Below are positions 1 to 39,903 of a stretch of 39,903 nucleotides of DNA, in pieces. Origin of the DNA: Sedimenticola sp. (GTDB taxonomy: Bacteria; Pseudomonadota; Gammaproteobacteria; Chromatiales; Chromatiaceae); contig JALSJZ010000173.1 in NCBI GenBank assembly GCA_026989135.1, positions 1 through 39,903 on the forward strand. The letters run 5' to 3'. The notes below the pieces were generated by a model. That model ran no database searches. It was not told the DNA's origin and saw only the letters and a program-made list of their open reading frames with translations. A program made the translations under genes and the position numbers. Numbering within the stretch: the first letter of the stretch is position 1; every line of letters begins with the position of its first letter.

Positions 1-240
1 GCCCATTGTAGACAGGCTGGTACATCATTCACACATCTTTATTTTGGGAGGAGAAAGCTATCGACTAAAAGCCAAGCAAGGAAAGTAACTCTTTCTTACC
101 CCAGGTGGGTCAATTTTATTGGCCATTAACAAATGACTCCGAAACTTGAAATATAAAGTAGCCGGACACCGTTGCACCAGAACCTCCCCAGGTCGAAAGA
201 ACTTTCTGTTAGACTAACCGCCAGAATAGCGGGTGGGTAG
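1..240. other. Intergenic stretch upstream of recC, no confident gene
   Basis: No convincing coding frame is visible on either strand. The segment around 111-152 (GGTGGGTCAATTTTATTGG followed by CCATTAACA) resembles, from memory, the sub-terminal repeats of IS21-family elements, which often contain a GGTCAATTTT core. No inverted partner or transposase is present, so at most this is a remnant. The last bases before recC (GGTGGGTAG) give only a weak ribosome-binding site. Confidence 0.3.
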
Positions 241-3200
241 ATGCTCAAACTGTATCAAAGCAATAACCTGGAACAACTGGTTGACCTGCTGGCAGCAACC
301 GTTTCCAAGCCTCTGCAGTCAACCTTTGCAGCAGAGGCCGTGGTGGTGCAGCATCCAGGCATGGGACGCTGGCTGTCACTGCGATTGGCTGAACGGCTTG
401 GCATCTGTGCCAATGTGGCCTTTCCGCTGCCCGCGGGATTTCTCTGGGGCATTTTTCGTGCTGTATTGGATGAGGTGCCAGAGCATAATTCATTTGAACC
501 TGCTGTGCTTACCTGGCGCATTCTGGGTCTGCTGGATGAGATAAAAGATCAAGCACTTTTTAAGCCGGTCTCAACCTATCTGGCAGATGACAGTGACTCG
601 AAACGCTATGACCTTGCCTGCCGGATTGCTGAGACATTTGACCAATATCTACTCTATCGCCCCGACTGGATAAAGCACTGGGAGGCCGGCCACTCAGCCG
701 TTACAGGTGACGGCTGGCAGGCAGCGCTGTGGCGCAGGTTATCCGCATCCAGCAGCGAAGCACACTGGATTCACCTGCAGCAGCAGCTTCATCGGGTACT
801 GTTATCTGATAGTGCGCTGGGCAAACTTCCTGAGCGTATATCGCTGTTTGGCATCAGCACGCTCTCCCCCGGCTATCTTGAGACACTCCACTGCCTCTCT
901 GAGCGGGTGGATATACAGCTTTTCCTGCTCAATCCCTGTGCCGTACACTGGACTGAGATCGTTGATGAGGGGATGAAAGCCAAGAGTGAGGAGGAAACAG
1001 ATGGCAGCGAACTTTATCTGGAGGTTGGCCATCCACTATTGGCCTCATTGGGTCGACAGGGAAGAGATTTTTTTGCCTCCATCCTTGAGTATGATCCGGG
1101 AACAATAGACCGTTTCAAACTGGCTGAAAATGGAGGCCTGATAGGCCAGCTGCAGCAGGATATTTGTGGCCTGCATGATAGAACGGCTGAGCCAAAACAA
1201 CCCCTGCCGACTGATGATAGATCGCTGCAATTCCACAGCTGCCATAGCATTATGCGTGAGATTGAGGTGCTCAAGGATCAGCTGCTGGAGATATTTCAAA
1301 AGAACAAACATATTGAGCCATCTGACGTGCTGGTGATGTCGCCTGCTATGGAGCGCTATGCCGCCTATATTGAGGCGGTCTTCTCTTCAACTGATACAAC
1401 AGCTATTCCATATCAGATAACAGATAAAGGCATGATGCTTGAAAGCCCGCTGATAGCCGGTTTTTTTAACCTGCTGCAAATGGATAAAAGCCGATTTGAC
1501 AGTAACAGCATCATAGTACTGTTGGAAATTACAGCCATACAGCGATCTTTTGGTTTAGTGGGAAGTGATCTTGACCTGTTGATTCGCTGGATCAGAGAGA
1601 GTGGTATTCGCTGGGGACAGAGTGGTGCTGAAAGAGCTCATCTTGGATTGCCCGATACCGATCAAAACAGTTGGCGTGCCGGGTTGGATCGTATGCTTTT
1701 GGGGTATGCACTGCCGGGTGGTGGGACTCAGCTATTTCAAGGCATTCTCCCTTATGATGAGATTGAAGGGGCTGATGCAGCACGGCTGGGTGCTATTAAT
1801 GCACTTATTGATGCGCTCTCTGATCTTCGATCTAAATTACAGGGCAGATATACGGTTGATGCATGGGGTCAGCTGCTGCTGGAAATGATAGACGCTTTTT
1901 TTGATCCATCAGAGCAGGAGGAACCACAGATTCAGCTGCTTCGAAATGGGATTGAAACCCTCTGTAATCAAAGTCAATGCGCAAAATTCACAGGGAAAGT
2001 ATCACTAGAGCTGATCCATAAACACCTTGAAGCCCAGCTGGCAAAAGAACAGGGTGGCAACAGAGCGCTTAGCCGTGGCGTGACTTTCTGTTCACTGACC
2101 GCAATGCGCAGCCTGCCGTATAAGGTAATATCCCTGATTGGCATGAATGATGGTGATTTTCCAAAACATCGGCCTACCCCTGGTTTTGACCTTATGGCAA
2201 GACGCTTTCGAGTGGGTGATCGCATGCGCCGGGCAGATGATCGTTACCTCTTTTTAGAGACGTTGCTCTCCGCGCGGCATACACTCTATATCAGTTTTAT
2301 TGGCCAACATATCCGTGATAACAGCAGGCTCCCCCCCTCGGGATTGGTTGATGAGCTGCTTGATTATCTGGATCGCTGTTACTATACAGAGAGTGATGGA
2401 GGAGTGCGGGATCACTATATCATTCACCACCCACTTCAGCCCTTCAGTAAACGCTATTTTCAACCCGGCAGCAGCCTGTTGAGTTACTCGAAAGAGATGT
2501 ATCAAGCGCATCAGGCAAGCCTGGATGCCGCAACATCCAGTGCGCCTTTTTTACCGCACGAGCTGTCAGAGGCTGACCCGGTTTGGCGGCAGGTTGAGTT
2601 GATGCAGCTTATCAGGTTTTTCTCTAATCCTGCCCGGTTTTTTGTTCAACAGCGACTGGGTATCTATTACGAAAAGGAGGAGGAACCACTGAAAACCACA
2701 GAACCCTTTGCCTTGGACTATTTTACCCAGTGTGATCTGAGTCAGACGCTGGTCGAGCATGAGATGGCAGGGGAGGGCAAAGAGAGGCTTCACGCACAGA
2801 TCCGTGCCAGTGGAGATCTGCCTCATGGTCGCTTTGGTGATCGTGTTTTTGAGCAGCAGAGGGGCATTGCAAAAAAGTTTACAGATCGACTGAAGCCCTA
2901 TCTCGAAACGGCCCAGGAGAGTACCATTGAAGTTGATCTATGCCTGAATGAGATGCAGCTTTACGGCTGTTTGCATAACCGTGTAGACAGAGATGGCCCG
3001 TTTGATTACAGCACCCATACGATTTGGAAAAATCAGCTGCTGGAGCTGTGGATCAAGCATCTTGTGCTGAATGTGATAAAACCTTCTGATGTAGGACTGA
3101 CAAGCCGATGGCTGGATGATAAAAAACTATATGCTTTTGCGCCCGTAGATCTGCCAGAAAAACACCTTGAAAAATTGCTTGCCCTCTATTGGCAGGGGCT

Positions 3201-3450
3201 GCACCATCCGCTCCACTTTTTTCCAAAGAGCAGCTGTGAATATATGCAGCAGCGGCTAAAGGATAAGCCCATTAAAGACTGCATCAATAAGGCAAAACAG
3301 AAATGGGATGGGGCATATGCTGGGAGCAATGAAGGCAGCAACCCATACTATCGCCTGGCATTCTCAACGGAAGAGGTATTTGATGACAGCTTTATAGCAC
3401 TGAGTGAGCAGATATACGGGCCATTATTAGAGCATTTACAATCAACATAA
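241..3450 (+). CDS. recC: Exodeoxyribonuclease V gamma subunit RecC
   Basis: RecC is the Chi-recognising, strand-splitting subunit of the RecBCD helicase-nuclease that processes double-strand DNA ends in the cytoplasm. The 1069-residue product is close to the usual length of about 1100. The N-terminus (MLKLYQSNNLEQLVDLL, then VVVQHPGMGRWLSLRLAE) and the middle block around VTFCSLTAMRSLPYKVISLIGMNDGDFP with FDLMARRFRVGDRMRRADDRYLFLE are typical of RecC. The ATG at 241 starts exactly at the conserved N-terminus, although the ribosome-binding site is weak. recB and recD are usually next door, but here recC is followed 14 bases later by ppsR. Recognition is by family resemblance, and the inactive helicase-like folds cannot be judged by eye. 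Confidence 0.95.
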   Translation: MLKLYQSNNLEQLVDLLAATVSKPLQSTFAAEAVVVQHPGMGRWLSLRLAERLGICANVAFPLPAGFLWGIFRAVLDEVPEHNSFEPAVLTWRILGLLDEIKDQALFKPVSTYLADDSDSKRYDLACRIAETFDQYLLYRPDWIKHWEAGHSAVTGDGWQAALWRRLSASSSEAHWIHLQQQLHRVLLSDSALGKLPERISLFGISTLSPGYLETLHCLSERVDIQLFLLNPCAVHWTEIVDEGMKAKSEEETDGSELYLEVGHPLLASLGRQGRDFFASILEYDPGTIDRFKLAENGGLIGQLQQDICGLHDRTAEPKQPLPTDDRSLQFHSCHSIMREIEVLKDQLLEIFQKNKHIEPSDVLVMSPAMERYAAYIEAVFSSTDTTAIPYQITDKGMMLESPLIAGFFNLLQMDKSRFDSNSIIVLLEITAIQRSFGLVGSDLDLLIRWIRESGIRWGQSGAERAHLGLPDTDQNSWRAGLDRMLLGYALPGGGTQLFQGILPYDEIEGADAARLGAINALIDALSDLRSKLQGRYTVDAWGQLLLEMIDAFFDPSEQEEPQIQLLRNGIETLCNQSQCAKFTGKVSLELIHKHLEAQLAKEQGGNRALSRGVTFCSLTAMRSLPYKVISLIGMNDGDFPKHRPTPGFDLMARRFRVGDRMRRADDRYLFLETLLSARHTLYISFIGQHIRDNSRLPPSGLVDELLDYLDRCYYTESDGGVRDHYIIHHPLQPFSKRYFQPGSSLLSYSKEMYQAHQASLDAATSSAPFLPHELSEADPVWRQVELMQLIRFFSNPARFFVQQRLGIYYEKEEEPLKTTEPFALDYFTQCDLSQTLVEHEMAGEGKERLHAQIRASGDLPHGRFGDRVFEQQRGIAKKFTDRLKPYLETAQESTIEVDLCLNEMQLYGCLHNRVDRDGPFDYSTHTIWKNQLLELWIKHLVLNVIKPSDVGLTSRWLDDKKLYAFAPVDLPEKHLEKLLALYWQGLHHPLHFFPKSSCEYMQQRLKDKPIKDCINKAKQKWDGAYAGSNEGSNPYYRLAFSTEEVFDDSFIALSEQIYGPLLEHLQST

Positions 3451-3464
3451 ATGAGTGATAAACA

Positions 3465-4292
3465 ATGAAACGCAAAGTCTTTTATATTTCAGATGGTACA
3501 GGCATAACCATTGAGGCGCTGGCCAAGAGCCTGTTAACACAGTTTGACAAAGTCACCTTCGATCGCGAAATCATCCCGTATGTCGATACGGTTGATAAGG
3601 TCAGAAGCGTGGTTGAGCGTATCAATAAATCAGCTGATGTTGATGGGCAGCCTCCCATCGTCTTTTCATCCATGGTCGATGTGGCGTGCCGAAACATACT
3701 AGAGGCCAGTAAAGGGGTAGTGCTGGACTTTTTTGGCACTTTTATCAGCCCTCTTGAAAAGGTGCTTGGTGTTAAATCATCCTATACGATTGGGGGTGTC
3801 CATACGATGGGAAGCGGTGAAGGGTATGGGCGGTGGATTGATGCCGTGAATTTTGCCCTGCAGCATGATGATGGTCAGCAGGCACAAAAACTGGAAACAG
3901 CTGACATTATTTTAACCGGTGTATCGCGCTCAGGTAAAACACCGACCTCGCTCTATCTGGCAATGCAGTTTGGGATTCGTGCCGCTAACTACCCGTTGAC
4001 CGAAGAAGATTTTAAACATGATGGAATCCCAGAATATCTAAAGCCCTATAAAAAGATACTTTTTGGCTTGACCATATCGCCCCAACGCTTAAGCAGCATT
4101 CGTCAAGAGCGTAAACCAAATAGCCGATATGCCTCTCTTGCTCAATGTCGCTCTGAGATACAGATTGCTGAGCGGATGTTTCAGCATGAGAAAATCCCCT
4201 ATCTGAACACAACAGCAAAGTCGATAGAGGAGCTTGCATCGGGGATTTTGATTCAAACGGGGCTAAAGCGCCGTGCCGCCGTGGCCAATTAA
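3465..4292 (+). CDS. ppsR: PEP synthase regulatory protein PpsR (bifunctional kinase/pyrophosphorylase)
   Basis: PpsR (DUF299) inactivates phosphoenolpyruvate synthase by ADP-dependent phosphorylation of a threonine and reactivates it by phosphate-dependent removal, so it controls the pyruvate-to-PEP step of gluconeogenesis. The 275-residue length fits the family. The start MKRKVFYISDGTGITIE, the block GGVHTMGSGEGYGRWIDAVNFALQHDDG and the nucleotide-binding loop GVSRSGKTPTS (about residues 151-161) are diagnostic. It lies 14 bases after recC, so the two are probably co-transcribed. Its partner ppsA is not in the window. The gene ends 10 bases before the convergent soxZ, leaving no room for a separate terminator. 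Confidence 0.95.
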   Translation: MKRKVFYISDGTGITIEALAKSLLTQFDKVTFDREIIPYVDTVDKVRSVVERINKSADVDGQPPIVFSSMVDVACRNILEASKGVVLDFFGTFISPLEKVLGVKSSYTIGGVHTMGSGEGYGRWIDAVNFALQHDDGQQAQKLETADIILTGVSRSGKTPTSLYLAMQFGIRAANYPLTEEDFKHDGIPEYLKPYKKILFGLTISPQRLSSIRQERKPNSRYASLAQCRSEIQIAERMFQHEKIPYLNTTAKSIEELASGILIQTGLKRRAAVAN

Positions 4293-4302
4293 TCTCTCTG
4301 CC

Positions 4303-4620
4303 TCATTTGATGACTGCTTCAGCAAAATCATTATTACCTCTGTTATCTGTCCATTTTAAAGAGACATATTCACCTTTTTTTCCACCTTCAAAACTAAAGG
4401 AGAGATAGGGATTCATCGGCATACCAATGCCCCATTGCGCCGTCAATAAAACAGTCTCTTTATATCGGCATGTTACTTTTTGAATGAAGTGGGGTGGTAT
4501 CGTGTCGCCTGTCTTGCTATTGATCCGATGGCCTGACTCCATGGGGTGGGTAATAAGCGCATTAACGGTTATGGTGCCACTGTTATATTTGGCGCGTATC
4601 TCTATTGTTTTTGTTGCCAT
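4303..4620 (-). CDS. soxZ: Thiosulfate oxidation carrier protein SoxZ
   Basis: SoxZ forms the SoxYZ heterodimer that carries thiosulfate-derived sulfur through the periplasmic Sox cycle. The 105-residue protein has no signal peptide of its own, as usual, since it is exported with SoxY. The family signatures IEIRAKYNSG, ITHPMESG, PPHFIQKVTC, NPYLSFSFEGGKKGEYV and the terminal block WTDNRGNNDFAEAVIK are all present. It starts 6 bases downstream of soxY, so the two are co-transcribed. One cysteine (in VTCRY) lies in the core strand region and is not known as a sulfur carrier. soxXAB and soxCD are absent from the window. Confidence 0.93.
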   Translation of the reverse strand: MATKTIEIRAKYNSGTITVNALITHPMESGHRINSKTGDTIPPHFIQKVTCRYKETVLLTAQWGIGMPMNPYLSFSFEGGKKGEYVSLKWTDNRGNNDFAEAVIK

Positions 4621-4626
4621 TGAGAT

Positions 4627-5100
4627 CTACTCCTGCCTGGCCACTGTCCGTATTTTTTTACTACTGCTGTAGAGTCTGTTGCTGGCGCTTGCAATGACAA
4701 TAATTTCACCACTGTTTTCTATTTTGATGCGTGTAGTGATTGTTTTGGCTGTTTTTTGATCGAGCTTGAAGTGGGCAACCAGGGGGGATCGATTATTTGG
4801 GATGAATATACTAATGGATTCAGTATCGGGCAACCGGGAGTGGATTGTGATATGAGCGATACCATTTTCTGCAATAACCGGTGCCTTTATCACTAAATCA
4901 TCAGAGCCAGAAATGACGGTGTTGTCCCCCATCAGCTTCAGCAGTGCCTCTTCAATCGAACGCGCATTAAAGGCCTCTTTTGGCCAGGCAGTATGATCTG
5001 CCGGGCGGGCATAGGCCAACCCTGTGCCTATGCTGCTTATCGCGCCCACGGCAAGTGCCCCTTTTAGAATGGCTCTGCGGTGCTGGCTGATATTTTTCAT
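4627..5100 (-). CDS. soxY: SoxY-like protein lacking the substrate-carrying cysteine
   Basis: SoxY normally binds sulfur intermediates on the cysteine of a mobile C-terminal GGCGG arm. This 157-residue protein has a Tat-type signal peptide (HRRAILKG, residues 7-14, then a hydrophobic stretch to about AYA), the SoxY opening (WPKEAFNARSIEEALLKLMG) and the Ig-like core (VAENGIAHITIHSRLP, SISIFIPNNRSPLVAHF). Its C-terminus reads SSSKKIRTVARQE where SxSKEVKVTIGGCGG is expected, and there is no cysteine anywhere in the translation. The neighbouring frames of the last 60 bases do not restore the motif. It sits 11 bases after the bepA stop and 6 before soxZ. The family call is firm, but the usual carrier function is not possible as read. 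Confidence 0.85.
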   Translation of the reverse strand: MKNISQHRRAILKGALAVGAISSIGTGLAYARPADHTAWPKEAFNARSIEEALLKLMGDNTVISGSDDLVIKAPVIAENGIAHITIHSRLPDTESISIFIPNNRSPLVAHFKLDQKTAKTITTRIKIENSGEIIVIASASNRLYSSSKKIRTVARQE

Positions 5101-5111
5101 AGTGGCTTGTG

Positions 5112-6581
5112 TTACTTTTTATGACGACGTTTAAGTTCGACCAGCTCAGATTGAATCTGTTTCAGTTGAGCAGACATTCGCTCTTCACGGAACAGGGATA
5201 CATTACTATCCTGCAGTGCAATCATAAGCTGCTGTTTTGCCTGCTCAAGCCGACCTGAAATATAGTAGTGGTCTGCCTGGTACTCATGGGCTTGACTGGT
5301 GTCGCCGGTTTCTGCCGTTGCCTGCGCCAGGAGCTTGTACAGTGCAGCATCCCGTGGACGATGAGGGGCGGTATGTTCAAGAATCTTGCGTGCGGTCACA
5401 GGTTTTCCGATCGCTATCAATGTTTGCGCATAGGCCATTGTAATCGGGTAGTTATCAGGTGCCTCATTTAGTGCAGTTTCAAGGATGAGTGCAGCGATCT
5501 CCGGCTCTCCTGATTGGGTGTAGAGGCGGGCATTTAGCAGTTGGTAGGCAATTTGATTGGGATACGCCTCAAGCAGCTTGTCCAGCTCTTTTCTTGCCAG
5601 ACTGAGATCTTTGGCACGCATCAAAGCCAGCACATAACCATAGCGCTGCGCTGCTTCATTGCGGTAGCGCCCATCAGCCAGTGTCTCCCTGAAAAAGCGG
5701 ATAGCATCTTCTGCCTTCTCATACTGCTGCTCACGTAAAGTGGCCCGTAGCAGGTAGTAACGCACATCGGCCGGATACTGCTTGTAGGGGTATGCCTCTG
5801 CGCGGCCTCTTGAGTCTGAGATGCGTGTGGTCGTGACCGGGTGGGTGCGTAAAAATTCGGGCAGGGTACTGCCATAAAAGCGGGTAGCCCGACCCATGCG
5901 CCCAAAGAAAACAGGCATGGCTCTGGGGTCAAAATTGGCATTGGCCAGGGTGTTTATTCCAATACGGTCTGCCTCATGCTCATTGGCGCGGGTAAAGTTG
6001 ATCTTGCGCTGAAGCATGCCAGCCTGCAAGCCCATTGCGGCAGCAGCCCCAAGGTCTGTCCCGCCACCCACCAGTATAGCAGCCAGTGAAATGGCGGCTA
6101 TAGGCAGGTTCATACGGCTGGCGTCATCAAATGTACGCAACAGATGCTTTTGTGTGACATGCGCTATCTCGTGGGCGACAACAGAAGCCAGTTCGCTCTC
6201 TGTCTCTGTTGTGAGTACCAAGCCGGAAAATATGCCAATATGACCCGCCGGCCCGGCAAAGGCGTTGACCGCAGGGCTATCAATAAGGAAAAAATGGAAC
6301 TGTTGGCCCGCTGCCTCACTGTTGGATGCCAGCCTGTCACCAAGGGACTGGATGTAATCTGCAATCAGGGGGTCAGAGACCACAGGATAGTGGTTGCGCA
6401 CACTGCGCATAAAGGCCTGACCCAGCCGCTGCTCCTGGGCTGGCGTTAGCAGGCTGCCTGATGAGTCCCCAATCTCTGGCAGATGGAACCCATCACTGGC
6501 AGAGGCCAGGGGCAAGAGGGCGCTCAAGAGCAGCAGGTTTAGCCCAAGCAGCCACCGGCCTGGTTTTACGGTTTTCCACAT
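5112..6581 (-). CDS. bepA: Periplasmic M48 metalloprotease with TPR repeats, BepA-like
   Basis: BepA-type proteins act in the periplasm as chaperone and protease for outer-membrane proteins such as LptD. Visible are a signal peptide (KPGRWLLGLNLLLLSALLPLASA), the zinc motif HEIAH in SVVAHEIAHVTQKH, a downstream zinc-ligand block ANEHEADRIG, and a C-terminal half of helical TPR-like repeats (for example LARKELDKLLEAYPNQIAYQLLNARL). Length matches the family (about 487 residues). The ATG at 6581 is chosen because it places the signal peptide directly at the N-terminus. An in-frame ATG at 6608 would add nine residues, and neither has a good ribosome-binding site. It is the first gene of an operon with soxY and soxZ, which is an unusual partnership. 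Confidence 0.88.
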   Translation of the reverse strand: MWKTVKPGRWLLGLNLLLLSALLPLASASDGFHLPEIGDSSGSLLTPAQEQRLGQAFMRSVRNHYPVVSDPLIADYIQSLGDRLASNSEAAGQQFHFFLIDSPAVNAFAGPAGHIGIFSGLVLTTETESELASVVAHEIAHVTQKHLLRTFDDASRMNLPIAAISLAAILVGGGTDLGAAAAMGLQAGMLQRKINFTRANEHEADRIGINTLANANFDPRAMPVFFGRMGRATRFYGSTLPEFLRTHPVTTTRISDSRGRAEAYPYKQYPADVRYYLLRATLREQQYEKAEDAIRFFRETLADGRYRNEAAQRYGYVLALMRAKDLSLARKELDKLLEAYPNQIAYQLLNARLYTQSGEPEIAALILETALNEAPDNYPITMAYAQTLIAIGKPVTARKILEHTAPHRPRDAALYKLLAQATAETGDTSQAHEYQADHYYISGRLEQAKQQLMIALQDSNVSLFREERMSAQLKQIQSELVELKRRHKK

Positions 6582-6608
6582 TATGAATGAAGTGATGTGC
6601 CTGCACAT

Positions 6609-6721
6609 GGCGATGCTGCAATCCTACCTTAAAGTTGTTTGGTCGCGTAATATGAACCCTGGCATGGTTCTCTCTGGATACGAACTGTACTATACAGGGT
6701 TAGCAATTTGGATCGTATGAA
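6609..6721. promoter_or_regulatory. Divergent promoter region between bepA-soxYZ and dsrEFHCN, with nested inverted repeats
   Basis: All transcription of the two sulfur operons must start here. AACCCTG at 6655-6661 is an exact inverted partner of CAGGGTT at 6695-6701. Nested just inside is CTGTA at 6685-6689 paired with TACAG at 6693-6697. TATACA at 6691-6696 could serve as a -10 box for dsrE, though no good -35 box stands at the right distance. The operator role is an inference from symmetry and position. Confidence 0.4.
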
Positions 6722-7114
6722 ATGAAATTTGTAATACAGGTCAATGAAGGCCCATATCAGCATCAGACAGCGGATTCAGCCTATCAGTTCACCCGTGCGG
6801 CACTGGCCAGAGGGCATGAGGTGCTGCGGGTCTTTTTCTATCATGATGGCGTAAACAACGGTACCCGGCTCACATCTCCCCCTCAGGATGATCGAAATAT
6901 CGTCAGTCGCTGGTCTGCCCTGGCGGCGGAGCATGGGCTGGATCTGGTGATCTGCGTTGCTGCTGCCTACCGTCGCGGCATCCTCGACGAGAGTGAGATG
7001 AAGCGGCTGGATAAAGATGCCCATAATCTGGCTCCTGGGTTCAGAATATCCGGCCTGGGACAGTTGATAGAGGGCGTTGTGCTGGCTGACCGCCTGGTGG
7101 TCTTTGGAGACTGA
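6722..7114 (+). CDS. dsrE: Sulfurtransferase subunit DsrE
   Basis: DsrE is the active-site subunit of the cytoplasmic DsrEFH hexamer, which passes sulfane sulfur to DsrC in the reverse dissimilatory sulfite reductase pathway. The 130-residue product carries the conserved cysteine at residue 78 (LDLVICVAAAYRRG), the same position as in Allochromatium vinosum, as well as the closing signature GLGQLIEGVVLADRLVVFGD. A GGAT ribosome-binding site lies 8 bases before the ATG. It is the first gene of dsrE-F-H-C and its stop overlaps the start region of dsrF. The TusD homologue of 2-thiouridine synthesis is the alternative, but the complete sulfur-oxidiser cysteine set in this cluster favours DsrE. 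Confidence 0.95.
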   Translation: MKFVIQVNEGPYQHQTADSAYQFTRAALARGHEVLRVFFYHDGVNNGTRLTSPPQDDRNIVSRWSALAAEHGLDLVICVAAAYRRGILDESEMKRLDKDAHNLAPGFRISGLGQLIEGVVLADRLVVFGD

Positions 7115-7115
7115 T

Positions 7116-7478
7116 GTGAAGATAAAAAAATGTCTCTATGTCAATCGGCGCGCACCTTATGGCACCAGCTATGCCCTAGAGGCCATTGATATGGTCTTGA
7201 TCGGCTCCGCCTTTGATCAGGATATATCACTGCTCTTCATTGATGATGGCCTGTTTCAACTGAAAAAAGGGCAGGATACGGCCGATGTTGAGATAAAAAA
7301 TCACTCACCCGCCTATCGTGCCTTTGAGATGTACGATGTGGAAAAAATCTACGTATCAAAAGAGGCCATGGCCGCGCGCGGTCTCAAGAGAGCTGATCTG
7401 CTGGTCGATGTTGAGCTGCTGAGCGACAGCCGGATCAAAGAGCTTATGGATGAACACGATATCATCTTCTCCTTTTAA
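7116..7478 (+). CDS. dsrF: DsrEFH subunit DsrF
   Basis: DsrF is a structural subunit of the DsrEFH sulfurtransferase. The GTG at 7116 is chosen as start: it gives VKIKKCLYVNRRAPYGTSYALEAIDM, which aligns with the family N-terminus, and a GGAGA ribosome-binding site lies 5 bases upstream. An in-frame TTG at 7077 would add 13 unrelated residues from inside dsrE. The 120-residue length is normal. Family blocks are LFIDDGLFQLKKGQ, SPAYRAFEMYDVEKIYV and LMDEHDIIFSF. It follows the dsrE stop by one base, which implies translational coupling. Confidence 0.94.
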   Translation: MKIKKCLYVNRRAPYGTSYALEAIDMVLIGSAFDQDISLLFIDDGLFQLKKGQDTADVEIKNHSPAYRAFEMYDVEKIYVSKEAMAARGLKRADLLVDVELLSDSRIKELMDEHDIIFSF

Positions 7479-7487
7479 GGCTATCCA

Positions 7488-7796
7488 ATGAGTATTCTGC
7501 ACACGGTCAACAAATCACCCTTTGAGAAGAACAACCTGGAAAGCTGCCTGCGCTATGCAAAAAATGGCAGTGCAGTGCTGTTGATTGAAGATGGCATCTA
7601 TGCAGCACTGGCTGGAACTGCGTTTGAGAAAGCAGTGGTAACAGCCATGAGTGAGTTGGACTTTTACTGCCTGGCTCCTGATATGAAGGCGCGGGGGTTC
7701 TTGGAAAGCAATATGATTGATGGCATCAAACTGGTGGATTATGCCGGTTTTGTTGATCTTACAGTCGAATATGAGAAGGTTCAGGCGTGGTTATGA
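7488..7796 (+). CDS. dsrH: DsrEFH subunit DsrH
   Basis: DsrH (TusB-like) completes the DsrEFH complex. The 102-residue protein starts MSILHTVNKSPFEKNNLESC and carries the conserved cysteine at residue 20, the position known in Allochromatium vinosum DsrH. The rest (AVLLIEDGIYAALAGT, FYCLAPDMKARG) is typical. An AAGG ribosome-binding site lies at the end of dsrF. Its stop overlaps the dsrC start as ATGA, so expression of the two is coupled. Confidence 0.94.
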   Translation: MSILHTVNKSPFEKNNLESCLRYAKNGSAVLLIEDGIYAALAGTAFEKAVVTAMSELDFYCLAPDMKARGFLESNMIDGIKLVDYAGFVDLTVEYEKVQAWL

Positions 7797-8125
7797 GTAT
7801 TGAGGTAAATGGCAAGGTGCTGGAGACCGATAAAGAGGGTTATCTGCTGGATCTTTCCCAATGGGAGCCAGCAGTGGCGGAGACGATGGCTCGGGCAGAT
7901 CGGCAGGAGCTGACCCCGGAACACTGGGAGGTGATCCACTTCCTGCGTGAATTTTATGCTGAATTTGCCATGGCACCCGCGGTGCGCATCCTCACCCGCG
8001 CCATTGGAAAAAAGTTTGGCAAAGAGAAGGGCAATGCCCGTTATCTCTATAACCTCTTCCCCTATGGCCCCGGCAAACAGGCCTGCCGTTATGCCGGGCT
8101 GCCCAAGCCATCAGGCTGCATGTGA
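7793..8125 (+). CDS. dsrC: Sulfur carrier protein DsrC
   Basis: DsrC receives sulfur from DsrEFH and delivers it, as a persulfide or trisulfide on its C-terminal arm, to the DsrAB sulfite reductase and the DsrMKJOP membrane complex. The ATG at 7793 overlaps the dsrH stop (ATGA) and gives a 110-residue protein beginning MSIEVNGKVLETDKEGYL; an in-frame GTG at 7787 is less likely. The arm PGKQACRYAGLPKPSGCM holds both functional cysteines, C98 and the penultimate C109, which separates true DsrC from the single-cysteine TusE. Neither dsrAB nor dsrMKJOP lies in the window, so its electron and sulfur partners must be encoded elsewhere. Confidence 0.96.
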   Translation: MSIEVNGKVLETDKEGYLLDLSQWEPAVAETMARADRQELTPEHWEVIHFLREFYAEFAMAPAVRILTRAIGKKFGKEKGNARYLYNLFPYGPGKQACRYAGLPKPSGCM

Positions 8126-8140
8126 CCTGTATAAAAAACC

Positions 8141-9535
8141 ATGTCTCATCTGCTTATCTCGGCGGCGCATAAATCCTCCGGTAAAACCACGCTTAGCATA
8201 GGGCTCTGCGCCGCACTCAAACAACAGGGGCTGACGGTTCAACCCTTTAAGAAAGGGCCGGACTATATCGACCCCATGTGGCTGAGCCGTGCAGCTGGCC
8301 GTGCCTGCTATAACCTTGATTTTCATATCAGCTCCCGGGTGGCAATAAAAGAGACCTTTGCACAACGCATGCAGGGTGCCGATATTGGCCTCATTGAGGG
8401 CAATAAAGGGCTCTATGATGGGCTGGATCTGGATGGCAGCAACAGCAATGCGGCACTTGCCACGCTGCTCAATGCACCGGTGATCCTGGTTATTGATGCA
8501 CGGGGCATGACTCGTGGTATTGCCCCGCTGATCCTTGGCTATCAAGCCTTTGAGCCGGATATTCATATTGCTGCGGTCATCCTCAACCAGGTGGGGGGTT
8601 ATCGGCATGAGGAGAAGCTTCGGCGGGTGATTGAACACTACACCGATGTGCCGGTGCTGGGTGCAGTACATCACGCACCCGAGATAGAGATCATCGAACG
8701 CCACCTGGGTCTGATGCCAAGCAGTGAAACCGCTGAACGAGATGAGATCATTGCGCGCATTGCTGGTGCGGTTGCCGACCAGGTTGATCTGGAGCGGGTG
8801 ATCGAGCTGGCCGCCGTTGCCCCCACTATTGCCCCGGTTGCCCCGACTGCGGCAACAGCCTCTTTCGACAGAACCGTTCGGATCGGCATAGCGCAGGACG
8901 CCGCCTTTGGCTTCTACTATGCCGGTGATCTGGAACGATTTGAACAGGCGGGTGCCGAGCTCGTACCGTTCAATACGCTGACCGATAACAGCCTGCCAGA
9001 GGTCGATGGATTATTTATTGGCGGAGGCTTTCCAGAGAGACAGGTGGCGGCGCTGGCCGATAACAAAAGCCTGCGCCAAGCCATCCGTGATTTTATTGAG
9101 GCGGGTGGGGCGGCCTATGCCGAGTGTGGCGGCCTGATGTACCTGACGCGCAGCCTGAGCTGGAGAGGAGAAAAGCATGAGATGGCCGGTGCCATAGCCG
9201 CTGACTGCCTCATGTGCGAGCGACCGCAAGGTCGGGGCTATGTGCGCCTGCGCCAGACCGCTGATGCGCCGTGGGATCTGCCGTCAATCACGCCAAAAGA
9301 GATTGCTGCACATGAGTTTCACTACTCCAGGCTGGAGAATCTGGACGGGGAGATCAAATTTGCCTATGAGATGTTACGTGGCACCGGCATAGATGGTCAC
9401 CATGATGGTATCATCTATAAAAATCTTCTGGCCAGTTACAGCCACCTTCAGGATACAGACCGCTACCACTGGGTAGCACATTTTGTTACCTTTATTAAGC
9501 GGGGCAGGTTGGGTCACAGCAAAGACCTGATTTGA
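8141..9535 (+). CDS. dsrN: Cobyrinic acid a,c-diamide synthase family protein, DsrN
   Basis: In sulfur oxidisers this CbiA-family glutamine amidotransferase (DsrN) amidates sirohaem to the sirohaem amide used by DsrAB. The N-terminal ATPase half has the loop ISAAHKSSGKTTLS and the block KKGPDYIDPMWLSRAAGR. The C-terminal class I amidotransferase half shows GGGFPERQVAAL and the nucleophile cysteine in AYAECGGLMYLTR. The 464-residue length is normal. It follows dsrC by 15 bases. The alternative is genuine cobalamin-pathway CbiA, but no other corrin gene is near and the position behind dsrEFHC argues for DsrN. Confidence 0.88.
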   Translation: MSHLLISAAHKSSGKTTLSIGLCAALKQQGLTVQPFKKGPDYIDPMWLSRAAGRACYNLDFHISSRVAIKETFAQRMQGADIGLIEGNKGLYDGLDLDGSNSNAALATLLNAPVILVIDARGMTRGIAPLILGYQAFEPDIHIAAVILNQVGGYRHEEKLRRVIEHYTDVPVLGAVHHAPEIEIIERHLGLMPSSETAERDEIIARIAGAVADQVDLERVIELAAVAPTIAPVAPTAATASFDRTVRIGIAQDAAFGFYYAGDLERFEQAGAELVPFNTLTDNSLPEVDGLFIGGGFPERQVAALADNKSLRQAIRDFIEAGGAAYAECGGLMYLTRSLSWRGEKHEMAGAIAADCLMCERPQGRGYVRLRQTADAPWDLPSITPKEIAAHEFHYSRLENLDGEIKFAYEMLRGTGIDGHHDGIIYKNLLASYSHLQDTDRYHWVAHFVTFIKRGRLGHSKDLI

Positions 9536-9579
9536 CTCTTTCTCCCATACTTGACTTTTAACTAGAGACGAAAACAGGC

Positions 9580-10011
9580 ATGCCAAAACTTACTGATGCG
9601 ATGACCAGTGACCATAAACGATGTGATGAAATCTTTGTTCAGGCCGAAGAGGCGGTATCAGAGGGAGATTGGGAGAAAGCAGCTGCCCTGTTCAAAGAGT
9701 TTGAAGAGGCTATTGAGCAGCATTTTTTAATGGAAGAGACGGTTCTTTTTCCGGCATACAGTGCAAAAACAAATCTGAGCAGCGTGACGGATGCCCTGAT
9801 GAATGAGCACATGCAGATGCGCATTATGATTTTTGAAGCCGGAGAGAGCATCAAAGCCAAAGATCAGGAGCAGTTTCTGGGGCAGGCTGAGACACTGCTT
9901 ACCATACTGCAGCAGCATAATAGAAAAGAGGAGTCCAAGATGTATACCATGGCAGATTCATCACTGCGTGGGGATATTGATGGGCTGCTTGAGAAGATGG
10001 GGATGGCTTAA
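9580..10011 (+). CDS. Hemerythrin-like domain protein
   Basis: This 143-residue protein consists of a single four-helix hemerythrin domain that could hold a non-haem di-iron centre. The ligand pattern is visible as H12, H48 with E52, H77, and H113 with E117, in TSDHKRCDEIF, IEQHFLMEETVLFPAY, NEHMQMR and QQHNRKEESKMY. Such proteins sense or bind oxygen, nitric oxide or iron; the ligand here cannot be told. It follows dsrN by 44 bases and may be read from the same transcript, although TTGACT boxes at 9532 and 9551 could be part of its own promoter. It is convergent with the next gene at 7 bases. Confidence 0.85.
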   Translation: MPKLTDAMTSDHKRCDEIFVQAEEAVSEGDWEKAAALFKEFEEAIEQHFLMEETVLFPAYSAKTNLSSVTDALMNEHMQMRIMIFEAGESIKAKDQEQFLGQAETLLTILQQHNRKEESKMYTMADSSLRGDIDGLLEKMGMA

Positions 10012-10018
10012 CCCAAGT

Positions 10019-10408
10019 TTAAGGCTTCCCCCAGGTCTTGAACCGCTTTTTGCAGTATTTCAGCAGCTGCTCATAATTGCGAAAGTGGAGCATGAAACCC
10101 TCTTCAGCCGGGGCATCGTATTCACACCAGCTGTTCTCATACTCGCGGCAGATAGCGGGGCGTGAGTTGTAAATCCCGCAGCTTCCGTCCTTTTGCAGAT
10201 ATGAGCAGCGGGTGTGGATCAGCAGATACCAGCCATCCGAGTCCTTGTAGGCTTCAACGCCTTCATGCAAGACCTGCCAGAGCAGATGCTCAAAATCAGC
10301 CTTTGAGCGCATGGAGCCAAGCGCCTCAGTAATATAGGTGCAGCATTTTGTACCTGGGCAAAAGCTGCATTTATTTTCAGTGGTTATTAGTGGTCTGTGT
10401 CGTGCCAA
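10019..10408 (-). CDS. YkgJ family cysteine-cluster protein
   Basis: The 129-residue protein belongs to the YkgJ / CxxCxxxxCC family, annotated as putative zinc- or iron-chelating. The cysteines are in CSFCPGTKCC near the N-terminus, then CSYLQKDGSCGIYNSRPAICREY and SWCEYD. The function is unknown. It lies 18 bases downstream of rhlB on the same strand, so it is probably transcribed with it. Confidence 0.82.
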   Translation of the reverse strand: MARHRPLITTENKCSFCPGTKCCTYITEALGSMRSKADFEHLLWQVLHEGVEAYKDSDGWYLLIHTRCSYLQKDGSCGIYNSRPAICREYENSWCEYDAPAEEGFMLHFRNYEQLLKYCKKRFKTWGKP

Positions 10409-10426
10409 ATGAACAATCTTCTGCAG

Positions 10427-11716
10427 CTATGAACCTGATGGTCTGGGGCGGTGCCTTCTACGGTGATTTTTTGCCGGTGATGAGCCCTTACCTGATCGGT
10501 GGGTTTTTCTTTCGGGTGAGCGTTTTCGACTGCCGGGATCTACCTCAGCCAAGAGCGCTGCGGTAATCGGCTCAATCGGCAGTTTATGACCAATGTAACT
10601 TTCGATGTCAGGGAGTGAGAATGCGTAATGCTCGCAGATAAAGCTGATCGCATCACCGCTGGCACCTGCGCGAGCCGTTCGCCCAATACGATGTACATAA
10701 TCTTCCGCATCTTCCGGTAGATCATAGTTGAAGATGTGGCTCACATCGGGGATGTGCAGGCCGCGAGCCGCCACATCGGTCGCCACCATAATGGGCAGAT
10801 CACCGCTTTGGAACTGTTCCAGCAGCCGCATCCGCTGTTTCTGCGGAACATCCCCAGAGAGGATGGCAGCATGCAGGCCGTTGCCCTCTAGAAACCCCCA
10901 GACCCGATCCGCTTCACGCTTGGTATTAATGAAGATGATGCTGCGCCTTGGATCCATCTGTCTCAGCAGACCAATGAGCAGAGGGATCTTCTCCTCATTA
11001 GCGGCCATATAGCAGGTCTGTTTCACCTTGTCGGCAGTAACCTTATCGGTCTCTATCTTCACTGCCTGCGGGTTGTTCATGTGCTCGTAGGCCAGTTCGG
11101 TGACCCGGAACGAGAGGGTGGCAGAGAAGAGTAATCCCAGTCGCTTTTCAGGTGGCGGCATGCGCCTCAAGAGAAAGCGGATATCCTTGATAAAGCCCAG
11201 ATCGAACATGCGGTCAGCCTCATCCAGAACCACAACCTCGATCGCTTTTAGATTAAATATATGTTGCTTGAAATAATCAATCAGCCTGCCTGGGGTGCCG
11301 ATGAGGATATCGACACCCTCTTCAAGCTGTTTGCGCTGCTGATCGTAGCCGGTTCCGCCAAATACCAGCCCCAATTTCAGGCCGGTATGCCGGCCAAGCG
11401 TCTCTGCATCTTTATGAATCTGAATAGCCAGCTCGCGGGTGGGAGCCAGCATAATGGCGCGAGGCTGGTTGGCTTTGCGATTGGGGTCAGGTGGTTGTTC
11501 AATCAGGCGTTGGAAGGTTGCCAGTAAAAACGCGGCAGTTTTACCCGTTCCGGTTTGTGCCTGGCCAGCAATATCCTGCCCTGCCAGAGCCAGCGGAATG
11601 GTCTTGGCCTGGATAGGGGTGCAGCTGGAGAAGCCGGCATCTTCAATGCCTTGCATGATGCTTTCAGCAAAATTAAAGCTGCTGAAACAGGTGTCCGTAA
11701 GGTGTTTATCTGTCAT
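10427..11716 (-). CDS. rhlB: ATP-dependent RNA helicase RhlB
   Basis: RhlB is the DEAD-box helicase of the gammaproteobacterial RNA degradosome. All motifs are present: the Q motif ([13 protein letters not shown]), [24 protein letters not shown] in [14 protein letters not shown], and [10 protein letters not shown]. The 429 residues end in a basic tail ([15 protein letters not shown] and on) that is typical of RhlB and contacts RNA. It lies divergent from trxA-rho, the same arrangement as in Escherichia coli, which supports the assignment over RhlE or SrmB. Confidence 0.93.
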
Positions 11717-11934
11717 GGCGAGCTAGGATACAGCAATTTTGTATGCATTGGGGTTGAAAACTTTAGTTTATTCAGCTCAAATAGACCCACTAGGTGATAG
11801 CTGTAGTGCCGGGGGCGGCAAAAATGTAGTGCAGCCTGTCGATTCTCTGCTTAACTTCTGTCCCAAAGAAAATAAACATACAGCCCACTATTACCCTAAA
11901 AGTAAATTCCGTAACCTAGATTTGGAGAGTTTTT

Positions 11935-12261
11935 GTGAGTGAACAGATTGTCCATGTGACAGACGATACCTTTGAGGCCGAAGTTTTAGAATCTACACTG
12001 CCTGTGCTGGTGGATTACTGGGCAGAGTGGTGCGGCCCTTGTAAAATGATTGCCCCGGTGCTGGACGATATCGCCAGTGAATATGCAGGGCGCATTAAAA
12101 TCGCCAAGCTCAACATTGATGAGAACCCGAATACACCACCTAAATACGGTATTCGCGGCATCCCAACACTGATGCTGTTCAAAGGGAAAGAGGTTGAAGC
12201 CACTAAGGTTGGTGCCGTCTCCAAATCTCAATTGACCGCATTCATTGATAGCAACCTCTGA
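11935..12261 (+). CDS. trxA: Thioredoxin 1
   Basis: TrxA is a cytoplasmic disulfide reductase. The 108-residue protein carries the active site WCGPC at residues 32-36 and the cis-proline loop [11 protein letters not shown]. It starts with GTG at 11935, behind a strong ribosome-binding site (GGAGAG, about 11924-11929). The N-terminus [18 protein letters not shown] aligns with E. coli TrxA without extension. Upstream of rho and divergent from rhlB, the synteny is classical. Confidence 0.97.
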
Positions 12262-12310
12262 TTTTTAGCGCGTAAGTACTGGACGTATCCCCCCCAGCTG
12301 CTAAACTATA

Positions 12311-12341
12311 GGACGTTGGCGCTTACGAAAGCGCCGCGTCC
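12311..12341 (+). promoter_or_regulatory. Strong hairpin in the trxA-rho intergenic leader
   Basis: GGACG (12311-12315) pairs with CGTCC (12337-12341), and GGCGCTT (12318-12324) pairs with AAGCGCC (12329-12335) around a four-base ACGA loop. Only a small TT/G bulge separates the two helices. No T-run follows, so it is not a simple terminator. It may be part of a rho leader used for autogenous control, which is known for rho in enterobacteria, or protect the trxA 3' end. Confidence 0.55.
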
Positions 12342-12370
12342 TTCATAAATATAACTCCCGAAAACTCCGC

Positions 12371-12399
12371 ACAGCAAACCCGATCCTGGGTTGCTCTGT
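12371..12399 (+). terminator. Second leader hairpin with T-rich trail, possible trxA terminator or rho attenuator
   Basis: AGCAA (12373-12377) pairs with TTGCT (12391-12395) and CCC (12379-12381) with GGG (12388-12390), leaving one bulged A and a six-base loop. A T-rich stretch with interruptions follows (TGTTTGCATTATTT). It lies 49 bases before the rho ATG, where an attenuator would be expected. Confidence 0.4.
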
Positions 12400-12447
12400 T
12401 TGCATTATTTCTAATCTTCCAACATCACATCTTTCAAAAGTACACAA

Positions 12448-14366
<1,919 letters not shown>

Positions 14367-14400
14367 CACAAACTGCTGTGCCCTCAGAGCAAAACCTCTC

Positions 14401-15249
14401 TTAATAGCCTGAAGATGTCCTGTCGATTGAGCAGTTATAACGGCTAAGGTGGACGGTATCTGTGCGAATTTCCCCATCAGGTAGCAGCGTTAAGTGTCTG
14501 TAGCCAGGGGCTCTGTTATCAATCTCAAAATCCACAGATTTTGGGGCAAATTGGAAGCAGGTTGATGGTGTGCCCATTAACAGGACACCGTTGCGTCTCT
14601 CTTCAAATGACTGATGAACATGCCCGCATGTTATCCCTTTGATTTGCGGATGGCGGTCTGTAATGGCAAAAAAATCATTGGCATTGTTCAGCATTATGCG
14701 ATCCAGCCACTGACTTTTAATGGCTACTGCGTGGTGGTGCAGGCAGATCAGTGTGTGGTGGTTCGGGTAGCTTGAGAGGGTCTCCTGAAGTTTGGCGAGT
14801 TGAATATCATCAAGCTCGCCTAGTGTGCTGCCTGGGCGGTTGGAGTCAAGCAGTATGATCGACCAGCCCTTTTTCTGTATGGAAAATGGTGTATCAATGG
14901 GGTTACCAGAGATGGCTTTGTCTAATATTTCAGGGTCATCATGATTGCCGGGCAGACAGTAGGTGGGAACGCCTAAATGGGTCAGCTCTTTTTTGAGCAG
15001 GGCGTAACCGGCTGGAGAGGCATCATGCACCAGATCGCCGGTAACCAGCGCCAGGTCTATCGAAGGCAGATGCTTGCGGGCATGGGCTATAACATGCTGG
15101 AGAGAGAGCAGCGTTCGCATTCCCAGCAGCCGTCCTTCGGGGGTCGCAAACAGATGAGGGTCAGACAACTGCAGAACTTCCAGTGAATCAGACGGGTGAT
15201 TCCTGTTGCCCTCGCTTGCATTGTTGGTGCTGCCTTCAGACGTTGTCAT
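14401..15249 (-). CDS. cpdA: 3',5'-cyclic-AMP phosphodiesterase CpdA (Icc family)
   Basis: This calcineurin-like phosphoesterase hydrolyses cAMP in the cytoplasm. The dimetal motifs are in order: LQLSDPHLF, VTGDLVHDASPAGY, LPGNHDDPE, CLHHHAVAI and GHVHQSFEERRNG. The 282-residue length fits CpdA (275). The N-terminus MTTSEGSTNNASEGNRNHPSDSLEVLQ is a polar, low-complexity extension of about 20 residues before the domain. It is convergent with murU and lies downstream of fabA, from which a strong hairpin separates it. Confidence 0.87.
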   Translation of the reverse strand: MTTSEGSTNNASEGNRNHPSDSLEVLQLSDPHLFATPEGRLLGMRTLLSLQHVIAHARKHLPSIDLALVTGDLVHDASPAGYALLKKELTHLGVPTYCLPGNHDDPEILDKAISGNPIDTPFSIQKKGWSIILLDSNRPGSTLGELDDIQLAKLQETLSSYPNHHTLICLHHHAVAIKSQWLDRIMLNNANDFFAITDRHPQIKGITCGHVHQSFEERRNGVLLMGTPSTCFQFAPKSVDFEIDNRAPGYRHLTLLPDGEIRTDTVHLSRYNCSIDRTSSGY

Positions 15250-15389
15250 GAAATAGTGGCGCTGAGTATGGATCAGCCCTGTAGTATTAAAATCCGGTTT
15301 TTAATTTGGCAGCTGCTCAGATTCTCCCTGAACTCCGCCATGCTAACGCTGTTTGTGCTACAGATGTTTTGACTACTCTTTGCCTTAAG

Positions 15390-15440
15390 CCTGGAAAAAT
15401 CAGTTGAGCCTACTGCGGACGCTCAGCTGATTTTTCCAGG
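15390..15440. terminator. Bidirectional terminator hairpin behind fabA
   Basis: A 20-base arm at 15390-15409 pairs with 15421-15440 with a single mismatch, around an 11-base loop. The inner GC-containing part (CAGTTGAGC against GCTCAGCTG) is flanked by AAAAAT on one side and ATTTTT on the other, so a T-run follows the stem on either strand. It begins directly after the fabA stop codon, which is read on the minus strand. Confidence 0.8.
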
Positions 15441-15956
15441 TTAAAAAGCATCCGTCGATGTAAAGAGACCAACCCGAAGATCCTTTGCAACGTAAATCTC
15501 CCGTCCATCCACCTCAACCACGCCGTCTGCCACGCCGAGCACCAGCTTGCGGCTGATGACCCGTTTCATGTCGAGGCGATAGGTCACCTTCTTTGCTGTG
15601 GGCAGCACCTGGCCGGTAAATTTAACCTCACCGACACCCAGTGCCCGACCGCGACCCGGGTTTCCGACCCAGGCCAGGAAGAAGCCGACGATCTGCCACA
15701 TGGCGTCCAGGCCGAGACAGCCTGGCATGACCGGGTCGCCTGGAAAGTGGCATTGAAAAAACCACAGATCCGGGTGGATATCGAGTTCAGCAATAATCTC
15801 GCCTTTGCCATATTTGCCTCCTTCATCTGATATCTTGATGATCCGATCCATCATCAGCATGTTGGGTGTGGGTAACTGGGCATTGCCAGGGCCAAACATA
15901 TCGCCATAGCCACATTTTAGAAGTTCATCGCGATCAAATGAGGTTGTTTTTGTCAT
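15441..15956 (-). CDS. fabA: 3-hydroxydecanoyl-ACP dehydratase/isomerase FabA
   Basis: FabA introduces the double bond at the C10 stage of unsaturated fatty acid synthesis. The 171-residue protein (E. coli 172) has the catalytic pair H70 ([15 protein letters not shown]) and D84 (LGLDAMWQ), which marks FabA, the isomerising enzyme, rather than FabZ, which has Glu there. The closing block [14 protein letters not shown] is typical. The usual partner fabB is not adjacent. The gene is followed by a strong terminator and preceded by 111 bases to proS. Confidence 0.95.
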
Positions 15957-16067
15957 ATTGCCTTGTTGTCTCGTTAGTACTATTGGCGCAAACGCGCTAG
16001 TTTCCGGTTGCTCTCAGCTGCTGTCAACCAGCATTTTCTGATTTGTGGATCTATTTGCTGTTTTATA

Positions 16068-17783
16068 TCAATTTTTTGATAATTGCCCCTTAATAAAGGG
16101 AACCAATTGGTCGATGGGAATCAGTTGAGTCTCTTTGTCCTGGCGCCCACGGTATTCAACCTGCCCCTCATCCAGGCCGCGCTCACCCAGAACGATGCGG
16201 TGAGGGATGCCGGTGAGTTCCATATCGGCAAACATAAAGCCTGCCCTTACATTGCGGTCATCCAGCAGCACCTCGATGCCAAGCCCCTGCAGTGTGTTAT
16301 AGATCTTCTCAATGGCCTCTTGCACCCGATAGGATTTATTGAGCTTCATCGGCAGTAGCGCAACCTGAAAGGGAGCCAGAGCCGCGGGCCAGATGATGCC
16401 GCGCTCATCATGATTCTGTTCAATGGCTGCGGCAACCACGCGGGATACACCGATACCGTAGCAGCCCATTGTCATCGTGACCGACTGGCCGTTTTCATTG
16501 AGCACGTTGGCCTTCATGGCCTCGCTGTAACTCTTGCCCAGCTGAAAGATGTGGCCGACCTCAATGCCACGGGCAATCGTGAGTCTGCCCTGGCCATCCG
16601 GGCTGGGGTCGCCCTCCTGCACATTTCTTAGATCAGCCACGGTGGGTTCTGGCAGGTCGCGCTCCCAATTTACACCCATAAGATGCTGGCCGTCGCGATT
16701 GGCACCGCAGACAAAATCGGCCACATGCAAGGCGCTGCGATCCGCAATGGTCGGGATGCTCAGCCCCACCGGGCCAATGGAACCGACACCACAGCCGATG
16801 GCAGCACGGATGGCCTCATCGCTGGCCAGGGTGAGTGGCACTGCAACCTGTTCCAGCTTCTCTGCCTTGATCTCGTTCAGCTCATGGTCACCCCGTAGTA
16901 GCAGCGCAACCAGGCTGCCATCTTCGGCACCATTGACAATCAGGGTCTTGAGGCAGGAGGAGGTGGGTAGATTCAGAAGCTGGCTCACTTCTTCAATGCT
17001 GTGCTGGTTTGGTGTCTCTACAGCGGTAAGCTCCTGGCTGGGGGCAGGGCGTTCACCCGTGGGTGCCAGCGCCTCTGCCAGCTCCTGATTGGCGGCATAA
17101 TCGCTTTCAGTCGAGAAGGCGATGGCATCCTCACCCGAGTCAGCCAGTACATGGAACTCATGGGAGGTCTGGCCGCCAATGCTGCCGGTGTCCGCCTGCA
17201 CGGCTCGAAAATCCAACCCACAACGGCTGAAGATACGGCTGTAGGCCTGATACATCTTGTCGTAGGTCTCCTGCAGGGAGGCCTGATCCAGATGGAAGGA
17301 GTAGGCATCCTTCATCAGAAACTCCCTGGCGCGCATGATGCCGAATCGTGGGCGGATCTCATCACGGAATTTGCTCTGGATCTGATAATAGGTGGTGGGC
17401 AGCTGTTTGTAGCTGCGCAGGTCATTGCGCGCCAGATCGGTAATGATCTCTTCATGAGTGGGACCGAAGCAGAACTCCCGCTGGTGCCGGTCGGTGATGC
17501 GCAACAGCTCAGGGCCATACTTTTCCCAGCGGCCTGACTCCTGCCACAGCTCAGCAGGCTGTATAGCGGGCATCAGCAGTTCGCGTGCGCCGACACGATC
17601 CATCTCTTCCCGCACGATGGCCTCTACCTTGCGCAGGGTTCGCAGGCCAAGGGGAAGCCAGGTATAGAGTCCGGATGCCAGTTTACGGATCAGCCCGGCA
17701 CGCAGCATCAACCGATGGCTGGCGATCTCTGCGTCGGCGGGAGTCTCTTTGAGGGTCTGAAGGGGAAACTGGGATGTGCGCAT
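16068..17783 (-). CDS. proS: Prolyl-tRNA synthetase, bacterial type
   Basis: ProRS charges tRNA-Pro. The 571-residue length is that of the bacterial (ProS type 1) form. Class II motifs are visible: motif 1 around [33 protein letters not shown], motif 2 in [22 protein letters not shown] with [26 protein letters not shown], and motif 3 in [29 protein letters not shown]. The INS editing domain between motifs 2 and 3 is present (about residues 230-390), which deacylates Ala-tRNA-Pro. The C-terminal anticodon-binding domain ([21 protein letters not shown]) is complete. Confidence 0.97.
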
Positions 17784-17928
17784 GGTGGTTCCAGGTGGCC
17801 AATAAATAGCGCCCTATTCTAATGCTGAATTTTAAGTTTGTCTCACTCTGGACGAAAAACTCAATAGGGCGCAGGTATACCAAGCGGGTATTTGTGTGGA
17901 TATTTATTATGCGCAATCGAGGTTGTGA

Positions 17929-18630
17929 GTGACGGGATACCCAATACAGATGGAGGTTTCAGTGGTCTGCGGCTCTGCACGAAAGATGCAGTTGCTCCCG
18001 TTGCTGCTGCTTCTCTCCCTGTTTTTTTTATCCATGGTCATTGCCGACAGCAGTGGTATCAGCCCAAAGGCCATGGCCTGGGTGGTTGATCGGTATGGAA
18101 CCTCAGCAAAAAGCCGCATTTTGGGGTGGCAGGATCTTATTGCGCGCAATCAAGGCCTGGATGAGCAGAGCCAGCTGGAGCTGGTGAACGATTTTTTTAA
18201 TCAGGTACGCTATAGCACAGACGATGAGATTTGGGGTAAAACAGATTATTGGGCGACCCCGGTTGAGATGCTATCCATTAATGCGGCGGATTGTGAAGAT
18301 TACTCCATTGCCAAATATTTCACCCTGCGCGAGATGGGGATGCCGATTGAGAAACTGCGTATAACCTATGTTAAATCACTGGAACTGGATCAGGCACACA
18401 TGGTGCTTGCCTATTATGAGCACCCCGATGCGGAACCGTTGGTACTGGATAATCTTACAGACCGGATTGAAGTGGCCACGCAGCGCCAGGATCTGGTGCC
18501 GGTCTATAGTTTTAATGGTGATGGCCTCTGGCTTGCCAAGAGCCGGGGCAGGGGGAGACGGGTGGGGGGCTCTGGCCGCATTAGCCTGTGGCAGGATCTG
18601 ATAGCCAAGATGGCCAGCGAGGTGGAGTGA
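17929..18630 (+). CDS. lapG: LapG-type periplasmic cysteine protease (BTLCP family)
   Basis: LapG cleaves the N-terminus of giant surface adhesins (LapA type) and releases them from the outer membrane when c-di-GMP is low; LapD holds it inactive when c-di-GMP is high. The transglutaminase-like triad is visible as C122 (NAADCEDYSIAKYF), H157 (LDQAHMVLAYY) and D174 (PLVLDNL), numbered from the GTG at 17929. A signal peptide core (QLLPLLLLLSLFFLSMVIA) precedes the domain. The GTG is used because GAGG lies 6 bases upstream, but ATG at 17950 or 17986 could also be the start. lapD follows 28 bases later. No adhesin gene is in the window. Confidence 0.9.
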   Translation: MTGYPIQMEVSVVCGSARKMQLLPLLLLLSLFFLSMVIADSSGISPKAMAWVVDRYGTSAKSRILGWQDLIARNQGLDEQSQLELVNDFFNQVRYSTDDEIWGKTDYWATPVEMLSINAADCEDYSIAKYFTLREMGMPIEKLRITYVKSLELDQAHMVLAYYEHPDAEPLVLDNLTDRIEVATQRQDLVPVYSFNGDGLWLAKSRGRGRRVGGSGRISLWQDLIAKMASEVE

Positions 18631-18658
18631 TGCTACTGCAAATACACGGGAGAAAATC

Positions 18659-20629
18659 ATGACATTGTCGCGACAGCTGGTCATGCTGCTGACGGCGCTA
18701 CTGTTGCTGGTATTTGCCGGGACATTCCTTATTACTGTACAAAATGCCAGGACATATCTGGAGCTGCAGCTTGAGTCCCATGCCCAGGATGCGGCAACCT
18801 CACTCGGGCTCTCTGTTTCACGACGCATCGTTGATGATGACCTGGCCATGGCCACCTCTATGGTCGATGCCATTTTTGACCGGGGCTACTACCAGATCAT
18901 CAGGATTGAGAATATTCAAGGTGGCGTGCTGATCAATCGCGAGCTGTCGGTTCAGGTAGAGGATGTGCCCGCCTGGTTTATTGAACATCTGCCACTCAAG
19001 GCACCAAAGGGTGAGGCACTGATCATGGCCGGCTGGCGTCAGGCGGGGCGGGTGCTGGTACAGAGCCACCCTGGTTTTGCCTACCGCCAGCTGTGGGAAA
19101 ATGTCACAGAAGTCTTTGGCTGGTTTGTCGTCAGTGCACTGCTTGTGATGGGTTTGGGCCTAGCACTGCTGCGCAGAGTACTCAGCCCGCTAAAGGAGAT
19201 CGAGTGGCAGGCAGATGCCATCTGCAATCGTGAATTTCCCATCTTGGAAAAACTGCCGCACACCCGAGATCTGCGGCGCATTGTAGAGGCGATGAACCGC
19301 CTCTCAACCAAGCTCAGGATGATGCTGACAGAGCATGAAGATCTGGCTGCCAAACTACGTAAGCAGGCGCATCAACACCCTGTATCAGGGTTGGCAAACA
19401 AGCTCTATTTTATGGCGGCGCTAAAAAACCGTATGACCTCGCCAGAGGTCTGTTCACATGCGGTGCTTGCGCTTATTCAGCTGCGTGATCTGAAGGGATA
19501 TAACCATAAACATGGCTATGCAGCGGGTGATGAGCTGCTGCGTCAGACAGTCACCCTGTTGCGTGATATCGCAGTGGACATTCCCCGCCACACCCTAGGA
19601 CACCTTTCAGGTGGTGATTTTGCGCTGCTGGCGGAAGATTACAGTATTGCAGAGGGAGAGGCTTTGGGGCAGCGCATAGCTGAGGCATTGGCCGGTCTGA
19701 ATGGAGATAAAACCATGCGGCCATCTGATAACGGGCATCTGGGAATCGTCTATTATGATGGCACTCAGGAGGTCTCCCAGCTGCTTATAGAGGCGGATAA
19801 GGCACTGCGCTGTGCACAGTCCAAAGGGGCTAACGGCTGGGCTCTTTTTGCACCGGAAGATGCCGGGGAAAAGGCTGTGCGTGGCGCATCTGAATGGCGA
19901 TCCTTTATACAGCAGGCATTGGCAGATAACCGGGTCACCCTACACCTGCAACCGGTCTACAGCTGCCCGGAAAAATCGCTGCTCCATTATGAGGTGCTGG
20001 TGCGCCTGATAAGCAATGATGATGCAGAGCCGCTGCTGGTTGCCGGTGCCTTCATGCCGATGGCAGAGAGCCTTGGGCTGAGCTCAGAGATTGATAAGGC
20101 TGTTATTGCACAGGCATTGCAGCTGCTGGAAAAACATACAGGCCAAAGCTTTCGACTGGCCATCAATATATCGCCTTCATCACTTCAGTCTGAAGGTTTT
20201 CTGGATTGGCTCGAAGGAGAGCTATGGAGACACCGGCAGGCGGCAAAACAGATTACCTTTGAGCTGCCGGAATATGGCGCAGTTACTATGCTTGAACGGG
20301 TGCATGAGCTGATTAAACGTACAGGCAGCTGCGGCAGCCAGGTTGCACTGGATCATTTTGGGCGGGGCTTCAGCTCTTTTGCCTATCTGCACTCGCTGAA
20401 GATCAGCTACCTGAAAGTGGATGGCGGCTATCTGAGCCAGATTGATAAAAACCCAGACCACCGCTTTTTCATCCAGGCACTGACGGATATAGCACATGGC
20501 CTGGATATAGAGGTGATTGCAGAGGCTGTTGAGTCTGAAATAACCTGGCATTCACTGCAGAGCCTGCATGTCGATGGGGCGCAGGGGTACTACTTAGGAC
20601 GCCCAGAACCGTATAACGATATAGCTTAG
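18659..20629 (+). CDS. lapD: LapD-type c-di-GMP receptor (degenerate GGDEF-EAL)
   Basis: LapD is an inner-membrane receptor whose cytoplasmic EAL domain binds c-di-GMP and signals outward to sequester LapG. Order in the 656 residues: TM1 (residues 5-25), periplasmic LapD/MoxY domain, TM2 (about 148-170), HAMP (LLRRVLSPLKEIEWQADAICNREF), GGDEF-like, EAL-like. The LapG-binding tryptophan is likely W126 in AGWRQAGR, matching W125 of Pseudomonas fluorescens LapD. The GGDEF box reads SGGDFALL and the EAL box YEVLVRL, both degenerate as expected for a receptor rather than an enzyme. The stop overlaps that of the opposing zinc-finger gene by 4 bases. Confidence 0.92.
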   Translation: MTLSRQLVMLLTALLLLVFAGTFLITVQNARTYLELQLESHAQDAATSLGLSVSRRIVDDDLAMATSMVDAIFDRGYYQIIRIENIQGGVLINRELSVQVEDVPAWFIEHLPLKAPKGEALIMAGWRQAGRVLVQSHPGFAYRQLWENVTEVFGWFVVSALLVMGLGLALLRRVLSPLKEIEWQADAICNREFPILEKLPHTRDLRRIVEAMNRLSTKLRMMLTEHEDLAAKLRKQAHQHPVSGLANKLYFMAALKNRMTSPEVCSHAVLALIQLRDLKGYNHKHGYAAGDELLRQTVTLLRDIAVDIPRHTLGHLSGGDFALLAEDYSIAEGEALGQRIAEALAGLNGDKTMRPSDNGHLGIVYYDGTQEVSQLLIEADKALRCAQSKGANGWALFAPEDAGEKAVRGASEWRSFIQQALADNRVTLHLQPVYSCPEKSLLHYEVLVRLISNDDAEPLLVAGAFMPMAESLGLSSEIDKAVIAQALQLLEKHTGQSFRLAINISPSSLQSEGFLDWLEGELWRHRQAAKQITFELPEYGAVTMLERVHELIKRTGSCGSQVALDHFGRGFSSFAYLHSLKISYLKVDGGYLSQIDKNPDHRFFIQALTDIAHGLDIEVIAEAVESEITWHSLQSLHVDGAQGYYLGRPEPYNDIA

Positions 20630-20979
20630 CCGGTTTCTGATTTTTCAGCACAGCGGATACACTGTGTGGTGGCGGGATTGATCTCCAGTCGCTTGATGCC
20701 AATCTCATCATCACAGACCCGGCAGTAGCCAAAGTCACCCTCCTCAATCCTGCGTAGCGCGGCACGGATCTGTTGCTGTTCAACTGCGCGACGGCGCTTT
20801 ATCTCAAGAGAGACGGCCTGCCCCTGTAGGGCGTCCATCCTGGAGAGACGTCCAACCCGGGTTTGATCCAGCTCAACCGTTTTTGCTGCTTCATCCCCCA
20901 TTATTTCCAAATCAAGCAGCTCTTTTTGCTGTCGCAGCAGCTGGCTCTTGAATCGCTTGAGATCTATCGCGTCAGACAT
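20626..20979 (-). CDS. TraR/DksA family C4 zinc-finger protein
   Basis: This 117-residue protein has the DksA/TraR C-terminal zinc finger (GYCRVCDDEIGIKRLEINP, then CIRC) and the upstream signature DQTRVGRLSRMDALQGQA. It is shorter than DksA (151 residues) and lacks the long coiled coil, so it may act on RNA polymerase like TraR or have another role. The ATG at 20979 fits the domain; the frame remains open further upstream, but that region is feoB-like coding sequence. It lies 5 bases after the FeoB-like stop, so the two are co-transcribed. Confidence 0.88.
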   Translation of the reverse strand: MSDAIDLKRFKSQLLRQQKELLDLEIMGDEAAKTVELDQTRVGRLSRMDALQGQAVSLEIKRRRAVEQQQIRAALRRIEEGDFGYCRVCDDEIGIKRLEINPATTQCIRCAEKSETG

Positions 20980-20984
20980 GGAAA

Positions 20985-23042
20985 TCAAACCTGAAAATAG
21001 CGAATGCTTTCCAGCAGTAACCGAACGACCCCACTGACCAGCAGTGCAGTACTGATAGAGAGTGCAACCGAAAACCAGGCCTTTTTTCGGCCAAGGGTTT
21101 TCAGCATGACGGCAAAGGTGGCTATGCAGGGTATGTAAAAGGTGAGGAAGATCAGGAAGGTGGTGATCTGCACCCAATCCAGATGAGCGCTGACATCAAA
21201 TGTTCCCAGTGCCTGATAGATCATCAGCAGTGATAGCTCTTTGCGCAGGATGCCAAACAGGATCGGCACACCAAGCACTATGGGCAGCCCCAGCCACCAT
21301 CCGGTAATGGGCGTAAAGAGGGTGTTGATGATACTGTCTGCACCCATATAACTGAGCAGCGCCAGCACCACGCTGCCGCCGACCAGCAGCGGGGTGACAA
21401 TGGTGAGAATGTCGCTGGTCTGCGCCCAGGTCTTATGCAGCAGTGTCTGCCAGGCGGGGAGGGCATAGGGGGGGATCTCCTGTACCTGCCCCGGCCCGCT
21501 GTGTGGGTAGAGACGGGTCAACAGATTGCCCATCACGGCGATCACAATGATGCTCAACATGAAGATGGCAAAGACGCCAAGCCCTCCCAGATATTTACCC
21601 CCCAGGGCGAGGATGATTGCAGAGCGCGCCGAGCAGGGGACAAAGGTGATCAAAAGAGAGGCGATGAGCTGCTCGCGGCCACTATTACTTTTGGCCGCAG
21701 CAGAGATGGCAGGGACATTGCAGCCCAGCCCAAGCAGCATCTGCACTGCCACCTCACCGTGCAGGCCAATGCGGTGAAAGCCCCGATCCACTACAAAGGC
21801 GATGCGGTGCATGATGCCGGTCTCCTCCAGAAAGACCAGCAGCAGTACCAGTGGCAACATAAAAGGGATGACAATGCCGACCAGCCCGATCAGCCCATCG
21901 AGCACAGCCCGCCCCACTGTTCCGGCAAGTGATGTGGGTTGCCATGCGGCTGCCCAGTCGATCAGCCGGGCGGCGGTCATGCTGTCAAGCCAGCTGCTTA
22001 CCTCGAACACCACAAACAGCACGCTGGCAAAGACGGCCAGGCTGCCTAGCAACCCCCACTGAGGATGCAGAAACAGCTCATCCAGCCAATAGCGCCAGCC
22101 GCTTCCCTCATGCGGTGCCCCCAAGCGGGTTGCCGCCTCGAACAGGCTGGCAGCCTGGTAGTGGGAATCGGCATGCAGCTCCTGAGCCAGAGGGCGGGGC
22201 AGGGTCTCTGCCGCTTCCGACCTAAGCCGTTCTATCTCAGGCAGCAGTTCGGGGAAGTGCTGCTGCATCTCCTGCTGAAAATAGCGGCTGTTGGTGGCCA
22301 GCTGCATGACCAGAAAGGCAGGCGGGATGCGGAATGCTTCATGCAGATCAGCACGATTCAAGGCGTCCGTCAGGGGTTTCAGGCTGTTGCGGATATGCGG
22401 GCTGGGCGGCTGTGGCAGCGGACATGCCTGTGCACGTACCGCCTTGGTTGCGGTAGCAAAGAGCGCGGAAATGCCATGCCCGCGCAGAGCCACAATGGGC
22501 ATAACCGGGATACCGAGCCGTTTGCTCAGGGTGTTGGTATTGATGTGCAGCCCCTTGTGCCTGGCCTCATCCATCATATTAAGCGCCAGTATCACAGGCC
22601 GGCCAAGCTGGCACAGCTCCAGTGTCAGCTCCAGGTGGCGCTCCAGGCTGGTGGCATCAGCAACCTGAATAATCACCTCGGGTGGGGCAAAAGGGGCAGG
22701 GGGCTCAGTAGATTCGTGGATAGAGACCGGCGGCCGCTTGTCACCCCACAGCAGATACTTCAGTGCCACCAGATCATCATCTTGCAGATGTTGCAGCGAG
22801 TGGATGCTGGGCAGATCAATCAGGCTGGCCTCATCAAAGCCGATCTGGATAATGGATTCGCCATAGGCCCTGTCGGTGCCGGTCAGTTCACCTGTTTGGA
22901 TCGAGGTGCTTGAGACAGCATCAAACAGTGTGCTTTTACCACTGTTGGGCATGCCAACCAGTGCGATGCGCAGGCGGTTATCACCACGAAAAAGGGTGTT
23001 GGAATCGGGAGCCGGGATCTCTTGGCTAAGGGGGTTATTCAT
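20985..23042 (-). CDS. feoB: FeoB-like ferrous iron transporter
   Basis: FeoB is an inner-membrane Fe(II) transporter with an N-terminal G domain. Here G1 is GMPNSGKST, G4 is ALNMMDEA, and the membrane part has both gate signatures (GLGCNVPAISAAAKS and FVPCSARSAIILALGG) plus several hydrophobic helices. The G3 box, normally DxPG, reads DLPSIHSL, and a proline-rich insertion (STEPPAPFAPPE) lies between G3 and G4. The ATG at 23042 (685 residues) is chosen because upstream in-frame starts fall in the darP promoter region. No feoA or feoC is adjacent. Transported metal is inferred from the family; the G3 change makes normal GTPase cycling uncertain. Confidence 0.82.
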   Translation of the reverse strand: MNNPLSQEIPAPDSNTLFRGDNRLRIALVGMPNSGKSTLFDAVSSTSIQTGELTGTDRAYGESIIQIGFDEASLIDLPSIHSLQHLQDDDLVALKYLLWGDKRPPVSIHESTEPPAPFAPPEVIIQVADATSLERHLELTLELCQLGRPVILALNMMDEARHKGLHINTNTLSKRLGIPVMPIVALRGHGISALFATATKAVRAQACPLPQPPSPHIRNSLKPLTDALNRADLHEAFRIPPAFLVMQLATNSRYFQQEMQQHFPELLPEIERLRSEAAETLPRPLAQELHADSHYQAASLFEAATRLGAPHEGSGWRYWLDELFLHPQWGLLGSLAVFASVLFVVFEVSSWLDSMTAARLIDWAAAWQPTSLAGTVGRAVLDGLIGLVGIVIPFMLPLVLLLVFLEETGIMHRIAFVVDRGFHRIGLHGEVAVQMLLGLGCNVPAISAAAKSNSGREQLIASLLITFVPCSARSAIILALGGKYLGGLGVFAIFMLSIIVIAVMGNLLTRLYPHSGPGQVQEIPPYALPAWQTLLHKTWAQTSDILTIVTPLLVGGSVVLALLSYMGADSIINTLFTPITGWWLGLPIVLGVPILFGILRKELSLLMIYQALGTFDVSAHLDWVQITTFLIFLTFYIPCIATFAVMLKTLGRKKAWFSVALSISTALLVSGVVRLLLESIRYFQV

Positions 23043-23124
23043 CTGTTTATTGTCGCATGAAGAGGCGCATGAGGTTGCAAGATTAGCGTAGAATATCGCA
23101 TCCATTGAAATTTGAGTGGCAACA

Positions 23125-23619
23125 ATGACGCAAGCCGGTACGGAAGAGAAAAAGAGCAAATCACAGGTCAAACGCGAGATGCAGGCGCTACGTGATCTCG
23201 GCAAAGATCTGATTGAGCTGCCTGAGACCAGCCTGGGTAAACTGTCACTCTCTGAACGGGTGCATGATGCGGTAATGGCTGCAAAAGGGTTTAAGCGGGA
23301 GGCTCTGCGCCGACAGATTCAGCACATTGGCGTACTGCTGCGTGATGAGGATATTGAATCGATTCGGCGGCAGCTGGACGGGCTTGCCAAGCCGCACCGG
23401 GAAGCGGTGCAGGCCTTTCACCAGATTGAACAGTGGCGGGATGCGCTGATTGCGGGGGATTCAAATCTGCTGGAGGAGTTGATGATCCGCTTCCAGGGGA
23501 TTGACCGCCAGCATCTGCGCCAGCTTATCCGCAACGCCAGAAGAGAGAGGGATGCCAACAAGCCGCCTAAATCAGCCCGGCTGCTGTTCAAATATCTCTC
23601 AAATCTGACTGACGGCTAA
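23125..23619 (+). CDS. darP: Ribosome-associated protein DarP (YjgA family)
   Basis: DarP/YjgA (DUF615) associates with late 50S subunit precursors and helps form the peptidyl transferase centre. The 164-residue helical protein has the family blocks SKSQVKREMQALRDLGKDLIELP, AKGFKREALRRQIQHIGVLLR and QHLRQLIRNARRERDANKPPKSARLLFKYL. The ATG at 23125 is preferred, with GAGTGG 5 bases before it; GTG at 23116 is in frame and would add three residues. It is divergent from feoB. Its TAA stop overlaps the stop of the opposing rlmL by three bases. Confidence 0.9.
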   Translation: MTQAGTEEKKSKSQVKREMQALRDLGKDLIELPETSLGKLSLSERVHDAVMAAKGFKREALRRQIQHIGVLLRDEDIESIRRQLDGLAKPHREAVQAFHQIEQWRDALIAGDSNLLEELMIRFQGIDRQHLRQLIRNARRERDANKPPKSARLLFKYLSNLTDG

Positions 23620-25784
23620 CCGCCAAGGCGAATCTCCCAGCAGTTGTGGATGCGCGGGTTTCGTTCAAAATCCAGTGGCAGTGTCGAGCGGCTGATATCC
23701 TTTATCTGAAGCCCGGACAGCGCCTCTATGTCCATCTTGAATCGACGCAGGTTGTTAGAGAAAATTAACACCCCATCAGGCTCCAGCAGCTGCACTGTTT
23801 TTTTGATCAGTGAGACATGATCCCGCTGTACATCAAATGTCCCCTCCATCCGCTTGGATGACGAAAAGCTGGGCGGATCGAGGAAAATGACCCCATACCG
23901 ATCTCCCTGTTTCAGCGCCTGATCCAACCATTCAAGACAGTTTGCCTGGTGGGTGCGATGATGATCATTATCAAACCCATTCAGTGCCAGATTGCGCCGC
24001 GCCCATTGCAGGTAGGTGTTGGACATATCCACAGTCAGGGTCGATATTGCCCCGCCCCTGGCCGCATGGACGCTTGCCGTGCCGGTATAGGCAAACAGGT
24101 TTAAAAAGTGTTTGCCCTTGGCCAGCCCGGCCAGCCTGCTGCGGGTGATGCGGTGGTCGAGAAAGAGGCCGGTATCCAGATAATCTTCAAAGTTGACCCA
24201 AAAGCGGCAGTCACCTTCATAGACCTCATGGTAGTGTCTGTTGCTGGCCAGCTTTTCATACTGTGCCGTCCCTTTCTGTTGGCGGCGCACCTTGAAAAAT
24301 AGCCGGTCTTCCGGCAGTTCCAGCAGCTCCAGTATGATACTCAGCGCTTCACGGATCCTGCGCCGTGCATTTTGCTGATCAACATTCTTTGGCGCTTCAT
24401 ACTCCTGTACATGCACCCAGCTCTGCTCCCCCTGATAGAGGTCTACTGCAATGGCATATTCCGGAAGATCAGCACCATATAGACGGTAGCAGTGGATATT
24501 TTCGCGCTTTGCCCAGCGCCGCAGGTGTTTGAGATTCTTTTTTAGCCGGTTGGCAAACATCCGGGCGCCATGACTGTGTTTTTCTACAGGTAGCGGGGCA
24601 GGGCGCTGCTGGTTGGAGAGAAACAGCTCAGGCTTGATCTCAAAATGCAGCAATTTGCACTCGATGCGGCCATTATAGAGTGCATGTTTGCGTATTGCCC
24701 GCAGGCCAAGTTTTTTACCCAGCTCAGGGTTGCCGGTGATCAGCGAGGCACGCCAGCCTGAAAAATGCCCCTTTAGCAGCTGGCCGATTCGAAAGTAGAG
24801 ATCCGCCAGATTGGACTCAGCCCCAAGGCGCTCACCATAAGGCGGGTTAATTACCACCAGACCGGGATGGTCGGGGTCAGCTGCCCGGCACTGCTCCAGC
24901 TCCAGATGGTCAATCCTGATGAATTCAGCCAGCCCGGCCTGTTCTATATTGGCCTGGGCCGCCCGCACCGCAGTTGGGTTGCAATCAGAGCCTTGGATGG
25001 TGGGTAGCTTTTTTAGCCCATCGGTCTTGCGTGCATGCGCCTCATCCAGCAACGCCTTCCAGACGGTGGCGTCATGCTGTTTCCAGCTCAAAAACCCCCA
25101 GTGCACCCGTTGCAGACCGGGGGCGATATCAGCGGCAATCAGGGCTGCCTCGATCGGCAGCGTGCCAGAACCGCACATGGGGTCGACCAGTGATCCGCCA
25201 TCTTGCGCGATCTCTGCCCAACCGGCGCGCAGCAGAATGGCAGCGGCCAGGTTCTCTTTCAGCGGTGCCGTGACCCCCGATGCACGATAGCCACGCCGGT
25301 GCAGCGAGTCGCCGGAGAGATCCAGGCAGAGTGTTGCCTCATCGCGTCGCAGATAGACGTTGATCTGGATGTCGGGCTGCTCGGTATCGACCCAGGGGCG
25401 GGTGCCGGTGCGGCTGCGGAACTGATCGACGATGGCATCCTTGACCTTGAGCGCTCCGTAATGGCTGTGGGTGATCTGGGACTGTGAGCTGTTCAGCTCC
25501 ACGGCGAAGGTTTCCGAGGGGGTAAAGTGGCTCTCCCACGGGATAGCGATCACGCCTTGATAGAGCGCATCCGGGTCAGCTGCGGGAAAGCGATCCAGCA
25601 CCAGCAGCACCCGGTTGGCGATGCGCGACCAGAGGCAGATCTTATAGGCAGTAGCCAGAGTGCCGGTAAAATTTGCGCCTGCTCGTGTCTCCGTAACACC
25701 CTCAGCCCCCAGACATCGAAGCTCATCGACCAGGAGGGATTCCATATTCTTTGGCGTGGTAGCGAAAAACCGGTATGTCGTCAT
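23616..25784 (-). CDS. rlmL: Bifunctional 23S rRNA methyltransferase RlmKL
   Basis: RlmKL methylates 23S rRNA at G2445 (RlmL part, N2) and G2069 (RlmK part, N7). The 722 residues (E. coli 702) contain an N-terminal THUMP domain, the first methyltransferase with DPMCGSGTLPIEAAL and the catalytic NPPYGERLG, and a C-terminal methyltransferase with HFLNLFAYTGTASVHAARGGA and FLDPPSFSSSKRMEGTFDVQRDH. Both halves look intact. It is convergent with darP, which also acts on the 50S subunit. Confidence 0.96.
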   Translation of the reverse strand: MTTYRFFATTPKNMESLLVDELRCLGAEGVTETRAGANFTGTLATAYKICLWSRIANRVLLVLDRFPAADPDALYQGVIAIPWESHFTPSETFAVELNSSQSQITHSHYGALKVKDAIVDQFRSRTGTRPWVDTEQPDIQINVYLRRDEATLCLDLSGDSLHRRGYRASGVTAPLKENLAAAILLRAGWAEIAQDGGSLVDPMCGSGTLPIEAALIAADIAPGLQRVHWGFLSWKQHDATVWKALLDEAHARKTDGLKKLPTIQGSDCNPTAVRAAQANIEQAGLAEFIRIDHLELEQCRAADPDHPGLVVINPPYGERLGAESNLADLYFRIGQLLKGHFSGWRASLITGNPELGKKLGLRAIRKHALYNGRIECKLLHFEIKPELFLSNQQRPAPLPVEKHSHGARMFANRLKKNLKHLRRWAKRENIHCYRLYGADLPEYAIAVDLYQGEQSWVHVQEYEAPKNVDQQNARRRIREALSIILELLELPEDRLFFKVRRQQKGTAQYEKLASNRHYHEVYEGDCRFWVNFEDYLDTGLFLDHRITRSRLAGLAKGKHFLNLFAYTGTASVHAARGGAISTLTVDMSNTYLQWARRNLALNGFDNDHHRTHQANCLEWLDQALKQGDRYGVIFLDPPSFSSSKRMEGTFDVQRDHVSLIKKTVQLLEPDGVLIFSNNLRRFKMDIEALSGLQIKDISRSTLPLDFERNPRIHNCWEIRLGG

Positions 25785-25941
25785 GGAGTGTCCACAGGCA
25801 GCAATAAAGCGGCATATTCTACCTTCTTATTCTCCGTTGGAGGGGCTTATTGGAAATTGCGCATAATGTATATTATGTTAAATGGCGTGGAGGCCAGTTG
25901 AGTTCAGCATAGCCATCACCACTCCTTTATATTTAGAGCAA

Positions 25942-26014
25942 TTGATTTCAGAAGGTATGTCCTATAATCTTGATAAAAATGATTGGGAATAAAAAGGCGC
26001 TGAGAGTTCCCAAT
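25942..26014 (+). promoter_or_regulatory. Putative promoter and inverted repeat upstream of the dihaem cytochrome c gene
   Basis: A perfect -10 box TATAAT lies at 25963-25968, with TTGATT at 25942-25947 as a possible -35 box at a short 15-base spacing. Just downstream ATTGGGAA (25982-25989) is an exact inverted partner of TTCCCAAT (26007-26014), which could be an operator or a 5'-UTR hairpin. The rest of the 290-base gap between rlmL and the cytochrome gene shows no coding frame. Confidence 0.4.
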
Positions 26015-26075
26015 GGGATTGCTGCTCCCCATAATCTGAATCTTTGCGCCACTAGCTATATCTAAGGGGTCAAAT

Positions 26076-26789
26076 ATGAACAGGTACTCCAAAGCAGCAC
26101 TCACTGCCATCTGCCTCTTTATCAGTAGCACTGTTTATGCTCAGTCCTCAGCTCCCCAAAACCCCATGCTGATTGAGGCAGGCAAGCGATTATTCAACTC
26201 TTTTTGCATCTATTGCCACGGTTATGATGGTTCTGGAACAGATGCTCCAGCGGCTAACCTAAGTGGCGTTCCAACGGGTGATCTTTCAAACAAGGCCTAT
26301 ATGTCTCTTCTCTCGGATGAGGAGATCATTAGCCGTGTTGCTTATGGCGAAGAGAAGTACCCCTACCTGCAGATGCCTGGCTGGCGATCCAATCTGGATA
26401 ATAATAAAATTACGGCCATTGTCGCCTATGTACGCACACTGGCTGTGGACAAAGGCCCTCTTGACGGCCCTACGCCCACTGAGCGTCTTCAACGCTTTAA
26501 CAATGACCCGCTTGAGAGAGGCCGGATCTATTTCTTGAGGTACTGCTCTGGATGCCACGGCAAGAGAGGTGATGGCAAAGGATGGATGGCAGCCAAAGCG
26601 CTGAATAAACCGACGCCTATTGGCTCTCCAAAAATAGCTCAAGCCCTTACTTACCAGAGTGTTAAGGCCTATGTGACCAATATTGACCGCTGGGACAAGA
26701 GCTATATGCCCGTCTTTTCAGAAGAGGAGATTATAGGCAAGCTGCCCGATATTATTGCTTATATCAAAACACTGCCCGAACAATATTAA
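26076..26789 (+). CDS. Periplasmic dihaem cytochrome c
   Basis: The 237-residue protein has a Sec signal peptide (KAALTAICLFISSTVYAQS) and two class I cytochrome c domains in tandem. Haem sites are CIYCH (C44, C47, H48) and CSGCH (C157, C160, H161). Likely methionine ligands are M100 (YLQMPGW) and M211 (SYMPVF). Cytochrome c4 is the nearest general type, but the domains are not closely alike. It probably shuttles electrons in the periplasm; the partner cannot be told, and no oxidase or dehydrogenase is near. It appears to be a single-gene unit with its own promoter and a short terminator. Confidence 0.88.
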   Translation: MNRYSKAALTAICLFISSTVYAQSSAPQNPMLIEAGKRLFNSFCIYCHGYDGSGTDAPAANLSGVPTGDLSNKAYMSLLSDEEIISRVAYGEEKYPYLQMPGWRSNLDNNKITAIVAYVRTLAVDKGPLDGPTPTERLQRFNNDPLERGRIYFLRYCSGCHGKRGDGKGWMAAKALNKPTPIGSPKIAQALTYQSVKAYVTNIDRWDKSYMPVFSEEEIIGKLPDIIAYIKTLPEQY

Positions 26790-26801
26790 TGACCTCTGCA
26801 A

Positions 26802-26823
26802 GCGGGTATAATCCCGCCTTTTT
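26802..26823 (+). terminator. Short hairpin terminator behind the cytochrome c gene, loop reads TATAAT
   Basis: GCGGG (26802-26806) pairs with CCCGC (26813-26817) and is followed by CTTTTT. The six-base loop is exactly TATAAT, a consensus -10 box, 32 bases before the ubiG ATG. The stem is only five pairs, so termination may be partial. The loop may double as the ubiG -10 box, but a clear -35 box is not seen. Confidence 0.5.
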
Positions 26824-26844
26824 CAGGCATAGGCAGTAAAGATC

Positions 26845-27561
26845 ATGACCCACCACGCCATCAATGTTGATAAAGCTGAAATCAGGAAGTTTGAAGAGCT
26901 TGCCCATCGTTGGTGGGATCCCAACAGTGAGTTTAAGCCGCTGCATGAGATCAACCCGTTGCGTCTGGATTTTATTGATCAAACTGCAAAACTGGCTGGC
27001 AAGAAGGTTCTGGATGTCGGCTGCGGCGGCGGTATCCTTGCTGAAAGCATGGCGCAGCGTGGCGCAGATGTCAGTGGGATTGACATGGGTGAAGCACCGC
27101 TGGAGGTGGCTCGACTGCATCTGTTGGAATCCGGTCTTGAGGTTGATTATAAACGCATTCCTGCCGAGCAGCTGGCGGCCGAACAGCCGGAATCCTACGA
27201 TATTGTCACCTGTATGGAGATGCTGGAGCATGTACCTGACCCCTCGTCCATTATCAAAGCCTGCGCAAAGCTGACAAAACCTGGGGGGCATCTCTTCTTC
27301 TCCACCCTTAACCGGAACCCCAAGGCCTACCTGTTTGCCATCGTTGGTGCGGAGTATCTGCTGAAACTGCTGCCAAAAGGTACGCATGAATTTTCAAAAT
27401 TCATACGCCCGGCTGAACTGGATAGCTGGACACGTGCCGCCGGGCTGGAGACCAATGAGATCATTGGTCTGGTCTACAACCCCTTTAGCCAAAAATACAG
27501 CCTTGGCCCGGATATCAGTGTCAACTACATGGTGAGCTGCCGCAAAGAGATCGATGAGTAG
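26845..27561 (+). CDS. ubiG: Ubiquinone biosynthesis O-methyltransferase UbiG
   Basis: UbiG performs both O-methylations of ubiquinone synthesis (2-polyprenyl-6-hydroxyphenol and 3-demethylubiquinol). The 238-residue protein has the family N-terminus ([34 protein letters not shown]), SAM motif [14 protein letters not shown], and later blocks [30 protein letters not shown] and [17 protein letters not shown]. Its stop lies inside the first codons of mupP (8-base overlap), so it opens a four-gene operon. Confidence 0.97.
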
Positions 27562-28249
27562 CACCTCACCGGCAACCATTAATCGGGAGGCCATACGTGT
27601 CATTCTTTTTGATCTGGACGGCACCCTTGCAGATACCGCACCTGATCTGGCCTATGCACTAAACCAGACGCTAAAAAGGCATAACCACCCTGCCCTGCCA
27701 TATGACCAGATAAAGCCAAAGGTCTCCCACGGTGCTTCGGCGCTGATTCGTTTGGGCTTCAATCTTACGCCTGATGATAAGGCCTTTGCCCCACTGTTGC
27801 AGGAGCTTCTACAGTGCTACAGCGCAAACATCCACCGGGAAACCAGGCTCTTCCCCGGCATGGAACAGCTGCTTGAAAAGCTGGAACAGCGCGGCATTGC
27901 CTGGGGCATTGTCACCAATAAACCCTCCCGATTTACTGACCCGCTGATGAAAAGCATGGGGCTAACCAATCGGGCTGCCTGTATCGTCAGTGGCGATACC
28001 ACGATGAACAGCAAGCCTCACCCTGAACCAATTCTTCATGCCTGCAGGCTCGCTGGTGGGTACAGCCCAGAGGCGTGCCTCTATATTGGTGATGCAGAGC
28101 GTGACATTGAATCGGGCCTTAATGCCGGAACCGCTACATTGGTTGCAATGTTTGGTTATCTCGGGCCTGATGATCACCCTGAGCAGTGGGGGGCAGATGG
28201 CTATATAGCGCATCCAGAGCAGATCCTGGAATGGCTTGATGAAGGGTAA
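27554..28249 (+). CDS. mupP: HAD phosphatase, likely MurNAc-6-phosphate phosphatase MupP
   Basis: The 231-residue HAD hydrolase has the nucleophile motif [20 protein letters not shown] (D20, D22), motif III near the lysine in NSKPHPEPI and the acidic motif [11 protein letters not shown]. By sequence alone phosphoglycolate phosphatase Gph is possible. The order ubiG, phosphatase, yciK is that of Pseudomonas, where the phosphatase was shown to be MupP, dephosphorylating MurNAc-6-phosphate in cell-wall recycling. MurU of the same pathway is also in the window, which supports MupP. The ATG overlaps ubiG by 8 bases. Confidence 0.82.
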
Positions 28250-29072
28250 ACACGCCTTTTCAGGCCGGGCGACCGCTCCTGGCTCAGGCCGCTATTACGC
28301 GATACGCATGGCCCCCCCTGCCCTGCGCAACCCGCTTGCGCTGATATTTGAGTGGCAGTGGGAGCTTCAGGCCATCTATTACCGCTGCACCGATCCCGGC
28401 ATCGCTTTGACCAAGCTTCAGTGGTATCGGGATGAGTTTGCCAGGGCGCTAAATCATCAGTCACAACATCCCCTGTTAATCCTGTTGGCAGAGACGGTAC
28501 AGTCCCACCAGCTACCAACCCAACCCTTTCTTGATATGGCTGATGCGGTGGAGATGGAGATCCGGGGCATCATCCCAAAGGATATATCCGCACTGAAAGC
28601 AGATGGCCAGCTGGGCAGTGGCAATCTGTTACAACTGATGACCCGAATAGGTGGCGGCAGTGAACAGGAGCTTATATGCGCCCATCAGCTTGGTGCGCCT
28701 CTCAGACTCATTGAGATAATCCAAAACCTTGGGCAGGATCTCCAGCTGGGCGCTTGCTTTCTGCCACTGGAACTCATGGAGCAGCACAACCTGCAGCCCA
28801 CTCAGCTTGCAGAACCAGAGCATCAAAAGGCACTGCACGCGCTCTTGGCAGGGCTGGCAGCGCAGGCAAAGAGGTGGCATACCTCGGCACTCAATGGGCT
28901 ATCTGGCCACAAGCACCCTGCCCTGGTTCCCGCGCTGGCACTGGCAGCATCCCATAAGAGCCTCCTGTCTGAACTGGATAAGGCCGATTTTACCGTGCTG
29001 ACCCAGCGAACAAGCCTCACCCCGCTACGAAAATTATGGATCAGCTGGCGCACTTATCGGCAATATCGATAA
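28239..29072 (+). CDS. Squalene/phytoene-synthase-like protein, probably catalytically inactive
   Basis: The 277-residue helical protein matches the squalene/phytoene synthase fold: YYAIRMAPPALRNPLALIFEWQWELQAI, KLQWYRDEFARAL and the block HQLGAPLRLIEIIQNLGQDLQLGACFLP. The first Asp-rich motif, normally DDIVDE-like after the first helix, reads FEWQWELQAI with no aspartate. The second, normally NILRDVxED, reads EIIQNLGQD, with the leading aspartate changed. This resembles NDUFAF6-type non-catalytic family members. The ATG at 28239 overlaps mupP by 11 bases. The role is unknown; operon context is ubiquinone synthesis, wall recycling and a YciK-type reductase. Confidence 0.72.
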   Translation: MKGKHAFSGRATAPGSGRYYAIRMAPPALRNPLALIFEWQWELQAIYYRCTDPGIALTKLQWYRDEFARALNHQSQHPLLILLAETVQSHQLPTQPFLDMADAVEMEIRGIIPKDISALKADGQLGSGNLLQLMTRIGGGSEQELICAHQLGAPLRLIEIIQNLGQDLQLGACFLPLELMEQHNLQPTQLAEPEHQKALHALLAGLAAQAKRWHTSALNGLSGHKHPALVPALALAASHKSLLSELDKADFTVLTQRTSLTPLRKLWISWRTYRQYR

Positions 29073-29116
29073 AAACTGCTCGAACCTTTTCTCACGTCTC
29101 TTTAAAATGGCTCCCT

Positions 29117-29875
29117 ATGAACAGCTATAACCCCCCAAAAGACCTACTGGCCGGACGCACTATATTGGTAACAGGTGCTGGCAGTGGCATCGGCCGTGCC
29201 GCAGCTGAAACCTTTGGCAAATATGGCGCAACAGTCATATTGCTTGGCCACAATATCCCGGAGCTAGAAAAGGTTTACGATGCCATTGATGATGCCGGCA
29301 GTCCGCAGCCTGCAATCTACCCGCTAAACCTTGAATCAGCCAAAGACACCGATTGTTATAAACTGGCTGAAACAATCGAAAACGAGTTTGGCTCGCTGGA
29401 AGGCCTTCTTCACAACGCAGCTCAACTGCCTTCACTGGCTCGGATCGATGATTATGACCTGGCAGCTTACTACAAGGTCATGCAGATCAATCTTAATGCC
29501 CCCTTCATGCTGACCCAGGCCTGCATGCCGTTGCTTCGCAAAACAAAAGATGCCTCTGTGATTTTCACCTCAGACAGGGTTGGCCGCAACGCAAAAGCCT
29601 ACTGGGGGGGGTACGCTATATCCAAATTTGGCATTGAAGGGCTGATGCAAGTGCTGGCAGAGGAGACCCGCGACAGCAGCAATATCCGTGTTAACAGCCT
29701 GGATCCCGGCCCAACCCGAACGCTGCTCAGAGCCGGGGCATACCCAGGTGAAGATCCAAACACGCTCAAGCCACCCGAAGCGTTGATGCCCCTCTACCTC
29801 TGGCTTATGGGGCAAGAGAGCATTGGAACACACGGGGAGCGCATTACCGCTGAAAAGTGGCAGCCACCACAATAG
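29117..29875 (+). CDS. yciK: YciK-type short-chain dehydrogenase/reductase
   Basis: This SDR of 252 residues has the cofactor motif TGAGSGIG (residues 19-26), the structural motif HNAAQLPSLARI, and the active-site YAISK in AYWGGYAISKFGIEGLMQ; the block NSLDPGPTRTLLRAGAYPGEDP is characteristic of the YciK group. The substrate is unknown. The start ATG at 29117 fits the family N-terminus; an in-frame ATG at 29036 would add 27 residues overlapping the upstream gene. It is the last gene of the ubiG-mupP operon and is directly followed by MITE-like repeats 18 bases after its stop. Confidence 0.88.
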   Translation: MNSYNPPKDLLAGRTILVTGAGSGIGRAAAETFGKYGATVILLGHNIPELEKVYDAIDDAGSPQPAIYPLNLESAKDTDCYKLAETIENEFGSLEGLLHNAAQLPSLARIDDYDLAAYYKVMQINLNAPFMLTQACMPLLRKTKDASVIFTSDRVGRNAKAYWGGYAISKFGIEGLMQVLAEETRDSSNIRVNSLDPGPTRTLLRAGAYPGEDPNTLKPPEALMPLYLWLMGQESIGTHGERITAEKWQPPQ

Positions 29876-29892
29876 GCCATTGTGGTTCATTA

Positions 29893-30009
29893 TAGGAGCC
29901 TGTCCGAGAATAGGTAAATTTGCGATTTGTCAAAAATCAACCCCCCCTTTAAATTCAATGAGTTAAAAGCATTGATCCACAAAAAGCCGAGTTCTCGGAC
30001 AGCCTCCTA
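29893..30009. repeat. MITE-like element 1 (117 bp)
   Basis: The left end at 29893-29914 (TAGGAGCCTGTCCGAGAATA then GG) is an inverted copy of TTCTCGGACAGCCTCCTA at 29992-30009, with one change (AGCC against GGCT). The interior has a run of seven C (29941-29947) and no coding frame. The size, terminal inverted repeats and lack of a transposase fit a non-autonomous element or an internally deleted IS. Confidence 0.75.
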
Positions 30010-30172
30010 GGAGGCTGTCCGAGAATAGGAATCATGGTGAGGGGAAGCTGGTTTGAGTCAGGTTTTTTCATTATTTGAGGCGAATATTGGGCATATTTAA
30101 CGAAAATAATGGAGAAATCTGGCCAAATCCAGCTTTTTCTCACTGTGGTTCCTATTCTCGGACAGCCTCCTA
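30008..30172. repeat. MITE-like element 2 (165 bp), abutting element 1
   Basis: GGAGGCTGTCCGAGAATAGG begins at 30010 and its exact inverse CCTATTCTCGGACAGCCTCC ends at 30170, each extended by TA, giving perfect 22-base terminal repeats. It shares the palindrome CCTAGG (30006-30011) with element 1, so the two lie head to tail without spacer. The right end (CCTAGG around 30169-30174) interrupts the reading frame of a decayed integrase just after its HDLRH box. Confidence 0.8.
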
Positions 30173-30800
30173 GGTACGATGCTGCCGAATGCCTTAGATC
30201 ATGCCACCTGAAATCCTCTATACCAGCCTTCTCAAGCGCAGTCTTCCCGTGATACGTCCCTTTTGCAGATCCACATCTGCCCAGCTCAGACTCATAAGCT
30301 CAGCCTGCCTCATACCCGTCGACAGAGCTAGAACGAAGGCGATATTCAGGTAGAGATTCGAAGATTCGCAGCAGACCCAACTCAGGCGCGTCAGCTCTCC
30401 TTCAGTAACTGTCCCATCTGGAGCAATTTCATCTTCACTCAAAAACCGTACGCGGCCACGGGGTGGTGTTGGCTTTCGCACCTTGCGCATGGGGGAGTCA
30501 TCAAGCCAACCCCACTCATTAACAGCGATAGTGAAAAGCATGACTAAACACTCAGTAATCATCGAGGGCGTGACATCTGCCAGGAGGTGAAACCCGATCT
30601 GGTTGCGAAACCATTCAAGCTGGGTTTTTCTGATCACGGGCCAGCTTAGGCTTGATTGGAAGGATTTCCTTGATGTATAGGTCAATCAATTCAGCCAGCG
30701 TATGCATGCCCGCATAATGGTGCAAAAAGGCACTTTTTACCCAAGCACGGCTCAAGGTAACCTTGACTGCAACGGCTTGTTTTGTGAAGTATCAGCGTGG
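30173..30800 (-). pseudogene. Decayed tyrosine recombinase (integrase) next to tRNA-Thr
   Basis: Pieces of a tyrosine integrase can be read in three stages on the minus strand. An N-terminal core-binding piece (MHTLAELIDLYIKEILPIKP, from 30707) ends in a frameshift near 30630. The next frame gives TQLEWFRNQIGFHLLADVTP and the box I block FVLALSTGMRQAELMSLSWADV down to about 30250. After a further break and the loss of roughly 50-60 residues, a third frame gives ALEKAGIEDFRWHDLRHSAA with box II HxxR, and then runs into the MITE at 30172. The catalytic tyrosine end is missing. The first N-terminal residues upstream of 30707 are uncertain. It is not functional. Confidence 0.82.
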
Positions 30801-30926
30801 AAAACGAAAGGAGAAAATCATCCGGTTAAACCGTGCGCTACTTTGGTGGATTGTTGCCAGAGAGTGCGCCGCCAGTGCGCCATCTTGCTTTCACTAAAAG
30901 TGAATATTGTAACTCATTGATTTATA

Positions 30927-31002
<76 letters not shown>

Positions 31003-31067
31003 CTTTTGCGAGGACTGGCGAGTATAATTAAATGGTTGCCTGGGTACAACCAGCGCATCTTCAGGCT

Positions 31068-32015
31068 TCAAGCATCTTGCAGCGCTTTAGGCAGGTAGAA
31101 GACAATATCCTCCTCCCGACCCTCTATCTGCTTCACACCACAGACACCTCTCTCTTTAAGATGTTCAAGCACCTCTTCCACCAGCACTTCTGGCGCGGAG
31201 GCACCCGCCGTAACGCCGACCTGATCTACATTTTCAAGCCACTCTTTTTGAATATCCTCTGCACCATCAATGAGGTAGGCATCCTTTCCTAATTTATGGG
31301 CAATCTCTTTGAGCCGATTGGAGTTGGAGCTGTTGGGTGATCCAACAACCAGCACCAGGTCACACTCTTTTGCCAATGTCTTGACCGCATCCTGGCGGTT
31401 TTGGGTGGCATAGCAGATGTCATTCTTTTTAGGGCCCTGAATAGCAGGGAAACGCATCTTCAGTGCATCGACTATGGTGGCCGCATCATCAATCGAAAGG
31501 GTTGTCTGGGTAACGAACGCCAGGGTATCAGGGTTGCTTATGCATAATCTCTCTACATCTTCTGGTGTATCCACGACATAAATGCCACCCTGCCCATCGC
31601 TGCTTTCATACTGCCCCATGGTGCCAACAACCTCGGGGTGTCCACGGTGACCGATAAGCACAACCTCCTGGCCTGCACGCGCATAACGCGCCACCTCCAG
31701 GTGCACCTTGGTCACCAGGGGACAGGTGGCATCAAAAACCCTCAACCCACGTGCCTCTGCTTCTGCACGAACCGCCTTGGAGACCCCGTGGGCACTAAAG
31801 ATAACCGTGTTACCATCAGGTATCTCAGCAAGTTCATCTACAAATAGCGCGCCTCGCTGGCGCAGACCATCCACTACAAAGCGATTATGCACCACCTCAT
31901 GGCGCACATAGATCGGAGCACCAAAGATGTCCAATGCGCGCTCCACTATATCAATGGCACGATCAACACCCGCACAAAAACCACGCGGGTTTGCAAGCAA
32001 AATATCCATAGGCAA
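31068..32015 (-). CDS. ispH: 4-hydroxy-3-methylbut-2-enyl diphosphate reductase IspH
   Basis: IspH is the last enzyme of the MEP isoprenoid pathway, a 4Fe-4S protein that yields IPP and DMAPP. The cluster cysteines lie in [26 protein letters not shown] and [12 protein letters not shown]. Substrate-binding blocks are [27 protein letters not shown], the threonine/serine stretch [22 protein letters not shown] and [16 protein letters not shown]. The 315-residue length is normal. The start [14 protein letters not shown] is the usual one. Confidence 0.97.
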
Positions 32016-32224
32016 ACATCATTTTGAAGTTAATATCGAGAATCCTGAATAGTATCAGAATCATGCCTGCAAGTAATTTGGCCGGCCTCATATCAGGGCT
32101 TCCCATTCTGCTATGCGATCCGTTGCCATCCGGTTTATTATATTAAAGAAATTTCCGCGCCATCCGATACAGGGGGTACTCATGGACGCTCATAGCAATC
32201 TTTAACAGAGCTTTTTCACGCCCA

Positions 32225-33910
32225 ATGCAGCCACCCTTCAGTTCTGATGTAACCAACAGCTCTCTCCAGCGTGAAAAAGAGCGCCTTGAGGTTACACTCG
32301 CCTCTATTGCAGATGCGGTAATCATTACTGATAAAAAGCGGCGTGTTGAGTTTCTGAACACCTCTGCAGAGCAGCTTTGCGGATGGCGCAGCAGTGATGC
32401 CATTCACCGCCCTTTGGACGAAGTACTCAAAATGATGCCTGCAGCAACAGTTCAGGAGGATGCCGAGCTGCAGTATCTGGATGCCGGGCTGGTTCTGGTC
32501 AGCACCAACGGCACCCAGTTTCATGTTGAACTCTCCGTTGCAAGCCTAACGGATGGCGATGGCGGCAGCTCAGGATCCGTTATCGTGTTCCGGGACATCA
32601 GCCAGTCACGCCGCATGGAGGCTCGCCTGTTTTGGCAGTCAAACCATGATGCACTGACTGGCCTGGAGAACCGTAACCGCTTTGAACAACGGCTGAGCAA
32701 CCTTCTCAGCAGCTCAAGAAGCAGCAGTGATGAGCATGCGCTGCTCTACCTCGATCTGGATCAGTTCAAGATCATCAATGACACCTGCGGACATGCTGCG
32801 GGGGACGAGCTGTTACGCCAGCTTAGCAGCATCCTCAAGTACAAGATCCGTGCTTCAGACCATCTTGCCCGGCTGGGGGGTGATGAATTTGGCATCCTGC
32901 TGCCCGACTGCCCACTGGATGCGGCCATTCGATCTGCAAATGACCTGCGCTCCACCATCAAGGACTTTCGCTTTACCCATGGTGGAAAGCTGTTTGCCAT
33001 CGGCTTTAGCATGGGGTTGGTGCCTTTTAACGGTACCACTCAGGATTCATCCGGCATTATGATCTCCGCAGATACTGCCTGTATCACCGCAAAGGATGAG
33101 GGACGCAACCGCATTCACATCTTTGAACATGGCAAGAGTGAAGCCTCTCGCCGCCATGGTGAAATGCAGTGGGTATCAAAGATTCACAGCGCGCTCGACA
33201 ATGAGCAGTTGATACTGCACAGCCAGGCCATCATCCCCCTGAACCAGCAGAGCAATCTGCCACCCCATCGGGAGGTGCTGGTGCGCCTTTTTGAAGCGGA
33301 TGGAAAGCTGATCCCACCGGCTGCCTTTATCCCTGCCGCTGAGCGATACAACCTCATGCCTGCGGTAGATCGTTGGGTGATTACGGCATCCTTTCAATAT
33401 CTGGCCAAACTGCTCCGACAGGGGGATGTTGCCCCTTTTATCCTGAATATCAACCTGTCAGGTGCCTCCTTTATGGAAGAGGGCTTTTGCGACTTTACAA
33501 CCAAACAGCTTGCGAAGTATGCCATTCCGCCAGAGATGATCTGTTTTGAGGTGACCGAGACGGCCGCAATCGCCAACCTGGATGAGGCGCTCCATTTTAT
33601 CAATGCCCTGCGTGATGTGGGCTGCAAGTTTGCACTGGATGATTTTGGCAGCGGCCTCTCCTCTTTCGGCTACCTCAAACACCTTCCGGTTGATTACCTC
33701 AAGATCGACGGCGCATTCATCAAAGATATTTTAAATGACCCCATCCATGCCGCCATGGTCGAGGCCATCAATCAGGTGGGGCATGTGATGGGGATAAAAA
33801 CAGTCGCTGAATTCGTTGAAGACGAGGCGACACTGCTGCACCTGCGAAAGATAGGGATAGATTACGCCCAGGGCTATCACATCGAAAAACCATCTGAACT
33901 CTGCTGGTAA
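32225..33910 (+). CDS. PAS-GGDEF-EAL protein, c-di-GMP turnover
   Basis: The 561-residue soluble protein has a PAS domain (about residues 20-135, TLASIADAVIITDKKRRVEFLN), a GGDEF domain with intact active site LARLGGDEFGILLPD (about residue 218) and an inhibitory I-site RASD five residues ahead, and an EAL domain. The EAL box reads REVLVRL, but CFEVTETAAI, FALDDFGSGLSSFGYL, VDYLKIDGAFI and TVAEFVED are kept. It therefore looks competent as a diguanylate cyclase; phosphodiesterase activity is less certain. No membrane segment or receiver domain is present. It stands alone between ispH and aspS. Confidence 0.9.
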   Translation: MQPPFSSDVTNSSLQREKERLEVTLASIADAVIITDKKRRVEFLNTSAEQLCGWRSSDAIHRPLDEVLKMMPAATVQEDAELQYLDAGLVLVSTNGTQFHVELSVASLTDGDGGSSGSVIVFRDISQSRRMEARLFWQSNHDALTGLENRNRFEQRLSNLLSSSRSSSDEHALLYLDLDQFKIINDTCGHAAGDELLRQLSSILKYKIRASDHLARLGGDEFGILLPDCPLDAAIRSANDLRSTIKDFRFTHGGKLFAIGFSMGLVPFNGTTQDSSGIMISADTACITAKDEGRNRIHIFEHGKSEASRRHGEMQWVSKIHSALDNEQLILHSQAIIPLNQQSNLPPHREVLVRLFEADGKLIPPAAFIPAAERYNLMPAVDRWVITASFQYLAKLLRQGDVAPFILNINLSGASFMEEGFCDFTTKQLAKYAIPPEMICFEVTETAAIANLDEALHFINALRDVGCKFALDDFGSGLSSFGYLKHLPVDYLKIDGAFIKDILNDPIHAAMVEAINQVGHVMGIKTVAEFVEDEATLLHLRKIGIDYAQGYHIEKPSELCW

Positions 33911-33916
33911 CCGCTT

Positions 33917-35695
33917 CTATTTTTTCTCTTCTGGCTTGCGCACACGCAGCGAAAGCTCTCGTAACTGCTCGATGGATACCGTGGATGGTGCCTCTGTCAG
34001 CTGGCAGGCTGCCGTCTGGGTTTTGGGGAAGGCCATCACATCACGAATAGAGCTGGCACCCGCCATCAGCATCACCAGTCGATCCAGGCCAAAAGCAAGG
34101 CCACCGTGCGGCGGACAGCCATAGCGCAACGCCTTGAGCAGGAAGCCAAACTTCTCCTGCGCCTCTTCATCGCCAATACCCAGCAGTTTCAGCACCTTCT
34201 CCTGCACCTCTGCGCGGTGGATACGGATAGAGCCGCCGCCAATCTCTGTGCCGTTCAGCACCATATCGTAGGCACGCGAGTCACAGGCGCCCGGATCACT
34301 CTCCAGCAGGCCGAGGTGCTCCTCTTTGGCGGCGGTAAAGGGGTGGTGCAGTGAACTCCAGCGCTGGTTTGGCTCATCCCATTCGAACATGGGGAAATCC
34401 ACCACCCACAGCGGTTTCCACTCCCCCTCCAGCAGGCCACGATCATGCCCCAGCCTGGCGCGCAGTGCGCCCAGTGATTCATTAACGATGTGGGTTTTAT
34501 CTGCGCCAAAAAAGATCAGGTCACCATCTTCGGCAGCGACACGCTGCATAATGCCATCGACCGTCTCATCCGGCAGGAACTTCAGGATGGGGGATTGCAG
34601 CCCCTCTCGCCCTTTTGCCAATTCGTTGACCTTGATATAGGCCAGCCCTTTCGCGCCATAGATGCTGACATATTTGGTGTAGGCGTCGATCTCTTTGCGT
34701 GACAGTGTGCCACCCTGGGGCAGACGCAGCGCAGCCACGCGCCCGTTCGGATCCTTGGCCGGGCCGGCAAACACCTTGAACTCCACCGCCTGCATCAGAT
34801 CTTCCACATCCACCAGCTCCAGCGGTATGCGCAGGTCGGGGCGATCACAGCCAAAGCGCCGCATCGACTCGGCATAGGTCATACGCGGGAAGGGGTTGGG
34901 CAGCTCCTGATTCAGTGTCTCTTTGAACAGGCCGCGAATCATCTCCTCCATCAATGCCATGATGGCGTCCTCATCCATAAAGGAGACCTCGATATCCAGC
35001 TGGGTAAATTCAGGCTGACGGTCGGCACGCAGGTCTTCATCCCGAAAGCAGCGCACAATCTGATAATAACGATCCATGCCAGACATCATCAGCAGCTGTT
35101 TAAAGAGCTGTGGCGACTGCGGCAGGGCAAAGAACTGCCCCGGATGGGTGCGGCTTGGCACCAGATAATCACGCGCACCCTCGGGGGTGGCCTTGGTCAG
35201 CATGGGGGTTTCGATGTCAAGAAAACCGTGCTCATTCAGAAACCGGCGCAGCTCGGTCGCCACCCTGGAGCGCAGGCGCATACGCTCCTGCATCTCGGGA
35301 CGCCGCAGGTCGATATAGCGGTAACGCAGACGCAGCTCTTCGGAGATGTCACTGTCATCGAGCTGAATAGGCGGGGTGTCGGCACGGTTCAGCACCTCCA
35401 GTTCCAACCCCAGTATCTCTATTTCGCCAGTCGGCATATTGGGGTTCTTTGTACCCTCTGGGCGGGCGCGCACGCGGCCTTTAACACGCAGAACAAACTC
35501 GCTGCGCACCTGCTCTGCGGTGGCAAAGATAGCCGGGAGATCCGGGTCATACACCACCTGAACCAGCCCTTCCCTGTCACGCAGGTCGATAAAAATAACG
35601 CCACCGTGGTCGCGCCGACGGTGCACCCAGCCGCAGATTTCGACCTCTTGGTCAATATGAGAGGCATTCAGGTGTCCGCAATAATGGCTGCGCAT
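33917..35695 (-). CDS. aspS: Aspartyl-tRNA synthetase
   Basis: AspRS charges tRNA-Asp. The 592-residue length (E. coli 590) is that of the bacterial form with the GAD insertion. The N-terminal anticodon-binding OB fold ([31 protein letters not shown]) and class II motifs [58 protein letters not shown] and [31 protein letters not shown] are complete. Whether it is discriminating or also charges tRNA-Asn cannot be told here. It lies 78 bases after an FmdB-type gene on the same strand, a common order in proteobacteria. Confidence 0.98.
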
Positions 35696-35773
35696 AATAA
35701 TGGTTTTCCTAATTGGAGTTTGTCTGTTTGGATTGTCTGAGGGTGCTTTTTAAGGCTTTGAAAACAGCGGTTG

Positions 35774-36040
35774 TTATTCAGCAGCCGGGCAGCTTCCCGT
35801 TTTTGCACAGGGCGGCGTTGAATCCTTTTTGCCCCCATCATGGAGATTCTTCTTCTGACCGCTTTTAAAATCGGTCTCATACCAACCGCCGCCTTTCAGG
35901 CGAAAGCCCGCAGCAGAGATCAGTTTTTTTAACGTGGGTTCACCGCATGCGGGGCACTCTGTTCGCGGCGCATCGCTCATCTTCTGTAACACTTCTAACT
36001 CATGACCACAGTCGTCACAACGGTATTCATAAATCGGCAT
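35774..36040 (-). CDS. FmdB-family zinc-ribbon protein
   Basis: The 88-residue protein begins MPIYEYRCDDCGHELEVLQKM and has the second cysteine pair CPACGEPTLKKLISAAGFRL, which together form a zinc ribbon of the FmdB / CxxC_CxxC_SSSS family. The glycine-rich middle (LKGGGWYETDFK) and a short tail with two further cysteines (PPCAKTGSCPAAE) are typical. Its biochemical role is not established. It stands upstream of aspS, as in many proteobacteria. Confidence 0.88.
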   Translation of the reverse strand: MPIYEYRCDDCGHELEVLQKMSDAPRTECPACGEPTLKKLISAAGFRLKGGGWYETDFKSGQKKNLHDGGKKDSTPPCAKTGSCPAAE

Positions 36041-36195
36041 GGCAAAATCCTCAGAAACCTGCCGCTCACACTCATTCTGGGATGGTGATGGGCGGAGAGA
36101 TACAATCTAAAATCGTCGCGGATTCTACCACAAAAGAGCCTCTTTGGTGGCGAGTTGCATTCCCGGCCTGGCGCGCCCTTTCAGGGCGACAGATA

Positions 36196-36825
36196 TCAGG
36201 ATTCAGTATCAGAATCCTCGCTCTCTTGTCGCCTCTTCTGTAGCCATTTGCCCTGGCTTCTCAGCAGATAACGGATCAGTATGTCGCGGTCTGCCTCACG
36301 TATATTTGAAAAATTGACGCGCAGGCAGTACGGCTCTTCCTGGCTCCCGCCCCCTTCATTTTCAACACACTCCACCACTTCGCCATAAATCATCATGCCC
36401 GTCATTTCGGGCATCAATAGCAGCTTGAGTTCCAGGGTCTCTCCTTTTTCATGTGGTTCAGCACTGCTAAAGACGATGCCTCCCGCACTGATGTTGACCG
36501 CTTTCGTTGCCTGATTTGCGGTCTCCTCTTCCTGCACCAGAAAGGCCCGCCCCAGAATATTGAGCTTTTGATCCAGGATTTTGATGCACGCTGCAACATC
36601 TGGCGCTGTGCCTTCAATACGGCGCAGTTGAACAATCATCTGCTGCGACATGGCGGTAAAGCTGCTCATGACAGTGAAATTGGAGGCTACTCCTCTCTCC
36701 AACTGCTCTATGAGTTCCGGCAACTCCTCACTGGAGACCGCACGGTAGCCCAGCTTTACAACATCATCAATGCGGAAATAGCTTCTCCGCTCATCGGTTA
36801 ACCATTCGCTGTTTTTATCGTTCAA
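36196..36825 (-). CDS. PilZ-domain c-di-GMP-binding protein beside the flagellar stator genes
   Basis: The PilZ motif is present in two parts: RxxxR as RSYFR (residues 14-18, in DERRSYFRID) and NxSxxG as NISAGG (residues 111-116). Between them lies a long helical insertion (about residues 33-108) instead of the usual short spacing. The start is TTG at 36825, supported by AGGAG (in TTTAGGAGATCC) about 7 bases upstream, which itself overlaps the pomB stop. So translation is coupled to pomB. This suggests a c-di-GMP-responsive protein acting on motility or the stator. The 209-residue protein ends in an acidic, Ser-rich tail. Confidence 0.85.
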   Translation of the reverse strand: MNDKNSEWLTDERRSYFRIDDVVKLGYRAVSSEELPELIEQLERGVASNFTVMSSFTAMSQQMIVQLRRIEGTAPDVAACIKILDQKLNILGRAFLVQEEETANQATKAVNISAGGIVFSSAEPHEKGETLELKLLLMPEMTGMMIYGEVVECVENEGGGSQEEPYCLRVNFSNIREADRDILIRYLLRSQGKWLQKRRQESEDSDTES

Positions 36826-36835
36826 TTGGGATCTC

Positions 36836-37936
36836 CTAAATCAAATCCTCGACACTGATGACCTCTTCTTGCCGGAGATCATCTTCTGGCACAATGGCTG
36901 GCGCTGCATCATCAGGATTCATCTCCGTAACCGGCGCAATTATATCCTCTGGTTCAACAGCAAAAGGCAGCTCTTGTGGAGCCGAGTCCAATATCCCAGG
37001 CTGCGGCAGCCCCATATCCGGCTCTATTATCGGCTCTATTGCTGGCTCAACAGGTTTAGTCACGGCCGGAGCTTCCAGAACATCCTCTTTTTCACGCTTG
37101 ATAATCAGCTCCACACGCCGGTTGAGCGCACGATTTTCAGGCGTGTCATTTGGAACCAATGGATCAGAATCAGCATGGCCTTCAAGCAAAAAGCGCTTGG
37201 GATCCAGCGTTGGATCTGCCAGTATGGCATGTGCCACGGTTACTGCTCGCGCGGTTGACAGCTCCCAGTTAGAGCGAAACCGTTCGGTAGAGATCGGCAC
37301 ATTATCCGTATGACCCGCCACTACAACCTTACCGGGCCGGGTTGATATGGCTACGGTTATGCGATCCAGAACGTCAACAAACTCCGGGCGCAGATCCGCA
37401 CTCCCGGAGGGGAATGATCCCTTTTCGTTGATGCGGATTATGACATTGGCACCGACCACCTCAATCGTCACCATCCCCTCATCAATCTCCTTTTTCAACG
37501 ACTTTTTCAGCTCTTCGGCCTGATCTTCCGCCTCTGCCTTAAGCCGCTCTTCAGCCGCATCCATAGACATTGCATCTGCATTTGCTTCACCCGCTTTTTC
37601 CGGGCCGTCATTAACCTCTAAACGCTCCTTCTCCTCCTCTGTTGTCTCCTGCCTTACCGTTTCTGTTATCGCGGGGTCTGATATAGATGGGCTGAACTCC
37701 AATGCTACAACACTGATTCCCCTTACGATTTCATTTATTGGTATCTCTTTTTGCACACCAAAGGCATCTTTCATGGATTCTGCCATTTTCTTAAAACGGA
37801 TGGCGTCCATCTCGGCAAAAGACAACAGCAACACGAAGAAGCACATCAGCAGCGCCATCATGTCGGCAAAGGTGGCCATCCAGGCAGGCAGCCCCTCTTC
37901 ACATTCACACACATGCTCTTCTGTTTCTTCTGCCAC
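36836..37936 (-). CDS. pomB: Flagellar motor stator protein MotB/PomB
   Basis: MotB/PomB anchors the ion-driven stator to peptidoglycan. The single TM segment (WMATFADMMALLMCFFVLLLSF) contains the ion-binding D25 and is closest to the Na+-type PomB. After an acidic Glu-rich linker (about residues 95-150), the OmpA-like peptidoglycan-binding domain shows GHTDNVPISTERFRSNWELSTARA and LEGHADSDPLVPN. The 366-residue length exceeds the usual 310-330 because of a Pro/Glu-rich tail of about 80 residues after the domain. The start is GTG at 37936, with AAAGGA about 8 bases upstream. A 241-bp repeat separates it from pomA. Confidence 0.93.
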   Translation of the reverse strand: MAEETEEHVCECEEGLPAWMATFADMMALLMCFFVLLLSFAEMDAIRFKKMAESMKDAFGVQKEIPINEIVRGISVVALEFSPSISDPAITETVRQETTEEEKERLEVNDGPEKAGEANADAMSMDAAEERLKAEAEDQAEELKKSLKKEIDEGMVTIEVVGANVIIRINEKGSFPSGSADLRPEFVDVLDRITVAISTRPGKVVVAGHTDNVPISTERFRSNWELSTARAVTVAHAILADPTLDPKRFLLEGHADSDPLVPNDTPENRALNRRVELIIKREKEDVLEAPAVTKPVEPAIEPIIEPDMGLPQPGILDSAPQELPFAVEPEDIIAPVTEMNPDDAAPAIVPEDDLRQEEVISVEDLI

Positions 37937-37966
37937 CGTCTATTCCTTTACCAAAAACATACGATT

Positions 37967-38207
37967 ATCCTAGAATCTGCAGTTGGACGGGGTGGAGTGC
38001 GTGCTTGCGGGGGTGTATGGCAAGGCGCAACGACGTAGAATAGTTATTCTATTCCAAGGAGTTGCAACACGGCCATACGCCGCCGCAAGCGTGCAATCCG
38101 CCCCGTAGCGTAGCTCACCCGGCAGGTGAGTTGGATAAAGACATAAAACATTATACATATCAATATGTTGATCTATCCTCATAGCGGTCAACTGCGGAAT
38201 CTAGGAT
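37967..38207. repeat. MITE-like palindromic element (241 bp) between pomA and pomB
   Basis: Terminal inverted repeats ATCCTAGAATCTGCAGTTG (37967-37985) and CAACTGCGGAATCTAGGAT (38189-38207) match at 17 of 19 positions. Inside, 37987-38010 and 38083-38106 form a second long inverted repeat around the perfect palindrome TAGAATA-GT-TATTCTA (38036-38051). A further small hairpin CTCACC/GGTGAG lies at 38114-38130. There is no coding frame worth naming. It begins 2 bases after the pomA stop and ends 30 bases before the pomB start, so it adds structured RNA to the operon without breaking either gene. Confidence 0.85.
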
Positions 38208-38209
38208 TA

Positions 38210-38971
38210 TTACTCTTCATCTCCCGATGGGCGTTTTCCAGCGGGCAGATAGGTGCAGAGCAGCTGTTCCAGCACACGGGGGTTCATCCCCTCCTGAATA
38301 CCGCCAATGGTTTCCATTATCAGCTTTCGGTTCAGCTCCTCCATCTGGCTTGAGCGTTCTAGCTTAATAGCAATGGGCTGCGCAAACACATTGGCAATCA
38401 CAGCGCCATAGAGTGTGGTCAACAGCGCCACCGCCATTGCAGGCCCAATACTGGCCGGATCCGACATGTTGGCCAGCATCTGCACCAGGCCGATCAAGGT
38501 ACCAATCATGCCCATTGCCGGGGCACAGACCGCCATGTTTTTAAACATGACAATTCCCACCTTGTGCCGCTGGATGGTCTGGTCAATATCCTTGCTCAGC
38601 ATCTTTTTAACCAGCGCAGGGTCATGCCCATCAACACATAATCCAACCCCTTTTTCCAGAAAACTGTTTGATATCTCCTGGCTCTCCAGCGCCAGCAATC
38701 CATTTTTGCGTGCAATGTCCGCCAGCTCGACAGCCTCTTGAATCAATAATTGTGAATCATAGGTTTGATATAAAAACGCCTTCAAAGCAGTGCCAAATGC
38801 AGAGATAAAATCCTTTATCGTCACCTGCATCAAGACCACAAAAGCGGTACCACCTACCACGATCAGTATGGAGGGGATATTTATAAACAGCATCAGATCG
38901 CCACCCGATACAATGGCACCTATGATGATGCCAAAACCACCCAACATGCCAATTAGTGTTGCAATATCCAA
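38210..38971 (-). CDS. pomA: Flagellar motor stator protein MotA/PomA
   Basis: PomA forms the ion channel of the stator with PomB. The 253-residue length and the N-terminus MDIATLIGMLGGFGIIIGAI with NIPSILIVVGGTAFVVLM are close to Vibrio PomA, the Na+-driven type. Four TM helices are visible: two at the N-terminus, and two in the C-terminal half (APAMGMIGTLIGLVQMLANM and AMAVALLTTLYGAVIANVFAQPIAIKL). The cytoplasmic loop carries the charged residues that touch FliG. A GGGAGC ribosome-binding site precedes the ATG. It is the first gene of pomA-pomB-pilZ; no other flagellar gene is in the window. Confidence 0.95.
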   Translation of the reverse strand: MDIATLIGMLGGFGIIIGAIVSGGDLMLFINIPSILIVVGGTAFVVLMQVTIKDFISAFGTALKAFLYQTYDSQLLIQEAVELADIARKNGLLALESQEISNSFLEKGVGLCVDGHDPALVKKMLSKDIDQTIQRHKVGIVMFKNMAVCAPAMGMIGTLIGLVQMLANMSDPASIGPAMAVALLTTLYGAVIANVFAQPIAIKLERSSQMEELNRKLIMETIGGIQEGMNPRVLEQLLCTYLPAGKRPSGDEE

Positions 38972-39153
38972 TTGCCCAGCTCCCGTTGATTATTTACATT
39001 CAATAGTTACCCATCTGGTATCAGGGCTTAATATTCAGATTCAGAAGATGCTGTAAAAGATAGCGGGTAGCCCCCCGATAACTTTAATTCATAATCTGCT
39101 TTTTAATGGCTATCATGCAGGGCAATAACTCAATCTCATCAGGAGCATCCACT

Positions 39154-39903
39154 GTGCCGCACCAGCCAAAAACCATATTGATAACAGGGTGTTCCAGTGG
39201 GATTGGGCGCTGTGCCGCCGACACACTCAAACAGCGCGGCTATCGGGTTTTTGCCTCTGCACGCTGTCAGGATGATGTTGACCGGCTGTTGGCTGATGGC
39301 CTGGAGGCCTTGCAACTGGATCTGCAGGATAGCGACAGCATCCAGCTGGCGGTCGATACCCTCCTCGCACGTACCAATGGCCGGCTTTATGGCCTGTTCA
39401 ACAATGGTGCCTATGGCCAGCCGGGGGCGGTGGAGGATCTCTCCACCGACGTGCTTCGCGCCCAGTTTGAGACCAATCTGTTCGGCTGGCACGAACTGAC
39501 CCGCCGCATCATCCCGGTTATGCGCAGCCAGGGAGAGGGGCGAATTATTCAGAACAGCTCGGTATTGGGATTTGTCGTTATGGCCTATCGCGGAGCCTAC
39601 AATGCCAGTAAATTTGCCCTGGAGGGGTTGACCGACACCCTGCGCCTGGAGCTGCAGGGGAGTGGCATACATGTCTGCCTGATTGAACCCGGCCCCATCG
39701 AGAGCCGATTCAGGGCCAATGGCTATGCCATGTGGAAACAGCATATCGATGCCACACAGAGCGTTCACAGAAAAGCGTACGAGGTGATGATTCAGCGGCT
39801 GCAAAAAGAGGGGGCGGCCACCCCTTTTACCCTGCCACCGGAGGCGGTGGTAAAAAAGCTGATCCATGCCCTGGAGAGCCCACGACCCAAAGCCCGGTAT
39901 TAT
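39154..39903 (+). CDS. Short-chain dehydrogenase/reductase, YbbO-like, cut by window end
   Basis: An open frame of 250 codons runs from GTG at 39154 to the last base without a stop. The ribosome-binding site AGGAG (39141-39145) lies 8 bases before the GTG. The product starts MPHQPKTILITGCSSGIGRC, so the cofactor motif TGCSSGIG is at residues 11-18. NNGAYGQPG, the serine in IQNSSVLGF and the active-site YNASK (in RGAYNASKFALEGLTD) follow, and EPGPIESRF is like YbbO. YbbO-type enzymes reduce aldehydes or ketones; the substrate is unknown. The frame is not explained by the overlapping minus-strand frame, which has no family features. Confidence 0.88.
   Translation, partial: MPHQPKTILITGCSSGIGRCAADTLKQRGYRVFASARCQDDVDRLLADGLEALQLDLQDSDSIQLAVDTLLARTNGRLYGLFNNGAYGQPGAVEDLSTDVLRAQFETNLFGWHELTRRIIPVMRSQGEGRIIQNSSVLGFVVMAYRGAYNASKFALEGLTDTLRLELQGSGIHVCLIEPGPIESRFRANGYAMWKQHIDATQSVHRKAYEVMIQRLQKEGAATPFTLPPEAVVKKLIHALESPRPKARYY

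Follow-up and report, generated by a model that had tools for sequence, protein, structure and literature searches.

What is a large palindromic sequence doing between two genes of a flagellar stator? In the stretch of Sedimenticola sp. DNA that we analysed (39,903 nucleotides, referred to here as the window), the spacer between pomA and pomB measures 273 nt, compared with about 31 nt without the sequence in question. PomA and PomB form the stator as a 5:2 assembly, and an initial annotation, made from the letters alone, proposed that a 241-bp MITE with an inner 120-base cruciform had inserted here and that the RNA structure could change the pomB level or the stability of the mRNA. We examined the locus, its relatives and other copies of the element. 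Very probably, the sequence is a non-autonomous MITE mobilised in trans, with an IS1380-like DDE transposase as the most likely agent; the stop codons on which it lands would often be spared, and its orientation is presumably under selection.

A MITE between pomA and pomB

The element has terminal inverted repeats, a target-site duplication (TSD) and multiple copies, and at 237 bp it is too short for a transposase (Table 1). Its ends, CCTAGAATCTGCAGTTG and CCTAGATTCCGCAGTTG, are alike at 15 of 17 bases. The initial annotation was right that an element is present but overstated its length, having wrongly included two TSD bases on each side; likewise, its count of 17 matching bases in 19 at the termini was correct, although the 19 take in two bases of the TSD. 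The cruciform that it described is real. Outer arms at 37987-38021 and 38072-38106 (35 nt, 83%) and inner arms at 38027-38043 and 38049-38065 (17 nt, 76%) give a fold far beyond that of shuffled sequences, both for the spacer RNA (-117.3 kcal/mol vs -72 +/- 4.8, z -9.4) and for the element as DNA (z -10.3). An inverted-repeat search at default settings reported no repeat for the cruciform.

Table 1. Features of the pomA-pomB spacer and its flanking genes (window coordinates)
Feature	Position	Strand	Basis or remark
MITE, 237 bp	37969-38205	+ (canonical orientation = window + strand)	TSD, other copies, empty sites in relatives
Target-site duplication ATTAT, left copy	37964-37968		single copy (ATAAT, coding strand) in G002, G004
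Target-site duplication ATTAT, right copy	38206-38210		sequence; empty site in relatives
Left terminal inverted repeat CCTAGAATCTGCAGTTG	37969-37985	+	repeat comparison
Right terminal inverted repeat CCTAGATTCCGCAGTTG	38189-38205	-	family-conserved ACCGCT next inward
Long imperfect hairpin	37987-38106	+	pairing maintained between genera by compensatory changes
GTAGCG motif	38105-38110	+	common to several genera
Small palindrome CTCACCCGGCAGGTGAG	38114-38130	+	conserved; helix without covariation support
IHF-like site TATCAATATGTTG	38158-38170	+	matches WATCARNNNNTTR without mismatch
pomA	38210-38971	-	MotA/TolQ/ExbB family, PF01618; gene upstream of element
pomB	36836-37936	-	MotB plug + OmpA, PF13677 + PF00691; GTG start; gene downstream of element
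Probable pomB ribosome-binding site AAAGGA	37944-37949	-	7 nt before GTG; outside element; sequence

Same-genus relatives confirmed that the element was inserted. G002 and G004, whose PomA proteins are 99% and 95% identical to that of the studied genome, have an empty pomA-pomB site (GAAGAG TAA TAATCGTA), and ATAAT occurs there only once in both, which shows that the element was inserted. Four relatives from the same genus have an orthologous pomA, and the element is absent at pomAB in all of them; their spacers measure 31 nt (G002), 32 nt (G004), 30 nt (G005) and 27 nt (G001). G003, whose best PomA match was only 35%, fell outside this comparison, as did the pomB of G005, called as a frame of only 95 aa, outside the comparison of identities. 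An exact TSD, two empty sites and many other copies (the studied genome has 23 in which both ends are present) bear out the proposal of a MITE inserted between the two genes. The initial annotation had named conservation in all relatives, or a lack of other copies, as observations that would speak against it; neither was found.

The insertion lies at the very end of pomA. On the coding strand, the stop region reads TAA TAAT, two tandem in-frame stops, and the right TSD copy shares base 38210 with the pomA stop codon, of which it is the last base. In this lineage, the element entered the second of the two stops, so that pomA retains its stop.

An apparently widespread and undescribed family

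The genome that contains the window (G000) gave 39 BLAST matches to the element, many of which are incomplete or count a single palindromic place repeatedly, and four of five same-genus relatives also had matches (G001 had none). Across our sample of the order, the end motif occurred with at most one mismatch in 60 of 147 genomes, although single matches may be chance; a control search with the reversed pattern found 0 or 1 per strand. Model R1, built from the 100 bases at the right end of the element, matched 52 of the 369 class genomes, the studied one among them, and these represent 45 of 272 genera (E <= 0.001). In a sample of the phylum, 13 of 398 genomes matched at E <= 1e-4, and nine of the 13 lie outside the class. 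The length is nearly constant, being exactly 237 bp in 60 of 119 elements from 22 genomes. We drew a second sample from other families, namely 60 R1 matches chosen among the matches listed in the class, mostly better-scoring ones. Both ends were present in 53, allowing up to five end mismatches (52 of the 53 had three or fewer), and the other seven were without the left end; 33 of the 53 measured 233-239 bp. Plasmid and phage collections gave no match to the element (blastn, E 1e-5), Rfam gave none for window positions 36700-39100 at E up to 1 or for seven loci at gathering cut-offs, and among the open-licence literature matches listed we recognised no paper describing this MITE family. The family is apparently both widespread and undescribed.

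Several copies vary on this plan. Extra modules of about 21 bp (GCACCAAAAGTAGGCGCTTTAGGCGAG type) lie in the hairpin arms of one group (L009, L011-L014, L017, L020, L021); L014 and L017 carry one such module in each arm, and L020 has a module of about 49 bp ahead of GTAGCG. The hairpins seem to grow by module insertion. A palindromic short form of 156 bp with a perfect TSD (L019/L030, G000:C127:10604-10759) is without the right-hand part that carries the IHF-like site. At L010 (G000:C10:19286-19601), a remnant end stands 5 bp away from a complete copy, and in L011, L025 and L027 the element ends are adjoined by a whole or half palindrome, CGGACAGCCTCCTAGGAGGCTGTCCG, possibly another repeat family. 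L376 (G000:C81) and L325 (G002:C95) are one orthologous insertion, with near-identical flanks and the TSD ATAAT; two species of the genus share it, so some copies seem to predate the divergence of these species, which the pomAB copy does not.

IS1380-like ends

Within the same bacterial family, G102, G136, G132 and G195 carry IS1380-like elements of 1686-1716 bp, whose ends include CCTAAAAAGAGCAGTT and CCTAGATACAGCAGTT. Among 23 scanned loci we found 15 copies with both ends, 12 of them from G102. Perfect 5-bp TSDs flank 12 of the 15, and in these position 4 is A in 12/12 and position 2 is T in 10/12. The ends and TSD of the MITE are of the same kind, with a 5-bp TNA core, and the inner end bases differ between genera. 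In G014, the right end of one MITE (L037, CCTAAAAAGAGCAGTTG) has its first 16 bases in common with this IS. The G102 transposase scores 72.5 bits against PF13701 (cut-off 34.7), but its 149 bits against the NCBIfam IS1380 model fall below the required 180. Judged by its sequence, the element can be classed as a MITE with IS1380-like ends, and its ends and TSD point to a helper of the IS1380-like class.

We also looked for a partner element. The G102 transposase (513 aa) was matched in 15 of 76 genomes searched and had no match in G000. That genome holds eight IS1380 pieces, the best of which scores 155.7 bits where 180 are required, with no MITE-type ends in the fetched flanks, and its assembled contigs yielded no partner element with the same ends. 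Because no same-genome partner was found, we limit the claim to "IS1380-like ends" and do not extend it to derivation from a named IS.

Other candidates were set aside. G082 has the most MITE ends of any genome in the order sample (79 + 76 matches) and 43 matches to an IS1380 transposase model, with intact copies ending in CCCGCATGTTTCAC; these ends are quite different from those of the MITE, and we rejected this element as the parent. An autonomous copy with exact MITE ends did not emerge from the places listed in G000-G005, G082 and G099, which were read by eye: convergent end pairs 1-3 kb apart among them were two short elements or unlike ends. In G099, the one end pair 2.9 kb apart lacks a matching TSD, and to the eye its long frames do not resemble a transposase. 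In G048, a truncated IS1380 piece adjoining a MITE-like end was suggestive, but the second end was not found.

Target sites and gene context

Perfect 5-bp TSDs flank 86 of the 119 copies, and every one of the 86 has T at position 2 and A at position 4; the outer pair is complementary in 82. In the second sample the rule held for all 28 perfect TSDs among 53 elements, whose ends were partly chosen by TSD agreement, which inflates the 28/53 but not the base rule. We propose that transposition joins the ends (CCTA...CAGTTG) to a target of 5 bp, in most cases a palindrome (ATNAT or TTNAA), and duplicates this target. Read on one of its two strands, the TNA core is a stop codon, and the duplication restores what was hit; the element can therefore land on a stop codon.

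To place the insertions relative to genes, we ran our own codon-model gene calls on their empty sites, counting the 98 of 119 elements that had flanks of at least 600 bases and at most one TSD mismatch. Of these insertions, 4 of 98 lay deeper than 30 nt in a gene, compared with 1211 of 1724 control targets (ATNAT/TTNAA at the same loci). Among the remaining sites, stop codons were within 30 nt of 47/94 insertions and 128/513 controls (p = 3e-6), and within 12 nt of 38/94 and 54/513 (p = 3e-11). The second sample, in which 40 of the 53 two-ended elements were counted (flanks of at least 500 bases, at most one TSD mismatch), gave 3/40 insertions against 669/1023 controls inside genes, and 20/37 against 61/354 within 30 nt of a stop (p = 2e-6). 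An earlier count of 59 elements by a cruder ORF rule put 21/59 inside ORFs, compared with 339/456 controls, so the gene calls influence how large the effect is but not its direction. By our own gene calls, the element avoids gene interiors and is enriched at stop codons. At overlapping stop/start junctions, the duplication rebuilt both codons in 9/16 cases and in 5/7 of the second sample, as in ccATGATc at L329; with start codons guessed, the remaining 7/16 and 2/7 did not have both rebuilt. When the element lands on stop codons or on such junctions in operons, both frames would often be spared.

Orientation near stop codons

Near stops and outside convergent gene pairs, the gene reads the minus strand of the element in 33 of 37 cases (33:4, p = 1e-6, with the orthologous pair L325/L376 counted twice within the 33). 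The second sample gave 13:5 (13/18), which is not significant alone (p = 0.10). Convergent pairs gave 5:5, and 2:0 in the second sample. Among tandem pairs the ratio is 26:4 at gaps of up to 60 nt and 21:9 at larger gaps; this difference is not significant (Fisher p = 0.21), so a link between co-transcription and orientation is not established. The second sample gave 9:4 at gaps of up to 60 nt. The opposite orientation occurs in nine insertions placed exactly on a stop codon, four in the first sample and five in the second. Control targets came from the same loci and therefore provide no control for orientation (186:78).

Both the proximity to stops and the orientation bias might be produced by the transposition machinery, through the target centre, transcription or IHF, with no part played by selection. 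We regard this as a credible but less probable reading. The TNA core of the target is itself a stop codon on one strand, and orientation does not depend significantly on the gene gap. For insertions away from stops, pyrimidines outnumber purines 33:18 at the TSD centre, an excess that may cause part of the orientation bias. What targeting explains poorly is the set of 13 non-convergent insertions that lie 3-30 nt beyond a stop codon and had a target other than that codon: all 13 share the orientation, five of them have a purine centre, and two are one orthologous insertion. We infer that purifying selection is the reason for the bias.

A conserved hairpin that folds better on one strand

In an alignment of 45 elements picked to spread over genomes (A1; a further alignment, A2, held 34), GTAGCG, TTCACCC...GGGTGA, the IHF-like TATCAnTAnCTTA and AGCGGTCAACTG are conserved across genera despite differing hairpin arms. 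For the plus strand, RNAalifold predicted 53 pairs, 35 of them with changes on both sides, at -65.5 kcal/mol (covariation share -11.4) vs -37.5 for the minus strand. Covariation in the end helix is partly expected anyway, because one transposase would have to read both ends. The small palindrome was rejected as a covarying helix for want of covariation. The IHF-like WATCARNNNNTTR is perfect in 66 of 119 elements and within one mismatch in 106, compared with 0.8% and 21.8% of shuffled elements, counts that are not independent, as the copies are related; the match suggests that IHF may bind the element.

The two strands fold unequally. Plus-strand RNA folds better in 87/87 elements of 233-243 bp (mean -118.6 vs -101.1) and in 37/37 elements of 225-245 bp in the second sample. 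In those hairpin columns that the folds of both strands predict, G-U pairs outnumber A-C mismatches 36:6; the raw ratio of 231:10 is biased because its columns were taken from the plus-strand fold, and the ratio is 38:68 in columns of the minus-strand fold and 233:72 in the union. Much of this wobble asymmetry comes from four conserved columns, and one column is reversed (C-A in 43/45).

Covariation, a consensus energy that favors the plus strand and a G-U excess in columns predicted on both strands would all suit a structured RNA gene or riboregulator, mobile by chance, with the plus-strand RNA as its product. We think this unlikely. Near stops, it is the minus strand that usually enters the mRNA, Rfam has no match, the form under selection could be single-stranded DNA or a cruciform, and the asymmetry derives largely from the few wobble columns, one of which runs the other way.

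In the explanation that we favor, with purifying selection acting on the orientation of the MITE, mostly the weaker-folding strand in the mRNA would be tolerated between co-directional genes. The pomAB copy has this common orientation: the pomA-pomB mRNA contains the weaker-folding minus strand.

Consequences for pomB

Several features argue against a strong disabling effect on pomB. Its frame is intact (366 aa, 94% identity to the pomB of G002), and AAAGGA is intact and lies outside the element, as the initial annotation had noted. None of the five terminator-like sites listed by a scan falls within the element; in the family, T runs of at least five occur on the plus strand in 17/87 elements and on the minus strand in 15/87, short flanks included. 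Arguing for some effect are the strongly folded 273-nt spacer RNA and a weak promoter-like site in the element that points at pomB (TTGACC, 18 nt, CATATT; 38191-38162, minus strand). Sigma70-like matches occur on the minus strand in 21/87 elements vs about 10 in shuffles, and on the plus strand in 11 vs 8. We predict that pomA and pomB are co-transcribed, with at most a moderate change of the pomB level or of spacer mRNA processing; the PomA:PomB dosage may possibly be affected.

It is quite improbable that the element is a regulatory part of the pomAB operon, kept because its hairpin, IHF-like site or promoter sets the PomA:PomB ratio. The RNA structure, the IHF-like site without mismatch, the TTGACC/CATATT site and the minus-strand excess of sigma70-like matches could serve such a role, and ERIC and Correia elements alter neighbouring mRNAs (PMC2229807, PMC10969869). 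However, the four comparable same-genus relatives do without the element at pomAB, the promoter matches are weak consensus matches, and the same element stands beside many other genes. We see little chance, too, that the family is built for life inside operons, where the duplication would rebuild overlapping stop/start codons (ATGAT, TAATG), a closed hairpin pinned by the terminal repeats between the codons would set the stop beside the next start and let the ribosome re-initiate, and the orientation bias would reflect which strand permits re-initiation across the insert.

By itself, the insertion at pomAB is an ordinary MITE insertion. The family is less ordinary: it keeps a near-constant length and a covarying hairpin over many genera while its inner end bases change, it follows a strict TNA-core target rule with frame-sparing insertions at stops and junctions, and the same strand is better folded in every measured copy. 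These properties raise two testable questions, namely how a mobile element colonises tightly packed operons without breaking them, and whether its structure is selected for the element or shaped by its cost to the host.

Comparison with known systems

IHF sites, RNA hairpins and effects on mRNA that vary with orientation all have precedents among MITEs, in the Correia and ERIC families. Like our element, ERIC is a short palindromic MITE with 3' and intergenic positions; published descriptions give it 127 bp and 7-bp terminal inverted repeats, an effect on mRNA that depends on orientation (PMC2229807) and insertions at 3' ends (PMC10969869). By these published values it differs from the present element, with its 237 bp, 17-bp terminal inverted repeats, 5-bp TNA-core TSD and IHF-like site. 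Correia elements of Neisseria (NEMIS, CREE) are described as MITEs with terminal inverted repeats, an IHF-binding site and an RNA hairpin (PMC2229807, PMC10969869, PMC2649163); the repeats and the hairpin have counterparts here, and the IHF site a putative one, by sequence match. They are set apart, by description, in size, in their 24-bp terminal inverted repeats (PMC2229807) and in placement, mostly immediately upstream of genes (PMC10969869).

Two further systems come close in single respects. Chunjie of Geobacter uraniireducens, a 235-bp MITE reported to spare an operon, is similar as summarised in a review (PMC10969869) and may or may not be related. In Coxiella burnetii, one account assigns an IHF-binding-site sequence to QMITE1 and a location mainly in 3' UTRs to QMITE2 (PMC5896051), likenesses in site and in placement respectively; the same account gives the QMITEs other sizes and direct repeats of 2-4 bp (QMITE1) and 7-11 bp (QMITE2), unlike the element. 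The likeness to IS1380 transposons lies in the CCTA...-type ends and the 5-bp TNA-core TSD, which those 1.7-kb elements combine with a PF13701 transposase, whereas the MITE carries the same kind of ends and target on 237 bp without a transposase gene.
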